Source: Myxococcota bacterium (GTDB taxonomy: Bacteria; Myxococcota_A; Polyangia; JAAYKL01). Taken from it: a stretch of DNA of 64,000 nt. The notes under the pieces are model-generated. The model was not told the DNA's origin. It did no database searches and saw nothing but the letters and a program-made list of their open reading frames with translations. The position numbers were made by a program, and so were the translations under genes. Positions 1 to 64,000 of the stretch are shown piece by piece. Where the stretch lies: assembly GCA_028278265.1 (NCBI GenBank), contig JANQET010000197.1, positions 27,309 to 91,308 on the forward strand. Reading direction: 5' to 3'. Every line of letters begins with the position of its first letter. The stretch's first letter is position 1.

Positions 1-1164
1 GCTCCGGCACTTTTTCCGGAAATCTCGTGGGTTCAACGAATCTTGAAGACATTCAAAGCGCAAAGGGTCGGCGAGAAGTCCCAACTCAACGAGTGGCAGG
101 AGATACGTCAAACCTCGACCGACGTGGAGTAGGCTCGCACTCCCGAAAAGCAGCCTGAAGCCAACCTCGTGGATATCCTCAAGGGACAAGCGGTCACGAA
201 TCGACAAATCGGACAGGACGCCGTTAACAGCATCGACCAGCGGCTGCTCTATGACCGTCTTCGGAATAGTCGCCTTAGAATCTGTTACATGAAGCGGCGG
301 TAGATAGTGAACTACATCCCGCTGCCGTCGATGAAGGAGCTGGGCAGCCATTTCACCGCTGGCACCTATCTCCTGCGGTGCGACGTTGGATGACTTGTAG
401 AGGCTCGGGGGAACGGAGCGAGTCGATCCGAGATACTGAAAATCGGATAAGAGTTGCTTGAGAGCTTCGAGTGGTTGGGCAAAGAGAATGAGATAGGCGT
501 TGTGCCAGGCACGTTGTCGGTCCCGCGGGCCGACACTCCGACGGTCGAGTTGGAGATACGGTATGAAGTGGTCAAGCTCGACATTGATCTTGGTTGCGGT
601 TTGTCCACCCCAACGACAACGCCATCGGCCGTTTGAGTAGCTGAGTTTGAATAGAGGTTGTTTTGTTCTGAGACGTGGAGAGAGCAGCTGTATCTCAGTA
701 AGCACCGTTGTACCCGCATCTTCCCTCGTATCAAACCACAATTCGGTCACGAGCCGTTGTATTGATGTGCCTTCGACGATATCGCGCATCTCACCTAGGT
801 CTGTTTGACTGACAAGGTTATCAGTGTCTGGGTGCCTTGCCTGGTCGATGGCATCAGATATATCTACCTCACAGGACCAACGCAATCCGAAGGACGGCCC
901 CTCTACCTGATCGCCCGCATCAGGCCAGCCCCATGTAAGCTCGCGCAAATTGAACGCCGCTACAGGGCCGTCTAAGTGCAGTGAAACCTCAGGGCGGGGC
1001 TCAGCCAGAGTCTGCTTCAACAATAGTAGACTTTGGATAAGACTACTTTTTCCGCTGTTGTTGCGTCCTAATATGACTGTCAGTGGAGAAAAACTAATTT
1101 TTGTCCTATCCTCAAAGCTCTTGAAGCGCTTTACGGTGAGTTGTAGTAACCTGGCTCGGGTCAT
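1..1164 (-). CDS. AAA family ATPase (OLD/DUF3696-like), C-terminus cut by window edge
   Basis: This reading frame is open from an ATG at 1164 to the window edge (388 codons), so the protein is partial. The N-terminus reads LQLTVKRFKSFEDRTKISF, followed by a Walker A motif GRNNSGKSS near residue 32, the classic start of SMC/RecF-type AAA ATPases of the OLD/DUF3696 group. Near the left edge it has a GFRLLFGSASLLHVGRGLTY stretch ahead of a leucine-rich LPLVELGLLADP, resembling the conserved block before Walker B in that group. Its start overlaps the stop of the upstream gene (TGATG), which implies translational coupling. Such ATPases often accompany restriction or anti-phage nucleases; a defence role is inference. 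The Walker B region and any nuclease domain lie outside the window. Confidence 0.75.
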   Translation of the reverse strand, partial: MTRARLLQLTVKRFKSFEDRTKISFSPLTVILGRNNSGKSSLIQSLLLLKQTLAEPRPEVSLHLDGPVAAFNLRELTWGWPDAGDQVEGPSFGLRWSCEVDISDAIDQARHPDTDNLVSQTDLGEMRDIVEGTSIQRLVTELWFDTREDAGTTVLTEIQLLSPRLRTKQPLFKLSYSNGRWRCRWGGQTATKINVELDHFIPYLQLDRRSVGPRDRQRAWHNAYLILFAQPLEALKQLLSDFQYLGSTRSVPPSLYKSSNVAPQEIGASGEMAAQLLHRRQRDVVHYLPPLHVTDSKATIPKTVIEQPLVDAVNGVLSDLSIRDRLSLEDIHEVGFRLLFGSASLLHVGRGLTYLLPLVELGLLADPLRFECLQDSLNPRDFRKKCRS

Positions 1165-1532
1165 CAGTCGTCTCCTTCCCTGGACATAGTATCGAATAAG
1201 AGAAGGTTTTCACTCTTTATTTTTGTCTCGCGCTTCGCCTTTAGATTTTTCCTGCCGTGCTTGGCCTTCTTCTTCCCCTTTTTCCCAGATATCAGTCCGG
1301 CAAGGCGCTCTTCCTCCGCCCGCTTCTGGTTCAGGTCTAGTAGGCGAGCAAGAACCTCGTCGTGGACCTCCTCAGGCCAGCGGTAGCGGTAGGGTTTCTT
1401 TTTCCTGCCCCAAGTCCCCTCGTCGATTTCGTCGGGTACACGTCCCCACCCACGGTGTAGATCCTTAAATCTTTGACGAATTTGGTGCCCAGCGGCGTCC
1501 CCGACCAATGCTGATCCAGTCCAACCATACAC
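1164..1532 (-). pseudogene. C-terminal fragment of an Eco57I/type IIG-like DNA methyltransferase
   Basis: This 122-codon frame (GTG at 1532; the frame stays open to about 1601) contains PYRYRWPEEVHDEVLARLLD followed by LNQKRAEEERLAGL and a Lys-rich tail. From memory, this Trp-Pro-(D/E)-Glu-Val-x-Asp-Glu-Val-Leu-x-Arg-Leu-Leu pattern is typical of the extreme C-terminus of large class I methyltransferase/type IIG restriction enzymes. The catalytic NPPY region that should lie upstream is absent: a stop closes the frame at 1602-1604 and the next gene starts at 1755 on the other strand. I read it as the stump of a truncated restriction-modification gene, still coupled to the downstream ATPase. 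It could instead be a small standalone protein. Confidence 0.5.
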
Positions 1533-1754
1533 GGTTTGATTATTCTGAGCTTTCCACTGCTCAACCCGACGCGCAGACTTTTTTCTTTCAGTGCATCTTT
1601 TTTAACAACCTCTCACCCAGGTTTCCTCCGTCCAGTTTCTATCCAGCGATCGTTTCTACTTGGGAGGCTTAGGACTTAGAATTTAGCTGGGAAGCATTTG
1701 GTGATTGTTTACATTAATGGTTAGTTCATCCGGACAGTTTGGAGGAAATCAATC

Positions 1755-3257
1755 ATGAGAGGTAACGGAATTCGCCAGAATAAAACAAAAACCATCTGGT
1801 GGTATTTGCTGTTTATTTTCAGCTATTTGGCGCTGGGTTGCAGCGACACCGTTGAACAGCCGGAGCTCAATTGGGCCAAGCAGACCAGGGGCGAATTTCG
1901 CGCCCATGGGAGCCACTTGGAGGCGCTACCGGATGGTGGATATCTCGTCGCCGCTGGAATTGACGGCAACACCATCTTCGGTCCCGACGAGGCGAACCAA
2001 ACCGCTTTTGCTGACATCGCTGCGGATGATCACACTTTTCAGGAGCAAATATTGGCGCGCTACAACACCGATGGATCTTTGCTCTGGGCCCACCGCGCGT
2101 GCAAGGGGTGTCTGTTGACCAACGGGCTGACTGTTTTCAACGATGGTTCATCCCTGCTCACCGGCATTTATACCGAGACGGTCTGGTTTGATGCTGGCGG
2201 AGCCAATGAAACCGAACTATCGTACTCAGCGGATTTCTTCCGCCACTTGTTTGCCGCCAAATTCACTGCGCAGGGATCGCTGATTTGGGTCCAACGGGTC
2301 GAGCTACCCCACCGGTCCGACCACGCGTCCACCTTCATCACGGGCACCGCAGCGCTTCCCGACGGCTCCTTTTACCTGGCCGGCATCGACGGTATCGCCA
2401 AGTACGACCCAGATGGCACGGAGGCTTGGCAGCAATTCACCGGAGGTCAGATCCAACGGATGACAGCTACAGCCGAGGGCTCGGTTTTCGTCTCCGGCAG
2501 AATCGATCGACCGACGACCTTTGGCCCAGACGAGGCCAATGAGACCACTATCACACCGGAATGGCCGCAGGATGCTCTTTTTGTGGCCCGGTATACCCAC
2601 GATGGGTCCCTGGCCTGGGTCAAACAAGCAGCCAGCTCAGATAGCTACTTAATGACCCACGATATCTTCGTCACGAAAGACAGCGCTCTTCTGCTCAGCG
2701 GATCATTTATTGAGCAGACCACAGTTGCCCCGGGGGAGGCAAACGAAACAGCGCTCGAGACACCTCCGTCAGCGGGGAGTGTTCCGGTAGAGAGTGGTTT
2801 TCTAGCTGCGTACACCCAAGAAGGTCAGCTGGAATGGGCTCAGATCACCGGAAAAATCGATTGCACTTGCAGCCCCCTTCGCGTTGCCGGTCTATCCGCT
2901 GAGCAGGGATATCTAGTGTGGAGTTGCAGGGCGTATTCCTACCTCGGAAACTGTTTACCATCTGGGGCGCCGGCCGGACTGTACGCGCAGATATTCGAAA
3001 GGGAAAACGGCCGACTCGCCTACATCAGGCGATTGGACGGGAGCAGGGCGACACCGCCAACCGATCCAGGCCTCCCCGCTCTCTCTGTGCCTCAGCGGAG
3101 CAATACGATGGTCGGCGACACCGAGCTAGGGCTTGACGGATCGCTGATCATCGTCGGCAGCTTTGGAAAATCCCTACTGCTGGGTGCCCACAGCGCAGTC
3201 CAAACAGAATTGAGCTCAACCCATCGGGATCTCTTTCTCGCCAGCTATTCCAATTAG
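1755..3257 (+). CDS. beta-propeller (SBBP-like repeat) lipoprotein
   Basis: The 500-residue protein has a Sec/lipoprotein signal with lipobox LALGC (Cys29), so it should be anchored in the cell envelope. The mature part consists of repeats alternating a GPDEANET-type turn with a DGSLLWA strand-turn pattern (ILARYNTDGSLLWAHRA, LFVARYTHDGSLAWVKQA, FLAAYTQEGQLEWAQ). This is characteristic of SBBP/beta-propeller proteins that are widespread in Myxococcota. A GGAGGA ribosome site at 1741-1746 supports the ATG at 1755. It has no enzymatic motif; a binding or scaffold role is inference. It converges with the next gene on the opposite strand. Confidence 0.8.
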   Translation: MRGNGIRQNKTKTIWWYLLFIFSYLALGCSDTVEQPELNWAKQTRGEFRAHGSHLEALPDGGYLVAAGIDGNTIFGPDEANQTAFADIAADDHTFQEQILARYNTDGSLLWAHRACKGCLLTNGLTVFNDGSSLLTGIYTETVWFDAGGANETELSYSADFFRHLFAAKFTAQGSLIWVQRVELPHRSDHASTFITGTAALPDGSFYLAGIDGIAKYDPDGTEAWQQFTGGQIQRMTATAEGSVFVSGRIDRPTTFGPDEANETTITPEWPQDALFVARYTHDGSLAWVKQAASSDSYLMTHDIFVTKDSALLLSGSFIEQTTVAPGEANETALETPPSAGSVPVESGFLAAYTQEGQLEWAQITGKIDCTCSPLRVAGLSAEQGYLVWSCRAYSYLGNCLPSGAPAGLYAQIFERENGRLAYIRRLDGSRATPPTDPGLPALSVPQRSNTMVGDTELGLDGSLIIVGSFGKSLLLGAHSAVQTELSSTHRDLFLASYSN

Positions 3258-3402
3258 CTCCAAACGAAGTGGCGCCGCGGGATTGATTGATTTCAAATGG
3301 TTACGTGTAGGGGTCGCCCTCGCGGCTACCCGTGAAATCGAGCATCGGCTTTGTTTCTCCGGAATCACTTTTGAGGTCGGTTCCAGTTTCACCATTCCAG
3401 TC

Positions 3403-5496
3403 TCAGTCCGAGAAACATCGAAACGATCGCAACATTTCGTCATACGCCGGTGGCCAAGGCCCGTTTATCGCGGCGAGCACCAAGAAAAAGTACTCCCCAC
3501 ATTGAACACCGATCGCGATCATCGGTCCTTCGCCCCAGTTTTCGCTGGTCCATCGGCCGGTGAGCTCGATCGCTTTCTCTGTTCCGAGTGTGATGTGTCG
3601 AACTCGCTCTGTCCTTATCCCGCCTTCGAGGTAGGCACCCGGATAGACTTGAGCTGCCAACTCGACGATCGAATCGTGCTCCAACGGTGTCCTTGACCGC
3701 TGCCGATAGATTAAAAACGAGTCTGCCGGATTAATGGTGAGCTCCACTGCCAGGTCGCCCCGTTGCCGTGCGTATTCGACGCCGCGAGAACCGAGTTTGA
3801 AGCGGGTCGGTGCGCGCACCTGGAAACCGTTCTGAGTGATCGTGCGCCATTGCTGATCTTGATTTCCGCCTTTCCCCAACAGACGACGCTCGAGTTTGGC
3901 GAGATACTTCTCGGCCCATTGCACCTCGTTCAGGGATCGCTTCTCCTCGGTTCTGGGACGGTTTTTGATATCCATTTCTTTGTAGGCGCTGGCGTAGTCT
4001 GCCCCGTAAATCGCGGTACGCGAAACGTCGACCCAACCCAGCTCTTTCAGGTAGTTGCGAGCACCGCTGCAGTCGCGGAGGTGTAGATTGCCGTTGGCGG
4101 GGCTATCCAGACCGGCGAACCCTTTGCCGTAGCCCACCGCTCCACGACCGTTGACCTTCACGACGGCGATACCCCGCGCAATCTTCAACTGCAACAAGGG
4201 ATCGTAGGTGTGACCCTGCAGCGTCCCCGGTCCACCCTTGGTCCACAGCATAGCGGGGACGGGATTGTCAACCGAAGCGTTTTGCGGACGATACAGAATC
4301 ATCGGAATCGAAATCCCCTCCGGATTGGTGTAGCGCACGTGCTCTCCGGACGCCAATTGTTCGCGAGCCAATTTGGGGTTGAGATTATCGGTGATTCGCC
4401 GCAACTGGCTCTGCCGCAGCTCCAGCAAAAACAAATCAGCTGGGCTCGTATCGCTGGTATGAAGGAAGACAACCGCGGTTGATTGAGGAGAAAACCGCAG
4501 GGCCGTCGTCTGCCCCAGCGGAGGTGTCGGATTGGACACCGGTTGCATGGTCTGAGTCTCGTAAATGATGGGTCGAGACGCGCCGTTCTGGCTGGCAATG
4601 AGCCCCATGTATCGCCCGTCCGGGGAGAGCTCAATCTGATGAATATCCCCGACCCCGACCACCACCTCTCGAACTTGCCCTTCGGGAATCGATGCCGCCC
4701 ACAACGATTCATATTCGCCGTTTTTCGAGCTGGCGAAGTAGAGCTCTCGTCCGTCCGCTGCAAAAGCGGCCGCCCGCTGGGGCAAGTAGTTTTCCCGCTC
4801 CGTCAGGGGCAGGGGGGCGTCATCAGGACGGCTCATGTCCTGCAGGAGAAGCTGGCTGTTGCGCAACACCCCCGGCTTCTCCAGTGCTACCCAACGTCCA
4901 TCGCTGCTAATGGCCACCACCCCCTGTGCGGGCGTCCCCTCGAGCAGCACCCGACGCGGGTAGCCTTTACTGGCAATTTGGACCAATCGCCATGTGCGCG
5001 ATACATCGTCATTGACTACAATCCAAAACGAATCGCCATTTTTTCTCCACCCCAGAAATCTCACCTCGCCCTGAGCAGAAGGGGTAAGATCCAATGGATC
5101 GTCATCCCCGTGACCAACCCAAAGATGGCGTGTCACGCCGGAGGAAGCCGGCGCAAAATACAGGACGCGATCATCCCGCGGAAAAGGACGCGCTGCCCGG
5201 ATGTCCCCATCCGCCAACTCGACGACGGGCGTTTGCTGCCCGCTATCCAAATCGATTCGCACCGCCCGAGCCGGACCGTCCATTTCGAGGTTAACCAGGA
5301 CACTCTTACCATCGGGGAAGTAGTGCGAATCTCGCATCGCGGCAAAGCTGAAAAACGGTGCCGCCCTGGGTTGTACCGATGGTGTGCCGGCGTTGCTCGT
5401 CACAGTCGGCACTGGTCGCTGGCAACCCAACAGGACGAACGCGACCGAAAAAAGAAGGCTCTGTTTCAAAACACGATTTTGCAGTCTTATACCCAT
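3403..5496 (-). CDS. S9 prolyl-oligopeptidase-like lipoprotein with dead, truncated hydrolase domain and a new C-terminal domain
   Basis: The 697-residue protein has lipobox VLLGC (Cys25), then about 350 residues of TolB/S9-type beta-propeller (repeated FSPDGR, LSPDGRYMG and FAADGRELYFAS motifs), then the start of an S9 alpha/beta hydrolase domain (PAMLWTKGGPG, NGRGAVGYGKGF, LGWVDVSRTAIYG). At the nucleophile elbow, where S9 peptidases have GGSYGG, this protein reads GADYAS with Asp at residue 500, and the hydrolase domain stops there: the catalytic Asp and His parts are absent. The last 190 residues are a different, probably PsbP/DcrB-like domain (NGFQVRAPTRFKLGSRGVEY, then LELTGRWTSENWGE and NGPWPPAYDEMLRSFRC-type motifs). 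It should be catalytically inactive as a peptidase; a binding role is inferred. Confidence 0.8.
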   Translation of the reverse strand: MGIRLQNRVLKQSLLFSVAFVLLGCQRPVPTVTSNAGTPSVQPRAAPFFSFAAMRDSHYFPDGKSVLVNLEMDGPARAVRIDLDSGQQTPVVELADGDIRAARPFPRDDRVLYFAPASSGVTRHLWVGHGDDDPLDLTPSAQGEVRFLGWRKNGDSFWIVVNDDVSRTWRLVQIASKGYPRRVLLEGTPAQGVVAISSDGRWVALEKPGVLRNSQLLLQDMSRPDDAPLPLTERENYLPQRAAAFAADGRELYFASSKNGEYESLWAASIPEGQVREVVVGVGDIHQIELSPDGRYMGLIASQNGASRPIIYETQTMQPVSNPTPPLGQTTALRFSPQSTAVVFLHTSDTSPADLFLLELRQSQLRRITDNLNPKLAREQLASGEHVRYTNPEGISIPMILYRPQNASVDNPVPAMLWTKGGPGTLQGHTYDPLLQLKIARGIAVVKVNGRGAVGYGKGFAGLDSPANGNLHLRDCSGARNYLKELGWVDVSRTAIYGADYASAYKEMDIKNRPRTEEKRSLNEVQWAEKYLAKLERRLLGKGGNQDQQWRTITQNGFQVRAPTRFKLGSRGVEYARQRGDLAVELTINPADSFLIYRQRSRTPLEHDSIVELAAQVYPGAYLEGGIRTERVRHITLGTEKAIELTGRWTSENWGEGPMIAIGVQCGEYFFLVLAAINGPWPPAYDEMLRSFRCFSD

Positions 5497-6305
5497 GGCG
5501 AATACCCCGTCATTTGCTCATTGTGAGGCAACAAAAATATTGCGATGCAATCTATCACCCATCCTGATCACATAACGTTTCGAGAATCGGTATGTTCCAA
5601 ATTGATGTGTATCGTTCTTTGAAATCCACAGCTTGAAACTTGGTATGGCCAGACATTGGATCAATTTGATACACTCCCTCCATGAACCACCGCTGCCGTA
5701 TCTCCGCAACTGCGCTCACGACCTATCCACTTATTTCGGCTATGCCTGGACGATCAACAACGACTGTCCATAGGTCACGATTAGCTCGGCCGGAAGGAGA
5801 TTCAGGTGAAACACTGCCTGTTGGAGCGTCTGATGCTGCACATGGGGCACAGAGGCGCGAATGAAACGTAGCAGTAACCTGAATTCAGGTCATCAACTAA
5901 AGAATAGCGAATCTTCAATTTTTTGAAGACAAGCCGATCGCGGATGAAAGGACCGATCTTCCGAACGGCTACCTCACAGACCAGTCAGTTGCCTACTGTC
6001 GGCTGTGTGCAGAGTGTTTACGCGGCATTCTCGACACTGTTGACACTGCGGATTCATTGCAAAAATTTACCCCTTGCGTAATTCGGGGCAGGTTTGATCC
6101 TGTTTCGGGCGGGATTGCACGGTAATACGCTCCCTCACGCCGATGCCATAATCTGGTTTAGTTCTTGCGTAGGCCCAAGACTTATTCAGGTACCGAATAA
6201 CCGGTATTCTGAAATGAGGTGAACAGACGGCGATCTCTCGCCGAATTTTGGTGGGATTTGTCGAATGAAAATGAATGAGCAAACGCAAAGAAACGGAGTA
6301 TCAAA
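5497..6305. other. long intergenic stretch without a recognisable gene
   Basis: About 800 bases lie between the S9-like gene and the exported UGA-containing gene. Short open frames exist on both strands (for example 5518-5709 and 5682-5864), but none has a convincing ribosome site, family similarity or coding pattern that I can recognise. The distal part should carry the promoter of the gene starting at 6306. Confidence 0.4.
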
Positions 6306-7082
6306 ATGAACCGTAAACTAATCACAATGAGCATCGCTTTTGGTGCGGTGTCCCTCGTCGGATTGGTCTTCTTGAGCCAATCCGAGTCCTTCGGGGCAAC
6401 CCAAATCAGACGTCTTTACGGATGCGATGAAAACGTCGAGGTGCGTTCGTTGACCGTTCTCAAAGGGTGGGTCAACGACAGTCCGGTGGAGGGGAAGATA
6501 TCCGCGGTGATCAACACCGGCCGGGGAGGGGTATCCAGCTGCAAGTTCAACCGACTTCCCAAGGGGTTCAATGCCGCTACCTTCGGTACCCATCAGTGAA
6601 CTTCGCATCACACATCTGCTGGTCTGAGCAGAATTGGTGAGCAAGTATCCAACCTTTACGATTTGACAGGCGGCAACTATCGCGTCCAACGCAAGGTTTA
6701 CTATCCGGAGTTTCCCCAAAGCGAGCTGGTGTTCGAAACCGAGGTCAAAGCGATCGACGAATCGAATTGGGAGACTGTGATAGAGATTTCCGGGCGCTAC
6801 GACGGGCCCACCGATGTCGTCGGGGTACAAGACTATCGAATTGAATGGACTACCGATGGAAAGACACTGTTTGAAAAAGGGACTGCCCTTCTGGTGCTCT
6901 CCTCCGGAAGAGGGGTGCGCAGCGAATGGCGATCGAAAATATACCCACAAAAGCCCCGGTTCGATGGATTCCCACCGGAGGGGGAAATTGTCACGGTCAC
7001 CTACGCTCCCTTCAAGGTCGACGGCCACCAAATGAGCTATCGCTGGGAGGGGACGGTCTCGCCCAATGGCGTGGACCACTAA
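6306..7082 (+). CDS. exported protein with an in-frame UGA (candidate selenoprotein or nonsense-mutated gene)
   Basis: The frame runs from ATG 6306 (signal peptide AFGAVSLVGLVFLSQSESFG) to the stop at 7082, interrupted only by TGA at 6597-6599 (codon 98). Upstream of the TGA lie two Cys (YGCDEN, SSCKF); downstream the sequence looks like a beta-rich mature domain (GNYRVQRKVYYPEF, DYRIEWTTDGKTLFEKG, MSYRWEGTV). The second half has no ribosome site or signal peptide of its own, so a single 258-residue product is more natural. If the UGA is selenocysteine, the local sequence is THQU (a TxxU pattern). A hairpin with stem TCTGCT/AGCAGA and loop GGTCTG begins 16 nt after the UGA. A point mutation from TGG, TGC or TGT is the main alternative. 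The family is not recognised. Confidence 0.5.
6615..6632 (+). promoter_or_regulatory. SECIS-like hairpin, GGUCUG loop
   Basis: A 6-bp perfect stem TCTGCT (6615-6620) and AGCAGA (6627-6632) encloses the loop GGTCTG (6621-6626), starting 22 nt after the in-frame UGA at 6597. From memory, the E. coli fdhF SECIS apical loop contains the same GGUCU element, which SelB recognises. The distance lies within the usual bacterial range. The hairpin could be a chance structure. Confidence 0.45.
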
Positions 7083-7123
7083 AATAAAACCGCGGCTGAA
7101 AACGTGTCCTAAGCAACAACGGG

Positions 7124-7191
7124 GATGCTCGTTAAATCGTCCGAGTCTCGGAGCATCGCATACCGACCCCGTTTCCGGGGTCCTTTTTTTT
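7124..7191 (+). terminator. intrinsic terminator after the 6306-7082 gene
   Basis: The perfect stem GACCCCG (7165-7171) and CGGGGTC (7176-7182) has a 4-nt loop and is followed within two bases by a run of eight T (7184-7191). A second stem, GATGCTC (7124-7130) and GAGCATC (7151-7157), lies just before it. It should separate the upstream gene from the sigma factor unit. Confidence 0.8.
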
Positions 7192-7239
7192 CAGGGAACC
7201 CTTCGCCGGGTTGTGTGTGTAAGGGGTTAGAGGCAACAT

Positions 7240-7830
7240 ATGGGTGCTTTGGCAGCGGAACAAAAAAACTCGGGTGAACTCAGCGAGCTCGTCTTGCACC
7301 GCGCGAAAAACGGGGATTCCCAGGCGTTCGAGCAGCTGGTGGTGCTGTACCATACCGCTGTTTACCAGTTGCTGTGGCGAATGCTGGAGCGGTCCTCGGG
7401 GCAGGCTCGGGTAGAGGACCTGGTTCAAGAGACGTTTTTACGCGTCTTTCGCTCCCTCTCGCGTTTCGAGCGGGGTGGTTCGGCGAAACTCTCCACTTGG
7501 ATATTGACCATTGCCACCCGGCTCGCCTTGAACGAGCTTCGGAATCAGAAAAAAACGGTCAGGTTTGAAGATACGACAAACGACTTGTCGAGCGGTGACC
7601 GTCCGGACGAGGCTTTTCAAAAACGTCGCGTTGCTGCCGCCATTCGAGAAGCGGTTGCCAATTTGAGTCCGGAGCACAGGGCTGTATTTGTCCTGCGCGA
7701 GTACCACGGGCTGGAGTATGCCGAGATTGCTGGCGCGCTGCAAATCGATCTCGGCACGGTGAAGTCCAGGCTGTCCCGCGCGCGCGGCGCTCTTAGAAAA
7801 TCTCTCAAGGAGGTGCGCCATGACAGTTGA
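7240..7830 (+). CDS. ECF-type RNA polymerase sigma factor
   Basis: The 196-residue protein has region 2 (FEQLVVLYHTAVYQLLWRML, then VEDLVQETFLRVFRSLSRF with the DLVQETF core motif, then STWILTIATRLALNELR) and region 4 (LSPEHRAVFVLREYHGLEYA followed by EIAGALQIDLGTVKSRLSRA), the standard layout of group 4 sigma factors. It directs RNA polymerase to a specific promoter set. Its last 11 bases overlap the start of the next gene, a membrane protein with FecR and AgmX-like parts, which is the expected place for its regulator. A purine-rich site (AGAGG) lies before the ATG. A terminator at 7165-7191 insulates it from the preceding gene. Confidence 0.95.
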   Translation: MGALAAEQKNSGELSELVLHRAKNGDSQAFEQLVVLYHTAVYQLLWRMLERSSGQARVEDLVQETFLRVFRSLSRFERGGSAKLSTWILTIATRLALNELRNQKKTVRFEDTTNDLSSGDRPDEAFQKRRVAAAIREAVANLSPEHRAVFVLREYHGLEYAEIAGALQIDLGTVKSRLSRARGALRKSLKEVRHDS

Positions 7831-9040
7831 TAAAAATGGTCCAATCTCACGGGCCAAGAACGACACCCCCATTGGCGCTGAGATCTGGGAGTACACACCG
7901 CCGGAGCCACAGTCCGATCTGGTGGCGCGGGTCATGGACGGTGTCGCCAAAGAGAAGCAGCAGGGAGCTCGGATAAAGGGTGACACGTCTCGGATCGCTG
8001 TCTTGATCGCAGCTGTAGTCGTTTTGTTTCTTGTTTGTGTGACCATTTTCTTAACTGTAGCCAAGCCCGCGCCGATCGTTGGCGAATTGGTGGCCTCGGC
8101 GCGCCAGGAACTGAAGCTGGGTGACAGAGCCGTGGCGATTGTCAGGCCCGAAACGCGTATTTCATTTGAAATTGTCAAGCCTTATTTGTTCTTTGCCGGC
8201 AATGCAATCATGACCCAGGACCTTGGCCAGGTTCGGTACAAGGTGGAAAAAGGCGGATCTTTCGAAGTGGTGACACCAGCATGCCGGGTCCGCGTCACGG
8301 GCACCGAGTTTACAACGGAGGTAAGTGAAATGAACAAGAAATCGACGACCCTCATGCTGGGTGGGGCCGCTGTGGTCACAGCAGTGACAGTCTATGCGGG
8401 AAGCGTCATCATGGAGAATGAACATGGATCCTTGGCGCTGAGTCCGGGACAAAGTGGTCAGGCCACCGCGGACGAAGCCCCTCAACGCGGCGCGCTGTCC
8501 CGAACCCCGAGGGAAACCGCCAATCAGAACAAAGTGCATCAGACCACGCGGAAACGGTTGAAAGACAGAGCCGACCGGGAGAAACTCATAGCGGCCATCA
8601 AACTCGCCAAGCAGCGCCGGCTGAGGCAGCGCACGGCACCGAGTGGAGAGGAATCGGCACCGACGCATACCAATCCGGACCAAGCTGAGAAAGACCAAGG
8701 CCAGCTCTCCGAAGAGAGCATTCGCGATGCGGTGCGCGAGATCATTCCGGAGATAAAAACCTGTTATGAAGAGCAACTCGCAAACGATAGTGAGCTGGCT
8801 GGAAGACTGTCTGTCTATTTCAAAATCATCGGCGAACCGGATGTGGGCGGCATCATCGACGATGCCGAGATTGTTAGGGACGGCTCAGACCAGAGTCTGG
8901 CCGGTAATGAAGATTTCACGGACTGCATCTTGGATTCGATGGATTTGATTGAGCTACCGGCCCCCGAAGACGGCGGTGAAGTCATCGTCACCTACCCCTT
9001 CGAATTTACCGTACCGGAACCAGGTGAGGACGAAGAATAG
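7820..9040 (+). CDS. FecR-domain membrane protein with AgmX/PglI-like C-terminus, putative sigma regulator
   Basis: The 406-residue protein has a cytoplasmic N-terminus of about 55 residues, one transmembrane helix (IAVLIAAVVVLFLVCVTIFL), a FecR-type beta domain (VRYKVEKGGSFEVVTPACRV and VRVTGTEFTTEV), a charged Lys/Arg/Gln-rich linker, and a C-terminal domain with a conserved Cys pair (IKTCYEEQLANDSELAGRL and DCILDSMD). The last domain matches the AgmX/PglI C-terminal domain known from myxobacterial gliding and adventurous-motility proteins. The 11-nt overlap with the sigma factor gene argues that it controls that factor and senses an envelope signal. An unusual hydrophobic insert (STTLMLGGAAVVTAVTVYAG) interrupts the FecR domain. 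Confidence 0.8.
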   Translation: MTVDKNGPISRAKNDTPIGAEIWEYTPPEPQSDLVARVMDGVAKEKQQGARIKGDTSRIAVLIAAVVVLFLVCVTIFLTVAKPAPIVGELVASARQELKLGDRAVAIVRPETRISFEIVKPYLFFAGNAIMTQDLGQVRYKVEKGGSFEVVTPACRVRVTGTEFTTEVSEMNKKSTTLMLGGAAVVTAVTVYAGSVIMENEHGSLALSPGQSGQATADEAPQRGALSRTPRETANQNKVHQTTRKRLKDRADREKLIAAIKLAKQRRLRQRTAPSGEESAPTHTNPDQAEKDQGQLSEESIRDAVREIIPEIKTCYEEQLANDSELAGRLSVYFKIIGEPDVGGIIDDAEIVRDGSDQSLAGNEDFTDCILDSMDLIELPAPEDGGEVIVTYPFEFTVPEPGEDEE

Positions 9041-9054
9041 GGACGACACCGCTC

Positions 9055-9899
9055 TCAGAGAGGTGTTTCGCCGGTCACCACCGGTCGGGATTCGTCCTGA
9101 ATCCAGTCGTAGAGGGAACCGTCGTAGTTTGCCATTTTTTCAAAACCGAGCAAAAGGGCGACAAATAGCCACACTGGAGCGGATGCCGAGGGTTCACGTA
9201 AAGCGCAAGCTTTTGTCTTCGGTGATGCCCAGCCCGTGCCACTCCGATGAAATGATATCGAAATTGATAAATGTGTTGTCGCCTTCGATCCAGGTTGTCC
9301 AGTCCTGAAACAGGGCGCCGGGAATATGTCCGGCGTTGGTGATGTAGTCGTGGTAGTCGTCTCCGATATATTCGTCGAAGGTCCGAATATCGATTAGGAC
9401 GGTGTTCGGTGAATCGAGGTTGCCTTCGATTTCATCTGCCTCTACCAGCAGCTCGGGACTCCCCGGAACGGTGTCGCCAAAATCAACCGAGGTGGGGTGA
9501 GTCGGTTGACTCTCCGTGCCGTAGCCCTCGGCCACCCAGGCGGTCAAGCCGCCGTTGAGAAGTCGCGTGTCGTCCACCCCTGCATACATCAACGCCCAGA
9601 TGATTCGGGTCGCGTGGGGCAGGGTGGGTCCGTACACGACCACGGTGGTATCGGCACGGATGCCGTGGGACTCGATGATCGATTGCAGCTCGGTGTCCGG
9701 CAGTAGATTGGCGTCCTCCGGCGTGGCCGGCGGCATCGCGCCTTTGTTGAACATGGGGAACTCGATGTTGATCGCCTCGGGGATGTCGCGATCACCCGGG
9801 TCTCGGTGCCGATGCCGAGCTATGCGATGAGCTCGTTGAGTTCCTCGGCGCCTTTGAGCTCGGCCGTCTCTTCGAATAGCTGGCGATAGTCAAATTGTT
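9055..9899 (-). pseudogene. thiosulfate/3-mercaptopyruvate sulfurtransferase (tandem rhodanese), broken
   Basis: The central open part (9194-9754) contains the end of a first rhodanese domain and most of a second one (VLIDIRTFDEYIG, NAGHIPGALFQDW). The active-site loop of the second domain is destroyed: the frame closes after GITEDKSLRFT, and the expected downstream block reappears in another frame (VALLLGFEKMANYDGSLYDW, ending at 9055). The N-terminus is also out of frame: DIPEAINIEFPMFNKG joins the main frame, but preceding text (FEETAELKGAEELNELIA) ends at a stop. The TGA here is not a selenocysteine candidate, because homology continues in a different frame. It lies convergent to the FecR-like gene. 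Confidence 0.8.
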
Positions 9900-9971
9900 G
9901 GGCGCGTGACGATCGGCGAATAGCGCGCGGGGGCTATCGGGTATACTCTATTATCAACAAGGAGAAGACCG

Positions 9972-11729
9972 ATGCCGGAAATCCATCTGAAAAGCAGTCC
10001 CGGTCGCCCTGGAGAGCAGGTGAACCGACTATTATGTTTGGCGCTGGTGCTCATTGTCGCGGTCGCCTGTGGCGAGAGCACAGAGGAGTCAACGCCGGAC
10101 GGGGGAGGGGGCGGAGACGCCGACACGGATACAGATGTTGATTCGGACACCGACGCGGATACGGACGCCGACACCGATGCGGATACGGACGCCGACACCG
10201 ATGCGGATGCGGACGCCGACACCGACGCGGATGCGGACGCCGACACCGACGCGGATGCGGACGCCGACACCGATGCCAATGGGGATGTGAATGTCTACCC
10301 CATTCTCCACGACGAGGTGTTGACCAATCCGGGAATGGGATTTGCGAATTTTCATTTCGGCTGGTGGTGCAATCTCCCGCCGATCAGTTTCACCCCGGCT
10401 GAGTGCGCCGAGCGGGTGGAGGCGAACTGGCCGGTCAACTATCCCGACGCGGGAACATCCTATTTTCGTTGGTTCTGGAGTGAACTGGAGCCGGTGCGCG
10501 GTGAAATCGATTTCGAGATGATCGACACCGCGATTCAATCGGCCAACGCCCTGGGTGAGACGCTCTCATTTCGCGTGATCACGATCAAAGAAAATGAGCT
10601 CGGTGTTCCGGACTGGTTGGTCGGCGCTCCTTACAATGTTCCCGGGGAGTCATTCGCCGGTACGTTTTGGCCGGATTACCGAAACGCCACTTTTTTGGCC
10701 GAGCACGAGCGCTTCATCGCGGCCCTGGGCGAGCGGTACAACGACCATCCCGGGATTGATCACGTCGATATCGGCACGGTCGGGTGTTACGGGGAGTGGA
10801 ACACGGCGTGCATCACGGGCGAGGACACTATTTTTGATATCCTCGATCCTCAGAACGACGCGGACTTTCAGGTCATCGCCGATGCGTATCGCACGATGAT
10901 CGATCACCACGCCGCAGCATTCCCTCAAACCCCGACGGTGATGTTGGGTATCGGCGTCGACTCGGACTGGGAAGTGGCGGTGATGCTCCACGCGATCGAT
11001 CAGGGGGCGGGGTGGCGAGTGGACTGTTGGGGAGACTGGGGCATCTGGGGCGATGCCTGGAACCACATGGAGGATCTCTATCCGGCGATGATCGCCAACG
11101 TCACGGCGCAAAATCCCGATTTTGTCGACGTTTGGAAAACGGCGCCGGTTCAGTTGGAGGTCTGCGGCACCATTGACCAATGGCAGGATATTTACGGTTG
11201 GTCTGCCCAGCCGCCGGACGGTAAAGTGTACAGGACATTTCAATGGGCCCTGGAGCAGCATGCATCTGTGCTGAACGGCAAGTTTCGCGCGCTGCCCGAT
11301 GCCTTCATGACCGAGCTCAACGAAATGCTGAGGAAGAACGGATACCGGCTGGTGATCGATCGGTTCAATCATTTCGGCGAGGTGCGCGCCGGCGAACAGA
11401 CCGAGTTCTACACCAACTGGCGCAACATCGGCGTGGCGCCCAGCTATCGACCGCGGACGGTAACTTATCGTCTGCGCAACGCCACCGCCGAGCGAACGTT
11501 CGCCAGCCCATCGGACATTCGAACCTGGTTGCCGGGATCCTGGCCGGTCAGGGATCAGGTGACGATTCCCGCAGATCTGGCACCGGGCACCTATTGGATC
11601 GACATCGGCCTGCTCGATCGCGCCGGGACAAATCCGACCACTCAACCGCTGCCCCCACTCTACCTGGGTATCGGTGGCCGGCAAGCGGATGGGTGGTACC
11701 AGCTTTCCGAGCTCACCGTCACAGACTGA
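9972..11729 (+). CDS. DUF4832-domain lipoprotein with Asp-rich linker
   Basis: The protein has a lipoprotein signal (LLCLALVLIVAVACG), then roughly 60 residues of alternating Asp with Thr/Ala (linker), then a large domain starting VYPILHDEVLTNPGMGFANF. The sequence contains SYFRWFWSELEPVRGEIDF, HVDIGTVGCYGEWNT and a C-terminal beta domain (YRLRNATAERTF, LAPGTYWIDIGLLDRAG). This is the DUF4832 family, with a glycosidase-like TIM-barrel fold; a role in extracellular polysaccharide handling is inference. ATG 9972 has a good AAGGAGA site, but GTG 10020, preceded by GGAGAG, gives a more standard short signal peptide; both are possible. The linker DNA is a tandem hexanucleotide-like repeat. Confidence 0.8.
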   Translation: MPEIHLKSSPGRPGEQVNRLLCLALVLIVAVACGESTEESTPDGGGGGDADTDTDVDSDTDADTDADTDADTDADTDADADADTDADADADTDADADADTDANGDVNVYPILHDEVLTNPGMGFANFHFGWWCNLPPISFTPAECAERVEANWPVNYPDAGTSYFRWFWSELEPVRGEIDFEMIDTAIQSANALGETLSFRVITIKENELGVPDWLVGAPYNVPGESFAGTFWPDYRNATFLAEHERFIAALGERYNDHPGIDHVDIGTVGCYGEWNTACITGEDTIFDILDPQNDADFQVIADAYRTMIDHHAAAFPQTPTVMLGIGVDSDWEVAVMLHAIDQGAGWRVDCWGDWGIWGDAWNHMEDLYPAMIANVTAQNPDFVDVWKTAPVQLEVCGTIDQWQDIYGWSAQPPDGKVYRTFQWALEQHASVLNGKFRALPDAFMTELNEMLRKNGYRLVIDRFNHFGEVRAGEQTEFYTNWRNIGVAPSYRPRTVTYRLRNATAERTFASPSDIRTWLPGSWPVRDQVTIPADLAPGTYWIDIGLLDRAGTNPTTQPLPPLYLGIGGRQADGWYQLSELTVTD

Positions 11730-11786
11730 TCTGTCCGTTGGACCGCGGTGCAAGAATGAGCCGCGAAAATCGAAAAAGGGCTTAAC

Positions 11787-12371
11787 GTGGACGACCTGCT
11801 AAATCACTACAGAAACCAACTCGTTGCCATCACTGAAGAGATCGATCGGTGGGAGGTCCCCAAAAACCCGGATGTCATGAATATTGAATTGGCCGTATCT
11901 CTGATGAAGGCGTTCAGAGAATCAGCTGCCTATATCTCAACGATTAAAAAGCTCAAAGCAAATCTAAGCACAATGACATCGGCCTATCGGGAGTCAGACG
12001 AAGAATTTCGCCAACAAGCGCGACAACTCTTTGCCGACTTTGGCCAAATCGTTGGTTGGGCACCCGATGTCATCTACCTGCTCATCGATGAATCTGTCGA
12101 AAACCGCAGCATTCAGGGGGTTGAAGATTGCATCGCACTGATCGCCATGCTCGACGCATCCCTGGGCCCCCGCCAAGCGGTCCTCGCCCTCGAAACAGCG
12201 TTTCGCGAGGCCGCCCGAGTCGGTCTCGATCCAAAATTAGCATTTAAAGAAATTGCCAAAATCGCTTCATCGACCCACCCCAATGGCGACACACCAATGC
12301 AGGAGCTGATCCTCGAGATTCCCGAACGATTTGGTGGTGAGAATTCGACCGATAATATTACCGATCGATGA
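11787..12371 (+). CDS. hypothetical protein, all-helical, cytoplasmic
   Basis: The 194-residue protein has no signal peptide and no membrane segment. It is predominantly helical by composition (MDDLLNHYRNQLVAITEEID, IELAVSLMKAFRESAAYIST, RQAVLALETAFREAARVGL). I recognise no catalytic motif or family. It starts 57 bases after the DUF4832 gene on the same strand, so it may be co-transcribed. Confidence 0.6.
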   Translation: MDDLLNHYRNQLVAITEEIDRWEVPKNPDVMNIELAVSLMKAFRESAAYISTIKKLKANLSTMTSAYRESDEEFRQQARQLFADFGQIVGWAPDVIYLLIDESVENRSIQGVEDCIALIAMLDASLGPRQAVLALETAFREAARVGLDPKLAFKEIAKIASSTHPNGDTPMQELILEIPERFGGENSTDNITDR

Positions 12372-12457
12372 CGTTTCGGGGAATGGTGGAATACCGCGCT
12401 GCTTGACGATTGGAAATAACCCGCCTACCCTTCTCTCCACACAAGGAGGGAGTGAAG

Positions 12458-12904
12458 ATGTGCTCGAAGCTGTTCAGTAGGTCCGTCGCCATCATCTCTG
12501 TTGTCGGTTGTGGTTTGTTACTGTCCCGCTGTGCCACCGTAATACCAACAGATGTCGCGGATCCGGTTACTTTACCCGATCACGTCACGGACCTGGCCAT
12601 TTACGAAGCAAATGACCGCACGCGCGGTACTCTGCGGGAGAGCGAGACGACATACAATCTCACTGATCCGGGCGCGATTGCCGATCTCATTTCGGGTATC
12701 GATTTTGGTGAGGCGTTGGATTGCGCGGACATGGAGACAAAGAACAGTGCCTACCTCTATGTCAAATTCAAGGACAACAAGCGCAAAGTTTATACCCTGT
12801 TTCTGTTGAACAGTCACATTTCATTGAACAATGATCGAAGCACATGCTTTTTTGTCGGACCGGTAGCCCGCACCATAATAGAATCGAACAGTCAGTCTTC
12901 CTGA
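12458..12904 (+). CDS. small exported protein of unknown function
   Basis: The start at 12458 is chosen because a strong AAGGAGGG site lies at 12443-12450; an upstream ATG at 12410 has no such site. The signal region is AIISVVGCGLLLSRCA; the Cys could be lipidated, but Arg precedes it, which is not a canonical lipobox. The mature part of about 120 residues has Cys near DCADMETKN and STCFFVG that could pair. No family is recognised. Confidence 0.65.
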   Translation: MCSKLFSRSVAIISVVGCGLLLSRCATVIPTDVADPVTLPDHVTDLAIYEANDRTRGTLRESETTYNLTDPGAIADLISGIDFGEALDCADMETKNSAYLYVKFKDNKRKVYTLFLLNSHISLNNDRSTCFFVGPVARTIIESNSQSS

Positions 12905-12973
12905 GTCACAGATGAGGGTCAACTATCCGTGTTGTTGAGCCCAATTCGCCCTAGCCCGCCGGGAGGAGTAGAG

Positions 12974-15118
12974 ATGACCCACGAATCGAAACCAATCGCC
13001 ATTCTCGCACTATTCATTGTTTGCGTCGCGATACCGTTGGTACCGGCGCCTGCAGCAGCCGATGAATTGACCATCGTGGTGGTGGAAACCAGCACGGATC
13101 CGAATGCCAAGACAAACACAACGAGTAATCTGCGCAACCTTCCCCGAGGCGGAATAGCTGTCCGGGCCTCAACTCTCGACGAGGCGGAAGGAAAAATCAT
13201 CGGCAAGCTGGGCACGGGGGATTGCATCAAAAGACTCGATTTCAGAGGTCACGGTGCACCGGGGGTGCAGGGTGTCGGTGATGGCGTGGGCTACGATGGC
13301 GACAAGCACATCAATACGGGCAACCAGTCCAAGTGGACTGAAAAGCTCGAGGAGTTGGAAGGCAGATTTTGTGAAAACGCCGTCGTAAATCTCTGGGGCT
13401 GCAATGTGGGAAGCTGCACCAAGGGAGCGGAAAAGCTCAAGGCGATCGCCGACCGGTTCAACGTCACTGCGCGAGGTGCGGTGGATACGGTATCTGCCGG
13501 CAAACAAGAGCGCTACAAGGGGCCAATCCAAGAAGCCAAGCCGGACCGGCCGGCTCCGCAATGCATGATTGCAACCATCAAAAAGGCGAAGAAGAAAGAG
13601 GACAAGATCGACCCGCCGGCCCCTGAGCAAGCGCCAGAGATTGTCTCGCCGCTCACTTATGCCCCGTTCCTGGTCGGACAGCCGATCACATTCAAGATCG
13701 GTGCATATTCCCACGCACACGAGGTAAAGTGGCGTGTTTCACAAAGTGAAGCTGAAGGGTCGGGTGATTCGTTTACTTTTGTTCCATCCGTCCCCGGTAA
13801 CTTCCACGTGACCGCGTCGTTCGAAGACAAAGAGCATACCGTCATCGTCTTGGTCCGTTCAGGTGAGATCGAACCGGAGCCGTGGACTCAAGTCGACGTA
13901 TTGGAACCGATGGAGGGCTTTACGGATCTGTTGGGATTTCGCCGAATCCAGATCGATCACAGCGGTCCAGCCGACATCACGACCGAATCCCCGTCGATGG
14001 CATTTCTAGTGGGGCAGCCCGTCGGATCAGCGGTATCAATACACGTTGAGGCCCCGATTGCGAATGAGGAGGGCCACATCACAAGTGTCTACGAGGCCGA
14101 GCTAACTGTGACTTTCGAACGATCCACGCTGCAGGTCATCGAAGTGCCCTTGGTGCCGGATACGGTCAATGAAATACGTTTTCAGGGTTTCGACGAAAAG
14201 CTCGGTAACAGCAGCCCGGTGTTTTTTACGCTCGCTCATGTCAAACCGCTGCCTGACATCCCAGTGGTATTTCAAAAGAGAGCTGGTGGTCGAGAGACGG
14301 AAATAACCGGGGCCGATCTGAGACGAGCACTGAGGAGCTATATCAACAACGCCAAGAACGTGAGCAGGGAGTTGGCCGCCTATCTCAACGATGTGGTCTT
14401 GGCGGTTGTGAATAAGAGCGGCACGGACCGGCGCACCGCTCGGATACGGATCAAGGTGCAAGAGCTGCTCAGATTGCTTCGGCTGTACAGGCGTCAAACC
14501 GATCCCGAGAAAAAGGCCAAAATGGAAGAGGAGCTGAAGCGGGAATACGTCAACCTGCTGCTGCACGAAGCCGGACACGCCAAAGCGGTCAGGAGAGGCG
14601 TCGCCGGTCCTTCAACGCCTGAGAACACCGAAGAGATGCGCAACAGGAAAGAGATGATCAATCGACTGATCGATCTCCTCGGCCGCCTGAAGGAGCGGGA
14701 GGGAGGCGCCCCGCCAACCAAAGCGCCGGATGGGGCCGGGCTGGACAATCAGTCGGCGACCACCTGGCTCGAACGGATCAGGTACATCCTCTTTAGACAG
14801 GCGGAGCAGATCCAAAAATATCTGCGTCGCACGGATCAAGAATTCAAGCGAGACGAAGCAGACCTGAGTAGCGCCTACCGGAGACTGCAACGGGATCTGA
14901 GGCGTTTAAATCGAGACAACAGCAAAACCCAGGCTCAAAAGAGGACAGAAGGGCAGCGGCGATTCGACAGGTTCAAGCGGGAACAACAAGCTCGGATCAG
15001 CAGATTGGCCGACAAGTGCGGGAAAGAATACTATTTCACGTTCTACCCCGCCACGCGGTTCGTCAAAAAGAACAAACGGTTGTCCAGGAGTTTCAACGGG
15101 AAACCGATCCCCCAGTGA
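12974..15118 (+). CDS. secreted protein with caspase-like His/Cys dyad and HExxH motif
   Basis: ATG 12974 is preceded by GGGAGGAG and gives a signal peptide ending APAAADE. Residues 30-175 resemble a DUF4347-like clan CD fold: LDFRGHGAPGVQGVGDG with His93 and VVNLWGCNVGSCTKGAEKL with Cys143, spaced like the catalytic dyad of caspase/gingipain-type proteases. Two or three beta-sandwich (Ig-like) segments follow (LVGQPITFKIGAYSHAHEVK). The C-terminal third is charged and helical, with a LLLHEAGHAKAVRRG segment, a zinc-metallopeptidase-type HExxH at residues 531-535, followed by long coiled coil (AYRRLQRDLRRLNRDNSKTQ). Both activities are inferred from motifs; whether the HEAGH helix is catalytic is uncertain. 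It has 714 residues. Confidence 0.7.
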   Translation: MTHESKPIAILALFIVCVAIPLVPAPAAADELTIVVVETSTDPNAKTNTTSNLRNLPRGGIAVRASTLDEAEGKIIGKLGTGDCIKRLDFRGHGAPGVQGVGDGVGYDGDKHINTGNQSKWTEKLEELEGRFCENAVVNLWGCNVGSCTKGAEKLKAIADRFNVTARGAVDTVSAGKQERYKGPIQEAKPDRPAPQCMIATIKKAKKKEDKIDPPAPEQAPEIVSPLTYAPFLVGQPITFKIGAYSHAHEVKWRVSQSEAEGSGDSFTFVPSVPGNFHVTASFEDKEHTVIVLVRSGEIEPEPWTQVDVLEPMEGFTDLLGFRRIQIDHSGPADITTESPSMAFLVGQPVGSAVSIHVEAPIANEEGHITSVYEAELTVTFERSTLQVIEVPLVPDTVNEIRFQGFDEKLGNSSPVFFTLAHVKPLPDIPVVFQKRAGGRETEITGADLRRALRSYINNAKNVSRELAAYLNDVVLAVVNKSGTDRRTARIRIKVQELLRLLRLYRRQTDPEKKAKMEEELKREYVNLLLHEAGHAKAVRRGVAGPSTPENTEEMRNRKEMINRLIDLLGRLKEREGGAPPTKAPDGAGLDNQSATTWLERIRYILFRQAEQIQKYLRRTDQEFKRDEADLSSAYRRLQRDLRRLNRDNSKTQAQKRTEGQRRFDRFKREQQARISRLADKCGKEYYFTFYPATRFVKKNKRLSRSFNGKPIPQ

Positions 15119-15905
15119 TCGCCAACACCGTGTTCCGCAGCACAGCTCGACCGTCCAACCCCATTCTGGTTATCGCTTTCTCCTGCCGGCACAGCCCAAA
15201 TTGCGGTCCAAGCCGTAGGAATGGCTCTTAGTCGAACGGTGCGTGGTAGACGACAAGAGGCTCGACATCTGTGTGAGCAAGGTCGCGTCGCTGAATAGAG
15301 AATGCAACCGGGGGAAAGGATCACGCGGTCGGTTCAACTGGTCATCGAGTCGCCCGTTGTACCGGGCAAGAGATTCAAACAACGATGGACCCTCACCGTG
15401 CGGGTCTCCTGTCGTTTCGCGTTAGTTGGGACTTTCCGGTGTCGAGGTTGTTTGCTGGTGGTGGTGCTTGGGCAATGGCGGAGGTTGGGGGTACTGTTGT
15501 GAGTCGCTTCCGGTCGAATCGGTACTGGGTTGCTGAACAGGCAGGTTGAGTTTTCGCTTGATTTTGATTTGGCAGCTGCGGTTGAGTTTTAGCATTCGGT
15601 ATCGCATGGCTCCTTAACCACCCGGTTGCACCCTGCATTTACTGCACATTCGGTGCCATGATGAGAAAAAAACAGTTGATCCCCTTGACATAACTTAACC
15701 ATTTATAATTATTTAATTAATCTAGATTGTAAAATCACTTCGCAATGAGATTGTTCGCGCCAGACTGGAGTTGGTTTCTCACAGCTGGCATGTAATTTTT
15801 CAATAATGAAATAATTTTCAAGAATTTTTCCCCTGACCCCAGAATCTCCATGCACAAAATGGACTTTTAAAATAGATAACGGTTAGACCGCGTGGAGGGA
15901 ATACA
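15119..15905. other. long intergenic region, AT-rich on its right side
   Basis: No convincing gene is seen. A minus-strand frame at 15393-15638 is Pro/Gln-rich, without a ribosome site, and probably fortuitous. From about 15660 the sequence turns AT-rich and leads into the hydroxylase gene, so it likely holds that gene's promoter and leader. Confidence 0.45.
15685..15713 (+). promoter_or_regulatory. possible sigma-70-type promoter upstream of the aromatic hydroxylase
   Basis: A consensus -35 TTGACA lies at 15685-15690. With a 17-bp spacer the -10 would be ATTATT (15708-15713), a weak match; the perfect TATAAT just upstream leaves only 13 bp of spacing. The call rests on the -35 and the AT-rich context only. 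Confidence 0.25.
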
Positions 15906-17789
15906 ATGATCGTACAGCGACCTGCGACCGAGATTCAGGCATCAGCCCACCGAAGAGATGATGCAGAAGATGGTACTGGCCACGATAGAAACTGGTTTGA
16001 CCGACTGATGGAGAACGAGATTATCCGTCAATTGCCCAACCACTTGAGGCAGTATGTGGTCGATCAGAACCATGGGGCCTACACCGCTGCCGACCACGCG
16101 GTCTGGCGCTATGTGCTGCGGCAGAGCTGTTCATTCCTCAAAGACCACGCCCACCGGATCTACCTCGACGGATTGGCCCGAACGGGTCTGCGCATCGACG
16201 CCATTCCATCGATCGAGGAGATGAACCAGATTCTGTCCCGCATCGGTTGGGCTGCCGTGCCGGTCAACGGGTTCATCCCCCCGTCGGCGTTCATGGAGTT
16301 CCAGGCCCACCGCACATTGGTCATCGCGGCGGATATGCGCCAATTGAACCATATCGAGTACACCCCATCCCCGGACATCATTCACGAGGCCGCCGGCCAT
16401 GCCCCGATCATTGCCGATCCTCAGTACGCCGAGTATTTGCGGCTGTTCGGTCAAGTGGGCAGCAAGGCGATGTCCTCCAAAAAGGACTACGAGCTCTATG
16501 AGGCGATTCGGCGGCTGTCGATCCTCAAGGAATCTCCTGGGGCCGATCCCCAGGAGATCGAAGCGGCCAATCGGGATCTATTGGACAAGCAGCGCAATCT
16601 GGGCGAGCCGTCCGAGATGGCCCTGCTCACCCGGCTCCATTGGTGGACCGTGGAGTACGGGCTGATCGGCGAGATGGCCAACCCGCGGCTCTACGGGGCC
16701 GCCCTGTTGTCCTCGATCGGCGAGTCCGCTTCTTGTTTATCGGATGAGGTGAAAAAAATTCCCTACAGCCTGGATGCATTGAACTACCCCTTTGATATTA
16801 CCACCAAGCAACCCCAGCTCTTTGTCACACCGAACTTTCCCTATCTGAACGAGGTGCTGACCGAGTTTGCCGACACCATGTCGTTCAGCCGAGGGGGATG
16901 TGCGGGATTGAACACGGCGGTCGACTGCGGCAACACGGCGACGGCAGTCTACAGCTCCGGGCTCGAAGTGTCCGGGACGTTCGCCGAGGTGCTCTGCGAC
17001 GAGTGGCGCCGTCCGATACTCCTGCGCACCACCGGTCCCACTGCGCTCGCCGTCGAGGGTCGCGAGATCTCCGGGTGCGGTAAATCCCGATTTCCCGCGG
17101 GATTCGTCTCACCCATCGGTATGATGCGCCACTCGACGACGCCCCTCGAATCGCTCAGTGACGGGGAGCTCGCCTCACTCGGCATCGCGACAAACGCCGA
17201 TCTCAGGCTCGACTACGATTCCGGCATTGCGGTTACCGGTCGACTGGAGCGGATCAACCGCGTAGGTGACAATGTGGTTTCGTTGACCGTCGACCGCTGC
17301 CGGATAGGCTTCAATGACAACCCATTGGTCGAGCTCAGCGATCAACCGCTCGAGATCGCCGTGGGGGAACGAATCGTATCGGTGTACGCCGGAGCAGCGG
17401 ACAAGGACGCCTTCGAGCAACCGTCCCGGGTCTCGAATCGGCGCACGATCAAGGTCTGCTATACCGAGCAGCAACAACGGCTGCACGATTTGTATCAGCA
17501 GATCAGACAACAACGGGAGGGGGAGATGAACGAGGAAGTTTTGACCGGAATAGCCCGCGAGGTGGAGCGGGATCATCCGGACGACTGGTTGGCCCTGATG
17601 GAAATCCTCGAGCTGCTGGAGCGACACGATTCAAATGCAGGGCTCGCCTTCCACATTCGGCAGAAACTGAGCGCTCGGGCGGCAACCGAGCAACAATACG
17701 AAAAGCTGATCGCCGATGGGCTGAGACTCATCGACACCAACGAACTGGCCGGGATCGACGAACAGAACAAAAAGGAACGAACAACCTAG
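15906..17789 (+). CDS. phhA: aromatic amino acid hydroxylase (long phenylalanine-4-hydroxylase family form)
   Basis: The 627-residue protein contains the tetrahydropterin-dependent monooxygenase core: DIIHEAAGHAP gives iron ligands His160 and His165, and LHWWTVEYGLIGE gives the third ligand Glu250. The family uses Fe(II), O2 and a tetrahydropterin to hydroxylate phenylalanine (or tyrosine/tryptophan). It is much longer than the compact proteobacterial enzyme of about 260-300 residues. The C-terminal half (from about residue 330) is the extra region known from long bacterial forms, ending in a helical tail. The neighbours supply the pterin cycle: a carbinolamine dehydratase at 17977 and a pyruvoyl-tetrahydropterin synthase homologue at 18501. 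Substrate is not decided by sequence alone. Confidence 0.9.
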   Translation: MIVQRPATEIQASAHRRDDAEDGTGHDRNWFDRLMENEIIRQLPNHLRQYVVDQNHGAYTAADHAVWRYVLRQSCSFLKDHAHRIYLDGLARTGLRIDAIPSIEEMNQILSRIGWAAVPVNGFIPPSAFMEFQAHRTLVIAADMRQLNHIEYTPSPDIIHEAAGHAPIIADPQYAEYLRLFGQVGSKAMSSKKDYELYEAIRRLSILKESPGADPQEIEAANRDLLDKQRNLGEPSEMALLTRLHWWTVEYGLIGEMANPRLYGAALLSSIGESASCLSDEVKKIPYSLDALNYPFDITTKQPQLFVTPNFPYLNEVLTEFADTMSFSRGGCAGLNTAVDCGNTATAVYSSGLEVSGTFAEVLCDEWRRPILLRTTGPTALAVEGREISGCGKSRFPAGFVSPIGMMRHSTTPLESLSDGELASLGIATNADLRLDYDSGIAVTGRLERINRVGDNVVSLTVDRCRIGFNDNPLVELSDQPLEIAVGERIVSVYAGAADKDAFEQPSRVSNRRTIKVCYTEQQQRLHDLYQQIRQQREGEMNEEVLTGIAREVERDHPDDWLALMEILELLERHDSNAGLAFHIRQKLSARAATEQQYEKLIADGLRLIDTNELAGIDEQNKKERTT

Positions 17790-17830
17790 TGCTTTGTCAC
17801 GCATACATTGTCGGGTCAGGATCCCCGATT

Positions 17831-17923
17831 CCCCCTTTGAAAAAGGGGGTTAGGGGGATTTCGTCTCTCGAGCGGCGCCTTGGGGAGGACAAAATCCCCC
17901 CAGCCCCCTTTTCAAGGGGGAGC
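17831..17923. repeat. MITE-like inverted repeat with C5/G5 tracts
   Basis: A sequence of CCCCCTTTGAAAAAGGGGG type followed by TTAGGGGGATTT (17831-17862) is repeated in inverted orientation at 17890-17921 (AAATCCCCCC, then AGCCCCCTTTTCAAGGGGG), so the RNA or single strand could fold into a long hairpin. A related half copy lies at 43642-43680. Elements of this type are scattered between genes in many bacterial genomes. It separates phhA from the dehydratase gene but need not terminate transcription. Confidence 0.7.
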
Positions 17924-17976
17924 TTCTCACCCGACCCTTTTGAATTGACTAGGTACTAGCACAGCGGAGGAGAACG

Positions 17977-18309
17977 ATGGAACCGTTGACCAGCAAGAAA
18001 TGCGTCCCGTGTGAGGGGGACCTCGAGCCACTGACCAGAGCGCAATTTTCCCACCACCTGAATCAAGTCCGCGATTGGACTGTCGTGGAGAGCGACACCA
18101 AACTGGAGCGGGAATTCGAGTTCGGGGACTTCAACCAGGCGTTGGCCTTTGTCAACGGCGTGGGGGAGATCGCCGAGTCAGAAGGTCACCATCCCAACAT
18201 CTACCTGCACAGTTGGAACAAGGTCAAATTAACCGTCTACACCCACGCCATCGGCGGCTTGTCACTCAACGATTTTGTTCTCGCCGCGAAGATCGACGCA
18301 GTTGGATAG
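17977..18309 (+). CDS. phhB: 4a-hydroxytetrahydrobiopterin dehydratase (pterin-4a-carbinolamine dehydratase)
   Basis: The 110-residue protein matches the PCD/DCoH family over its whole length: AQFSHHLNQVRDWTVVE, FGDFNQALAFVNGVGEIAES, then the active-site block EGHHPNIYLHSWNKVKLTVY with its two adjacent His, and THAIGGLSLNDFVLAAKID. It dehydrates the 4a-hydroxy-pterin released by the aromatic hydroxylase encoded just upstream, allowing cofactor recycling. A GGAGGA site lies just before the ATG. A repeat element sits between it and phhA, but both are on the same strand and belong to one pathway. Confidence 0.95.
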   Translation: MEPLTSKKCVPCEGDLEPLTRAQFSHHLNQVRDWTVVESDTKLEREFEFGDFNQALAFVNGVGEIAESEGHHPNIYLHSWNKVKLTVYTHAIGGLSLNDFVLAAKIDAVG

Positions 18310-18470
18310 TCCGTTGCCGGCCCCCTCCCCCCGCCCTCCCCCGGTGGACGTTGGGACATTGGGGGAGGGAGCCAGAGGTCTCGGACCGCCCTTGCTCATT
18401 CTCGCCTCAATTCCCGTTCCCTCCCCCACCGGGGGAGGGCTAGGGCTAGGGCGGGGGCTCGGGACTGGGA
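18310..18470. repeat. intergenic C/G-tract palindromes
   Basis: Two related blocks contain CCCTCCCCC and GGGGGAGGG in inverted orientation (about 18330-18370 and 18418-18449; the latter is a tight hairpin with an ACC loop). They resemble the dispersed palindromic intergenic repeats common in large deltaproteobacterial genomes. They lie between convergent genes and may act as a bidirectional terminator. Confidence 0.5.
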
Positions 18471-18500
18471 CGACCTTCCATTGAGCGACCAGGCGGGCGG

Positions 18501-19751
18501 CTATCGCCTCAGGGTGAAGCGGTTGTTGTCGGTCTCCCAAAGGCGCAGGCGAATCAGCTGGTGTGCCAATCGAGGCTCGAGTTTGGCCCACAGCAGCCGC
18601 ACGATATTTTCCCCGGTAGACGGCTGATCGGTAAACTCGGCCACCTCCTGGTCGAGGTGTCGATAGCGCCAGTCGTCGAGTACACCGTCCAACTCCCGAT
18701 TCAACCCGACCAGATCAGCGACCCTACCGGTGCGCGAATCCAGCGGACCGGTGACCGTGCAGGCGACCCGGTAGTCGTGGCCGTGGCCCGCCGGGTTGTT
18801 GCATTTCGAATAGATGTCCTGGTTCTCTGCCGCGGAAAGATGGGGCGAATGCAGCCGATGGGCCGCCGTGAAACCGGACCGGACGATCATGCGCGTTTCC
18901 CCGGTCTGGCTGTGTTCCACGGCGAAAGCGGGGTTTTCGTGGAGGGTGACGCGACTGGCGCTCGAGGCGGCGTGAAGCCTATCGAACAACAGCCCGGCCA
19001 GTACCTCCGTCGTGTTGGGTTGCGCCTTGAACGCGTCCAGCTCGACCGACAGGTTGCGATGGTCTAGCTCGTCGCGCAGGCGATCGAGAGATTGTCGCGC
19101 CGCTGCTTCGTCGATGAGCTGACCCGTGCGCTGATCGGGCTGACCCGACCAGGTGGCCCGCAATCGGTAGTGGTGTCCATGGCCTGCCGGTGATGCGGCG
19201 CGGCCGAACAAGTCCCGGTTTTGCTCATCGGTCAACCCGGGCACATGGGTACGGCGCGCAGCGGAGAAATCGATCCACAGGTGGCGCTCGACCGACCCGT
19301 TCGAAAAAGCGGTCGCTTCGCTTGAGGCCGATTCGGACAAGTGGCAGACCACCGGTTGGGCAGGGCTGTCGGTGAACAGCGCCCTCGCTTCCTCGAGCAG
19401 GGCCAGGGCCAGGTTTTCGGTGGTCGGATTGATCCGGTCGAACGGCGGGGTATCCCCGTTGAGGAACCGGTGATCGAATCGGCGCTCGAGCAGCCCGCGG
19501 ACGCGGGTTTTAATCTCGGCGAGATTGACCATCATGCCGGTGCGCCGATCCACCTCGCCCTTGAATCCGAAGTTGGCGACAAAGTTGTGACCGTGGCCGT
19601 ACCGACCGTCCGCTTCACGGCCAAAGGTTGACCGGTTTTGGTCATCGGACCAGCCCGGCACACCCAGCCGATGGGAGGCACTGAAGGAGAATCGTCTGCT
19701 AACGGTCAGTCGCATCGTCCCTGTTGTATGACCGATCGTCGCCGAGTGCAA
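18501..19751 (-). CDS. triple-domain 6-pyruvoyl-tetrahydropterin synthase/QueD family protein
   Basis: Three consecutive PTPS domains lie in one 416-residue chain. Domain 1 (about 10-135) has FSASHRL and YGHGHNF; domain 2 (about 145-280) has SPAGHGHHYR but Arg in place of the first zinc His (WIDFSAARRTHVP); domain 3 (about 285-416) has FTAAHRLHSP and CNNPAGHGHDYR, with both zinc sites and the catalytic Cys. Domains 1 and 2 lack that Cys, so only domain 3 looks fully competent. The usual enzyme is a single domain of about 120-140 residues forming oligomers. PTPS catalyses the second step of tetrahydrobiopterin synthesis from dihydroneopterin triphosphate. Its position opposite phhA and phhB suggests supply of the hydroxylase cofactor. 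Confidence 0.88.
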   Translation of the reverse strand: MHSATIGHTTGTMRLTVSRRFSFSASHRLGVPGWSDDQNRSTFGREADGRYGHGHNFVANFGFKGEVDRRTGMMVNLAEIKTRVRGLLERRFDHRFLNGDTPPFDRINPTTENLALALLEEARALFTDSPAQPVVCHLSESASSEATAFSNGSVERHLWIDFSAARRTHVPGLTDEQNRDLFGRAASPAGHGHHYRLRATWSGQPDQRTGQLIDEAAARQSLDRLRDELDHRNLSVELDAFKAQPNTTEVLAGLLFDRLHAASSASRVTLHENPAFAVEHSQTGETRMIVRSGFTAAHRLHSPHLSAAENQDIYSKCNNPAGHGHDYRVACTVTGPLDSRTGRVADLVGLNRELDGVLDDWRYRHLDQEVAEFTDQPSTGENIVRLLWAKLEPRLAHQLIRLRLWETDNNRFTLRR

Positions 19752-19775
19752 TGGGTGCTGTGAGGGGGGTGGGGT

Positions 19776-20696
19776 CTAGGGATTGGCCAAGTCGATGCGT
19801 TCGATCTCTTCGAGAATGTCTTCCACACCCAGCTTGGTCACCTTGGTGATGCGCATCGTCGAGGTCTCCAGGATGAAGTAGGCGCCGAGATCCTGAAACA
19901 GACATTCGCCGTCGCAACCACCAAACCAAATATCCTGCTCTGTGGTGTCCTGGGCACGCCAGCCACCGACCCAGTTGTACTCATCCATCTTGGCGCTGCA
20001 TTCATCTGCCGGGAGGGTGACGCCACTGCTCAAGTTGGGAAAGTACATCCCGACTATGTCGCTGTGAAATCCCTGAATCTCCTCGTACGCGTTGGCGATG
20101 AGCACGAACTGGATCTCACAACCCGGTCATCCGGGTGTGGCTAGACAAAAGACTAGCGACTTGACCTCCCGTTGGTTGAGAAACACCTCGCACATATCCA
20201 GCTTGGCCACATCACCGCCGGTGCTATAGATGGCGGTGAAGTCGATCATGGGTACCGGATTGTCCAGATCCCATCCGTGGGGTCCTGCTGGATAATCCTC
20301 TTCGCAGCTCAAATCGGTATCGATGTCCGAATCGCTGTCACTGTCCCCGTCCGTGTCGCTGTCTGCGTCACTATCTGTATCGGAATCCGCATCAGTATCG
20401 CTGTCACTATCGCTGTCGCTATCGGAATCCGCATCCATATCGGCATCGCCATCAGCGTCAGCATCGCTATCGGAATCTGTATCTGCGTCCCCGTCAGCAT
20501 CGGAGTCCCCGTCTCCGTCCGCGTCCCCGTCGGCATCCCCGTCCCCGTCACCGTCCCCATCCGTATCTCCGTCCGTATCCGCGTCGCCACTCGCAGCGTC
20601 GTTTTCAGCAGGATCGTCGGACTCACCGGAACAGCCGGCAAGCGCAAAGAGGAACAGCCAAACAATCAATCGGTGAATCCTGAGCGGAGATGTCAT
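19776..20696 (-). CDS. candidate selenoprotein: thioredoxin-like lipoprotein with UPGC motif
   Basis: The gene starts at 20696 with a lipoprotein signal ([13 protein letters not shown]), continues as a long Asp/Gly/Ser linker, and enters a thioredoxin-like domain. At 20127-20129 an in-frame TGA follows [10 protein letters not shown], and the same frame continues [20 protein letters not shown] to a TAG at 19776. Reading UGA as selenocysteine gives UPGC, a UxxC redox motif right after the beta strand that carries CxxC in thioredoxins. The downstream half includes [20 protein letters not shown], matching the strand and helix seen in Cys-type relatives at 40744 and 57867. The loop element AGUUC sits 17-21 nt after the UGA. 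A nonsense mutation is the alternative, but the position and motif make it unlikely. Confidence 0.75.
20097..20119 (-). promoter_or_regulatory. SECIS-like element after the UGA of the UPGC gene
   Basis: Counting from the UGA (20129-20127), nucleotides 17-21 are AGUUC, with G18 at 20109. The flanks can pair irregularly: UGAG (9-12) with CUCA (25-28), then two further C-G pairs separated by bulges. The stem is weaker than in the other three genes, but the loop and its distance are identical. Confidence 0.5.
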
Positions 20697-20830
20697 CGTC
20701 GAGGTTTACCTCTCCGGGCCTTTCAACGCGTCTTCCATTTTTATAACACGATCGGTCTCATCCGGGTACAAGTTCCCCGGAAACTGTCTCAGTTGTCCCG
20801 GCGACGAGACATTCCAGTCGACTTCAGTGC

Positions 20831-21382
20831 TCACGGCTCATACTCGGTCACTGACTGCAGATAGTCCTCGTTCCCCGGGACGACCAGGTGTGACTTGGCA
20901 TAGGCCCGGCCGCCCCAATGGACATCTCCCATGTAGATCTTTTCCGAATCGAAATGCTTGCGGGCAATGCGCCGATCCAGTTGCTCGACCCGCACGGCAG
21001 CATCCCGATACGCGTCATCCAGTGCCTCCCTGACCTCCGGGCTCCCCAGGCGGTACATGTTGGAGATGGCCCAGGTCAGATGCCAGACCGAAAAGCTGCC
21101 CGATTTTTGCTGCTCGGACGCCACCCGGTCGATGTATTTGAAATACAACGCTGACACCTTTGAAGCCTGATCTGCGGTGAGGACCTGGTCCCGCATCGCC
21201 CACAGGGTGAGCACCGAGCTGAATTGGTTCTCGGCGAGCTCGAGCTCGGCGACCCGGAGGGATTGATCAATGTCGATCCCCGGGATGAGCACCTTCTCGC
21301 GCTCGTGGTACATAAAACACCCCGATGCAGTGCTGACCAGCGCTAGGAGAATAATCTTCGTGATTGTTGAGACAGTGGACAT
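20831..21382 (-). CDS. lipoprotein of unknown function
   Basis: The 183-residue protein has a signal peptide with lipobox TASGC (Cys22). The mature part is helical (LRVAELELAENQFSSVLTLW, YFKYIDRVASEQQKSGSFSV, VREALDDAYRDAAVRVEQLD), reminiscent of a short TPR-like solenoid without clear consensus. No catalytic motif is seen. It is on the same strand as, and upstream of, the UPGC gene, with a 134-base gap, so the two may be co-transcribed. Confidence 0.65.
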   Translation of the reverse strand: MSTVSTITKIILLALVSTASGCFMYHEREKVLIPGIDIDQSLRVAELELAENQFSSVLTLWAMRDQVLTADQASKVSALYFKYIDRVASEQQKSGSFSVWHLTWAISNMYRLGSPEVREALDDAYRDAAVRVEQLDRRIARKHFDSEKIYMGDVHWGGRAYAKSHLVVPGNEDYLQSVTEYEP

Positions 21383-21753
21383 GATTCGACCTCCCTTTGG
21401 AAATCACCTTTATTAGGTCTTTGTTAGCACGCAGTGTGCCAAGTCTCCCTCGGCGGGAACCGTTGCAGGCGAGTGAAAGGAGCCGTTGCCCCGTTGCACC
21501 CGACAGTCCGGTGCTCGATAAAAAAATGCCGTCTGAATTCATTTCTTTGTTGCGCCCCCCTGTTGAATGTTTTAAGTTGAATTTATTGTAAATATTAATC
21601 TGATAGTCGAGGACATCAACAGCTATAGAGTTTCTCAACGGGGTAGGGCGTCTTTTGTTGCTAGCGCAGAATGACGCGGAACCAAAGGAGGATTTCGACA
21701 GGATGAGAGTCTTGGCGACCGGGGGTGCCCTTTGCTATCGCGAGGGAGGAAAA
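21383..21753. other. intergenic region between divergent genes
   Basis: About 370 bases separate the lipoprotein at 20831 (minus) from the propeller gene (plus). An AT-rich block at 21540-21610 probably holds promoters. A plus-strand frame from 21655 is continuous with the next gene but carries no signal peptide, so I do not use it as the start. Confidence 0.4.
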
Positions 21754-23670
21754 ATGGAAAACAAAATTAAGTTTAAGTCGTTCGGCTGGGGGTTGTCGGC
21801 CCTTTTATTCATCGCAGGCTGCGAAGGGGAGCCGTCACCGGATGGGGTTTTCGGAGAAAAGGAGCAGGCGCTTCAGCTCTGGAACAAGTCCGTGGCTGTT
21901 TACAAATTCAAACCCGGTGAGATGTTCCTCGTATCCGGCAATCGAATGGTGAAGATCAGGAACGCCGGCGGTACGGGACAGAATGCCTTTGCCCTTTGCG
22001 ATTTCTCCGGAGAGATCACCAGTGTCGAGGGCTATGACTACTATTTGGGGGATCAGGCGTTCGCCGCCAAAATCACGGATGTAGACTATATCGGCGGGCA
22101 GACGCTGATCGCCTTGGCCAGCGGCAAGATGCTCAAAGTGGTCGGCACCGGCGGCACCGGGCACAACATGTTTGCCGTCACCGAAACATCGAGCGGATTC
22201 CAGACCGTTCCGGGGTACAGCTATTTTGTCGGGGCACAGAAGTTCGGCGCAGGGGTGCGGGATGTATCGTACGCTCAGGCCCACAATGTCACCTTCATCA
22301 GCTTGACGGACGGACGAATGCTCAAGGTCACCGGCACGGGGGGTAGCGGGCAAAACATGTTCGCCGTCACCGAAACAGCCACTGGCTTTGAAACCGTTCC
22401 CGGGTACAACTACCGCTTGGGCGATCAGCACTTTTCGTCGTTTGTCACCGACGTCGATTTTATCGGTGGATACACCTTTGTCAGCTTGGCCAACGGCAAG
22501 ATGCTCAAATCCAATGGAGTGGGCGGCACGGGCCACAATATGTTCGCCATCACCGAGAACGCCTCCGGATTCGCCGGAATTCCGGGGTACAATTATCGGG
22601 TCGGGACCCAGGTCTTTAGCGCCTATATCGTCGATGTCACCTACATCCCTGCGCACAACGTGACGTTCATCAGTCTGGCTGACGGCCGGATGTTAAAAGT
22701 GAACGGTGCAGGCGGCAGTGGCTACAATATGTTCGCCGTGACCGAAACCCCCACCGGGTTCGAGTCAGTTCCCGGGTATGCCTACCGGCTGGGAGACCAG
22801 TATTTTTCGACCTATGTCACTGATTTGGATTACGTCGGCGGGTACACCTTTGTCAGCCTGGCCAACGGCAAGATGCTCAAATCCAACGGCACGGGAGGCG
22901 CGGGTCACAACCTGTTTGCAGTAACGGAAAACGCCTCCGGATTCGCCGGCGTCCCCGGCTACAACTATCGCGTGGGGGCTCAAAATCTCGGGGTGAAAGT
23001 GGATGATGTCACCTACATCGCCGAACAGAATGCCCTGTTCGTCAGCTTGGCCGGGACCGGGGTGCTGAAAATCCAAGGCACCGGCGGCAGCGGTTACAAT
23101 ATGTTCGCGGTCACCGAGATAGGGGGCCTTTTCACCGGCCTTCCCGGGTACAACTATTATCTGGGCTACCAGGATTTTCCCCTGGCCGATTGTTACAACT
23201 GCTCCATCCCTCCCTACGATCCGGGGTATTGGAACGGCTGGTTCTCCGGTCAAAAAAAGAACAACTGTTACAACTATGCCAACAACGTGAAGACCAACAC
23301 CTTTGCCCAACCCGGGCGCGCCTCGGGGACGTTTTGTACCTTCAGCAGCTGCATGAATGCCGCGACGATCTCCCTGTATTCGCAAAACGACGGCATCGAG
23401 CCGTTGCCGCCGGGGCAGGAATGCGGGGGCAATGAAGACCTGTTGGCGCTGGTTATTGCGCCGGGGATTGACTACCACTGGTACCGGCAGGATTCGAACG
23501 GCATGTGGTCCCACAAACCGGGGCAGACCAAAGCGACAAATGTCGACAACTCGGGAAATACGATTGGCAACCCGGAGACCGCCGACCGGGGGATTTACAC
23601 CGTGTTTGCCGGCTATTTCTGTTCTTGCTCCGATGAGGAGCAAGGGCAGGGACACGAAATTATCGAATAA
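21754..23670 (+). CDS. repeat lipoprotein with cysteine-rich CYNYA-type C-terminal domain
   Basis: ATG 21754 follows GGAGGAAAA and opens a lipoprotein signal (LSALLFIAGC). Residues about 40-500 hold six to seven repeats of about 70 residues, each with a GKMLKxxGTGGTGHNMFAV core, a GFxxVPGYNYRxGxQ turn and a VTYI..HNVTFISL strand, likely a beta-propeller. The last 170 residues differ: KKNNCYNYANNVKTNTFAQP, paired cysteines (CTFSSC, CSCSD) and DYHWYRQDSNGMWSHKPGQT. The conserved Cys and His suggest a cysteine-hydrolase-like fold (NlpC/P60-like), but that is inference. It is followed 37 bases later by another exported protein. Confidence 0.75.
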   Translation: MENKIKFKSFGWGLSALLFIAGCEGEPSPDGVFGEKEQALQLWNKSVAVYKFKPGEMFLVSGNRMVKIRNAGGTGQNAFALCDFSGEITSVEGYDYYLGDQAFAAKITDVDYIGGQTLIALASGKMLKVVGTGGTGHNMFAVTETSSGFQTVPGYSYFVGAQKFGAGVRDVSYAQAHNVTFISLTDGRMLKVTGTGGSGQNMFAVTETATGFETVPGYNYRLGDQHFSSFVTDVDFIGGYTFVSLANGKMLKSNGVGGTGHNMFAITENASGFAGIPGYNYRVGTQVFSAYIVDVTYIPAHNVTFISLADGRMLKVNGAGGSGYNMFAVTETPTGFESVPGYAYRLGDQYFSTYVTDLDYVGGYTFVSLANGKMLKSNGTGGAGHNLFAVTENASGFAGVPGYNYRVGAQNLGVKVDDVTYIAEQNALFVSLAGTGVLKIQGTGGSGYNMFAVTEIGGLFTGLPGYNYYLGYQDFPLADCYNCSIPPYDPGYWNGWFSGQKKNNCYNYANNVKTNTFAQPGRASGTFCTFSSCMNAATISLYSQNDGIEPLPPGQECGGNEDLLALVIAPGIDYHWYRQDSNGMWSHKPGQTKATNVDNSGNTIGNPETADRGIYTVFAGYFCSCSDEEQGQGHEIIE

Positions 23671-23707
23671 CCGCGGCACTCGATGCCGAGATCCAAAGGA
23701 GATAGAT

Positions 23708-24226
23708 ATGAAGATTCAACGAAGGATACATCCCCTGGTGTTCGCAGGCGTGTTGATTGCTACCGGCATTGCCCTGGCCCAACCCAACTATGCCCAGCAG
23801 GTTGACGGGGAGCGCGAGTCAGTGCAGGACACTCCTGCGATCCCGCAGCGAGCGGTGAAAGTGACCGTTCATCTCTACTCGGGACGACCGGATCCGGTGT
23901 TCTTCTTTAACGCGACCGAAGCACAAACGCTGAATGGATTGATCGACGGCAACACGGTGGTCAGCCCGACCCCCTTTGGAGATGTCTTGCCATCTCGCTT
24001 GGGGTACAAGGGGATGACGATCGAAAGACTCAACCGCCGTGTCGACCTGCCCAAGGTCATCGAGCTCTACCGTTCGAAACTGGTCACGAGGGAGGGAGAT
24101 ACAACGGTCTCCTTGGTGGACCGTTCCGCGATAGTCGAGAGGTTTCTCAAAGAGAAAGCGGTCGACAAGGGGGTCGTTTTTCCGGCCAACACCTTCCCCG
24201 CACCGCCTTCGGCTTCACCCAAGTAG
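23708..24226 (+). CDS. exported protein of unknown function
   Basis: ATG 23708 follows AAGGAGATAGAT; upstream codons in this frame belong to the shadow of the preceding gene. The signal peptide (LVFAGVLIATGIALA) is followed by a 145-residue mature part with KVTVHLYSGRPDPVFFFNAT near its start. I do not recognise the family. It is probably co-transcribed with the propeller lipoprotein, and converges on the sigma-54 activator gene, whose end it overlaps by 12 bases. Confidence 0.65.
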   Translation: MKIQRRIHPLVFAGVLIATGIALAQPNYAQQVDGERESVQDTPAIPQRAVKVTVHLYSGRPDPVFFFNATEAQTLNGLIDGNTVVSPTPFGDVLPSRLGYKGMTIERLNRRVDLPKVIELYRSKLVTREGDTTVSLVDRSAIVERFLKEKAVDKGVVFPANTFPAPPSASPK

Positions 24227-25765
24227 AGACCTTTTGTCTTTCCGAAAGGGAATGTTCAGCTTCTTCATTTTGTAGCGCAGTGTATTGGGATTCATCCCCA
24301 GCAGCTCTCCTGCCCCGCCGGGACCGTGAATCTTACCCCCGGTCATTTCCAAGACAGTGGCGATATGCCTGGCGATCACCCTGTCGAGCACGAGTGTGGG
24401 CCTGACGGCAACCGTGCTGGTTTGTGCTGTTCCCAAGCTGGGCGCGACAACCAGGCCGTCGAACCTCAGGGGTTCACCCCGATGGAGAATCAGAGCGCGC
24501 TCCACCACGTTTTCGAGCTCGCGCACGTTGCCCGGCCAGTGGTACGCCATCAACTGATCGATTGCACCGTCCACCAGGCTCGGGGGGCTGATATTCAGTT
24601 GCTTTGTTTTGCGATCAACGAAGTGTTGCACCAACGCCGGAATGTCACTGCTTCGTTTACGGAGAGGGGGAACGACGATGGGAAAGACGTTGATTCTGAA
24701 CCACAAATCTTCACGAAACCGTCTGGCGTTCACCTCCTTGAAAAGATCCTTGTTGGTAGCGGCGATGATGCGAATGTCCACGGCAATGCGCTCGGTCCCG
24801 CCCACTCGCTCGAAATCCCGGTGCTGCAGGACCCGCAACAGCCTGATCTGGGCAGACTGGGGCATCTCGCCGATTTCATCCAAAAACAGTGTGCCCTGAT
24901 GGGCCCGTTCGAAGCGACCGCGCTTTTTGAGCAGCGCGCCGGTAAACGCCCCTTGCTCGTGGCCGAACAGCTCGCTGTCGAGCAAAGACTCGGGAATGGC
25001 ACCGCAATTGACAGAGATGAATGGCCCCTCTCGCCGGGGAGAGCTACAGTGGATGGCGTTGGCGATGATATCCTTGCCCACGCCGGTCTCGCCCAACAGC
25101 AGCACGGGGCTCTCGGTGGGGGCGACCTGCCGGACCTGCTCCATCACTCCCTTTAACCCATAGTCTGCGCCCACGATTTTTTCCCCGGCACTCTGTCGCA
25201 GCTCTTGGCTGAGAAACCGGTTGTCGTCGGCCAGCAATTCCTTGAGCCTGAGCACCTGGCGATGGGAGAGAATGTTGGCCAGGGCCATGGTGAAGGGATC
25301 CTCCAACAGGCCGAACAGCCGTGCGTGCTCTGCGGTATGGCAATTCTCGTCTCGCGCGGTGAGGATGACGCCGCCCAACCGCCCCGCCCGGGTCAGCAGG
25401 TTCATGCGCAGAATCGAGGCGTGCGCGATACCGTGTAACCGAAGCATCTCGGCGGCCAGCGGATTATCTGCGACCGATTCGATGATTACCGTCTCCTGTT
25501 CCGGTTGAATGCCATGCGCCAAAATCTCTTTGCGCAGCTGATCGGGCAGAGGAAACAGGAAATCGACCTGGTCCAGGGATTGCTCAGTGGCGGTCGCCAC
25601 CGTCCGAATGGCCATCAGCTCTGGCTCGTAGACCTGCAGGCAGATGCGATCAACAGGGATGAACTGATTGAGGTACTCGACTGTACGACACAGTGTTTCC
25701 TCTATTTCCAAGCTACCGCAAATTCTCAACGTGGCCTGGCGGTAAAACAGGTTTTCGTCAATCAT
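24215..25765 (-). CDS. sigma-54-dependent transcriptional activator (GAF-AAA-Fis)
   Basis: The 516-residue protein has an N-terminal GAF-type sensory domain (about residues 15-175), a central AAA+ domain with Walker A LLGETGVGKD, the sigma-54 contact loop GAFTGA in ELFGHEQGAFTGALLKKRG, Walker B GTLFLDEIGEM and an arginine finger region (RFREDLWFRINVFPI), and a C-terminal Fis-type helix-turn-helix (LGMNPNTLRYKMKKLNI). It binds enhancer-like sites and drives open-complex formation by RpoN-RNA polymerase. The layout resembles FhlA/NorR. The target cannot be told; the divergent gene at 26012 is a candidate. Confidence 0.95.
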   Translation of the reverse strand: MIDENLFYRQATLRICGSLEIEETLCRTVEYLNQFIPVDRICLQVYEPELMAIRTVATATEQSLDQVDFLFPLPDQLRKEILAHGIQPEQETVIIESVADNPLAAEMLRLHGIAHASILRMNLLTRAGRLGGVILTARDENCHTAEHARLFGLLEDPFTMALANILSHRQVLRLKELLADDNRFLSQELRQSAGEKIVGADYGLKGVMEQVRQVAPTESPVLLLGETGVGKDIIANAIHCSSPRREGPFISVNCGAIPESLLDSELFGHEQGAFTGALLKKRGRFERAHQGTLFLDEIGEMPQSAQIRLLRVLQHRDFERVGGTERIAVDIRIIAATNKDLFKEVNARRFREDLWFRINVFPIVVPPLRKRSSDIPALVQHFVDRKTKQLNISPPSLVDGAIDQLMAYHWPGNVRELENVVERALILHRGEPLRFDGLVVAPSLGTAQTSTVAVRPTLVLDRVIARHIATVLEMTGGKIHGPGGAGELLGMNPNTLRYKMKKLNIPFRKDKRSLLG

Positions 25766-26011
25766 TCCAGATACCTCCGATCGGAAACCCTTTTTCGTGG
25801 TATTTTGTTGATTTTCTATTTAATTGTTAAATACCACAAACATTTTTATCAAATACCACACCAGACGCCATGTTGGAAAGTCAACATTCCGTAATTATTG
25901 AATAAAATAAATGGCATAAATTTGGCTTTGACTGAAAGGGTTTGTATCACACCAACGGCCGCACTCGGTTTCGCAGAAGGGATCGGGCCGGCGCACAACA
26001 TTGGAGGACAG

Positions 26012-26479
26012 ATGAACCGGACAATAACCAAAAAACGGCTCGCTCCCTGTGGGCTGGTCTGCTACACCTGCGCCGCGGCAAAGGGTGGCGTCGTTCAACA
26101 GCACAGCCGACAGTTGCTCGCCTCTCTCGCCTCTTTCGAGCCGTTCGCAGAAATGATGTCGGCCTATGAACCGATTCTCAAAAAATACCCGGACTTCAGG
26201 GAGGTCCTCGAGTTGCTGGGTCGGGCGAGCTGCGAGGGATGTCGCGACGGCGTCGGCAAGTTTCCCGGATGCGGCATCGCTTCGTGCATCAAGGAGAAGG
26301 GATTCGACTTTTGCTTTGAGTGCCCCTCGTTCCCCTGCACAGAAGCGGATTTCGAGCCCCTGTTGAAAACCAAATGGTTGAAAGCCAACCACCGGATGAA
26401 GCAAATCGGACCCGAGGCCTACTTCGAAGAAATGAAAGACCGCTCGCACTATGAGGCCCCGAGGTCCGACCCGGATTGA
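26012..26479 (+). CDS. DUF3795-type cysteine-rich protein
   Basis: The start is set at ATG 26012, preceded by TTGGAGGACAG; an upstream ATG at 25898 has no such site. The 155-residue protein has paired cysteines typical of DUF3795 zinc-binding proteins: APCGLVCYTCAAA at the N-terminus, CEGCRDGVGKFPGCGIASCI and DFCFECPSFPC in the middle. It has no signal peptide. The function of the family is unknown; metal binding follows from the Cys pattern. It is divergent from the sigma-54 activator. Confidence 0.85.
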   Translation: MNRTITKKRLAPCGLVCYTCAAAKGGVVQQHSRQLLASLASFEPFAEMMSAYEPILKKYPDFREVLELLGRASCEGCRDGVGKFPGCGIASCIKEKGFDFCFECPSFPCTEADFEPLLKTKWLKANHRMKQIGPEAYFEEMKDRSHYEAPRSDPD

Positions 26480-26596
26480 AAGCAACCCGACTGTTCTCTG
26501 CCCGTCGATTGGATTGTGGTATGATCTCGTGGTGAGATCGCTAGCTTCAGTAAAGGGTCGAAATCCAGAAATCCATTCGTTTTGGGGGATAATCTA

Positions 26597-28264
26597 ATGC
26601 GGCTTGTGATTTGCGTGTTCATCATTTCTGCCGGTTTGGCCAGCGGGTGTTTCAGTGCCGGCTCCGACTTCAACAGCGACATCGATGCGGGCACGGTTGA
26701 CGATGAGGTTGCGTTCTCCCATCCCGCAGGTACATTTGTCACTCCTTTTGAGCTCGAGCTGACCAGTGACGTTCAAGGCGCGGAGATTTATTACACGCTT
26801 GACGGATCCACCCCTGGGGACGAGCCGGGAGAGGACACCCTCTATACGGGACCGATCGAAATCGACGAGACCAGTTGGGTCCGTGCGCGGCTGTTCACTG
26901 CTGAAGCGGCGGTGGGTCCGATTACCAGTCGTGCGTACATCGCGCTGGAGCCGGCGCTCGCCTCGTTTGAATCCAATCTCCCCCTCATCATCATCGATAC
27001 GTTCGGGTACGACATCGACGAAGAGTGGGAAGAATACCCCCGTCCCTACAGACCCGTGCTCAGTGTGTTCATCGATGGCGATGAATCGTCTCTCACCTCC
27101 ATCCTCGATTCGGCGCAGCATGCGGGATATGGCGGAATGCACGTACGGGGACAGAGCACCGCCGAATACGACAAAAAGCAGTACAAGTTTGAAACTTGGG
27201 ATGAAGCCGATCAAGACATCGAGGTCTCCCTGCTCGGGTTTCCCGAGGAGTCGGACTGGGTGATTCACGGTCCATACTCGGACAAGACGCTGATGCGCAA
27301 TTTTCTGATGTACACCTGGAGCAATCTTATCGGCCGCTACGCGGTGCGCACCCGATTTGCCGAGCTGTTCATGGCACAGGGGGGAAAGAGAATCGAAGCG
27401 GACGATTATCGCGGTGTCTACGTCTTCATGGAGAAGATCAAGCGGGACAAGGATCGGGTGAACGTGGAAAAGCTCGGGCCGGATGACGACAGCGAGCCGG
27501 AGATAAAAGGGGGGTACATCCTCAAGCGGGATTGGTGGGAAGAGGAGGAGCCGGAGACCTGGTTTCAAACAGAACAGTACGCCGATGTGCTGATGTTTGA
27601 GTATCCCAAGCCCGACCGGATCACCGATGAACAGCGGGACTGGATTGCCGGCTATGTCAATGCCTTTGAGAACGCGCTGAAGGGCCCGGACTTCGCCGAT
27701 CCGGAGGAGGGGTACGAAAAATATATCGATGTGGGATCATTCATCGATCACCATATTCTCGTGGAGTTGGCCCGCAATGTGGACGGGTTCGTGTTGAGCA
27801 CTTACATGTTCAAGCCCCGGGAGGGCAAGCTGACCATGGGGCCGATTTGGGATTACAACGGCGCTCTGGGCAATGCCGACTACTTCGAAGCCTGGAAGCC
27901 CGAGGGCTGGCACCACCTCAACCCGGAGTTTCCCGAGGACAATCCCAACGGGTATCGGTGGTACGAACGTCTGTTCGAGGATCCCGGGTTCGGTCAGCGG
28001 TATGCGGCGCGTTGGGCAGAATTGCGATCGGGTGAACTGGCGACGGCAAAGCTCACGGACAAGATCGACCACAACGCAGAAACATTGGCTGAAGCTGTCG
28101 GACGCAATTTCGAGCGTTGGGATATCCTCGGCGAGTATATCTGGCCCAACGATCCCGCCGCTGAGGACCGCCAATCCTACAAAGAAGAGATCGACTATCT
28201 GAAGAATTGGCTGGGCACCAGACTCGAATGGATCGATCTCGCCGTTCTGGAATTCGATCAGTAA
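26597..28264 (+). CDS. CotH kinase-like lipoprotein with N-terminal CHB_HEX domain
   Basis: ATG 26597 gives the signal IISAGLASGC. Residues about 40-115 form a chitobiase/hexosaminidase C-terminal-type beta sandwich (GTFVTPFELELTSDVQGAEI, IYYTLDGSTPGDEP). The rest is a CotH domain: HVRGQSTAEYDKKQYKFE, SDWVIHGPYSDKTLMRNFLM, RGVYVFMEKIKRDKDRVNVE, and the family motif DYNGALGN with the preceding GPIWD. CotH proteins are secreted protein kinases of spore coats or cellulosomal/cell-surface proteins; bacterial envelope members are poorly characterised. A spore or surface-structure role is inferred. Confidence 0.9.
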   Translation: MRLVICVFIISAGLASGCFSAGSDFNSDIDAGTVDDEVAFSHPAGTFVTPFELELTSDVQGAEIYYTLDGSTPGDEPGEDTLYTGPIEIDETSWVRARLFTAEAAVGPITSRAYIALEPALASFESNLPLIIIDTFGYDIDEEWEEYPRPYRPVLSVFIDGDESSLTSILDSAQHAGYGGMHVRGQSTAEYDKKQYKFETWDEADQDIEVSLLGFPEESDWVIHGPYSDKTLMRNFLMYTWSNLIGRYAVRTRFAELFMAQGGKRIEADDYRGVYVFMEKIKRDKDRVNVEKLGPDDDSEPEIKGGYILKRDWWEEEEPETWFQTEQYADVLMFEYPKPDRITDEQRDWIAGYVNAFENALKGPDFADPEEGYEKYIDVGSFIDHHILVELARNVDGFVLSTYMFKPREGKLTMGPIWDYNGALGNADYFEAWKPEGWHHLNPEFPEDNPNGYRWYERLFEDPGFGQRYAARWAELRSGELATAKLTDKIDHNAETLAEAVGRNFERWDILGEYIWPNDPAAEDRQSYKEEIDYLKNWLGTRLEWIDLAVLEFDQ

Positions 28265-28311
28265 ACCGGACGGGATCGACAGTTACTTGCGAGAGCACCC
28301 GGTCACACCGC

Positions 28312-28560
28312 TCAATACAGATCGGCCCAGCGAACCTTCCAGTTGTAGGGGTGGTCGTCGCTCTGATCGGCGAAGTTGACCCTCAGGGTGCCCGGGACCA
28401 CTTCGGCTTGCACCCGTTCCAGCGGGCGTTGGCCACCGAGGAATTCGAGCTCGAAACCGCGTAGGACGGGGTGTGTCACATCCAGTGACCGGCTGTCCGG
28501 CCCGCCGGGGCTGGTGCCCGTGTTTTGTCCGGTGCTTCTGATTCGGTCCGGTGCGACACC
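28312..28560 (-). pseudogene. C-terminal remnant of an unrecognised gene next to the transposase
   Basis: The reverse strand has a coding-like frame without a start, ending at the TGA 28314-28312: THPVLRGFELEFLGGQRPLE, ERVQAEVVPGTLRVNFADQ, HPYNWKVRWADLY. Its upstream part dissolves into the GCGCCAAACGC repeats at 28561. I infer that insertion of the repeat/transposase segment removed the 5' end. The family is not identified. Confidence 0.5.
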
Positions 28561-28602
28561 GCGCCAAACGCAGCGCCAAACGCGCGCCGCAGCGCCAAAC
28601 GC
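28561..28602. repeat. three copies of GCGCCAAACGC ahead of the transposase
   Basis: Exact copies of the 11-mer lie at 28561-28571, 28573-28583 and 28592-28602, about 100 bases upstream of the transposase gene. They could be REP-like target units of the REP-associated transposase that follows. Confidence 0.6.
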
Positions 28603-28697
28603 TGGGAGAGATTTTTTTCGCCGAAATGACGATTTTTCGCACCATTTTGGGCCAAGCGGCCGATAGGGGCTCCAACTAACAATGAAAGGAGCTCACC

Positions 28698-29633
28698 ATG
28701 GGGATGCATCCCAGATGGCTAAAGGCCGATTCCGCTTATGCTCAAACTCAACGGACCGTTGATCGTCAATTTCTGTTTAAACCCGACCCCGCGATTCGAA
28801 ATATAATCGGCGCCAGTGCCGCTAGGGCCCAGCAGGACCACCCGGTCACCATCTATTACCTAGAATTCAACATCAACCACGAACAGTGCGGCATTGCCGC
28901 GCTTTCCTCTTCGCGAGAAGATCTGGACAACCTGATCAATTTCAAGCGAACATTTCACCGATTGATCGCCGGTGAGATCAACAATCTCCTCGACCGGGAA
29001 GGTTCAGTGTTTTCAACCCCCTCCCGCAATGTGGAGTGCCTAGACAACGCCAGTCTCGAACAGCAGTTTTTCTACGCAATGACCAATCCAGTCAAGGATG
29101 GTCTGGTCGATCGCATCGCCGAATGGGGTGGATTTTCTTCGTACAGCGCTCTCGCCCGGGGCGAAATCGAAACCTACACCTACATTGATCGCACAGCTTG
29201 GCACAACGCTGGTGGAAAAAGATCGAAGAAACCGCTGCAGGCATTTGTCAAAACGATCCGCCTCGAGTACACGCCGCTTCCCAGCTTGGCAAAGATGAAG
29301 CCGGGGCAACGGCAAGCCCACATCCGCCGGGAATGCCGCACATTGGAGAAGGCATTTCGCGAGGAGCGCCAACGAACGGGTCAGCCGGCAATGAGCCGGG
29401 CCAAGATGGACAAACTCGATCATCGGGATCGCCCGAAGACGAGAGCCAAGCGAACAAAGAAGCCGTTATGTCACGCGTCGACGCAAGAAGCAGCCGATGC
29501 GTACAAGAGAGAGATCAAAGAATTTTTGACCTCGTACAAGATAGCGTCCGCCGCCTATCGTTCTGGCGCTTGGGAAACGGAGTTTCCGCTGGGCTCAATA
29601 AAGCCGCCGTTGATGAACGTAGCGGCTGTTTAG
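28698..29633 (+). CDS. REP-associated tyrosine transposase-like protein (myxobacterial type)
   Basis: The 311-residue protein, with AAAGGAG before the ATG, aligns in order with myxobacterial Y1/REP-associated transposases: a first-strand block, YYLEFNINHEQCGIAALSS at the place of the usual NHxH metal motif, NFKRTFHRLIAGEINNLLDR, GSVFSTPSRNVECLD, AMTNPVKDGLVDRIAEWGG, and the late motif AAYRSGAWETEFPLGSI. The HUH signature is altered (NHEQCG in place of NHxH), so catalytic competence is uncertain. It is bracketed by short direct repeats (28561-28602 and 29873-29952). Confidence 0.8.
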   Translation: MGMHPRWLKADSAYAQTQRTVDRQFLFKPDPAIRNIIGASAARAQQDHPVTIYYLEFNINHEQCGIAALSSSREDLDNLINFKRTFHRLIAGEINNLLDREGSVFSTPSRNVECLDNASLEQQFFYAMTNPVKDGLVDRIAEWGGFSSYSALARGEIETYTYIDRTAWHNAGGKRSKKPLQAFVKTIRLEYTPLPSLAKMKPGQRQAHIRRECRTLEKAFREERQRTGQPAMSRAKMDKLDHRDRPKTRAKRTKKPLCHASTQEAADAYKREIKEFLTSYKIASAAYRSGAWETEFPLGSIKPPLMNVAAV

Positions 29634-30068
29634 CCACTAGCCACCGCCAAATCGAATATCGAAGGAACTAACTCGTTCCAATGGATCGATCCGCAACGAA
29701 TAGGACCAATTCAATACTTTGCAACCAAAATGTCGCCCCAAAATTCCTAAAGACGCAATGATTGAAGGCTAAGAGCAATTTCTTACCACTTGTATCATCC
29801 CATTCAGCACAAATTTTCAATTTTTTTGGTGCCGAACAGTAGATTGAATCGTCAGGTAAAAAATCACTCTAAGCGTTTTGCAGGGGTTTGCGTTTTGCAG
29901 GGGTTTTGCAGGCGCGTTTTGCAGGCGTTTTGCAGGCGCGTTTTGCAGGGGGACAGTTCGCTGACAGTCCAAAGGTCGGGGTTGGAACCGGCAGAGCAGT
30001 TTTATGGGATAGGGATCGTTTGCTCGCGTCCGCGTGCCGGGCTGACCTTTTATGGTATTTTTTTGTTG
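29634..30068. other. intergenic region downstream of the transposase
   Basis: The stretch is AT-rich at first and then holds the GCGTTTTGCAGG tandem repeat (29873-29952). An open frame runs through it into the next gene, but it translates the repeat and has no ribosome site, so I treat it as non-coding. Confidence 0.45.
29873..29952. repeat. tandem GCGTTTTGCAGG repeat
   Basis: About six imperfect units of GCGTTTTGCAGG, some as TTTTGCAGG only, lie head to tail downstream of the transposase gene. The unit resembles the reverse complement of the upstream 11-mer (GCGTTTGGCGC), which fits REP-like flanks. Confidence 0.7.
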
Positions 30069-30791
30069 ATGGCCCAAGAGCAGATAGTCGTTCGTTTTTC
30101 AAATCGCGACGAGTTGATGAAGGAGTTTGAATCCAACCTTCGCCATGGTGGCGCATTTGCGCGGGGTGTGGTGGGTTTTGAGCGTGGCCAGGAGTGCACC
30201 TTGGTGTTGGTTCACCCGAAGAACAACAGCCGGTTGTCGTTGCCCGCTACCGTTGGAGTGGTGGTGACGGCCGGTGAAAAAGAGGGGGTCGGACTCGCGA
30301 TCAAGGACTTTGGCCGGGAACAACGAGAGAGATTGGACGCCTTTGTCTGCAACGGCGTCGGTGGCCAATCCGAAACGGCGGGTGTTGTCGGAGAAACGGT
30401 CCATCAACGCATCCGCGGGCTCACGCCGGCTCAGCAGCAAAAAATGGCCCGCAGTCGAAACGTGAGCGAACGGGTGGCACTGGAGCGGATGTACGGCAAA
30501 TTTGTCTGGGAGACACTGCTGAGGAATTCGAGCATCACCATTCCCGAGGTCACCCGTATGGCCCGAATGGGAACCATGCCCCGGCCGCTGCTCGAGCTGA
30601 TGGTCGCCAACAGCGCGTGGATCAACACGCCCCAGGTGAGGCGCGCCCTGCTCTCGAATCCGAGACTTACCGGTGAAATGATCAACAAGGTGGTGCGGGC
30701 GATGCCCCGCAATGAGCTCAAGCTGGCCAAAAAACAGACCACCTACTCCCAAGCGGTCAGAAACGCGGTCCTCAAGCTACTCAAATCCTGA
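30069..30791 (+). CDS. PilZ-like N-terminus with conserved helical C-terminus
   Basis: I start at ATG 30069 (240 residues) because upstream codons translate a repeat; no clear ribosome site is seen. The N-terminal 100 residues (EQIVVRFSNRDELMKEFESN, GVVGFERGQECTLVLVHPK) resemble a PilZ-type beta barrel, without a clear RxxxR c-di-GMP motif. The C-terminal part (RVALERMYGKFVWETLLRNS, then ITIPEVTRMARMGTMPRPLL and NTPQVRRALLSNPRL) is a helical-repeat segment found, from memory, in myxobacterial proteins of this layout. It has no signal peptide, so it is cytoplasmic. A regulatory role is inference. Confidence 0.65.
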   Translation: MAQEQIVVRFSNRDELMKEFESNLRHGGAFARGVVGFERGQECTLVLVHPKNNSRLSLPATVGVVVTAGEKEGVGLAIKDFGREQRERLDAFVCNGVGGQSETAGVVGETVHQRIRGLTPAQQQKMARSRNVSERVALERMYGKFVWETLLRNSSITIPEVTRMARMGTMPRPLLELMVANSAWINTPQVRRALLSNPRLTGEMINKVVRAMPRNELKLAKKQTTYSQAVRNAVLKLLKS

Positions 30792-31016
30792 CCTGAAATT
30801 CAAACAGCTGCCGTTGATCAACGGGTTGGCGACCAGTGGATTGTCCGCTCGTGCCGGTGTGTCTGGCCCCGGGCTGACAAAATGCTCACTGATATGCAAG
30901 GATACGAGTAAAATATTGTATTGTTTTCTTTAATATTGTACCAAAGTGAGAATGGGGTACTCACCTCAGTTGAGGTCGAGCTCTTTCTAATAACGCGTTT
31001 TGAAAAGGAGAAACAA

Positions 31017-31964
31017 ATGAAACGAGTGGTAGTCGACATAGTTAGGCTGCTCGCCTTGTCTCTTTGTATCGTCAGTTTGACGATCAGCGGCTTGGCGTGC
31101 GGGGACGATTCCGACCCGTCGGGTGGGGATGGTGACAGTGACGCTGATTCGGACGGTGACGGGGATGGAGACGGTGACGGTGACGGGGACGGGGACGGGG
31201 ACAGCGATGCGGATAGCGACGCGGACTCGGACAGTGATTCGGATTCGGACAGCGACAGTGACAGCGATAGTGATGCGGACAGCGACAGCGATTCGGATAG
31301 CGACAGTGACAGCGATTCGGACAGCGACAGTGACAGCGATAGTGATGCGGACAGTGACAGCGATTCGGATAGCGATAGCGACAGCGATTCCGACGCGGAC
31401 TCGGACAGTGATTCGGATTCGGACAGTGATACCGACTCGGACTCCGATGTGGACACCGAGTGCAATGATATCAGTTGGAAACCGGGCACAGTGATGAGCC
31501 AAGGCCAGACCTCTCCCCGCTGGCCCACCTCCGGGTTGCTCGACAGTGACGGGGATCACTCAGTGGAAACCAACGAAGTCCAGTTTGATATGTGTGATTT
31601 GCGGGTGATGGCGTGGGAGAGGGGAATGAAATGCATCTTCATTCCCGTCGGATCACTTGGGTGAGCTAGCTGTCCTGACGAGTTTCGTCAGATTGGAGAC
31701 GCCAAAGACAAGATTATCGACGCGGACTTGTTCCTCTATGCCTTCTATTGGAACTACTCAAATACACAAACCGGATATGATGCAGTTGTTGCCGGCTACC
31801 TCGATGGGTTTGCTCATGCGTATACGGTTGATGACGGGTATGTGATCGATGGGACCCAACACCCCAACCCCTGGATGGGTGTCGTCGATGTCGAGACAAT
31901 GCATGTCGTCCGGCAGGGAAGCCTCGACGTGGATGACGCGATTGCCGCCTGCCACGGTTTTTAA
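31017..31964 (+). CDS. candidate selenoprotein: thioredoxin-like lipoprotein with UASC motif
   Basis: ATG 31017 follows AAAAGGAG and opens a lipoprotein signal ([13 protein letters not shown]). A linker of about 110 Asp/Ser/Ala residues leads into a thioredoxin-like domain. After [10 protein letters not shown] comes an in-frame TGA (31662-31664), and the frame goes on [20 protein letters not shown] to TAA at 31964. Reading UGA as selenocysteine gives UASC at the CxxC position. The second half ends with the family motif [20 protein letters not shown] perfect 7-bp stem with loop GUU follows at 31675-31691. No ribosome site or start codon would support a separate second gene, and the second half alone lacks an export signal. 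Confidence 0.8.
31120..31460. repeat. tandem Asp/Ser-encoding repeat within the UASC gene
   Basis: GACAGCGAT, GATTCG and GACGCG units are repeated head to tail, encoding the SDSDAD linker. Similar blocks lie in at least seven other genes of this window (10105-10285, 20322-20600, 41225-41330, 41800-42105, 44300-44370, 49435-49690, 61712-62010). They are coding repeats, not CRISPR, and prone to length change. Confidence 0.85.
31675..31691 (+). promoter_or_regulatory. SECIS-like hairpin, GUU loop, after the UASC UGA
   Basis: The perfect 7-bp stem CTGACGA (31675-31681) and TCGTCAG (31685-31691) closes on the three-base loop GTT (31682-31684). The loop G is nucleotide 18 after the UGA at 31662, the same distance as in the UPGC and UPSC genes. 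Confidence 0.75.
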
Positions 31965-32123
31965 GCCACCATCAATGCAACCGAGTTAGAGGACCTCTAC
32001 TGGGATTCAAAAAAAAGCCTTGGTTCCTTTTACCTTCGCCAGTTGAACAGTGAAAGACCTCTCGCTGCAATCTTGAATTGCTGGTTCCACATTGTTATCG
32101 TGTCTTGAGACGCGGAGATCACT

Positions 32124-32447
32124 ATGGCAGACGACGGCAGCACAGAAAAAAACCAGCATGAAACGACCGGCAATGTTCGAGAGAAGCTCAAGCAGATCAA
32201 GCACGCGTTGTCCCAAGAATCGGAACAGACCAAAGAGATGATGGAGATCTACCGACGCTCTCTGAAAAAACAGGCCACCGCCGAAGAGATGGCGATCGCC
32301 AACACCCAATTCAAGGACCTGCTGAAGGCCCTGGGCCTGGGCATTCTGGCCGTCTTACCGTTGGGTACGATTACCATTCCGGCGGTGGTCCTGCTCGGCA
32401 AGAAATACGATATCGAGGTACTGCCAGATTCGTTTCGCGACGTTTGA
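32124..32447 (+). CDS. small protein with LETM1-like C-terminal segment
   Basis: The 107-residue protein has a helical N-terminus (KLKQIKHALSQESEQTKEMM, IYRRSLKKQATAEEMAIANT) and one hydrophobic hairpin (LGLGILAVLPLGTITIPAVV) followed by LLGKKYDIEVLPDSFRD, resembling the membrane-proximal end of LETM1-like domains. It is probably a small inner-membrane protein. It lies between the UASC gene and the decarboxylase homologue on the same strand. Confidence 0.55.
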   Translation: MADDGSTEKNQHETTGNVREKLKQIKHALSQESEQTKEMMEIYRRSLKKQATAEEMAIANTQFKDLLKALGLGILAVLPLGTITIPAVVLLGKKYDIEVLPDSFRDV

Positions 32448-32582
32448 TCCAGTACGGGATCTTGCCGAGCCTTGGCTCATTCCCTGTAATGGATTGTAAT
32501 GGACGTCGGCCCCAATTCATGCCTTTTTTACGTAAAGAGCGTTAATTGAAGAGAACAGAGATATGACAAAGGAGGGGAATCC

Positions 32583-33950
32583 ATGAGTCTTTCCAGAGAC
32601 GCGAAGGTGAAAGGCGGCTGGTTGCCGCCGGCCAAAGCCCACAAGGCGTGGTTTCGAGGTTTGGCCAAACGCGCAGAGACGCGACAAAGCGAATTGCGGG
32701 CGGTCAAGGAGAAACTGTCTCCTGAGGAAGCGACGGACGCGGAGCCCGTATTTCAACACGATGTGGTACGGGAGTTCAAAGCGCTGATCGAGAGCGACCC
32801 CATCATCCGGATGTACATGGTGAAAATGATCGATCAGGTGCCCGGGTACTACAAGGAGAACCCTGGTGACGGACAGTATCTCGAAAGCATCGATCAAATG
32901 TTGATGATGATCGACACGGTGTTGGGTGAGACGCCTCTCTTTTCCGACTCCGGCTTGGTGGGGTTTCCGATCAACGCGATCCTCGACTGGTCCATGGGCG
33001 TGCCTGCCGGGTTCGCGCTCTATCGGCTCGACAAGATAAACGAGATGTACAAGAGGATTCTCGACGTCTACACCGACTTTCTAGGTAGCACCGCCTCCTT
33101 GGATTCACTGACCGAGCAATACAAGGAGCACTCCGAACAGAGCTGGATGTCCCCGGCAGCGCAAGAGAAGCTGAATATGAAGCAGTACCAAGACCCGGTG
33201 AGTGAGGATCAGCCCCTCTACGGGTACGATTGCTGGAACCATTTCTTTTACCGGGAATTCAACCATATCGACAAACAGCGCCCGATAGAAGAACCCGAAA
33301 ACAAGAGCGTGATCGTCAGCCCCTGTGACTCAACAGTTGTCACTATCCAGCGGAACGTAAGGAAAAAGGACTGGTTCTGGGTGAAGTCCCAGCCCTACTC
33401 ACTGCAGGATATGTTGGCCCCGGACCCGGCACTGCCCCCGGGAAACGACAAGGCACACGATGAGCTGGTCGATCAGTTTGTCGGCGGGGACGTTTATCAG
33501 GCTTTTCTGGCCGCGACAAAGTACCATCGCTGGAACAGCCCGGTAGACGGGGTAATCAAAGCGGCGTACGTCATCCCCGGTACCTATTACTCCGAGGCGG
33601 AATCCGAGACTATGGACGCTTCCGGCCCTGACCTGTCACAGGGGTATATTGCCCATGTGGCTACCCGCGCACTGTTCGTCGTTCAAGCTGACGAGCCCGT
33701 CGGGTTGATCTGCTTTTTGGCCATCGGCATGGCAGAAGTTTCATCGTGTGTGATCAATCCGGATATCCTGCAGACAATCGCCGACAAGGGAGAATGCCCG
33801 ATCAAAAAAAGGGATAGTCTGGGATACTTCCAACACGGAGGCTCCTCTTCCTGCCTGGTCTTCAAAAAGGGGGTCATCAAAGAGTTCAATGCCGCGGTCA
33901 ATGATGATGTCTGGGTTGCGAGAAAAATAGCCACAGCATTTGATGGCTAG
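32583..33950 (+). CDS. phosphatidylserine decarboxylase-family protein with N-terminal PSDC-like extension
   Basis: The 455-residue protein has an N-terminal helical region of about 200 residues (FKALIESDPIIRMYMVKMID, VGFPINAILDWSMGVPAGFA) typical of the PSDC-type extension, then a decarboxylase domain: NHFFYREF, VIVSPCDSTVVTI, AATKYHRWNSPVDGVI (active-site His) and GYFQHGGSSSCLVF near the end. The final GGSSS corresponds to the LGST self-cleavage site whose Ser becomes the pyruvoyl group. Members decarboxylate phosphatidylserine or aromatic amino acids; with this extension the substrate is uncertain. AAAGGAGG lies before the ATG. Confidence 0.85.
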   Translation: MSLSRDAKVKGGWLPPAKAHKAWFRGLAKRAETRQSELRAVKEKLSPEEATDAEPVFQHDVVREFKALIESDPIIRMYMVKMIDQVPGYYKENPGDGQYLESIDQMLMMIDTVLGETPLFSDSGLVGFPINAILDWSMGVPAGFALYRLDKINEMYKRILDVYTDFLGSTASLDSLTEQYKEHSEQSWMSPAAQEKLNMKQYQDPVSEDQPLYGYDCWNHFFYREFNHIDKQRPIEEPENKSVIVSPCDSTVVTIQRNVRKKDWFWVKSQPYSLQDMLAPDPALPPGNDKAHDELVDQFVGGDVYQAFLAATKYHRWNSPVDGVIKAAYVIPGTYYSEAESETMDASGPDLSQGYIAHVATRALFVVQADEPVGLICFLAIGMAEVSSCVINPDILQTIADKGECPIKKRDSLGYFQHGGSSSCLVFKKGVIKEFNAAVNDDVWVARKIATAFDG

Positions 33951-33973
33951 GGCTTGGTCGTTGAGAAATTAAT

Positions 33974-35893
33974 CTAGAAGAACAGCTCTACCGCGCGGTA
34001 GACGCCTTGATTGACCATTTCGCTGTGATCACAGCCGCCGCCGGCGCAGTCGCTGAGTACTTCGACGTTGATCTGGCAGCCCGGCACGATATCGCGCATT
34101 GCATCGAGGTAGCGCTGCCCCATTTCTCCCATCGGGATCTCCTCACCGTCGAGCGTGACAGTCTCTTCACTGCCCAACAGCAGGTGATAGCGCGAGTCGC
34201 ACAATACGGGCCACAGGGCGTTGAAATTCGCGTCTTCGATGCCGCTGGCGTCAATGTGCAGACCGTAGTCATTGGCCAGATAGTTCATCTTCGTTCCGTA
34301 GGGGTAGGGGCTGTTGTCAGGGAACAGCACCGTGCCGGGGGAAGAAGATGCCGCTTGGATGATTTTCTCCGGGTACAGGGTGGCGAAACGGTTGACATAC
34401 TGTCCGCCACCCGAATGTCCGTGCAGATAGAATTTATCGCGGGGCATCAGCTGTTGGTAGAAGTGATCCATTAATTCGAGCAACGCCACATCTGTCCGTT
34501 CAGTTGAGACCGGATTGATCAATCCGATGAAATCCCACAGATAGTAGTCCTTGACGATGGTCGGATCATTGAACTTGCCGGTACTCCAGTTGTAGTCGCT
34601 GTTTTGGGGCTCCCAGTTGAAAATCGGGTCGAACGCCGGGGCGATGATCACCAGCTTCTCGGCGTCGGCAACACCGGTCATCGTGGTGAACTGGTAGATG
34701 CGGTTCTTCGCCCCGGGCCAATGCCAGTCCCCGGCACCGTGAACACCGACCAGGTACTGGTACTGGGAATTGTTCGAATCAAAATTGGCGGGAATGTAGT
34801 ACCTGAATTTCATACCTTTGAAATAGGCCGTGTGCTCGCCGGGTTGGGACGAAAGCACCGGCAGCTCTGGATCGGGCGGCAGGGTGAGGTTCAGCGGCTG
34901 GCCCGCATAGGGCCCCTCATCATTTACCCAGGTATCGGTTCTCAGCTCTTCCTGTGCCGATCCGGGAGCGCCGCCCTTGATGCCCATGGCGTAGTACGAC
35001 GCACGGAAATTGGCTTTGTCCCAACAGTCGGCGGGGTTGATCGGATCATCGAGTTGAGACACCGCCCCGATGGCAGCCAGTGCTTGCTGACCGTAGCTGT
35101 CGAACGCACAGGCCGGCTCGTCTTTTGCGGCGAGCACCACAAAGGCGCCGTTGGGCAACGCGTCGATGTCGTTGAACAGGCCGCGGGCCGCGCCGGCGGT
35201 GAGAAACGTGTTGTAGAAGTTGGACAGCAACACTTCGTCGTCATAGACTGCCACAGCGTAGATCCCGGCAGTGGCCCGGGAGTTGGCGATATCGCTGAAG
35301 AACACCTGATCGCCGATTTGAAGATGAACCGAGTTGTTCCCACTTGAGAAACCGCCGCTGAACACGCTGGTGTAATCCGCGTAGTCGGTTTGGGGGGTGG
35401 TGTCCTTCTCGAGGGTGATAAAGTCGATGCCAGCGATCCAATGGGGACCGCTCTTACCCACCACGTAGAGGTGATGGACACCGGAGATGGGCGCGATGCT
35501 GAGACTCTCGCTGACACAATGCTGCCAATCGAGCGAACCGGTGGTGCTGATCGTGCCCACGAGCGGTCCGGTAGGACAGTCCAGGCGCAGCTCGAATTGG
35601 CTGCCCGGGTTCATCGAGGCATAGTCGATGGTAATTGCGGTCACCCCGTCGAAATCGAGATTGGGGAACTTGATTATTTCGCCCACTTCCAGGCCCTGAC
35701 GCAGTTTGTCACTGCAGCCACTCTCAATTCCCACCGAGCCGCAGACCACGTAGGCGTGTTCAGCCTCCAACTTTTCGGTGTTCAGTTCGTTTTGCTCAAT
35801 CCCCACCAAGTGCTCCCCATTGCTGTCCACATCGCAGCCCGACAGCAACGCCAGCACCATTAAGCCCAGGCAACTCTTCCTCAACCAGATCAT
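33974..35893 (-). CDS. lipoprotein with CBM6, ILEI/FAM3-like and esterase domains
   Basis: The start at 35893 follows TGGAGGATCC and gives the lipobox ALLSGC. Residues about 40-165 form a CBM6-like carbohydrate-binding module (IKFPNLDFDGVTAITIDYAS, HHLYVVGKSGPHWIAGIDFI). About 175-310 match the ILEI/PANDER fold known from eukaryotic FAM3 proteins (IYAVAVYDDEVLLSNFYNTF, NGAFVVLAAKDEPACAFDSY, GQQALAAIGAV). The C-terminal part is an alpha/beta hydrolase with nucleophile elbow LHGHSGGGQYVNRF. A surface esterase acting on a polysaccharide is inferred from the module combination. Confidence 0.82.
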   Translation of the reverse strand: MIWLRKSCLGLMVLALLSGCDVDSNGEHLVGIEQNELNTEKLEAEHAYVVCGSVGIESGCSDKLRQGLEVGEIIKFPNLDFDGVTAITIDYASMNPGSQFELRLDCPTGPLVGTISTTGSLDWQHCVSESLSIAPISGVHHLYVVGKSGPHWIAGIDFITLEKDTTPQTDYADYTSVFSGGFSSGNNSVHLQIGDQVFFSDIANSRATAGIYAVAVYDDEVLLSNFYNTFLTAGAARGLFNDIDALPNGAFVVLAAKDEPACAFDSYGQQALAAIGAVSQLDDPINPADCWDKANFRASYYAMGIKGGAPGSAQEELRTDTWVNDEGPYAGQPLNLTLPPDPELPVLSSQPGEHTAYFKGMKFRYYIPANFDSNNSQYQYLVGVHGAGDWHWPGAKNRIYQFTTMTGVADAEKLVIIAPAFDPIFNWEPQNSDYNWSTGKFNDPTIVKDYYLWDFIGLINPVSTERTDVALLELMDHFYQQLMPRDKFYLHGHSGGGQYVNRFATLYPEKIIQAASSSPGTVLFPDNSPYPYGTKMNYLANDYGLHIDASGIEDANFNALWPVLCDSRYHLLLGSEETVTLDGEEIPMGEMGQRYLDAMRDIVPGCQINVEVLSDCAGGGCDHSEMVNQGVYRAVELFF

Positions 35894-36090
35894 GGATCCT
35901 CCATTCAGCTGAGCCGCGCCAAACGGATCAGCGGCAAAAAGTAATCGGCCGGGAGCTCTCCTCCGAGCCCCCGTCAGTTTCAACTAATGCGTGGGAAGTG
36001 GGTTTTGTTCAATTTTGCGATATATTTTCTCAACTTTTCGCTGTTCGGCGTTTAAGTGAATAATATTCACTAGATACGATAAATTTGGAT

Positions 36091-37171
36091 TCAGCGATTT
36101 GGTGTACTGACAGCTAAATTGGCTGCTTGTAGATACGGTTCCAATTCGTTGCCGCGCCGGATTTCCGATTGGAAATGCCGAGAGAGGAATGACGCGGCAC
36201 CGTCTTTGCCCATGTATCGGTTGAGTACGGTCCGTTTGGTCTCCGTCAGATCGACGAGCACCAAGCCGTCAATTGCATTGGAAAAATAGGGATCCACATT
36301 GAATCCCAAGAAGTCCCCCCCTAGCTTGACGTACTGTTTGAGCAGCACCGGAACCCCGGTGGCGTCCGGCTCCAGTTGGGACACCAGGGTGGACAACTCG
36401 TCGATACTACCGGCACCGGCACTGATCTCTTTCAACGCCGGCCAGGGTTTCGCGACATTCCGTTGAACCGGTCGACGCGGGCGCACCAATCTCGCCCGAG
36501 AGCGGTGTTTTTGGTGGGCCTTGAGATAGGCCACCATCATCTGGATCGAGATAGTGTGGTATTGTTGCGAGATACTCACCGGGCCGAACAAATACTTGTA
36601 TTGGGGATGGTCAACAACGAAGCGGCCGATTCCTTTCCATAACAACATCAACGCAGAGGGGTCCCGTTGATCTTCGCGGCGAATGAATGATCGCCCAAGC
36701 TCAATCGCCGAATTGAGCTGTTCGCAGATTTTCGGTTTGAGCCGAAACAGAGTGGATGCGTACAACCCCGTGAGGGATCGTTCGGCCAATATTTTATCGG
36801 CCAGTCCCAGTCGTTAGGCGCCGATGACCTCTCTTCGCTGTCGATGCCAGAGATAGAGGTGCAAGTAGTATTCGTCGAACCCATCCAAATCGAAAGCGCG
36901 TCCGGTACCTTCCCTGACCTCGCGAAAGGTGACCTCCTGTAGTCGTCCGATCTCCTTGAGCAGGTGTGGGATTTGAGTCGCCTCTGCCAGATGGACGCTC
37001 AGGTGGCGATGCGTCAGCAGGGTTTGCCGCTCCGGCAGCGCGTTGGTTTCTGCCTCGAGCAGGTTCGGGGGAACCGCTTTGATGATGGGCTCTTTGCCGG
37101 CCGACGAGTGAGATTTGAAGCCGCGTCATCGGTTTGTTTGGGTTGGCTGCTCGAATTGCTGTTCTGTTCAT
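36091..37171 (-). pseudogene. GNAT-type acyltransferase (ornithine-lipid/hemolysin-like), broken by frameshift and TAA
   Basis: Homology runs from about 37115 to 36091: TQIPHLLKEIGRLQEVTFRE, EGTGRAFDLDGFDEYYLHLY, then VIGA, a TAA at 36816-36814 where relatives have Tyr, then RLGLADKILAERSLTGLYAS, LWKGIGRFVVDHPQYKYLFG and VLLKQYVKLGGDFLGFNVDP. A plausible start at 37171 lies in a different frame, so one frameshift near 37100 is also needed. Members acylate lyso-ornithine lipid or similar substrates. The stop here is TAA, so selenocysteine is not an explanation; the gene is decaying. Confidence 0.8.
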
Positions 37172-37284
37172 GGTTTCACCCTCGGGTTTTGTACTACCTG
37201 AACTGATGAATAGTCGCTGAAAGTGACAGGGAGGGAAAGTGCGCGATAAATCGAAGCGACAAAACTGTTAAGCCGGCGACTGAA

Positions 37285-38490
37285 TTAAAATAACGCCTCG
37301 CTCATCACATAGTAGAGATCGGTGTTGTCCAGCGCAGCGCCCAGGTGCTGAGATCCGGGGCCTTGACTATAAATGATGACGTCCTCTGCCGTGTGTCCAC
37401 CGGAGGTCCAACCGTCTTCGACAATCGTACCCGGAAGAGTGGGGATCGAGCCATATGGGCCGTTAATCGCGAAACCGGCAGTGTCGTGATCTGCGACAAC
37501 CACAATCAATGTTTGATAGCTGCGATACCATTTGGCATTCACCCAACGTTGAACGACCGAGACCGCTTCGGCAAAACCGAGAGTTTCGGCAATCTGGTAC
37601 TCCACGTCATTGGCGTGATCCGCCCAGTCGATTTGGGATCCTTCGACCATCAGAAAAAATCCTCGGGGGTCGTCCTCGAGAACGTTGAGTGCGGCAGAGG
37701 TCATCTCGGCCAGCGTCGGTTCATCGGCCGGGTAATCCGCGGTGGCGTCTATGCGGAACGTCTCCGGAGTTTTTCCCCCGGGGCGAAAGATGCCGACCAC
37801 TTTTTCGACCTCGGTCGCGGCCTGCAGCTGGTGCTTGTCGTAGACCGCGGTGTAGCCGTAATCAGTCACGGCGCGTCTCACGAGGGCGTTGATGTCGGCG
37901 TCAGTTGTGTGCGGCAACATACAACTCGAACGATTGTTGGCGATTCCCCCTCCCAGCACCACGTCGACTTCGGTTCGGGTGAGAATTTGCTCGGCGATGG
38001 TGAATTCACATTTGCGATTGTGTACATGAGCTCCCCAAACCGCTGGTGTGGCGTGGGTCCAATTCGATGTTGAAACCAGCCCGGTGGCCTTGCCCCTTGT
38101 TTTCGCTTTTTCCAGGATGGTCGTGCATGATGTCTCAGGATCGCAGACCCCATCGTAGTCTTCATCGTGGCAGGAGATCTCCCCGTTATTGAACTTCTCA
38201 CCACAGGCCCAGGCCGAAGCCGCAGCGGCTGAATCGGTGACCAGGCTGTTTCGGGAGTGGGTTCGCTGGTAACCGATTTGAGGCAGCGTTTCAAACGACA
38301 AGGGGGCTCCATTCGGACCGTTGGCAAAAATCCGCGCGGCGGTTGTATTTGAAACACCCATGCCGTCAGGGACCATGAGGATGATGTTCTTGGCTTTGTG
38401 CCATCGTTTTCCCCAGGCGGATGCGGAATCGGAGAGTAGAACAGACACTGTTAGGACGAGTAGCACGTTGACAAATTGGACGGTTCTCAT
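37285..38490 (-). CDS. phoA: alkaline phosphatase
   Basis: The 401-residue secreted protein (signal peptide ending SASA) has the family motifs: metal ligand NIILMVPDGMGVSNTTAARI, nucleophile Ser in LVTDSAAAASAWACG, STSNWTHATPAVWGAH, EGSQIDWADHANDV, VVVADHDTAGF and the zinc His in TSGGHTAEDVIIYS. It releases phosphate from monoesters outside the cytoplasm. A cysteine-bearing insert (CHDEDYDGVCDPETSC) resembles a small calcium or disulfide loop. It appears to be a single-gene unit. Confidence 0.95.
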   Translation of the reverse strand: MRTVQFVNVLLVLTVSVLLSDSASAWGKRWHKAKNIILMVPDGMGVSNTTAARIFANGPNGAPLSFETLPQIGYQRTHSRNSLVTDSAAAASAWACGEKFNNGEISCHDEDYDGVCDPETSCTTILEKAKTRGKATGLVSTSNWTHATPAVWGAHVHNRKCEFTIAEQILTRTEVDVVLGGGIANNRSSCMLPHTTDADINALVRRAVTDYGYTAVYDKHQLQAATEVEKVVGIFRPGGKTPETFRIDATADYPADEPTLAEMTSAALNVLEDDPRGFFLMVEGSQIDWADHANDVEYQIAETLGFAEAVSVVQRWVNAKWYRSYQTLIVVVADHDTAGFAINGPYGSIPTLPGTIVEDGWTSGGHTAEDVIIYSQGPGSQHLGAALDNTDLYYVMSEALF

Positions 38491-38737
38491 TTCATAACTC
38501 CTTTTTTGTTCGATCCTTTAAACCCCTTGCGAGGCATCGTTTTGGCAGGCTGCGATTGTTCTCAGCCGCCTTTTGACAGGCTGAACCTCAGATGTGACGA
38601 TTTGATTAGGGAAGTGGTGATAGTGGGTGACGAGTCCATTAAAAAAATGAGAAGCGGGGACCTTGGGGACGAGACATAGACATGTCGCCGGATTTCCCGC
38701 CGAATCTCAAAAACGGGTGTTATTCTTGCGCGAATCC

Positions 38738-39787
38738 TTACTTCGACAGCGGGGTAAACGGGGGCAGCTCGATGGTCTCGAGACGGATGCGCGTGGGATC
38801 GGCGATGCCCAGGCCGAGCTCCTCGGCCAGTTTGAGGAATTTGGGGGGGCGACCGACGGCGGCCAGGGTGCGCATGCGGTTTGCGGCGCGTTGTTCTTCG
38901 ATCAACTGCCCGGCGATCGTGTCCATCGCCACCGGATCAGTGGTGGCGTAGAGGCATTCGTGGGGGACCATCGCTTTCAAATTTCGTTTGGGCCCACCCT
39001 CGTAGAGAATGGTCGAACCATCGACGATGTTGACGCGTACCCGGCTGCGGATCTGCTCGGTGGCCCAGAGATGGGCGATGGCTTCGTTGACACAATGGTG
39101 ATTGAGATGGGGCTTCTCCACGGTACCGAAGGTCATGTTCTTCATCGTGCAGGTCACCCCGGCGAGATCGTGATCTTTGATGGGAGGGACGTTGATTATC
39201 GCCGTTGTCCACTGCAGAATTTCTGAAAATCGTGCCTTGGCCGGACCGGCTTTGATCCACGGCTTTTGGTACTGGCCCTCTTTGTGAGCCAGCACGCGCA
39301 TTTTGCGGCGATTGGTGCGCTGGTTGAAGCGACCGCCCATCATGTTGCTGGCAAACATGTCGAAGATCACGATATTGGCGTCAGCCACGCCGAAGTCGCG
39401 AATCGAGTCGGCGATGGCGTAGACGATCTCTTTCATCGACGAGCTCGGACGGGTGCCCAGGCAATTGATCTTGATACCCACCCGATCGGTGGCCGAGAGA
39501 TACTTGGCCCAGGCTCGCCCCGGATCGCTCACCCCGGCCAACCCGCAGATCGCCCGGTCGACCATTTGGCGGGCTGCGATCGGATGGGGAAACCACTTTT
39601 GTCGCATCCCGGGAAAGTGCACCTTGACGATGCGACCCGCTCCGGATGCGGCTACCGGTGTGGGCGTGGTGGCGCCGAAAGCGGCGAGCGGTGATCCGAT
39701 AAGGCCGGCTGCCGTGCTGCCGGCGACCAGGCCCAGCAGCTGGCGGCGACTGAGTATTGGTTTAGCATTGATGTTGTTGCGATTCAT
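38738..39787 (-). CDS. DUF362-domain protein with Tat signal
   Basis: The start at 39787 gives a twin-arginine signal (ILSRRQLLGLVAGSTAAG). The body matches DUF362: VGIKINCLGTRPSSSMKEIV, NVPPIKDHDLAGVTCTMKNM, NIVDGSTILYEGGPKRN and TTDPVAMDTIAGQLIEEQR. Family members are found in the periplasm, often with Fe-S partners; the reaction is unknown. The gene begins 3 bases after the end of the upstream hydrolase gene, so the two are an operon. Confidence 0.88.
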   Translation of the reverse strand: MNRNNINAKPILSRRQLLGLVAGSTAAGLIGSPLAAFGATTPTPVAASGAGRIVKVHFPGMRQKWFPHPIAARQMVDRAICGLAGVSDPGRAWAKYLSATDRVGIKINCLGTRPSSSMKEIVYAIADSIRDFGVADANIVIFDMFASNMMGGRFNQRTNRRKMRVLAHKEGQYQKPWIKAGPAKARFSEILQWTTAIINVPPIKDHDLAGVTCTMKNMTFGTVEKPHLNHHCVNEAIAHLWATEQIRSRVRVNIVDGSTILYEGGPKRNLKAMVPHECLYATTDPVAMDTIAGQLIEEQRAANRMRTLAAVGRPPKFLKLAEELGLGIADPTRIRLETIELPPFTPLSK

Positions 39788-39789
39788 GA

Positions 39790-40623
39790 TTATTGCCCTC
39801 TGAACGATCGGGCCGCCCGGGCCTCGTTCGTAAGGTTTGTGCGACCGTGTGCGGTGCTGTTTTCGAGCCCCAGCAGAAATTGACTCAGGGCTCGGTGGAA
39901 CAGCTCGGGTGCGTCGCGATAGCATTCGTGACCGGCCTCTGCAAATACTTCTACTTCACTGGTCTGAAAAAGCGCGGCCAGACGGGTCGCTCGTCTATAC
40001 GATATCAGCTTGTCCGCTTTGCCCCAGAGGACCAAAACGGGCAGGGGATTACCCTTTAGCTTTTGGATGTATCGGTTCATTTTGGCCGGCGCCACCAAAA
40101 CCGCCGCGCGCAGGGATCGCGGGGAGCTGACGATGAGAGGGAAAGTGTATGCACCAGCCCAAGAATGGGCGACGACCACCGGACGAACAATGTCGAGCGC
40201 CTCGATGAGGGCGGCCAGGAAATCGCGCTGTTGATGGCCGGTGCGCTTCGATTTGCCGTGTCCGGGAAGATCCGCGGCAAGGACGTAAAACCCTAGGGAG
40301 GCCAGTTTGTCGATGGTGCCGGCGTCGCGCCATACTTCTGCGCGAAAAGTCGCACCGTGGAGCAGCAGCACCGGTGTGCCCGAAGGAGGGCCCTTCACCA
40401 GAGTGCGGATTCGGCCCGTTCCGACAGGGGTGAACCGTTCGACAAGCGGTGGTCCTGGCCCCAATTCAACAATGGGTGCGGTAGCCGGCGGGACATCCGA
40501 ACTAAAGGGGGAATCATCCCGCGCAAAGGCTTCTTGGGGGGTGCAACCTATCGTCAAGATCGATCCCATCACCACATAAAACGCGACCACAGAATTTGGC
40601 ATCTCGCACATCCTCTGATCCAT
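39790..40623 (-). CDS. alpha/beta hydrolase lipoprotein
   Basis: The catalytic triad is visible: Ser in VVVAHSWAGAY, Asp in LWGKADKLISYRR and His in EAGHECYRD. The oxyanion region is VLLLHGATFRAEVW and the lid follows VLAADLPGHGKSKRTGHQQR. The signal ends in ILTIGC, so it is lipid-anchored; an internal start at 40602 is a possible alternative. Substrate unknown. It is co-transcribed with the DUF362 gene. Confidence 0.82.
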   Translation of the reverse strand: MDQRMCEMPNSVVAFYVVMGSILTIGCTPQEAFARDDSPFSSDVPPATAPIVELGPGPPLVERFTPVGTGRIRTLVKGPPSGTPVLLLHGATFRAEVWRDAGTIDKLASLGFYVLAADLPGHGKSKRTGHQQRDFLAALIEALDIVRPVVVAHSWAGAYTFPLIVSSPRSLRAAVLVAPAKMNRYIQKLKGNPLPVLVLWGKADKLISYRRATRLAALFQTSEVEVFAEAGHECYRDAPELFHRALSQFLLGLENSTAHGRTNLTNEARAARSFRGQ

Positions 40624-40743
40624 TTATCTAAAACCAACGCCTTAGAAACGCAATGGCTGCTGTGGGAGCCCAATCGTGGGTGAACCTGTAAATATGAGGG
40701 GTGGCGTTTATCCGTGCAGCCCTTGGTTTCTTAGGGGCGTGGA

Positions 40744-41427
40744 TCAGAGGTGGTCCAAGACGCACTGCTTGCCGTCCTCGAATTTTTCCCCGCACTTGGG
40801 ATCGATGACGGTCATGGTTTTCAAATCGATCAGGGTATACACGCCGAACGTGGGCAAGAACATGGTCTTGCGGTAGTCATTGGCCATCTGTTTGGGGGGC
40901 ACGGTGCGAAAGCTCAGCACGTCCAGGTCGGCCACCCAGTCCTGCAATGCCTGTTGTGAGGAAACCGCCTGTTGAACCTCACCCACCAGCACCCCCTCGT
41001 CGGCGAGCTCCTCCCCCAGCGCGATCATCATCTCCAACTCCATCCAGCAGGCCATACAGGTGTCCATACTGATTTTGAGCAGGAACAGGCGATACTCTTC
41101 GATGAATTCACAAATTTGGGTGGGGACGTCGTTCACATCCAAGAAGGTGTAGTTCGCCACCCAGTCCCCCACGTTCCAGGTGCCTGTGGAAGGGGGATAG
41201 TTCTCGCAGGACGGATCCCCCTCGAACGCGTCCGTGTCCCCTTCCGAGTCCCCGTCGGCGTCCCCATCGCTGTCCCCGTCCGCATCCCCGCCCCCATCGG
41301 CCGATCCGTCATCGTCGCTCTCCACCGCGCCGGTCGTATCAGACGCCAGCGGGACGAACCCCCCGATCAACACCCAGCTAAGGATGATCCCTAGGAAAGA
41401 CAGTATCGGTGGTTTATTGTTTTGCAT
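40744..41427 (-). CDS. thioredoxin-like exported protein with CMAC motif (Cys relative of the selenoproteins)
   Basis: The start at 41427 gives a signal peptide (SFLGIILSWVLIGGFVPLAS) without a lipobox. An acidic Asp/Gly linker precedes CENYPPSTGTWNVGDWVANY and the thioredoxin-like domain: YRLFLLKISMDTCMACWMEL with CMAC at the redox position, then ADEGVLVGEVQQAVS and GVYTLIDLKTMTVIDPKCG. The order of parts is the same as in the UGA-containing genes of this window, with Cys where they have UGA. A thiol-disulfide or peroxide-linked role in the periplasm is inferred. Confidence 0.8.
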   Translation of the reverse strand: MQNNKPPILSFLGIILSWVLIGGFVPLASDTTGAVESDDDGSADGGGDADGDSDGDADGDSEGDTDAFEGDPSCENYPPSTGTWNVGDWVANYTFLDVNDVPTQICEFIEEYRLFLLKISMDTCMACWMELEMMIALGEELADEGVLVGEVQQAVSSQQALQDWVADLDVLSFRTVPPKQMANDYRKTMFLPTFGVYTLIDLKTMTVIDPKCGEKFEDGKQCVLDHL

Positions 41428-41710
41428 CTCAACGCATAAATGTAGTCCTTTTAATGGATAACCGTCAACGCTCCGGTGATCTTTTCGTGCTGTCTCTAGA
41501 CAAGGGAATATGAAGTGAGGTATACGTAAAATCCGCAGGAGCAAGTGTTCGGAGCAAAAAAGTGACCAATAGCACCGAGAAAAAAATAGTGTGCTGTGAT
41601 CCCCGATTAGATTTGGAAAAATACATAAATATTAAATTCACCTCAGGGGAAATAGTCGCGGTGCAGCTGTCCGTTCGGAAATCTGAAGGATGCAAAAGAA
41701 GGAGTGTTCA

Positions 41711-43621
41711 ATGATACGACACAACTTTTGGGGAATTGTCACAATTTCGATGCTGTTTGCCATGCTCAGCCTAACCGACTGCTCGGGTGACGGCGGAGGA
41801 GGTGGGGATGGCTCTGACGGCGACGCGGATGGCGATGGGGATGTGGACGGGGATGCGGATTCGGACAGCGATTCGGACTCGGACAGCGATGCGGATTCGG
41901 ACAGCGACGCCGATTCGGACAGTGATTCCGATTCGGACAGCGACGCCGATTCGGACAGCGATGCGGATTCGGACAGTGATTCGGACAGCGATGCGGATTC
42001 GGACAGCGATGCGGATTCGGACAGTGATTCGGACAGCGACGCCGATTCGGACAGTGATTCGGACAGCGACGCCGACACGGACTCGGACACCGACGGGGAC
42101 TGCGCGGTTGATGCCCAGCGCATGTGGGACGAGGTGGCCTATCTGGCCGGCGAAGAGTGCAACGGCCGCAAACCGGGCACGCCGGGAGGGGAGCTGGCGC
42201 TCCAGTTCATCGAGCAGGAGATGGAAGCGCTGAACCTGGAACCGGCCGGTGATCCGGGTTCCTACCGGCAGGTGTTCAACACCTTCATGTACGAGGTGGT
42301 CGGTGAGCCATCCCTGTCCATCGGCAACACGACGTTCAGCAGCAGAGATGATTTCAAGGTCCTCTTCCGCTCCGGCTCAGGGGCGATGTCCGGTCAGGTG
42401 GTATTTGCCGGATATGGGCTGGTGATTCCGGCCTACGATCGGGCGGCCTATCCGGATTGTCCGATCAGTGCTAAGGGGTACGATGATTTTGCCAGCCTGG
42501 GAGATCTGACGGGCAAAGTAGTGGTGGTGCTGCGCCACGGCCCCAATGATGACAATCGCATTTTCAATTATTGTCCGGCCGAGCCCAGCACGTGCAACAG
42601 CTCCCACTGTCTGTGGGATTTCGGATACAAGGCGGCCAATGCCAGACGTCACGGGGCGGCGGGGCTGCTCATCGCCCAGGACTATCGACATCGGGGAGAC
42701 AGCGGTCGAATGGGCCTGCACCTCGAGGAGGTGTACCGTCGTGATGATTTCCCGGTGCTGTTCGTCTCCCGCGACAAGCTGGCGCAGGAAATCCCCCAGC
42801 TGCACGCCTGGGCCGCTCGGATCGATAGCACCCTACAGCCGCAAAGCCGCACCCTCGATTTGTCGATCGACTTGGATGTGCAGGTCAAAGCGACGATGGT
42901 GGAGACCGCCAATGTGATCGGTGCGATCACCGGTTCTGATCCGAACCCGGAGATCGTGATCATCGGTGCCCACATGGATCACTTCGGCGTGCAGGACGGC
43001 GAGGTGTACCCGGGCGCGGATGACAACGCATCGGGCACGACCACTGTGCTGGAGGCCGCACGGATGTTCCGCTATTGCGACATCAAGCCCAAGCGCACGG
43101 CCGTCTTTGCCACCTGGAACGCGGAGGAGATGGGGCTATTGGGATCCAAGCACTACGTCAACAGCAGCCCCACCTTTCCGATAGACAAGACAAAGGCCTA
43201 CTTCAACCTGGACATGGTCGGTGTGGGCAGCGGCGGCGGCATGCAGCTCACCGGCGGGGACACGGATAAGAATCGATGGCTTACCAACACCATGAAAAAG
43301 CAGATTGAAGACGAGGGATTCCCCTGGACCGTCTCCCCTTCGGGAGAACACCTGGGATCAGACCATGCGCCGTTCCACAACCAGGGCATCGCCTATTGCT
43401 ACGGTCAGACCCAGTACTGGAGCGACCACGCCGACTACCACGAGCCCACGGACACCTATGACAAAGTAAAGGTCGAGGTGCTGCAACTGACCGCGGATCT
43501 GTTCTGGACCACCATGAGGGCCGTGGCCTTGGGTGAAGAGGTGTCAAAGGACCCGGCATTCACCACGCCGGCACGCAAACCCTACTACGACGGCGCCAAC
43601 CCCCGGCACAACTCCCGCTAG
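41711..43621 (+). CDS. M28-family metallopeptidase lipoprotein with Asp/Ser linker
   Basis: ATG 41711 follows AAGGAGTGTTC; the signal ([12 protein letters not shown]) precedes about 100 residues of Asp/Ser/Ala repeats. The peptidase has an inserted PA domain (about residues 200-370; [31 protein letters not shown]) and M28 zinc ligands: [51 protein letters not shown] and the late His in [14 protein letters not shown]. It should be an extracellular aminopeptidase with two zinc ions. The linker DNA is an 18-nt tandem repeat, likely unstable in length. Confidence 0.92.
41800..42105. repeat. tandem Asp/Ser-encoding repeat in the M28 peptidase gene
   Basis: Units of GATTCGGACAGCGAT and GCGGATTCGGACAG repeat head to tail with few mismatches. 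The repeat encodes the acidic linker between lipid anchor and peptidase. Confidence 0.85.
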
Positions 43622-43641
43622 AGACGACCGGACATGTGGAA

Positions 43642-43755
43642 ATCCCCCCGCCCCCCTTTTTCAAATTTTTCAAAGGGGGAGATTACTTGCTTCACCCATC
43701 AGATTACGCTTGAAGCGCCGCAGGGGCAATCCCTCGTGGTTGCCCTCCTTTTTAG
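43642..43755. repeat. two types of dispersed intergenic repeat
   Basis: AATCCCCCC, then GCCCCCC, TTTTTCAAATTTTTCAAA and GGGGGAG (43642-43682) is a half copy of the element at 17831-17923. GCAGGGGCAATCCCTCGTGG and the following TTGCCCTCC (about 43717-43747) is a second palindrome type, related to the copy at 50150-50225. They lie between the convergent peptidase gene and redox operon and may help terminate both. Confidence 0.6.
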
Positions 43756-43769
43756 GCATTTTCCAGTGA

Positions 43770-44456
43770 TCAGTTGTCGGCCGCTTCTTTGACCGCGTCG
43801 AGAATTTCATCTCCCTCGAGCAGCCCGAAATGGGACGCCCTCAGGGTGTAACCGGTCTGCAAATCGATCACGACGACAAATGGCCGACTGTGATGTTTGG
43901 AAAAACTGGGATGCTCTCCAGTCCAAAAGTTGCCTTCAAAGCCGTCCATATACTCTTCGCCCTGGAGTATCTCGGATGCTTCTTCGTTGGGATATGGGCT
44001 TTGACTGTTTTTGGTATAGACGGCGAACAGCAGCCCGTCTTCGTCCTGTATATCGGAAGTGATTTTCCTTACCGACTCGAACTGAGTCGGACAGGAGGGT
44101 CAGTCATCCGAGCCCAACAGAAAAACCAATGACTTCTTGTCGGAATTGCAGTGGTCCTTGATGTCGAACTCGACATCCTCCATTTCGTCGTCGTCGATTT
44201 TTCCGTTGTCATCGGCGTCATACCAGACGGCGTCTTGCTTCAACCGGGGAACAATATACCCCTCGACGATACCCGCCCCGTCCACATCCCATTTGATATC
44301 ATCACAGTCGCCGTCCCCGTCCCCATCTCCGTCACTATCCCCGTCGCTGTCGCCGTCACTCCCCGAATTCGAGTCTCCTGGATCACAAGCGCCGTTACCG
44401 AGCACAACCCCGGCCAAGAACAAAAAACCGGGCAATGTCCATAGCAGAATTCTCAT
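43770..44456 (-). CDS. candidate selenoprotein: thioredoxin-like lipoprotein with UPSC motif
   Basis: ATG 44456 (after AAAGGAAT) gives a lipoprotein signal (LFLAGVVLGNGAC) and a short acidic linker. The domain reads SLVFLLGSDD, then in-frame TGA (44102-44100), then PSCPTQFESVRKITSDIQDE and on to FVVVIDLQTGYTLRASHFG, ending at TGA 43770. Selenocysteine would give UPSC, at the CxxC position of the relative at 57867 (CAPC), whose tail ITVIDLTTAQVLRANDVG matches directly. A perfect 7-bp stem with loop AGUUC follows the UGA. It is the last gene of a six-gene operon that also encodes a DsbA-like protein and the UPFU protein. Terminating at the first UGA would leave a protein without half of its fold. 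Confidence 0.8.
44072..44090 (-). promoter_or_regulatory. SECIS-like hairpin, AGUUC loop, after the UPSC UGA
   Basis: The perfect stem CCGACTC (44090-44084) and GAGTCGG (44078-44072) encloses loop AGTTC (44083-44079). The G is nucleotide 18 after the UGA, identical to the UASC and UPGC genes. Confidence 0.75.
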
Positions 44457-44503
44457 CTTCATTCCTTTGCTTTCACTTCGTTTCACAGCGACCGCTTTTG
44501 ACG

Positions 44504-45391
44504 TTAATCAAGGCAAATCTCCACGCACCCGGCCTCCACCTCTATTTCCTCGATTTCGATATTTTCGAACACGCTTTGGGCAGACATGGACTCCGGTTTG
44601 AGATCAGACGGATGCTCGATGTCCTGCAGGACGAGCAGCGACCCTTCGGTAACGTGTGGCACCAGGCGGGATGAGATCTGGGCGATCGCTTGCTGATCGA
44701 CAGGCGACGCCGCTACCGGTGCGGACCGCTGTTTTACAACGACGGTCTGCCCCTCGACGAGGGGGAAGTGTCGTTGGATCGGCTGGGGCGGTGCCGCGGG
44801 CTGAGCTGCGTCTGACGGTGGCGTCTTTTTTTGGGGTTTGGCTTTTTTTCCGGTGCGCTTTTTCACCACCGGCTCCGGTGATTTGGTCGGCCGGGGAGGG
44901 GGCGGCGATGTCACTGTCAGTTTCGCGTGGCCGTCACTTTGGCGCTCGTGCAACAACACGACGGATCCCTTTGGTTTCTTGACCACCGACAGTCGGGCGT
45001 TCTTGACCGATAGCACCACCTGTCCCAATTGAAAAATTGTCTCTTTTCCACCCACCTCCAGGAGAAAACTGCCCTCCTCAATCAGCACCGCTGATGGTTG
45101 AGCGGTTTTTGATTCCACGGAGATGCGGGCGTCTTGGAGCGCAGTCATCAGGCTCGATTCGTTCAACACGGCAGTAGCGCCGTCGGCACCTTGGGCTATA
45201 AATGTCCTGGGCGTCGCGTCTGCTACAGTCGCAGATTTGTCAGCGGGGCCCGCGGGTTTCTCTAGCACAAATGCCGCGTCCTGGGAGACGTCGCTCGGCA
45301 CTCCGATAAAGTCTTGCCCTCGGGCGATTGCAGCCGAGGATAGGGCGGCGGCCAGAACAACTAGTAGGCAGTTCTTTGCAGCTGGTTTCAT
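44504..45391 (-). CDS. FecR-like exported protein with Pro/Lys-rich linker
   Basis: Tandem ATG codons (45394, 45391) follow GGGAGGTG; either may be used. The signal peptide ends AIARGQ. Residues about 75-160 resemble a FecR beta domain (AVLIEEGSFLLEVGGKETIF, VVLSVKNARLSVVKKPKGSV). A Pro/Lys-rich linker and a C-terminal region with VEGQTVVVKQRSAPV and a closing AGCVEICLD follow. Lying 4 bases after the outer-membrane gene and 47 before the UPSC gene, it belongs to the redox operon. Its role is unknown. Confidence 0.7.
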   Translation of the reverse strand: MKPAAKNCLLVVLAAALSSAAIARGQDFIGVPSDVSQDAAFVLEKPAGPADKSATVADATPRTFIAQGADGATAVLNESSLMTALQDARISVESKTAQPSAVLIEEGSFLLEVGGKETIFQLGQVVLSVKNARLSVVKKPKGSVVLLHERQSDGHAKLTVTSPPPPRPTKSPEPVVKKRTGKKAKPQKKTPPSDAAQPAAPPQPIQRHFPLVEGQTVVVKQRSAPVAASPVDQQAIAQISSRLVPHVTEGSLLVLQDIEHPSDLKPESMSAQSVFENIEIEEIEVEAGCVEICLD

Positions 45392-45401
45392 CATCACCTC
45401 C

Positions 45402-47294
45402 CTAAAATCGCTGCCGCAGCTCGAGCAGGATCAAGTCCCGCGTATAGGAATATCGGGGCGGGGGCAGGGTGATCACCGTCCCGCCGCCTTCCTCGTTGAT
45501 GATGGTGTCCCCCTCGATCCAACGGGGCGTGGGGGCGTCGTCAATGTTGGAGATCCGCTGGTGATGTTTGTACACCGCGGCAACTTCAGCGCCCCGCCAT
45601 AGCTTGACCTGTAGTTCACCGTTGGCCTCCCACTCCACATCCCGCCGGGTCATCCCGTAGTACTCGTGTTCGAAGTAGGCGTTGAGATAGTCCTCGACCC
45701 CTTCGCAGCCGCTCCCTTCCTCCTCGTGAGAATCCCCTTCTTCCTCGTCATCATGATGCACCTCTTCGCAGATATGGACATCCATATATTGGGGGCGAAA
45801 GGAGTTTTCCTTGTTCTGTCTGGAATTCATGTACCAGTTGTACTTGAACCGGGCACCGGCCAATACGGTCAGCCGGGGAACAGGGGTTCGCCATTTCAGA
45901 CTCAGCTCGGCTTCCGGCAGGAACCGATCGTACTTGATGACGTGGGCCTGCTCGTAGCTGCGATCGTATCGAGCGCCGATCATGGTTTTGAGTTGGAGGG
46001 CGCGGTTCACGAAATACCGATTGTGATGGACTCTCAACCGATAGCGGGAGGTGCTCCGGTCCGGATCGATACGGTTGGGGCGCCCCTCGATTTTGAGCCG
46101 AACGCTGTAGAGCGCGTCCCGGGTTCGGGCAAAGGACCACCACAAGCTGCCGCCGGCGGCCCACCCGATCAGGGCAAATGGATCCTCCTCCCGGTGGTAG
46201 TGCCCCTGATTATCCTTCATCGGCGGGTGATCCAAATATTGAAGCTCCCCGTCGACTGCCAATTTGAGCTCGTGCTCGAAACCGCCGCCCCATCCGGCCA
46301 GGAAATAGGCGGCCTGGCCGATGAACACCGTGGTGTTGAAGTCCCCCTCCGAGTACTCGTCCAGGCTTTCGAGCTGGAGGATGGACTCATCCGCGGGCGT
46401 CTGTGCGCTCGACTTTCCCAGCTCGGTCCAGTTGTCTTCTCGGTATGCAGTGACAGTTGCCTGAAAACTCCCCGGACCCAGTGTCCGGCCAAAGATCGCG
46501 TCCCCCCGCAAGACGCTCTGCAACACGGGCCTCACATCCGACTCCACCATATCGAGAAATGCGGATGAGGGGTGGGTGTTGACCCCCACGGCGCCGCTCA
46601 AACGCCCGTGGAATCCCTCGTTTTTGGGGAATGCACTCCACGAGCTGAGCAGCTCCCCCGCGGCGTGACGCCACGTCTCGTCCGCGCCTTCGCCAACCTT
46701 TTTCAACAAGGCGACCCCTGCATCACGGTCTGCCCGTCGCTCGGCGATGATGGCTTGATAGTATGAACATCGCTGGGCCATGTGCTCCGGAAGACCGGGG
46801 CACGCCTCGAGAAAATGGGCGTCGGCTTCTTCAAATGCCTTTTTCTTGAATAGTACGTAGGCCAGGTAGTAGCGCAAGATGGCCTGGTCGGTGTCGGCTT
46901 TCGCTTGGGGCAGGGCTTGCTCCAAATGCTCCTTAGCCCAGTCGTAGTCCTCCTTGGCGATGAGCTTCACCGCGAGCTTTGTGCGGGCGCGAATATCGTG
47001 AGGAGCGATGATGATAGCCGATCCCAGTGACCGTTTAACATCTTTGTCGTTGCCCCGCTTCTCTGCGAGCTCAGACCACAGCAGGCATCCCTCCAAAATG
47101 GCGTCCGTTGCCAGGCAGGATGCTTTGGCCAGCGCATAGGCCTTGTCCCCATCGCCGGATTCGAGTGCGGCCTGGGCGAGCTTGAACTTGACCCTGGAGT
47201 TTACCCGGGTAGTGCTCGACTGAGCATCGTCGGCCAGGGTGTGCGCCGCTAGAACGATGACCGCCGACAGGAGAGTGAGACGCCTCTTTTTCAT
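45402..47294 (-). CDS. outer-membrane beta-barrel protein with N-terminal TPR domain
   Basis: The start at 47294 (MKKRRLTLLSAVIVLAAHTL signal) is chosen; in-frame upstream codons to 47315 (MSWEHPS) are possible. Residues about 30-215 are TPR repeats (RVKFKLAQAALESGDGDKAY, DWAKEHLEQALPQAKADTDQ, YYLAYVLFKKKAFEEADAHF). The rest alternates amphipathic strands with aromatic girdle residues and ends in a C-terminal Phe (RDLILLELRQRF), typical of outer-membrane barrels. One loop is strongly acidic and His-rich (EEVHHDDEEEGDSHEEEGSG), suggesting metal binding. It sits in the middle of the redox operon and may be its outer-membrane partner; transported substrate unknown. Confidence 0.8.
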   Translation of the reverse strand: MKKRRLTLLSAVIVLAAHTLADDAQSSTTRVNSRVKFKLAQAALESGDGDKAYALAKASCLATDAILEGCLLWSELAEKRGNDKDVKRSLGSAIIIAPHDIRARTKLAVKLIAKEDYDWAKEHLEQALPQAKADTDQAILRYYLAYVLFKKKAFEEADAHFLEACPGLPEHMAQRCSYYQAIIAERRADRDAGVALLKKVGEGADETWRHAAGELLSSWSAFPKNEGFHGRLSGAVGVNTHPSSAFLDMVESDVRPVLQSVLRGDAIFGRTLGPGSFQATVTAYREDNWTELGKSSAQTPADESILQLESLDEYSEGDFNTTVFIGQAAYFLAGWGGGFEHELKLAVDGELQYLDHPPMKDNQGHYHREEDPFALIGWAAGGSLWWSFARTRDALYSVRLKIEGRPNRIDPDRSTSRYRLRVHHNRYFVNRALQLKTMIGARYDRSYEQAHVIKYDRFLPEAELSLKWRTPVPRLTVLAGARFKYNWYMNSRQNKENSFRPQYMDVHICEEVHHDDEEEGDSHEEEGSGCEGVEDYLNAYFEHEYYGMTRRDVEWEANGELQVKLWRGAEVAAVYKHHQRISNIDDAPTPRWIEGDTIINEEGGGTVITLPPPRYSYTRDLILLELRQRF

Positions 47295-47382
47295 ACTAGG
47301 GTGCTCCCAACTCATTGCTTGGTGGGTGGTTGTGAATCCCAATCTCCGAGGCATGCAGTGGACAGGGAATCACTCTGGATCT

Positions 47383-48198
47383 CTACTTGTTGAGCTTTTT
47401 GACCTCACCGAGGAAGTCAAAATCTTTCTGATCTTCCAGACCGCCGCCCTCCGGTATGTCGTATTCCTTTGATTTTTCACCGGAAACGACAACCATCGTG
47501 GATGTGTCGATGACGTACGTGATCGGAAAACGCGGGAAGAATACCCGTTGGCCGTCCGGGCCGCCGGTACCATAGGATTTCAACACGACCAGGGATTCGT
47601 TGTCCTCGATCCGCCAGCCACTTTCCCACTTCCATACCTGGCTGACCAGCTCATCTGTTTCGTCCGCGTACATCGTTTCTTCGGCCAGCGGATTGTTGTA
47701 AAAGAGAGCGACCAGCTCCCCTTTGTTTTTACGAATCTCGCGTTGTACTGCACCTGCCTCCAAGAACCTTGGGGTTGGGGATTCTCAGAAGGGTCAGCGG
47801 AAGCCCTGGTCTTCCGGGAGGGCACAGGCTGCTCCGGCCATCAGCACCAGGGATTTTATCTTGTCCCGTTGACAATAGATATCCCGATAGAAACTCAGCG
47901 TGGTCGGCTCTGCTACGCCGTCGCAATCCCGATCGTAGTATGCCGCGAGCTCGATGTTGGGAACCACCGCTTCCAAATCGAACATGTCTCCCGCGCCCTC
48001 CGGATAATCGCCGCACTCTTCGAGATTATCGGGCTCCTCGGGAATGCAGACGATGTTGGGGTCAGGGCCGGGGTCGTCATCGTCATCTCCACTACCACCA
48101 CTGTCCGGGAGGTCGTCCCCTTCGCTCCCTTCATCGCTGCAGGCCACACCCCACAGTGTCATCATGATGGCCAAAAGAAGTGTTAACAGTTTTTTCAT
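47383..48198 (-). CDS. candidate selenoprotein: thioredoxin-like lipoprotein with two UGA codons (UPFU)
   Basis: ATG 48198 follows AGGAGGAAGG; the signal IMMTLWGVAC is a lipobox type. The frame is open to 47383 except for two TGAs: 47796-47794 and 47787-47785, giving GFR-U-P-F-U-ESPTPRF. The spacing makes a UxxU motif, both redox positions selenocysteine. Downstream, KGELVALFYNNPLAEETMYA and ITYVIDTSTMVVVSGEKS match the second half of the family. A stem with loop GUU follows, the G being nucleotide 18 after the second UGA. A short extra segment (AACALPEDQ) precedes the motif compared with relatives, so the local alignment is not perfect; a pseudogene with two stops is the alternative. It lies 27 bases after the DsbA-like gene in one operon. 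Confidence 0.7.
47760..47772 (-). promoter_or_regulatory. SECIS-like hairpin, GUU loop, after the UPFU codons
   Basis: Stem CCAAG (47772-47768) and CTTGG (47764-47760) has loop GTT (47767-47765). Counting from the second UGA the loop G is nucleotide 18; from the first it is nucleotide 27, still within the range accepted for bacterial SECIS. Confidence 0.7.
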
Positions 48199-48225
48199 GT
48201 TACCTTCCTCCTGGGTTTGAACTGA

Positions 48226-48939
48226 TTAGTCCATAAACGTTTCGATGCCCTCTTCGAGATGTTTCCATCCACCGAGGTGCCGACCACAAATGATGATGGT
48301 CGGCGTACCGACAACGTCGTACACGTCTCCTTGCCCTCTATCCCAGAGAACAAAATCCCTGGTTTTCGGATCGCGGGCCACCGCATAAAACTCGTTCATG
48401 TCCAATTTGAGGACGTCCCGCGCATAGACCTCGAGATCCTCCGGGTTCAACACCGGTTCCTGGTTCACGTTTTTGTCGAATGCCCAATCATGGGCTTGCC
48501 AGAATCCGTCATTGGATTGCCGGTGAATGGCCACCATGTTTTCATGAATCTCCAGGGCCGTATCGTATGTATCCAGCGGAAAATGATGAAAGTAGAACCG
48601 CACTTTTTCCCAGAGATCTTTTCGGCGGACCTTAAAGTCGCGCAAGAACACGGACAAGCCGGCGCAGTTGCCGCACCGCATCCAGGTAAAGATCTCCACT
48701 ACCAGCTCCGGGCTGACATCGCCCCCTTCCCAGGGGCTCATGCTGTTGTCGATTTTCTGCACCGAACCCGGTGGACAGCGAGGCGCCGGATAGAGATCGC
48801 CGGACCCGAAATCGGCCCCTGTGGCGTGGTAGGGGTTGTCCAAGAACACCGGGTCTCGGCAACCCATTGCGACCAGCAGCAACAGAACCGTTGTCGCTGA
48901 GAGGTGCACAAGGTACCTATGGTATGCGTTTCTTCCCAT
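48226..48939 (-). CDS. DsbA-family thiol oxidoreductase lipoprotein (CGNC)
   Basis: The 237-residue protein has lipobox VAMGC. The DsbA-like fold is clear: VVEIFTWMRCGNCAGLSVFL with CGNC at the end of the first strand, VRFYFHHFPLDTYDTALEIH, the helical insertion (DGFWQAHDWAFDKNV) and cis-Pro VVGTPTIIICGRHLGG. It is predicted to oxidise or isomerise thiols in the periplasm. It begins 11 bases after the motif-less thioredoxin-like gene and ends 27 bases before the UPFU gene, which makes it the likely redox partner of that selenoprotein. Confidence 0.88.
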   Translation of the reverse strand: MGRNAYHRYLVHLSATTVLLLLVAMGCRDPVFLDNPYHATGADFGSGDLYPAPRCPPGSVQKIDNSMSPWEGGDVSPELVVEIFTWMRCGNCAGLSVFLRDFKVRRKDLWEKVRFYFHHFPLDTYDTALEIHENMVAIHRQSNDGFWQAHDWAFDKNVNQEPVLNPEDLEVYARDVLKLDMNEFYAVARDPKTRDFVLWDRGQGDVYDVVGTPTIIICGRHLGGWKHLEEGIETFMD

Positions 48940-48950
48940 GCCGCCGCTTG

Positions 48951-49790
48951 TTACAGGTATTCAAGAATACACTTTTCTTCGACGTCGTTGATCCCATATG
49001 CGCACTTGGGTTTGTGCACCTTCATCGTGGTGAGATCGAGCGCGTTGAACCGACTGTGTCGTTGTTTGGTTTCGGTCGAAAGGTAGTCGTCCATCAGCAG
49101 GCTGGCAGGCTCGGTACGGACAACAGTGAAGTCAACCGACCCCACGTAGTCAGAAAGTTCTTGGGCGTCGTCCGCGGTGGCCGCATACTCGATGACAATA
49201 ACCCCTTGATCAGCATACTTCTCGGCCAGCTCGGCCAATATGGGATGATGTTGTTGGCCGGACGGCTCTATATGCTCACTGAGTTTCATTACGAGCAGTT
49301 TTGCGCCTTGGTCCGAATATTCACAAATCTCCATCGCATTGTCATCTTGATCATAGAGCAGATAGTTTCGCACGACCGAACCCGCAGACCAGTTGTTATC
49401 TGCCGGCGGATAATTGTCACACATCGTGTCGGCATCGCTATCCGTATCGCTGTCGCTGTCGCTGTCACTATCACTGTCCGAATCAGAATCGGCATCGCTG
49501 TCGCTATCACTGTCCGAATCAGAGTCAGAATCGCTATCTGAATCGGAGTCGCTATCGCTGTCGCTGTCACTGTCCGAATCAGAGTCGGAATCGCTGTCTG
49601 AATCGGAGTCCGCATCGCTATCACCGTCGCTGTCACCATCACCATCACCGTCGCTGTCGCCATCTGAATCTGAATCAGCATCTCCTCCTGAACCGGAATC
49701 CGTGTCCGAGTTGCAGGCCCCCATGAAGCACCAGAACATCGCCATCAAACACAAAAGATATGCCCACTTTTGATTATGTTTGTTTTCCAT
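48951..49790 (-). CDS. thioredoxin-like lipoprotein lacking its redox cysteines
   Basis: ATG 49790 follows AAAGGAGATCGA; signal [13 protein letters not shown] long Asp/Ser linker (about 80 residues) precedes [20 protein letters not shown] and the domain. At the redox position it reads [20 protein letters not shown]: no Cys and no UGA. The remainder ([38 protein letters not shown]) follows the CMAC relative at 40744 closely. It is the first gene of the six-gene operon. A non-catalytic binding role, or a scaffold for its operon partners, is inferred. Confidence 0.8.
49435..49690. repeat. tandem Asp/Ser-encoding repeat in the first operon gene
   Basis: On the plus strand the units are TCGCTGTC, TCACTGTCCGAATC and TCAGAATCG types, repeated through 250 bases. 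On the minus strand they encode the SDSDSD linker. Confidence 0.85.
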
Positions 49791-49925
49791 TGGGTCGATC
49801 TCCTTTTTTGCTTTTCGTAAAGAATTTCTGTAAAAATCCATCACTTTGCATGTTCTGCAATCGGCACGATTCACAGTGTCTATATCGGATGTGCTGTTCA
49901 GTATCCATTTTTTCCACTATGCAGA

Positions 49926-49954
49926 ATAGTCTCAACTGCACAAAACGATGTCAA
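49926..49954 (-). promoter_or_regulatory. candidate sigma-70 promoter for the six-gene redox operon
   Basis: On the minus strand a consensus TTGACA (49954-49949) is followed after 17 bp by GACTAT (49931-49926), a partial -10 match. The leader to the first ATG (49790) would be about 130 nt. No other good pair is seen near the gene. Confidence 0.45.
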
Positions 49955-50347
49955 CGCTTTTTGTTCTGATTTGCGGTTTAAACCGCTGAAGATTACAAAA
50001 AAGAATGAATTGTAGTGAAATTTTTAAGTTCATATGTAATGCGTGCTCCTTTTGCATGATGTGAACGGTTGGGCCGGGACTGTCCCTTTTTCCAATAGCG
50101 AAAGTGATTCGTGAGAAATAACGCGAGATTCTGTCAATCCCCGTTCAAAAGGGCAACCACAAGGGATTACCCCTACAACAATTTCAAATAGTTACGTAGG
50201 GGCAGACCCCAGTGCCTGCCCTCCCTGTCGCAGGAAACCGAGTTTCTTCTGAGGCATCGAAAGCATTATTGGAATTGGAATGGGAATTATTGTTAAATTG
50301 AAGTCCGATAGATATGGGTCGGGGATTGCTCTGTCGAGCATGCGCCA
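49955..50347. other. intergenic region upstream of the redox operon, with a dispersed palindrome
   Basis: No gene is seen. AAAGGGCAACCACAAGGGAT and following TACCCCTAC, then GTAGGGGCAGACCCCAGTGC (about 50150-50225), forms a compound palindrome related to that at 43717-43747. The rest is AT-rich toward the operon promoter. Confidence 0.5.
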
Positions 50348-51409
50348 TCACGGTTGATTGGAATTTCCCATCCAACGACAGTCGGCCAACTTGTCCTCGA
50401 GGAATTGCAGGGGCAGGGCGACCTCCATCTCGAACGCCCCCTCATCCGGATCGACGGAGGCAAAATCGAGCAGCTCGGCAAGGTCGTCGTCCCCCTCTGC
50501 GCGGGCCTTGATTCGCCCCAGCGAGAGCGCTCCCCCCACCGCCCGCGCCAGCTCATTGAGGGCGTCGTTGTTCCCGCCCGAGACGTTGGCCACGATCGCC
50601 ACGTCCTCGCTCGCATCGACGTGCAACTCGACCCGCTCGGCAGCCTCGGCGAACCGGTTTCCCACGTCAGACGAACCGGGAAACATCCCTGCCGCCTGTT
50701 CCACGTCCAGACTGCCGTAGATCTCCCCGAAGCTGTTCTCCTCGTCGATAGTTTTGTCGTCGAATGGAACCTCGCCTTCGAGCAGGCCGATTGCCTCGTC
50801 CAGTGTTTCCCTGTCCCTGGTCAAGATGAGCAGCTGTTTGTTCCATACGGCGGCCTGTCCACCGGGAGCGTCCGGGTTGGCGTAGATGGTGGTTTGGCCC
50901 TTTGCGGTTGCTTCTGCACCGTCAAACAGTCCCTCCAATTTGGCCCCGCTGAAATCCCCTTCGACGAGAAGAAGACCGCTCGCCCCGGCGATTCGATCCA
51001 CTGAGTCCATCAGGGAGATCCCGGTTTTTTCCTCAACCTTATCTAGCGGGGAGCTATCGGCGTTGGTCAGGCAATCGATGACGATCTGGCCGATCGGCGT
51101 GTCCTTGAGCGCCTCGACTTCGAACACGAGATGAGTGCCTTTTGCAGCGGCCCCGGAGAGGGCCACGAGCAGTGGATCGCGCTCCAACTGCTCCTGCTGG
51201 GTGGTTTCTCCCAGCTTGTTGAGCAGGGTGAGCGCCCGACGACGACCGGCCAAGCGCTGTCGTTCGTGGGACCGCTGGTGATTGGGAAAAGTGATCTCCC
51301 GCTGTTGTGCCGAAGTGTCGGAGCGGGTGGGCCACATCAGCCATCCGGCGACCAGGAGCAACAACGCAGCGAGAACCAACCACCCATATCTTCTCCTTTT
51401 ACCGGTCAT
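50348..51409 (-). CDS. membrane-anchored protein of ABC operon, function unknown
   Basis: The start at 51409 (353 residues) begins one base after the stop of the permease gene. One N-terminal transmembrane helix (YGWLVLAALLLLVAGWLMWP) anchors a periplasmic domain with LLKNADSS-like helices and repeated beta-alpha units (GASGLLLVEGDFSGAKLEGL, AVWNKQLLILTRDRETLDEA). I do not recognise the family. Being third in the operon after an ATPase and a permease, it may be an accessory of that exporter. Confidence 0.7.
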   Translation of the reverse strand: MTGKRRRYGWLVLAALLLLVAGWLMWPTRSDTSAQQREITFPNHQRSHERQRLAGRRRALTLLNKLGETTQQEQLERDPLLVALSGAAAKGTHLVFEVEALKDTPIGQIVIDCLTNADSSPLDKVEEKTGISLMDSVDRIAGASGLLLVEGDFSGAKLEGLFDGAEATAKGQTTIYANPDAPGGQAAVWNKQLLILTRDRETLDEAIGLLEGEVPFDDKTIDEENSFGEIYGSLDVEQAAGMFPGSSDVGNRFAEAAERVELHVDASEDVAIVANVSGGNNDALNELARAVGGALSLGRIKARAEGDDDLAELLDFASVDPDEGAFEMEVALPLQFLEDKLADCRWMGNSNQP

Positions 51410-51410
51410 T

Positions 51411-52244
51411 CTAAAAATCCTTCTTTTCGAAAAGCCACGCTCCAAAGGCGAGCACCGCGGCGGCAAAAACGCTCGAACCAGCCACCAGACGTGCCATTTC
51501 ACCGGGATCGATCGGCGCGGACGCTGCCGAGTGGCCGGCGATTTGGGCCAGACTCGAGATCTTGGGCAATGGCGCCATCAACAGCTCGAATGCCGTTCTG
51601 CCGATACCCGGCTCCCACAGGGCGAGGAGGTTCTCTCGATAGCCCGCAACGATGCCCGCAGTCACCAGCGAGATTCCCACCAATCCGCAAAACGGCGCGC
51701 TGCGCACGATCAGGGAGGAGACGAGCATCGAGGCGTAGATCGGTGCAAACGAAATCGCCGCCAACCACCCGGCGGATATCATGCCCCAATTCCAATAACC
51801 GGTTTTCACGCCGAGGATCAGTACCAAGCCGATGGTACCGTACATCGCAATGACACTCGAGATGGTCACCACACCCAGGTAGGTGCCGAGCAGAAGCTCG
51901 ATCCGGCGCACGGGCAGTGAGAGCAAATGCTCGATGCGGCCCGGAGCGAGCATGCTGGGGCCGAAGCCGGAACAGCCGAACACGCCGGTCACCATGACGA
52001 TGTAGTAGACCGCGTAGGCCCCGACTTGAAAGACCGGGCGCAGCGCGATGTCGATCGATTTGATATCGCTGTCGAGTATTTGGCCAAACAACCGCGATGC
52101 GGCGAGGGCGCCGTCGACCACATCGAGCCTCAAGGCCAGTCCCACAATGGCCAGGGCGATCGTGGTGGAGAGCGCCAGGGCCAAGAACCATTTTCGCGCG
52201 ATGGCCTCTCGGATCACATCCATGTACACCACGAGGACGGTCAT
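51411..52244 (-). CDS. ABC-2-type transporter permease
   Basis: The 277-residue protein has six likely transmembrane helices, for example WFLALALSTTIALAIVGLAL, VGAYAVYYIVMVTGVFGCSG, VVTISSVIAMYGTIGLVLIL and SVFAAAVLAFGAWLF. The second segment is followed by PSMLAPGRIEHLLSLPVRRI, a motif typical of ABC-2/NosY-type permeases. Its start overlaps the ATPase gene stop by 4 bases. Together they should form an exporter or lipoprotein/lipid-handling transporter; cargo unknown. Confidence 0.85.
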   Translation of the reverse strand: MTVLVVYMDVIREAIARKWFLALALSTTIALAIVGLALRLDVVDGALAASRLFGQILDSDIKSIDIALRPVFQVGAYAVYYIVMVTGVFGCSGFGPSMLAPGRIEHLLSLPVRRIELLLGTYLGVVTISSVIAMYGTIGLVLILGVKTGYWNWGMISAGWLAAISFAPIYASMLVSSLIVRSAPFCGLVGISLVTAGIVAGYRENLLALWEPGIGRTAFELLMAPLPKISSLAQIAGHSAASAPIDPGEMARLVAGSSVFAAAVLAFGAWLFEKKDF

Positions 52245-53155
52245 TGCTTCGCCCCGTTGACCACGTCGGACAGCACCTCCTCCAACTCTTTTTGTTCGGG
52301 CCGCAGCTCGATGAAACAGACGTTCGCCCGGCGCAATTGATCGAGCCGCGCCATCAGCGCTTCACCGTCGGACGCCTGGCAGATCCATTCACCGGGTTGC
52401 TCTCCGGACGCGAATCCCAGCTGTTTCATCTCTTCGGTATCAAGGGATTGCTCCACCACCAGCTTGTATCGGTCTTTGGTGCCGCAGAGCTCGTCCAAGG
52501 TTCCGCTGCGCACGATTTTTCCCGAGGCGATGATGCCGACGCGATCGCACACCCGCTCGGTCTCAGAGAGCAGGTGTGAATTGAGAAACACCGTCGCCCC
52601 GCGGGACCGCTCTTCGAGAAGGATGCGTCTGATTTCCGCACGTCCCAAAGGATCGATGCCGTCGGTGGGTTCGTCGAGCACCAGCAGCTCGGGCGCGCCG
52701 ATCAACGCCGCGGCCATGCCCAAGCGTTGTCGCATGCCCTTGGAGAAGCCGCCCAGTTTTGTCGACCGTTCACTGGCCAGACCCACCCGTTCGAGCTGGT
52801 GCATCGCGTGCTGGGCGGGATTGTCCAGCCGTTTGATTCGCGCCACGCTCATCAGGAATTGTAGCGGCGTCATCACTCGCGGAAGGTGAAGGCGCTCGGG
52901 GAGGTAGCCGATTTTTTTTCGAATGGCCGGCGCTTCGGGGGATCCGCCCAGCACCCCGATCGCGCCCGAGTCCGGCCGCAGCACCGCCAACAGTGCCTTG
53001 ATGAAAGTGGTCTTGCCCGCTCCGTTCAATCCGATCAAGCCGAAGATCATGCCCGCGGGAACCGCCAGATCCACTCCGCAAAGTGCCATGCGGGGCCGCC
53101 GTCCCAGAAATCCGGCAAATGTTTTCACCACACCGGTGGCTTCGATGGCGTTCAT
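52241..53155 (-). CDS. ABC transporter ATP-binding protein
   Basis: The 304-residue protein has Walker A GLNGAGKTTFIKALL, the signature GGFSKGMRQRLGMAAALIGA, Walker B LLVLDEPTDGIDPLGR and the H-loop region TVFLNSHLLSETERVCDRVG. A C-terminal region of about 80 residues beyond the nucleotide domain is usual for ABC-2 exporters. It drives the permease encoded just downstream (4-base overlap). It is transcribed divergently from the TonB-dependent receptor gene, with an 80-base gap. Confidence 0.95.
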   Translation of the reverse strand: MNAIEATGVVKTFAGFLGRRPRMALCGVDLAVPAGMIFGLIGLNGAGKTTFIKALLAVLRPDSGAIGVLGGSPEAPAIRKKIGYLPERLHLPRVMTPLQFLMSVARIKRLDNPAQHAMHQLERVGLASERSTKLGGFSKGMRQRLGMAAALIGAPELLVLDEPTDGIDPLGRAEIRRILLEERSRGATVFLNSHLLSETERVCDRVGIIASGKIVRSGTLDELCGTKDRYKLVVEQSLDTEEMKQLGFASGEQPGEWICQASDGEALMARLDQLRRANVCFIELRPEQKELEEVLSDVVNGAKQ

Positions 53156-53234
53156 TGAACTGAGAGTAGTCGATTTGTCACGGCTTGGCTACCGCCGCCA
53201 ATGGGGTATAATGGGCCCAATTTTCTCGAGTTGA

Positions 53235-56117
53235 TTGTCAGTAGGACGAAGCGGGGTGAAGGGAGCCAATGTTTTGAATATGCCAATTCAGCTGGGGTAC
53301 CTGCGAGCGATTTGCGCTATGGCGTGTCTGCTTCACCTGTGGGCGGGTGACGCCGTCGCGCAGGATCAAGAACCCACAGCGGAGCACCCCCTTGACGGTG
53401 ATCAGTCAATTCGGGCAGAAGATCCCCCTGTCTCCCAATGGAGCCAAGCGGCCTGCCTGCGAGAGGTCAATCGGCTAGTCATCGAGGCCGATGAGATCAG
53501 CATGTCCGGCGCCGCCACCGCGGATGAGCTGCTCCGGAAATTGCCCTATGTGACGTTCCAAGGGGAAACCAAACAGAACAACGACGGGGGACAGGGGCTC
53601 GCGCGAATTGACCTGAGAAACCTGGGAACCTATCGAACCCTGGTATTGATCAACGGCAGGCGAATGATCAGCGCCTTTGGCAGCGGGGTGGATCTCAACA
53701 CCATTCCGATAGGGGTGATCGACCGCGTCGAGATCACGCTGGAGAGTGCGTCGATCCGTTACGGTTCCTCTGCAATGGCCGGCGTGGTCAACTTCGTCAT
53801 CGGGAAGGACCATCAGGGATTCAGCGCAGCGCTGCAAGGGGGTGTCACCACCCACGGAGACGGCGAAAATGTGTTGGCCTCTGCCACGCTGGGGGGAACA
53901 CACGATCACGGTCACGCGGTTGTTCATCTGAGTTATTACAGGAGAAACGACATCCGGGAGAGAGATCGTGAGTGGGCCCAGCCACCGGTGGCATGGGAGT
54001 ATTATGACGATATTGACGGGGACGGAATGGTCGATCGAGCCCCGTTTAGGAGAATGTACGGCAGCGGGTACACCCCCGGGGGACGGTTGTTTTCTTATTC
54101 CAACGCTTTCCCGTCAATGCATTTGAATCCGGATGGCTCCTTTACACCGTTCAGCAATGGAATGGAGCCGGGAAATCCCTACGGGCACCGCTACAACTAC
54201 GGCCGCGACCATTGGCTGGTGGGGCGAATGGACCGGGTGTCCGTCACCGCGCTGGGCGATTACGCTCTTACTGATTGGGTCACAGCGTATGCTGAGGGAG
54301 ACATCACCTTTCTCAATAATCTGAATCAAATCTCCCCCCAACCGGTGGGACTGAGCTCGATATACCAACCAGCAGGGCCGCTCGAACTTCCGCTCACCAA
54401 CCCCTACATACCCGACAGCCTGACTGAGTTGGAAGCGGAGGGGGATGTGGGCTATTTTGGGATGTCCCGGCGAATGTCCGAGGTGGGACGGCGGGTTTAC
54501 GAAAACAATAGGATGACGTTCCGGACGGTAGTCGGCCTGCGCGGAAATTGGGGGGAGAATTTTTATTGGGACAGCTATCTGAACTACAGCAAGATGTTCA
54601 ACGCCGGCACCTTGCACAACGCGGTGAATCTGACGAACCTGTACACGGCGTTGGATCCGGATCTGTGTGCTGAAGATGTGTTGTGTCCTGGGATTGCCAA
54701 TCTGGTGGGAGCCGGCAATCTGCAAGATGACGTGGCGGCTTACATTCGATTCAAACAGCAGCATCAAGCGATGCGGGAGATGGTCCAAACCGGGCTCTCG
54801 GTGACGGGCAGACTGTTTCGACTTCCGGGAGGGTACATGAGCACGGCTGTCGGTGGTGAGCTTCGCTGGCAGCGGGGGCATTTTCTACCGGACGACCGGG
54901 TGGTGACCGGCGAAGCTGCACAACCGATCGTTGCGCCATATGCCGGTGATTTCACTGTCCAAGCGGGGTTCGCGGAGCTGGTGTTTCCCTTTCTCGCCGA
55001 CCTGCCCGGAGTGAAACTGCTGAGCCTCGACCTGGCCGCGCGGCTCACTAATTTCAGCACCTTCGGCAGTCAGTTCGACTACCGGATCGGCCTCGCCTGG
55101 AAGCCCATAACCGCGATTGCCCTGCGGGGCAGCTACACCACGGCTTTTCGCGCACCGGGAATTTCAGATCTCTACAGTGGCAAAGGCCGGACGATTCGAT
55201 TGGTTCACGATCCCTGTAATTACTGGGAGGACTCGACCGATACCACCCTGCGTGAAAACTGTCGACATGATGGTGTCCCCGGGGAATGGGTTCAAGGGCC
55301 CGTGGCGATCATCACCGATGTTGGTGCCAATCCGAACCTGGGTGCGGAAACCTCCTCCCAATTCTCTCTCGGTACGACGATCAGACCCGGATTTGTCCCG
55401 CCGAGGTTCGGTGTTCTCTCTTTGCGGTTCAACTACTTTGAGATTGATGTGACCAATGGTTTTGGGGAGTTGGATGCCCAGACCATTGTCAACAAGTGTT
55501 ATCTCAGCTCGAACAAGAGCCATCAGTACTGTCAATACATCGGCGCCCGATCCCCCGGCAGCGACATCAGCAAAATTAATCTGATCACCGACAACGTCAT
55601 GGAGACCCAAAGCAGTGGGCTCGACTTCTCCATTGACTACGGGCTTCCCATTTCGCCAAAGCTCCGCGCTGAGGTGACCTTTTTCGGTAGTGTGTTGCTC
55701 GAGCTGCAACAGACGGATACGGTCGCGGAAATCACCGACGATCTTCTCGGTACGGTCAATGGCTCGTTTGCAGGGGCGATTCCCAAGTTTCGCTGTTTGG
55801 CAGATGTGGCGCTCAACGGCGCGATCTGGCGCGTCTCCAACCGGTTGCGATACACAGGACCTGTGGAAGTCTTTCAGTGGGACGCCGGGACACCCAACGA
55901 TTGGACCGATGACCTGCCGACCCGCGATATCGATGGCATCGCGTACTGGGACATTGCCGCGTCCCTCATTTGGCAGGGTCTCGATTTTGTCGTTGGAATT
56001 GACAATATTATCGATTCGTCGCCCCCCTACATCCCGGGATCGACGGCCAACTCCAATGCCCAGAGCTATGATTTCATGGGGCGGTACATCTATGGAAAAA
56101 TCGGCACACGGTTTTAG
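53235..56117 (+). CDS. TonB-dependent outer-membrane receptor
   Basis: The 960-residue protein has a signal peptide (about residues 22-43; ICAMACLLHLWAGDAVAQ), a plug domain (EADEISMSGAATADELLRKL, ARIDLRNLGTYRTLVLINGR, VDLNTIPIGVIDRVEITLES, SIRYGSSAMAGVVNFVI) and a 22-strand-type barrel ending YGKIGTRF with C-terminal Phe. Repeated AWKPITAIALRGSYTTAFRAP and DIDGIAYWDIAASLIWQ are typical. It imports a large nutrient or siderophore using TonB energy; the substrate is not evident. An alternative start at 53280 (MPIQLGYLRA) is possible. Confidence 0.92.
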   Translation: MSVGRSGVKGANVLNMPIQLGYLRAICAMACLLHLWAGDAVAQDQEPTAEHPLDGDQSIRAEDPPVSQWSQAACLREVNRLVIEADEISMSGAATADELLRKLPYVTFQGETKQNNDGGQGLARIDLRNLGTYRTLVLINGRRMISAFGSGVDLNTIPIGVIDRVEITLESASIRYGSSAMAGVVNFVIGKDHQGFSAALQGGVTTHGDGENVLASATLGGTHDHGHAVVHLSYYRRNDIRERDREWAQPPVAWEYYDDIDGDGMVDRAPFRRMYGSGYTPGGRLFSYSNAFPSMHLNPDGSFTPFSNGMEPGNPYGHRYNYGRDHWLVGRMDRVSVTALGDYALTDWVTAYAEGDITFLNNLNQISPQPVGLSSIYQPAGPLELPLTNPYIPDSLTELEAEGDVGYFGMSRRMSEVGRRVYENNRMTFRTVVGLRGNWGENFYWDSYLNYSKMFNAGTLHNAVNLTNLYTALDPDLCAEDVLCPGIANLVGAGNLQDDVAAYIRFKQQHQAMREMVQTGLSVTGRLFRLPGGYMSTAVGGELRWQRGHFLPDDRVVTGEAAQPIVAPYAGDFTVQAGFAELVFPFLADLPGVKLLSLDLAARLTNFSTFGSQFDYRIGLAWKPITAIALRGSYTTAFRAPGISDLYSGKGRTIRLVHDPCNYWEDSTDTTLRENCRHDGVPGEWVQGPVAIITDVGANPNLGAETSSQFSLGTTIRPGFVPPRFGVLSLRFNYFEIDVTNGFGELDAQTIVNKCYLSSNKSHQYCQYIGARSPGSDISKINLITDNVMETQSSGLDFSIDYGLPISPKLRAEVTFFGSVLLELQQTDTVAEITDDLLGTVNGSFAGAIPKFRCLADVALNGAIWRVSNRLRYTGPVEVFQWDAGTPNDWTDDLPTRDIDGIAYWDIAASLIWQGLDFVVGIDNIIDSSPPYIPGSTANSNAQSYDFMGRYIYGKIGTRF

Positions 56118-57179
56118 CCCCAAGACAAGCCTCTGTCGTGTGGTGGTTTTTTTGGCAGCGCTCATCGGGGTGGGCTGTGGGCCCAAGCCGTCGGGGTTGC
56201 CGCCGTCGGAGTGGGTATTGCCGCCGTTGGCAAATCAGCAACCAGCGGTCGACGCAGAAACAGTTGACCGGGAATCGCCCCCCCAGCCGACCCGGCCACC
56301 GGCCGAACCCGTACTGGCCGATCAGCTGCGCCAACGGGTGACAGTGCTGGTCGAGGAGATTGGCGAGCGCAATATCAGCCGGGCGTTTGCCGGGCTGCAA
56401 AAATCGGCGAACTACATTGAACGCTCTTTTAAGGATATGGGATTCAAACCGGTAAATCATCAGTACACCTGTGACGGCCACCAGGTGCGCAATATCGTAG
56501 CCACACTCGAGGGGAGCGCACAGGCGGACGAGATTGTGGTCATCGGGGCGCACTACGACTCAGCCATCGGCACCCCGGGCGCCAACGACAATGCCAGCGG
56601 TGTGGCTGCCCTGCTCGAACTGGCCCGGCTGATGAAAGACGACCGGCCCCGGCGCACCCTGCGGTTTGTCGCATTTGTCAATGAGGAACGCCCTACTTTC
56701 ACACCGACCACATGGGGAGCTTGCGCTACGCGCGCCATTGTCGGTCGAACAAAGACAACATCATCGCCATGCTCTCCTTGGACATGATCGGCTACTTTTC
56801 GGACGAATCGGGGAGCCAGCGCTATCCGGCGCAGCTTCGCGACAACTATCCCGACCAGGGGAATTTCATCGCTTTTGTCGGCAATCTCGAGTCGAAGAAT
56901 TTTGTTCGGCAGTGCGCGATTCTCTTTCGCGTCGCCGTTTCTCTCCCCTGTCAGGAGGCGGTCTTCCCGTCGTCAGTGAAGGGAGTGGACTGGTCTGACC
57001 ACTGGTCGTTCTGGCAGGAGGGGTACCCCGCGTTGATGGTCACCGACACCGCCCTTTACCGATATCCCCACTACCACCGCGCTGAGGATACACCGGACAA
57101 GATCGACTATCAGCGAACCGCACAAGTGGTGGAGGGCATGCGGGGGTTGTTGCGCGCATTGACGATCGCCGGAGGTTGA
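56092..57179 (+). pseudogene. M28-family metallopeptidase lipoprotein with one frameshift
   Basis: ATG 56092 overlaps the receptor gene and opens a lipoprotein signal (VVVFLAALIGVGC). Zinc-ligand motifs are IGAHYDSAIGT, GANDNASGVAALLELARLM and FVAFVNEE; then at about 56690-56705 the frame changes: relatives read PYFxTDHMGSLRYARH, which continues in another frame from 56712 (AMLSLDMIGYFSDESGSQRY, HYHRAEDTPDKIDY). All catalytic residues are present across the two frames, so this is a single-base deletion, real or a sequencing error. It is probably co-transcribed with the receptor. Confidence 0.85.
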
Positions 57180-57236
57180 CCCCCGGTCGGCATCATTGAG
57201 ATTGACTGGGCGACGAGAAGGTGGTTTAGTCCGCCC

Positions 57237-57587
57237 ATGTCTGAGAACGTTCTATGGCTTTTAAAAGGACAGCGGGATGCGCCGGGATGGCACCAATTGG
57301 AGCGGGATTCCAAGGCGGATCGGGTGGAATTGGTTATTTTCGATCGAGCGGCCTGGGCGCTGATCTATGCGACCGAGTCGCCGGATCAGTACCCGGGGTT
57401 GGCGCCCACCGAGCCGCCTGATGGGTTGTATGTCAGCGAGCAGGGTCAGCCGATCTGCGTGGTGGATCGCAAGGAGGTGCCCGGTCTGAATCACCTGCTC
57501 CGAGCCTTGGGCGAAGAGGCCATGGCCCTGGCCGAGAAGACGGGTGACCCGGTGGTCGCCCTCCAGCGATTGGGTCGAGCTTTCTGA
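57237..57587 (+). CDS. small hypothetical protein
   Basis: The 116-residue protein has no signal peptide. It is well formed (VLWLLKGQRDAPGWHQLERD, WALIYATESPDQYPGLAPTE, HLLRALGEEAMALAEKTGDP) with a mixed alpha/beta pattern, but I recognise no family. It lies 57 bases after the M28 gene on the same strand. Confidence 0.55.
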   Translation: MSENVLWLLKGQRDAPGWHQLERDSKADRVELVIFDRAAWALIYATESPDQYPGLAPTEPPDGLYVSEQGQPICVVDRKEVPGLNHLLRALGEEAMALAEKTGDPVVALQRLGRAF

Positions 57588-57866
57588 GTCATCCCATTTT
57601 TCTCCTGCTTTCCCTGCTTTCCGTGATTGCACCGTCCGTTAATCCGTCGACGTTTGCCGATATTACCGCAATGGTGACAAGCTGCCGATGCAATGGCCTA
57701 ATATGTCATTTGATCGATGCGCAAGGCCGTATCAACCATTGACGACGCCATTGCAAAATGGTCTGATCGAAACGGTTTAATGAATTAACCTTTGGCCAAT
57801 CGGTTGGGCGGCCGCTCCACTCCGAGCCAGCGCGGGTGGGGGAAAACATGTCACAAGGAGCAGACG

Positions 57867-58850
57867 ATGCAGATTAATTGGGCAAACAGAATGATTGGAA
57901 TCATTTGGATGATCACCATGGCAGCATGGCTCACGGTGGGTTGTGAATCGGAGCAACCGTCAGAGGTCGGGTCGATTCAGGTGCCGTTGACCGGTGAGGG
58001 GGACAGCGGAGCCCTCTATCGCCTGCGCCACGGCGCTTTCAGGGTGCGGGGGGCCGAGAATGCGACCCTGCTGACCGAGAACCATCTCGGCGAGTCTGCC
58101 ATCGCCCGCGAGCTCTCCGAGGGAGCGTATATCGTCAATTTGCTGCCGGGTTGGCGGCTGGAGAAAGAGGTCGGCGGGATTTTCGAGCCCATCGATGCGG
58201 TGCTCGTCTCCGATAACCCCCAGGGATTTTCAATCGAGGATCAGCTCATCACGACCGTCGTGTTTCGCTTCAAAGCCGGAGAGGACGTCGTGGATCTGGG
58301 CAACGGCATACTGGAAATCGTCATTTCGGTTGATGATGACGACTGCACACCGCCGACCTGGAGCGAGGAAACCGATCAGGTGTTGGAGGATGGGGCGATC
58401 GTACCCAACTGGTCGTTGGACGGGTACGTGGACGTCGATGGTGACGGCGTGGTCGAAGAGACCGCAGCCACCTTCTCCCTTGAAGATAAATTGTGCTCAG
58501 GTGTTCACCGGTTGGTCTTCACCCATTGCGACCTGACCTGCGCCCCCTGTGAGGATTTTCTGACCGAGCTGGCGACAGTGGAAGAAGGGATCAACGCGGC
58601 CGGCGGTGCGATCCTCGCGGTGGTGACCAACGGCTGGGACGATATGCCCGTCGGCGAGGCCCAGACCTATCTCAACACCTACGGCATCGAAGGCAGGTAC
58701 ATCTCGGGCGAGCTGCCCGACTTTCGTTCGGAATTCGTCCCGCTGATCACCGTCATCGATCTCACCACCGCACAAGTGCTCCGAGCCAACGATGTGGGCA
58801 CACACCTCACCGCCGAAGATATCCTCGATATCGTCGAGAATGGTCTCTAG
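57867..58850 (+). CDS. thioredoxin-like lipoprotein with CAPC motif
   Basis: ATG 57867 follows AAGGAG; signal ITMAAWLTVGC. The N-terminal 150 residues hold a beta domain (YRLRHGAFRVRGAENATLLT, GWRLEKEVGGIFEPIDAVLV). The C-terminal half is the thioredoxin-like domain: GVHRLVFTHCDLTCAPCEDF with CAPC, ILAVVTNGWDDMPVGEAQTY and FVPLITVIDLTTAQVLRAND. It shows what the UGA-split relatives in this window look like when both redox residues are Cys. It has no acidic linker. A thiol-disulfide exchange role outside the cytoplasm is inferred. Confidence 0.85.
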   Translation: MQINWANRMIGIIWMITMAAWLTVGCESEQPSEVGSIQVPLTGEGDSGALYRLRHGAFRVRGAENATLLTENHLGESAIARELSEGAYIVNLLPGWRLEKEVGGIFEPIDAVLVSDNPQGFSIEDQLITTVVFRFKAGEDVVDLGNGILEIVISVDDDDCTPPTWSEETDQVLEDGAIVPNWSLDGYVDVDGDGVVEETAATFSLEDKLCSGVHRLVFTHCDLTCAPCEDFLTELATVEEGINAAGGAILAVVTNGWDDMPVGEAQTYLNTYGIEGRYISGELPDFRSEFVPLITVIDLTTAQVLRANDVGTHLTAEDILDIVENGL

Positions 58851-58892
58851 CGCTGAGCATTCCTGAACAATCGACCTTTTGACCTTTTTCAC

Positions 58893-59591
58893 TCACCGAC
58901 CCGAGCCCGCGGCGTTCAGCGCTGAAGGGGTCTGACAACCCACAATTGCCGGGGCTTCCCGGATGAGCGAATCGTCCTCGAGGGCGGCCACCATGAACAG
59001 GGCGAAGTCGATGCGATGGGTGAGGTTGCTCGCCAGGATCGGATCCCCCACATGCCGGCTCCAAACGGGCAGGCCCTGGCTCTCCCCCTCTTTGAGGTCG
59101 CTCCCGCGCACCACGGTCCAGCGGGTGTCGCTGGCAAAGATACGGCGACACGCCTCCACCTGGTCGCGAATATCCGCCATTCGCGTGGCCCGCCCGATCC
59201 AGCCGAACACCTTTTCGAACAGTTTGAGCTGCCACGAGTACACGTCTTTCCCGTCCAGGGAAATATGCCAACCGCAGGAGAAGATCAGACGGGCATCGGG
59301 TCGAGCGAAGTCCATCACCGCCTGGGCCGTGCCCGTGGCATAGTGCTGCATACCCCAGGGAACCAGCACGGTGAGCACCCCATCACATCCGGCCACCGCC
59401 TTCTCGATGACCGCACGATCGTTGGTCGAACCGGAAACGATCGTCATCCGTCCCTTGAATCCGTCGAGTTTGGGCACGCTCTTTTCCCGGCAAACCCCCA
59501 CCACCTCATACTCTCGGTCCAGCGCATGCTGTACCATGTACCGGCCGAGCTTGCCGGAAGCGCCGACAATACAGACTTTTTTATTTGCCAT
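58893..59591 (-). CDS. NAD(P)H-binding protein, NmrA/atypical SDR-like
   Basis: The start at 59591 follows GGAGGGATTCC. The Rossmann motif VCIVGASGKLGRYMVQHALD is at the very N-terminus, followed by VVGVCREKSVPKLDGF, IVSGSTNDRAVIEKAV and DGVLTVLVPWGMQHYATGTA. The 232-residue length fits atypical short-chain dehydrogenases used as redox sensors or epimerase-like enzymes. No YxxxK catalytic pair is obvious. It is convergent to the CAPC gene. Confidence 0.82.
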   Translation of the reverse strand: MANKKVCIVGASGKLGRYMVQHALDREYEVVGVCREKSVPKLDGFKGRMTIVSGSTNDRAVIEKAVAGCDGVLTVLVPWGMQHYATGTAQAVMDFARPDARLIFSCGWHISLDGKDVYSWQLKLFEKVFGWIGRATRMADIRDQVEACRRIFASDTRWTVVRGSDLKEGESQGLPVWSRHVGDPILASNLTHRIDFALFMVAALEDDSLIREAPAIVGCQTPSALNAAGSGR

Positions 59592-59744
59592 CGGAATCCC
59601 TCCTGCCGAGTTCGGTCCCATCCCATGGAAACCGGTGCGGGTTGCCCCCTGCATCACGGTTAGAACAAATGGCCTTCGCACACCGTCTCAGCAGCGGGTA
59701 CACCAGTTCCATATCAGGAAAGCAATCGGAGGACACATCGAAAT

Positions 59745-59905
59745 GTCCGCAATATCGCATTGTACGCTGACGGCCAAGGCCCGTCCATCCCAGCGAGCAC
59801 CGAGAAAAGTACGCCCCACATTGAAAACGGTGTGTTTTTATGGATGGTTTGAGCGAGATCAACGGGAAAAAAGTGCGTAAGAGCGCAAAACTCCCCCCAG
59901 TTTTC
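59745..59905 (-). pseudogene. degraded copy of the C-terminal domain of the S9-like lipoprotein
   Basis: On the minus strand, frames broken by shifts read ENWGE, then FQCGAYFS, then VLAGMDGPWPSAYNAIL and RTFRC. This matches the end of the protein at 3403-5496 (ENWGE, VQCGEYFFLVLAAINGPWPP, AYDEMLRSFRC). DNA identity with 3449-3505 is easy to see over more than 50 bases. It is an isolated fragment between the NmrA-like and C25 genes. Confidence 0.75.
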
Positions 59906-59907
59906 AA

Positions 59908-62079
59908 ATGAAAAACCACAAAGTTAAGAGATACGAGCTTGGTGCTCGAATATCACAGCTGGGAGAATCAGCTATGGGTTTAAGGCTATTGCCACTCATT
60001 TTTTTGATCCAAGTGGGTCCCGCGCTGGCCGGAACGATCACCCTCACTCACGAGCTGCCTTGCGACAATGTATCCGTTGTACGCACCGGTCAATTTGCGG
60101 ATTTCGGCGACCACAATATCTCAGCACTGCCTGGACAGCCCGCGCTACCGCTATTCACCGCTGCGTTCTTGTTGCCGCCAGACACTGAGATGAGCTCGAT
60201 TTCGGTTTCTGTGACCAATGTATCCGAAACTGTCCTGCCCGGTGAATTCGAAGTGCGCCCGGCCCTTCCCCCGTACACAGTGGACGGACCGGTGTGGCCC
60301 CCCGGCAGAACGATTCGCGACGGTAAAGACGTGGAAGTCTTTGCCACGAACGCGTTTCTCCCGAGCGACTACCTTCAGCGGGCCTCACCGAGTCAGAAGC
60401 GCGTGTACAAGCTGCTCAGAGTGACGGTAAATCTGGCCAAGTACAATCCGGTGTCAAAAAAGCTCGTGCTGATGACCCGCGGAAAACTGGTCATCAGCGC
60501 TGACGGTGAGTCAAAAGGAGACACGAGCTATCCGGTCCCAACAAATTTCAGAACCCTGATCAAGCCCCTGGTTGTCAATTACGATACCGTGAGCCCGATG
60601 TACGATGCGGCCTATTCATTTACCCGAGACACCACCTACGCGATCATGGCTGACGACGCATTCGTGGCCGGTTCGGCAGTGCTCGGGGAGTTCATTGAAT
60701 CAAAGGAGAAACGGGGCTACCAGGTTCAAGTGATTGGTCCGGACGACTGGGGCGGCGGCACCGGAGATGCGGCCGCAGACAACATCAGAGCCTATCTGCA
60801 ACAACACTACGAGTCGGAGACGATGGAGTTTGTGATGTTTCTCGGCGCGCCCAAACCGACCGATGGCACCGTGCCGATGAAGATGGCGGGGCAGGGGGCT
60901 ATCGGCGCGGCTCCCTCTGATTTCTACTACGAGCAGTTGACCGGATCCGTGGACACCGACCGTGACGCGGAGATTTCAGCGGGCAGAATTCCGGTGTACG
61001 ACGAGAACGGCATTGCCGTGGCCGACAAGATCCTCCAAAAGATCATCGCCTATGAAAACGCATCCCAAAACAATATCGGTTGGCGCACCGACTCCCTGTA
61101 TGCGGCAGTTCCCTACGACGATCAGACCCCGGGGTCATACCTGTTCGAAGCGATGCGAGAGAACCACATTGAGCCGAACGGGTGGCCGTTGTACCGCATT
61201 TACAGCGACAACCACGGCAATCCCGATGAGACAAACTGCACTCAACAAGCTGTCACCGATGCCTGGTCGGGCCGCGATTTCGGCGTGGTGATCTGGATGA
61301 CCCACGGGAGCGAAACCTCGGCAACCGGCATCATGACCTCTGAAGGCACGACTGAGCTGGGCAACGAGTACAACCCGATTGTCTTTATGGGCAGCTGCTT
61401 GAATTCCAATATCGAGACCGAAAACAACCTGGGATACGAGATGTTGAAGAATGCGGCCATCGCCACCATCGGAGGGACCAGACAAACGCTGTACCAGATC
61501 GGTCAACAGGAGTTCGAATCGAGCATTTCCAATCAAGGCTTGATGTACCAGTTCCAAGGAGCGCTCGTCGAGGAGCTGCCGGTCGGTCACGCGCTCAATC
61601 AAGCCAAGGGCGTGCCCGCTGATTCATCGACAGACATTCTGATGCGAAATATCTACTCGTTCATGGTCATGGGTTGTCCGGAAGTGAGTCTATCTTCCCA
61701 CTCGAACGGCGGTGGAGACAGCGATGCCGACTCTGACTCAGATTCCGACGCCGATGCTGACACTGACGCCGATAGTGACGGCGACACTGATTCGGACTCT
61801 GACGCAGACGCTGATGCCGATAGTGATAGCGACGCAGACGCGGACGCTGATGCCGATGGCGACGGCGATGGCGATTCGGACTCGGATGCTGATGCCGATG
61901 GTGATAGCGATTCGGATGCGGACGCGGACGCCGATGGTGATGGTGATTCAGACGACGATAGCGATGGTGATTCAGACGACGATAGCGATGGTGATGACGA
62001 AGCGGATAGTGATACGGGTTGCGGCTGTCGAACCACGGGTCGACCCACGAACCGAAACTTGGTCTCTTTCCTGATCTGA
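59908..62079 (+). CDS. C25 (gingipain-like) cysteine peptidase with Asp/Ser-rich C-terminal stalk
   Basis: The start at 59908 or at 59974 ([20 protein letters not shown], better signal) gives an exported protein. An N-terminal propeptide-like beta region (about 25-230) precedes the catalytic domain: [37 protein letters not shown] with the catalytic His and [20 protein letters not shown] with the catalytic Cys. About 105 residues of Asp/Ser/Ala/Gly repeats follow, ending [19 protein letters not shown], which looks like a shortened MYXO-CTERM-type sorting tail. It should be a secreted, surface-attached protease. Confidence 0.88.
61712..62010. repeat. tandem Asp/Ser/Ala-encoding repeat in the C25 peptidase gene
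   Basis: GATGCCGAT, GACGCAGACGCT and GATAGCGATGGTGATTCAGA units repeat, including an exact duplication near 61948-61990. The repeat encodes the acidic stalk before the Cys-rich tail. Confidence 0.85.
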
Positions 62080-62164
62080 CAGTGCGGGCGAAACAGCTCC
62101 ATCCGTAGCCACCATTGGGGTTGAAAACAGATGAGTGTTACGTCGTGTCCGTGTCAACGGGTTG

Positions 62165-63073
62165 TCAACCAGCGACCGCCGGCACATCGTCAACACGTGG
62201 ATGGTTGGTATTGCTCCATTGCCTGGGGGACTGGCCGTACATGCGTTTGAACTCCCTGCTGAATTGGGAAGAGCTCACATAGCCCACTTCCATTGCCGCT
62301 TCATTCACTGTCATTCCTTGAGCAATCTTCATCGCGGCGTTGTTCAGTCGGATGGACTTGACAAACTGGATGGGCGACATCGTGGTCGCCTGTTTGAATT
62401 TCCGGTGAAACACTGCCCGGCTCATTCCCACCTGTGCGGCCATCTCTTCGATGGTGACCGGTTCATCCAGGCGGGAGGACAAAAACTCAATCGCCCGGGC
62501 AATTTCATTGCCCACACCAAAGGCTCGTCTTGCGGAATCCCCCGCATCTCCTCTCAAAATGGCATAGTACACCTCGCGAAGCCGCCCATTGCCAAGTACG
62601 GCAGTATCCGCCCGGCTGTGCCCGAGTTTCAGCAGCCTCAATAGCGCTTCGATGAACGCGTCATCCCAGCGCGCGAGAGCAAACCCCTGGGGGAGCGGTC
62701 CGCCTTTCGGTTTTCGAATGGCGCCGGTTGCGCTCTCCATCTCGATTGCCAGTTCCGTCATCACCCTCGTGTCCAGGGAGATGAGGACGCCCAGGAGAGG
62801 ATTGTCCGGCGAAGCGGTGGGCGTGCCCGCCTCCACCGGCATCGACAGGGTGCAACACATGTAGTGCGTGTTGTCGTAAACATATTTCTTTCCATCCAGG
62901 ATGGCTTCCTTGGCCCCGTTCACAATGGCCACCACGGTGGGTTCATATACGGCGGGGGTGCAGCGAACCGGTTCTGAAATTCGGAAAAGCTGGACCCCTT
63001 TTACCCCGGTTTCCACCACGCCGTCCTCGCGGGTTCTCTGTTCAATGAGTTGTTTTATTTGCTGTTTGCTCAT
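62165..63073 (-). CDS. AraC-family transcriptional regulator
   Basis: The start at 63073 (302 residues) is chosen; the frame extends to 63163. The N-terminal domain (EPTVVAIVNGAKEAILDGKK, MCCTLSMPVEAGTPTASPDN, LLGVLISLDTRVMTELAIEM) is the AraC_N/PF06719 type. The C-terminal part has two helix-turn-helix motifs: VTIEEMAAQVGMSRAVFHRK and NEAAMEVGYVSSSQFSREFK, then RMYGQSPRQW. It is divergent from the hydrolase at 63229 with 155 bases between them, so it probably regulates that gene. Confidence 0.93.
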   Translation of the reverse strand: MSKQQIKQLIEQRTREDGVVETGVKGVQLFRISEPVRCTPAVYEPTVVAIVNGAKEAILDGKKYVYDNTHYMCCTLSMPVEAGTPTASPDNPLLGVLISLDTRVMTELAIEMESATGAIRKPKGGPLPQGFALARWDDAFIEALLRLLKLGHSRADTAVLGNGRLREVYYAILRGDAGDSARRAFGVGNEIARAIEFLSSRLDEPVTIEEMAAQVGMSRAVFHRKFKQATTMSPIQFVKSIRLNNAAMKIAQGMTVNEAAMEVGYVSSSQFSREFKRMYGQSPRQWSNTNHPRVDDVPAVAG

Positions 63074-63228
63074 GCCATTAACGTAGTGCCTAAAAATGCA
63101 CAAAACAACCCGGGTGATACAAATAGGCAATTTTTTGCGACTATGTCGCCTGTTTTTATCCAAGAACGAGAGTTATGCTTATTTCAGACAGGGGGAAATG
63201 CCTGTCCAATAATGCGGGAGGTAAGAAA

Positions 63229-64000
63229 ATGAAAACGACCATTTACAGCCTGTCAGCAACCATTGGGGTTTTGCTTCTGGTTCAAGCCTGCAACCAACCC
63301 CACAAACCAAGCACGGCAAATAGGAGTATGAAAATGGAGAACAAAACAGACATCGAAAAACTGAGCTCGGGAAAGAACGATATCACCTTCAACAGCCAAG
63401 GGTACACGCTGGCCGGTCACCTCTATGCTCCGGACGGGTTTGATCCGTCTGCAAAGTACCCGACAGTGGTCTTCTCGCCGCCGTTCAACCAGGTCAAGGA
63501 GCAGACCGGCGCCGTCTACGGCCGTCATCTGGCGGGCGAGGGCTACGTGACCCTCGTGTTCGATCATCTCGGCTATGGTGACAGCGACGGCGCGATTCGA
63601 AACAACGAGAACGCCTTCATCAAAATTGAGAGCATTCGAGATGCCATCAGCTACCTCGGCACGCTTCCGTTCGTCGATCGGGACAAGCTCTTCGGCCTGG
63701 GCGTGTGTGCGTCAGGTGGATACATGGCGCTGGTTGCGACGACGGACAAACGCTTGAAGGCCATCGCCACCGTCTCTGGCATGATGGGCAACAAAACGAG
63801 CTACTTCGAAGCTATGGACCGTGAGACCGTCACTCAGTTGATAGCGATGCAGAACGCGGGTCGTCAACGTGCATACGAGACGGGCGAGGTGGGGTACGTG
63901 GATGCGCTTGGTATTGAGGCGGAAGCGGAAGCGATTCGAGAAGGAGCCGCCCCTAGCGAAGGCTACGACTACTACATGACCGAACGGGCCGGCGCCGTTA
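63229..64000 (+). CDS. alpha/beta hydrolase lipoprotein, cut by window edge
   Basis: ATG 63229 follows GGGAGGTAAG. The signal ends LLVQAC. The body is an acyl-peptidase/dienelactone-hydrolase-like fold: FNSQGYTLAGHLYAPDGFDP, VVFSPPFNQVKEQTGAVYG, VFDHLGYGDSDGAIRNNENA, and nucleophile elbow LFGLGVCASGGYMALVATTD. The elbow is GVCASGG, so Cys or Ser could be the nucleophile. It is open to the window edge (257 codons), so the end is missing. Divergent from its likely regulator. Confidence 0.85.
   Translation, partial: MKTTIYSLSATIGVLLLVQACNQPHKPSTANRSMKMENKTDIEKLSSGKNDITFNSQGYTLAGHLYAPDGFDPSAKYPTVVFSPPFNQVKEQTGAVYGRHLAGEGYVTLVFDHLGYGDSDGAIRNNENAFIKIESIRDAISYLGTLPFVDRDKLFGLGVCASGGYMALVATTDKRLKAIATVSGMMGNKTSYFEAMDRETVTQLIAMQNAGRQRAYETGEVGYVDALGIEAEAEAIREGAAPSEGYDYYMTERAGAV

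What the first reader, a model, noticed from the sequence alone, without database searches (positions are those of the whole stretch)
12974..15118. Caspase-like dyad and HExxH in one exported protein
His93 (RGHGAPG) and Cys143 (LWGCNVG) match the clan CD arrangement, and HEAGH at 531-535 matches a zinc peptidase helix, separated by Ig-like domains. Two independent hydrolase signatures in one chain are unusual. The HEAGH lies in a coiled-coil-rich region, so it may be coincidental.
Basis: partly seen in the sequence, partly recalled or inferred. Interest (0 to 1): 0.65.

Follow-up and report, generated by a model that had tools for sequence, protein, structure and literature searches.

The report
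Exported DUF4347-like cysteine-protease-type protein
An environmental bacterium encodes an exported protein whose front end carries the conserved His/Cys pair of the caspase-like (TcdB-CPD-like) DUF4347 family, while the second 'zinc protease' motif near its back end has no relatives to support it and is most likely incidental.

Summary
Window 12974-15118 (+) encodes 714 aa with a signal peptide, His93 (RGHGAPG), Cys143 (LWGCNVG) and HEAGH at 531-535. The His/Cys half of the reading holds up. Residues ~30-190 are a divergent DUF4347-like domain, below Pfam's cut-off (E 4e-4, 20.5 vs 24.6 bits). An HMM of 33 DUF4347 domains found with Pfam alone, without using this protein, picks this frame out of 552 at E 7e-7, and His93 and Cys143 are identical in 33/33. 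A profile of relatives weakly reaches PDB 9QPE chain G (E 0.014), the type VI effector Tce1, described as a TcdB-CPD-like putative cysteine protease; His aligns with His and Cys with Cys. The metallopeptidase half is not supported. HEAGH lies in an Arg/Lys-rich, predicted-helical tail with no detectable homologue, no zincin-family match and no identifiable third ligand. Its conservation cannot be tested. Single-sequence structure models were too weak to use. Most likely this is an exported clan-CD-type cysteine peptidase domain on Ig-like spacers with a basic helical tail: a divergent member of a known kind of protein, of modest interest.

The parts
12974..15118 (+). CDS, 714 aa exported protein P0001 (orphan as a whole)
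   Evidence: open frame with RBS GGGAGGAG upstream of the ATG; no full-length relative found
12974..13060 (+). signal peptide, residues 1-29 (inferred)
   Evidence: direct reading of MTHESKPIAILALFIVCVAIPLVPAPAAA|DE; no predictor was available
13061..13543 (+). DUF4347-like, caspase/CPD-type domain, residues 30-190
   Evidence: PF14252 E 4.2e-4, below cut-off; independent HMM E 7.4e-7; profile match to PDB 9QPE chain G, E 0.014
13250..13252 (+). codon of His93, putative catalytic base
   Evidence: identical in 33/33 independently found DUF4347 domains and invariant in alignment A1
13400..13402 (+). codon of Cys143, putative nucleophile
   Evidence: identical in 33/33 and invariant in alignment A1
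13640..14280 (+). beta-rich, Ig/PKD-like spacer region, residues ~223-435
   Evidence: predicted strands in a low-confidence model; PKD E 0.11, below cut-off; pI 4.65
14291..15115 (+). basic helical tail, residues 440-714 (pI 10.5, 24% Arg+Lys)
   Evidence: no homologue
14564..14578 (+). HEAGH, residues 531-535; probably incidental
   Evidence: motif confirmed; no family match, no homologue

Best explanation
An exported protein built as: Sec signal peptide, then a DUF4347-like domain of the caspase/CPD (clan-CD-type) kind with an intact His93/Cys143 dyad, then an acidic beta-rich Ig/PKD-like spacer, then an Arg/Lys-rich helical tail. Proposed mechanism: after export His93 activates Cys143, which attacks a peptide bond, either of an extracellular or periplasmic target or within its own chain (the large clostridial toxin CPDs work on their own chain). 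The spacer and basic tail position or anchor the enzyme. Shown: the reading frame, the motifs, the homology, and invariance of His and Cys across the family. Inferred: the fold, export, peptidase activity, substrate and anchoring. HEAGH is most likely an incidental pentapeptide in a helix.
For: Pfam DUF4347 is the best family for the N-domain. An HMM of 33 DUF4347 domains found with PF14252 in the phylum, not chosen with this protein, gives E 7.4e-7, with H and C invariant. A smaller independent set of 8 gives E 3.1e-4. Distant relatives L016, L017, L023, L043, L033, L019 keep both residues. A genuine Peptidase_C14 protein (L025, Pfam E 1.9e-14) came up weakly with the N-domain and aligns H-to-H and C-to-C. 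Profile A1 hits PDB 9QPE chain G, the complex of Hcp3 with Tce1, whose His186/Cys240 superpose on the TcdB CPD dyad (PMC13323088). In the low-confidence N-domain model, strands end 1-2 residues before H93 and C143, as in caspase-like folds.
Against: Pfam score is below the curated cut-off. The single-sequence models are poor, and Foldseek finds only generic Rossmann-like folds. The whole protein is an orphan, so conservation of its architecture cannot be shown. Peptidase activity of DUF4347 proteins is only indirectly supported: Tce2 toxicity in yeast needs its predicted active site, and Tce1 was not toxic in yeast (PMC13323088).
Confidence: 0.72

Rival explanations
1. Dual-enzyme protein: the DUF4347-like cysteine peptidase plus a second, zinc-dependent peptidase domain in the C-terminal helices using H531/E532/H535 and a downstream acid (for example E554).
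For: The only two His residues in residues 440-714 form HExxH; shuffle chance 0.05% in that region. HEAGH also occurs in real zincins such as FtsH (recalled). E554 sits at HExxH-x18-E, the spacing of M1 gluzincins (spacing, comparison recalled).
Against: No Pfam, NCBIfam or PDB match to any zincin. No homologue. E550, E553, E554, E560 all lie nearby, so some acid at a usable spacing is expected. Lys follows HEAGHA where the stricter zincin consensus has a hydrophobic residue (recalled). The tail is hydrophilic (gravy -1.08) and very basic.
Confidence: 0.06
2. Pseudoenzyme: the DUF4347-like domain keeps the fold and dyad but acts as an adhesion or scaffolding module.
For: Canonical DUF4347 domains in this phylum sit in large, adhesin-like open frames (up to 7967 aa). 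No activity has been shown for Tce1, the only member with a solved structure that was found.
Against: Strict invariance of both catalytic-type residues in 33/33 divergent members argues for selection on catalysis.
Confidence: 0.2
3. The HG...GC similarity is chance and the domain is unrelated to DUF4347 or clan CD.
For: The Pfam hit is sub-threshold and only partial (profile positions 48-120 of 164).
Against: The independent HMM gives E 7.4e-7, with the next frame at 0.94. Similarity extends beyond the motifs, e.g. the Gly after the Cys segment (G151) is shared by 30 of 33.
Confidence: 0.04

Closest known systems
DUF4347 (Pfam PF14252) domains of the same phylum, e.g. L071, L076, L070
   Same: HG...GC motifs, order of predicted strands and helices, G151 after the Cys segment. 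In L070 the domain follows a signal-peptide-like N-terminus (read by eye) and precedes a long non-cytoplasmic-looking region.
   Different: This protein scores below the Pfam cut-off, has an insertion between the His and Cys segments and carries a unique basic helical tail.
Tce1 (PA0256) and Tce2 (PA2372), H3-T6SS effectors of Pseudomonas aeruginosa; PDB 9QPE
   Same: DUF4347 domain (Tce1) with a His/Cys dyad that the authors align to the TcdB CPD (PMC13323088). Profile A1 aligns His to His and Cys to Cys.
   Different: Tce1/Tce2 are Hcp cargo; here there is a Sec-type signal peptide, and no type VI gene was identified next to it, although only a few neighbours were checked. The link is weak (E 0.014).
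Bacterial Peptidase_C14 caspase homologues (e.g. L025)
   Same: Same His-then-Cys order at strand ends; L025 aligns over the dyad.
   Different: No Peptidase_C14 match for this protein; the Cys context is GCN, not DSCFSG.
HExxH zincins (e.g. M41 FtsH, M1)
   Same: HEAGH pentapeptide on a predicted helix.
   Different: No family match, no homologue, no established third ligand, Lys at the last consensus position.

Membership tests
DUF4347 (PF14252) | score above Pfam's curated cut-off (24.6 bits) | tested here: not met
   16.8 bits whole protein, 20.5 bits for the domain alone
DUF4347 (PF14252) | homology to independently found members | tested here: met
   HMM of 33 members: E 7.4e-7 among 552 frames; HMM of 8 members: E 3.1e-4
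DUF4347 (PF14252) | invariant His (HG) and Cys (C[NDE]) | tested here: met
   H93 and C143 match 33/33
Clan CD cysteine peptidases (C14/C80-like) | His before Cys, each at the end of a core strand of a caspase-like sheet | tested here: inconclusive
   order and predicted strands fit, but the model is low confidence and Foldseek gives no clan CD hit among the PDB matches listed
Clan CD cysteine peptidases (C14/C80-like) | sequence match to a recognised peptidase family | tested here: not met
   no C14 or C80 match for this protein; one member of A1 has a weak C80 match, E 0.028
Clan CD cysteine peptidases (C14/C80-like) | cysteine-dependent peptidase activity | not testable with these tools
   needs biochemistry
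Zincin (HExxH) metallopeptidase | HExxH | tested here: met
   HEAGH 531-535
Zincin (HExxH) metallopeptidase | third zinc ligand in a recognised spacing and motif | tested here: inconclusive
   several acids nearby (E550, E553, E554, E560) with no family motif
Zincin (HExxH) metallopeptidase | conservation of the motif among homologues | tested here: inconclusive
   no homologue of the region found, so it cannot be tested
Zincin (HExxH) metallopeptidase | match to any zincin family or structure | tested here: not met
   none in Pfam, NCBIfam or PDB sequences

The most novel reading that the evidence does not exclude
A single exported polypeptide with two unrelated peptidase sites, a DUF4347-type cysteine site and an orphan zinc site of a so far undescribed helical zincin family in the basic tail.
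Probability: 0.05. Interest if true: 0.6.

Novelty: new member of a known kind. Interest (0 to 1): 0.27.

Why it matters
DUF4347 is still labelled 'unknown function' in Pfam although a 2026 structure places a member among TcdB-CPD-like cysteine proteases. Invariance of the His/Cys pair in 33 of 33 divergent family members from one phylum, including in large adhesin-like proteins, suggests that the family at large is a set of exported or injected cysteine peptidases. The specific protein here is a divergent, otherwise ordinary example.

Tried and rejected
Full-length homologue searches in 59 relatives, 379 phylum genomes, GTDB genome contigs, viral contigs, phages and plasmids found nothing. 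Tail homologue searches gave only low-complexity or wrong-frame noise. The full-length AlphaFold model (pLDDT 39) and the N-domain model (pLDDT 48, pTM 0.47) were too poor for fold matching; Foldseek hits were generic Rossmann and receiver-type folds. The profile from relatives found mostly with this protein (E 1.8e-17) was set aside as circular and replaced by independent sets. PADLOC matches were coiled-coil noise.

Full report
What was checked. The frame 12974-15118 (+) encodes 714 aa, with a good ribosome-binding sequence before the ATG. The N-terminus reads as a classical cleavable signal peptide ending APAAA|DE (by eye), so the DUF4347-like domain begins directly after the cleavage site. 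The protein is single-copy in its genome.

The His/Cys half. Pfam's only sensible N-terminal match is DUF4347, PF14252, at E 4.2e-4 for the isolated domain, below the curated cut-off. Searching the class with the N-domain alone brought up weak hits; among them L016, L017, L023, L043, L033 and L019 carry the H...GC pair, while most of the other weak hits are unrelated noise. One further weak hit, L025, is a genuine Peptidase_C14 caspase homologue that aligns His to His and Cys to Cys. Because those relatives were selected with this protein, I repeated the test with domains found by the Pfam model alone in the genomes of the class and phylum samples. From 33 such domains an HMM was built; it ranks this frame first of 552 frames in the window at E 7.4e-7 (next 0.94). 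In the joint alignment the His is identical in 33/33, the Cys in 33/33, and G151 in 30/33. A smaller independent set of eight gives E 3.1e-4. A profile of nine sequences weakly matches PDB 9QPE chain G, E 0.014, with His on His and Cys on Cys. That entry is the Hcp3 complex with Tce1 (PA0256). The authors report structural similarity of Tce1 and Tce2 to the TcdB cysteine protease domain, with His186/Cys240 (Tce1) and His65/Cys115 (Tce2) at the dyad, and that Tce2 toxicity in yeast depends on its predicted active site (PMC13323088). The clan-CD-like reading of His93/Cys143 is therefore well supported, while fold and activity remain inferred: single-sequence models were poor and Foldseek was uninformative.

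The HEAGH half. The tail, residues 440-714, is 24% Arg+Lys with pI 10.5 and predicted helices. No homologue was found in 318 genomes of the class (tail) or 379 of the phylum (residues 440-600); the weak matches listed are noise on inspection. No zincin family or structure matches. HExxH arises in 1.6% of shuffles of the whole protein and in 0.05% of shuffles of the His-poor tail alone. [quoted passage not shown] E554 sits 18 residues after the second His, the M1-like spacing, but four Glu lie in that stretch, so this carries little weight. I rate a real zinc site at about 5%.

Function. Best reading: an exported, clan-CD-type cysteine peptidase domain carried on a beta-rich spacer and a basic helical tail that may bind anionic surfaces. 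Whether it cuts itself or another protein is open. The immediate neighbours give no clear partner: a small putative lipoprotein upstream (12458-12904) without a family, a DUF4832 protein, and a pterin/aromatic hydroxylase group downstream.

Novelty. DUF4347 domains that follow an export signal and precede long extracellular-looking regions occur elsewhere in the phylum (L070). This one is a divergent relative with a private tail; strictly it fails Pfam's cut-off, so it is called DUF4347-like rather than a formal member.

Noticed in passing
window 18501-19751 (-): One open frame holds three tandem 6-pyruvoyl-tetrahydropterin synthase (PTPS) domains (Pfam E 5e-65, three stretches), beside a Biopterin_H aromatic amino acid hydroxylase (15906-17789) and a small frame at 17977-18309 that reads by eye like pterin-4a-carbinolamine dehydratase: a likely pterin-dependent hydroxylase cluster with an unusual triplicated PTPS.
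   Followed up: no
window 15906-17789 (+): The biopterin-dependent hydroxylase frame is 627 aa, with a long extra C-terminal part beyond the catalytic domain matched by Pfam.
   Followed up: no
window 10116-10276 (+): A 24/48-base tandem repeat encodes an Asp/Ala/Thr-rich (DADTDADA...) linker in the DUF4832 protein of 9972-11729.
   Followed up: no
L002, L003, L005, L007, L008, L009, L074, L075, L077-L080: A well-conserved subfamily of DUF4347-like proteins (WGHGKWG...W[FL]RTCE..GA...GHTY[IV]IG), mostly 200-280 aa, is widespread in this phylum and may be a distinct, intracellular cysteine-dyad family.
   Followed up: partly
window 12458-12904 (+): Small putative lipoprotein without a Pfam family, 69 bases upstream and on the same strand; a possible operon partner of the DUF4347-like protein.
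   Followed up: no

What the first reader, a model, noticed from the sequence alone, without database searches (positions are those of the whole stretch)
15906..19751. Compact pterin cycle: long aromatic hydroxylase, dehydratase and triple PTPS
PhhA, PhhB and a three-domain PTPS homologue lie together, covering cofactor synthesis, use and recycling. The PTPS chain has three fused domains, of which only the third keeps all zinc and catalytic residues. Domains 1 and 2 may be structural, as the enzyme is normally oligomeric. I do not know of a described triple fusion.
Basis: partly seen in the sequence, partly recalled or inferred. Interest (0 to 1): 0.75.

Follow-up and report, generated by a model that had tools for sequence, protein, structure and literature searches.

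The report
Triple-fused pterin synthase, split active site
Three copies of a pterin-making enzyme are fused into one protein beside a phenylalanine hydroxylase; two copies appear to have lost their own active site and kept only the parts that help the third, so a normally three-fold symmetric enzyme seems reduced to one shared active site.

Summary
The finding is real: a long PhhA (15906-17789 +), a PhhB (17977-18309 +) and a three-domain PTPS (18501-19751 -). The fusion is not an artefact: I aligned 32 distinct triple-PTPS proteins, 31 of them from Verrucomicrobiota searches, where 60 of 197 relatives carry it, often in a run hppD-hmgA-folE-tPTPS-SDR with long phhA nearby. Domain 3 keeps the zinc histidines, catalytic Cys and pterin-binding Glu, but in 32/32 it has lost the Asp-His pair of the PTPS triad, which is intersubunit in characterised PTPS. 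Domains 1 and 2 have lost the Cys in 32/32 but keep Asp-His (63 of 64). The same division of labour occurs in 28 two-gene loci (A upstream of B) in the window's own phylum; all 30 single-gene PTPS examined have both halves. Best explanation: a heteromeric PTPS with one composite active site, fixed as A-A-B in one chain, making 6-pyruvoyl-tetrahydropterin for the hydroxylase. The split is shown in sequence; assembly, activity and the Asp-His donor are inferred. GTP cyclohydrolase I is present twice in the genome; no sepiapterin reductase could be assigned. Novelty: new variant of a known enzyme.

The parts
18501..19751 (-). Triple PTPS (tPTPS), 416 aa from TTG; probable true start ATG at 19715 (404 aa)
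   Evidence: one open frame, three PTPS Pfam matches, relatives start at residue 13
19325..19715 (-). PTPS domain 1 (about residues 13-142): Zn His H27, H53, H55 kept; Glu46 at the Cys42 position; Asp93-His94 kept; E140 kept
   Evidence: Cys absent 32/32, Asp-His present 32/32; the other 31 proteins have lost the domain-1 zinc ligands
18905..19295 (-). PTPS domain 2 (about residues 153-282): R166 at the His23 position, Ala185 at the Cys42 position; H191, H193, D230-H231, E272 kept
   Evidence: Cys absent 32/32, His23 replaced 32/32, Asp-His 31/32
18504..18899 (-). PTPS domain 3 (about residues 285-416): H298, C317, H323, H325, E406 kept; Asp88-His89 replaced by R362-Y363
   Evidence: closest to animal PTPS (2e-26, structural Z 17.7); Asp-His absent 32/32
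15906..17789 (+). Long aromatic amino acid hydroxylase (PhhA, NF010657/PRK14056 type), 627 aa; HEAAGH (160-165) and VEYG (E250) iron-ligand motifs present
   Evidence: NF010657 721.9 bits against a cut-off of 346
17977..18309 (+). Pterin-4a-carbinolamine dehydratase (PhhB), 110 aa
   Evidence: Pfam Pterin_4a 102.5 bits against a cut-off of 26; best NCBIfam equivalog 109.7 against 137 (below cut-off)

Best explanation
The protein is a single-chain, hetero-trimer-like 6-pyruvoyl-tetrahydropterin synthase. Its three T-fold domains most likely pack side by side as the three subunits of a normal PTPS trimer do. Only domain 3 holds a zinc site, catalytic Cys and pterin-binding Glu together. It has given up its own Asp-His pair and takes it from a neighbouring domain (most likely domain 1, inferred from conservation), which in turn has given up its Cys. 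One composite active site would replace the three of a trimer. It would convert dihydroneopterin triphosphate from GTP cyclohydrolase I to 6-pyruvoyl-tetrahydropterin, feeding tetrahydrobiopterin synthesis for the neighbouring phenylalanine hydroxylase, with PhhB recycling the cofactor. Shown: the fusion, its recurrence, the complementary residue losses, the same split in two-gene A/B loci, and the gene context in relatives. Inferred: assembly, zinc occupancy, activity, product, and the donor of Asp-His.
For: (1) In 32 distinct triples domain 3 has Cys 32/32 and Asp-His 0/32; domains 1 and 2 have Cys 0/64 and Asp-His 63/64; 30/30 single PTPS have both. (2) The characterised PTPS triad is intersubunit: Burgisser 1995, title as cited in PMC7546909 and PMC2229834; Cys is the ionising nucleophile (PMC2229834). 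So complementary halves on different domains can still make one site. (3) The same split occurs in 28 two-gene (once fused) loci of the window's phylum: A has Asp-His and no Cys, B has Cys and in 24/28 no Asp88; every B locus had an A beside it. (4) On a tree built without the catalytic columns Cys loss maps once and Asp-His changes map five times; B of family f53 still mostly has Asp-His, so its loss in domain 3 and in the core B group looks independent. (5) Fold: domain 3 against human PTPS Z 17.7, 1.9 A over 133 residues; domains 1-2 together match tandem T-fold uricases, Z about 12.9, 219 residues. (6) Context in Verrucomicrobiota: folE within 1.5 kb in 25/31 and the SDR in 25/31; hppD-hmgA-folE-tPTPS-SDR in full in the three loci read, long phhA nearby. 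(7) GCHI x2 and a separate QueD in the window's genome, so the triple is not needed for queuosine.
Against: No coordinates were available, so the distance from C317 to D93-H94 or D230-H231 was not measured. The model rests on two sequences and pLDDT falls below 50 at 46-51 and 315-320, exactly the Cys loops. Characterised PTPS are hexamers with each site lined by three monomers (PMC7546909), so Asp-His might come from a second chain. Grouping of A with domains 1 and 2 is weak (86/73) and of B with domain 3 very weak (33/61); a separate triplication is not rejected (AU p 0.41). No sepiapterin reductase could be assigned in the window's genome among 21 SDR hits. An Asp-His-independent domain 3 is not excluded.
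Confidence: 0.74

Rival explanations
1. Domain 3 is a self-sufficient PTPS and domains 1 and 2 are only scaffolding; Asp-His was lost in domain 3 because it is dispensable or replaced by the new W-R/Q-D motif, and its retention in domains 1 and 2 is structural.
For: Domain 3 keeps zinc, Cys and Glu; it carries its own conserved replacement W361 (32/32) plus R/Q-D/N. Asp-His is kept in domain 2 too, where at most one donor is needed.
Against: 30/30 single-gene PTPS keep both halves. Asp-His disappears only in domain 3 and in B genes, whose partner has lost Cys, and does so more than once on the tree. The domain-1 loop D-H-x-F-L-N is invariant 32/32 although that domain's own site has no zinc ligands in 31 of 32.
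Confidence: 0.14
2. Two different active sites: domain 3 as PTPS, and domain 1 in this window as a Glu-type (PTPS-III-like) site that would make 6-hydroxymethyl-dihydropterin for folate.
For: Window domain 1 alone among 32 keeps all three zinc histidines and has Glu46 at the Cys position. In Plasmodium PTPS a Cys-to-Glu change at the active site gives 6-hydroxymethyl-dihydropterin (PMC2229834).
Against: Glu is at this position in all 32 domain 1s, 31 of which have no zinc ligands, so the Glu need not be catalytic. The Glu-to-His spacing is 7 (Cys-to-His 6 in rat PTPS). The loop is poorly modelled.
Confidence: 0.08
3. It serves another pterin or deazapurine route (QueD-like, or a non-BH4 cofactor such as tetrahydromonapterin).
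For: TIGR03367 (QueD) also scores above its cut-off on the whole three-domain protein (115.8 against 89.25); PhhA of some bacteria uses other tetrahydropterins (own knowledge).
Against: The QueD score adds up three domains. Domain 3 has the C-x5-H-G-H spacing of animal PTPS and is nearest to it in sequence and fold. The genome has its own QueD gene. Relatives place the triple between GCHI and an SDR.
Confidence: 0.1

Closest known systems
Animal/bacterial 6-pyruvoyl-tetrahydropterin synthase (PTPS-II; human 3i2b, rat 1b66/1gtq)
   Same: Fold and sequence of domain 3 (phmmer 2e-26; Z 17.7), zinc histidines, C-x5-HGH, pterin-binding Glu
   Different: Known enzymes are homo-oligomers of one domain, each subunit carrying both Cys and Asp-His; here they are divided among fused paralogous domains
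Plasmodium PTPS (PTPS-III; 1y13)
   Same: Glu in place of Cys in domain 1
   Different: Separate homomeric enzyme with intact zinc site; domain 1 lost its zinc ligands in 31 of 32 triples
Urate oxidase and other tandem T-folds
   Same: Two fused T-fold domains in one chain; matches domains 1-2 of the model (Z about 12.9)
   Different: Different chemistry, no zinc; two domains, not three
Long aromatic amino acid hydroxylase NF010657 (PRK14056)
   Same: PhhA of the window is a plain member (721.9 bits)
   Different: None found; the extension beyond the catalytic domain is part of that family
Two-gene A/B PTPS loci found here (e.g. L143 5565-6382, followed by folE)
   Same: Same split of Cys and Asp-His
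   Different: Two adjacent genes instead of one A-A-B chain; A has also lost the Glu in most cases and usually His23; no published description found

Membership tests
PTPS family (PF01242 / TIGR00039) | Score above curated cut-off | tested here: met
   PF01242 217.3 (cut-off 22.4), each domain over it; TIGR00039 145.9 (cut-off 125.5)
PTPS family (PF01242 / TIGR00039) | Zinc triad His23/His48/His50 | tested here: met
   Domain 3 H298, H323, H325 in 32/32; domain 2 lacks His23; domain 1 only in the window
PTPS family (PF01242 / TIGR00039) | Complete Cys-Asp-His triad within one type of subunit | tested here: not met
   No domain has both Cys and Asp-His in any of 32 triples
PTPS family (PF01242 / TIGR00039) | Conversion of dihydroneopterin triphosphate to 6-pyruvoyl-tetrahydropterin | not testable with these tools
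   Needs enzyme assay
QueD (TIGR03367) | Short Cys-to-HGH loop seen in the class's QueD proteins | tested here: not met
   Domain 3 has KCNNPAGHGH, as in animal PTPS; the QueD proteins of the class have a shorter loop such as CERLHGH
PTPS-III (Glu-type) | Glu in place of Cys with intact zinc site | tested here: inconclusive
   Met by residues in window domain 1 (E46 with H27, H53, H55) but zinc ligands absent in the other 31; spacing differs
NF010657 aromatic amino acid hydroxylase | Score above curated cut-off | tested here: met
   721.9 against 346
Pterin-4a-carbinolamine dehydratase | Score above curated cut-off | tested here: met
   Pfam 102.5 against 26; NCBIfam equivalogs below their stricter cut-offs
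De novo BH4 pathway in the window's genome | GTP cyclohydrolase I present | tested here: met
   Two copies, C79 and C73
De novo BH4 pathway in the window's genome | Sepiapterin reductase present | tested here: inconclusive
   21 SDR hits at 25-34% identity, none assignable; in Verrucomicrobiota an SDR is adjacent in 25/31

The most novel reading that the evidence does not exclude
There is an unrecognised class of obligately heteromeric PTPS in bacteria, in which the intersubunit catalytic triad has been divided between paralogous partners by complementary loss (Cys lost once in A, Asp-His later lost repeatedly in B), occurring as two-gene A/B pairs in one phylum and as one-chain A-A-B pseudo-trimers in Verrucomicrobiota and in the window's genome: a natural series showing how a homomeric enzyme becomes a locked heteromer with a single active site.
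Probability: 0.6. Interest if true: 0.75.

Novelty: new variant of a known kind. Interest (0 to 1): 0.66.

Why it matters
Why homomeric enzymes turn into complexes of degenerate and catalytic paralogues is a standing question. Here the shared active site of PTPS lets each partner lose the half that the other supplies, and intermediate states survive in living lineages: single gene with both halves; f53 pairs where A has lost Cys but B mostly keeps Asp-His; core pairs where both halves are lost reciprocally; A-A-B fusions. The loss of residues can be read, placed on a tree and tested by single changes. It also adds a probable dedicated tetrahydrobiopterin route to phenylalanine catabolism in many Verrucomicrobiota, and warns that residue-based annotation of any single domain would call all three inactive.

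Tried and rejected
Assembly artefact: rejected by 32 distinct triples in independent genomes. Plasmid origin: no match in plasmids. Chance: not an issue for family matches at 1e-29 to 1e-217. Structure of PhhA: pLDDT 44.9, pTM 0.33, discarded and not used. Distance measurement in the PTPS model: the tool returns no coordinates, so it was not possible. Literature: no paper found on triple, fused or heteromeric PTPS in the held open-access library; absence there does not prove absence, since most subscription papers are missing. The independent-pairs sign test had too few pairs to be informative. Hydroxyphenylpyruvate dioxygenase in the window's genome: only a weak partial match below cut-off, so the downstream catabolic genes seen in Verrucomicrobiota are not shown here. 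Rfam: nothing in the window.

Full report
What is there. The window is part of a 91 kb contig of a 7.67 Mb, 516-contig genome. The stated span holds a 627 aa aromatic amino acid hydroxylase (15906-17789 +), a 110 aa pterin-4a-carbinolamine dehydratase (17977-18309 +) and, on the other strand and converging on them, a 416 aa protein with three PTPS domains (18501-19751 -). The hydroxylase is a plain member of the long NF010657 family (721.9 bits, cut-off 346). The PTPS frame probably starts at the ATG at 19715, where its relatives start.

The fusion is real and recurrent. A scan of named genomes gave a Verrucomicrobiota contig with an independent triple PTPS, 46% identical over nearly its whole length. 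Whole-genome searches gave the triple in 3 of 387 genomes drawn from that phylum and in 60 of 197 relatives of one of them, some of these as partial copies at contig ends. In the window's own class it was found only in the window's genome among 317, so horizontal transfer is likely. The proteins are 45-46% identical across the two groups, so any transfer is old.

Context. In three Verrucomicrobiota loci read in full the genes run hppD-hmgA-folE-triplePTPS-SDR on one strand with a long phhA nearby. In the short flanks of 31 Verrucomicrobiota triples folE was seen in 25 and the SDR in 25 (counted). This is a phenylalanine-to-homogentisate cluster with what looks like its own tetrahydrobiopterin synthesis. 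A single-gene PTPS of the window's class sits in an equally telling PTPS-folE-SDR run (L078). In the window's genome GCHI is present twice, one copy in a folate-like cluster and one near dnaK/efp/aspS; QueD is separate. A sepiapterin reductase could not be picked out among 21 SDR hits, and no full hydroxyphenylpyruvate dioxygenase was found.

The residues. Two papers cite the work that named the PTPS site as zinc plus an 'intersubunit catalytic triad' (Burgisser 1995, as listed in PMC7546909 and PMC2229834); that the triad is Cys42-Asp88-His89 in rat numbering, Cys on one subunit and Asp-His on another, is my own knowledge. I aligned 200 PTPS domains and read seven positions. In 32 distinct triples domain 3 has the three zinc histidines, Cys and Glu in all, and Asp-His in none (R/Q/E then D/N/Y instead, after an invariant Trp). 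Domains 1 and 2 lack Cys in all 64 and keep Asp-His in 63. Domain 1 has Glu at the Cys position in all 32 and, except in the window, has lost the zinc ligands. The automatic alignment misplaced the Glu133 position in some domain 1s; the protein alignments show E140 kept. Thirty of 30 single-gene PTPS have both Cys and Asp-His.

The same split in two genes. In other classes of the window's phylum 28 loci hold two PTPS side by side, A upstream of B, once fused. A always has Asp-His and no Cys (one truncated copy could not be read at the Cys); B always has Cys, and in 24 of 28 Asp88 is gone. Every B locus held an A. folE is adjacent in several of the loci read, directly downstream of B in L143. 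The four B that keep Asp88 belong to one family, f53, which forms one of the two basal branches of the B group.

Tree. With the catalytic columns removed, A, B, D1, D2 and D3 are each one group with strong support. The best tree joins A with D1 and D2 (86/73) and B with D3 (33/61), both short of firm. A separate triplication is not rejected (p 0.41). Masked profile scores place D2 with A, D1 slightly with A, and D3 with single PTPS or B rather than A. On the tree Cys loss needs one change and Asp-His five. Because f53 B proteins mostly keep Asp-His, its loss in D3 and in the core B group appears independent. That the Asp-His pair is lost only where a partner without Cys is present is the strongest argument for a shared site.

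Structure. AlphaFold2 on the window and one relative gave pTM 0.80, mean pLDDT 79, three domains. Domain 3 matches human PTPS (Z 17.7, 1.9 A, 133 residues); domains 1-2 together match the tandem T-folds of uricase (Z about 12.9, 219 residues, 4.0 A), consistent with side-by-side packing. The Cys loops of domains 1 and 3 are the least confident parts, and no coordinates were returned, so the composite site was not measured. Which domain donates Asp-His is open: the domain-1 loop is invariant (D-H-x-F-L-N, 32/32) while domain 2's flanks vary and one domain 2 has Asn-His, which favours domain 1. The known hexamer, whose sites are lined by three monomers (PMC7546909), leaves a donor on a second chain possible.

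Verdict. It is a new variant of a known enzyme. The mechanism is inferred from a consistent pattern of residues, not from an assay.

Noticed in passing
L116 (G1149), L135/L108 (G1136), L136/L109 (G907), L143 (G899) and other loci L108-L134: Two adjacent PTPS genes (A then B, once fused in frame) with reciprocally lost catalytic residues, in several families of the window's phylum; followed up as part of the argument, but their pathway genes were only partly examined.
   Followed up: partly
L111, L113, L115, L116 (family f53): Intermediate state: A has lost Cys but keeps His23 in three of them, and B keeps Asp88 (one has Asp-Gln).
   Followed up: partly
window 17826-17930 and 18320-18455: Two intergenic palindromic repeat stretches (CCCCCTTTNAAAAAGGGGG type between phhA and phhB; CCCTCCCCCACCGGGGGAGGG between phhB and the PTPS gene); no further copies in the window, far more than shuffles give.
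   Followed up: partly
window 9972-11729, 20127-20696, 30921-31664, 41690-43621, 48951-49874, 59908-62079: Many secreted or lipoprotein-like ORFs with long Asp/Ser/Gly/Ala-Asp runs (DADSDSD), several with a Cys-containing signal peptide; repeated theme of this genome region.
   Followed up: no
L008 and L014 (G026, G042): PTPS-like domains with a GYGQPCENVHGH motif (Pro at the aligned Cys position, Cys next to it) inside long open frames of 1038 and 466 aa.
   Followed up: no
window 21655-23670: 671 aa secreted protein with five or more repeats of a KMLKxxGxGGxGxNxFAxTE unit.
   Followed up: no
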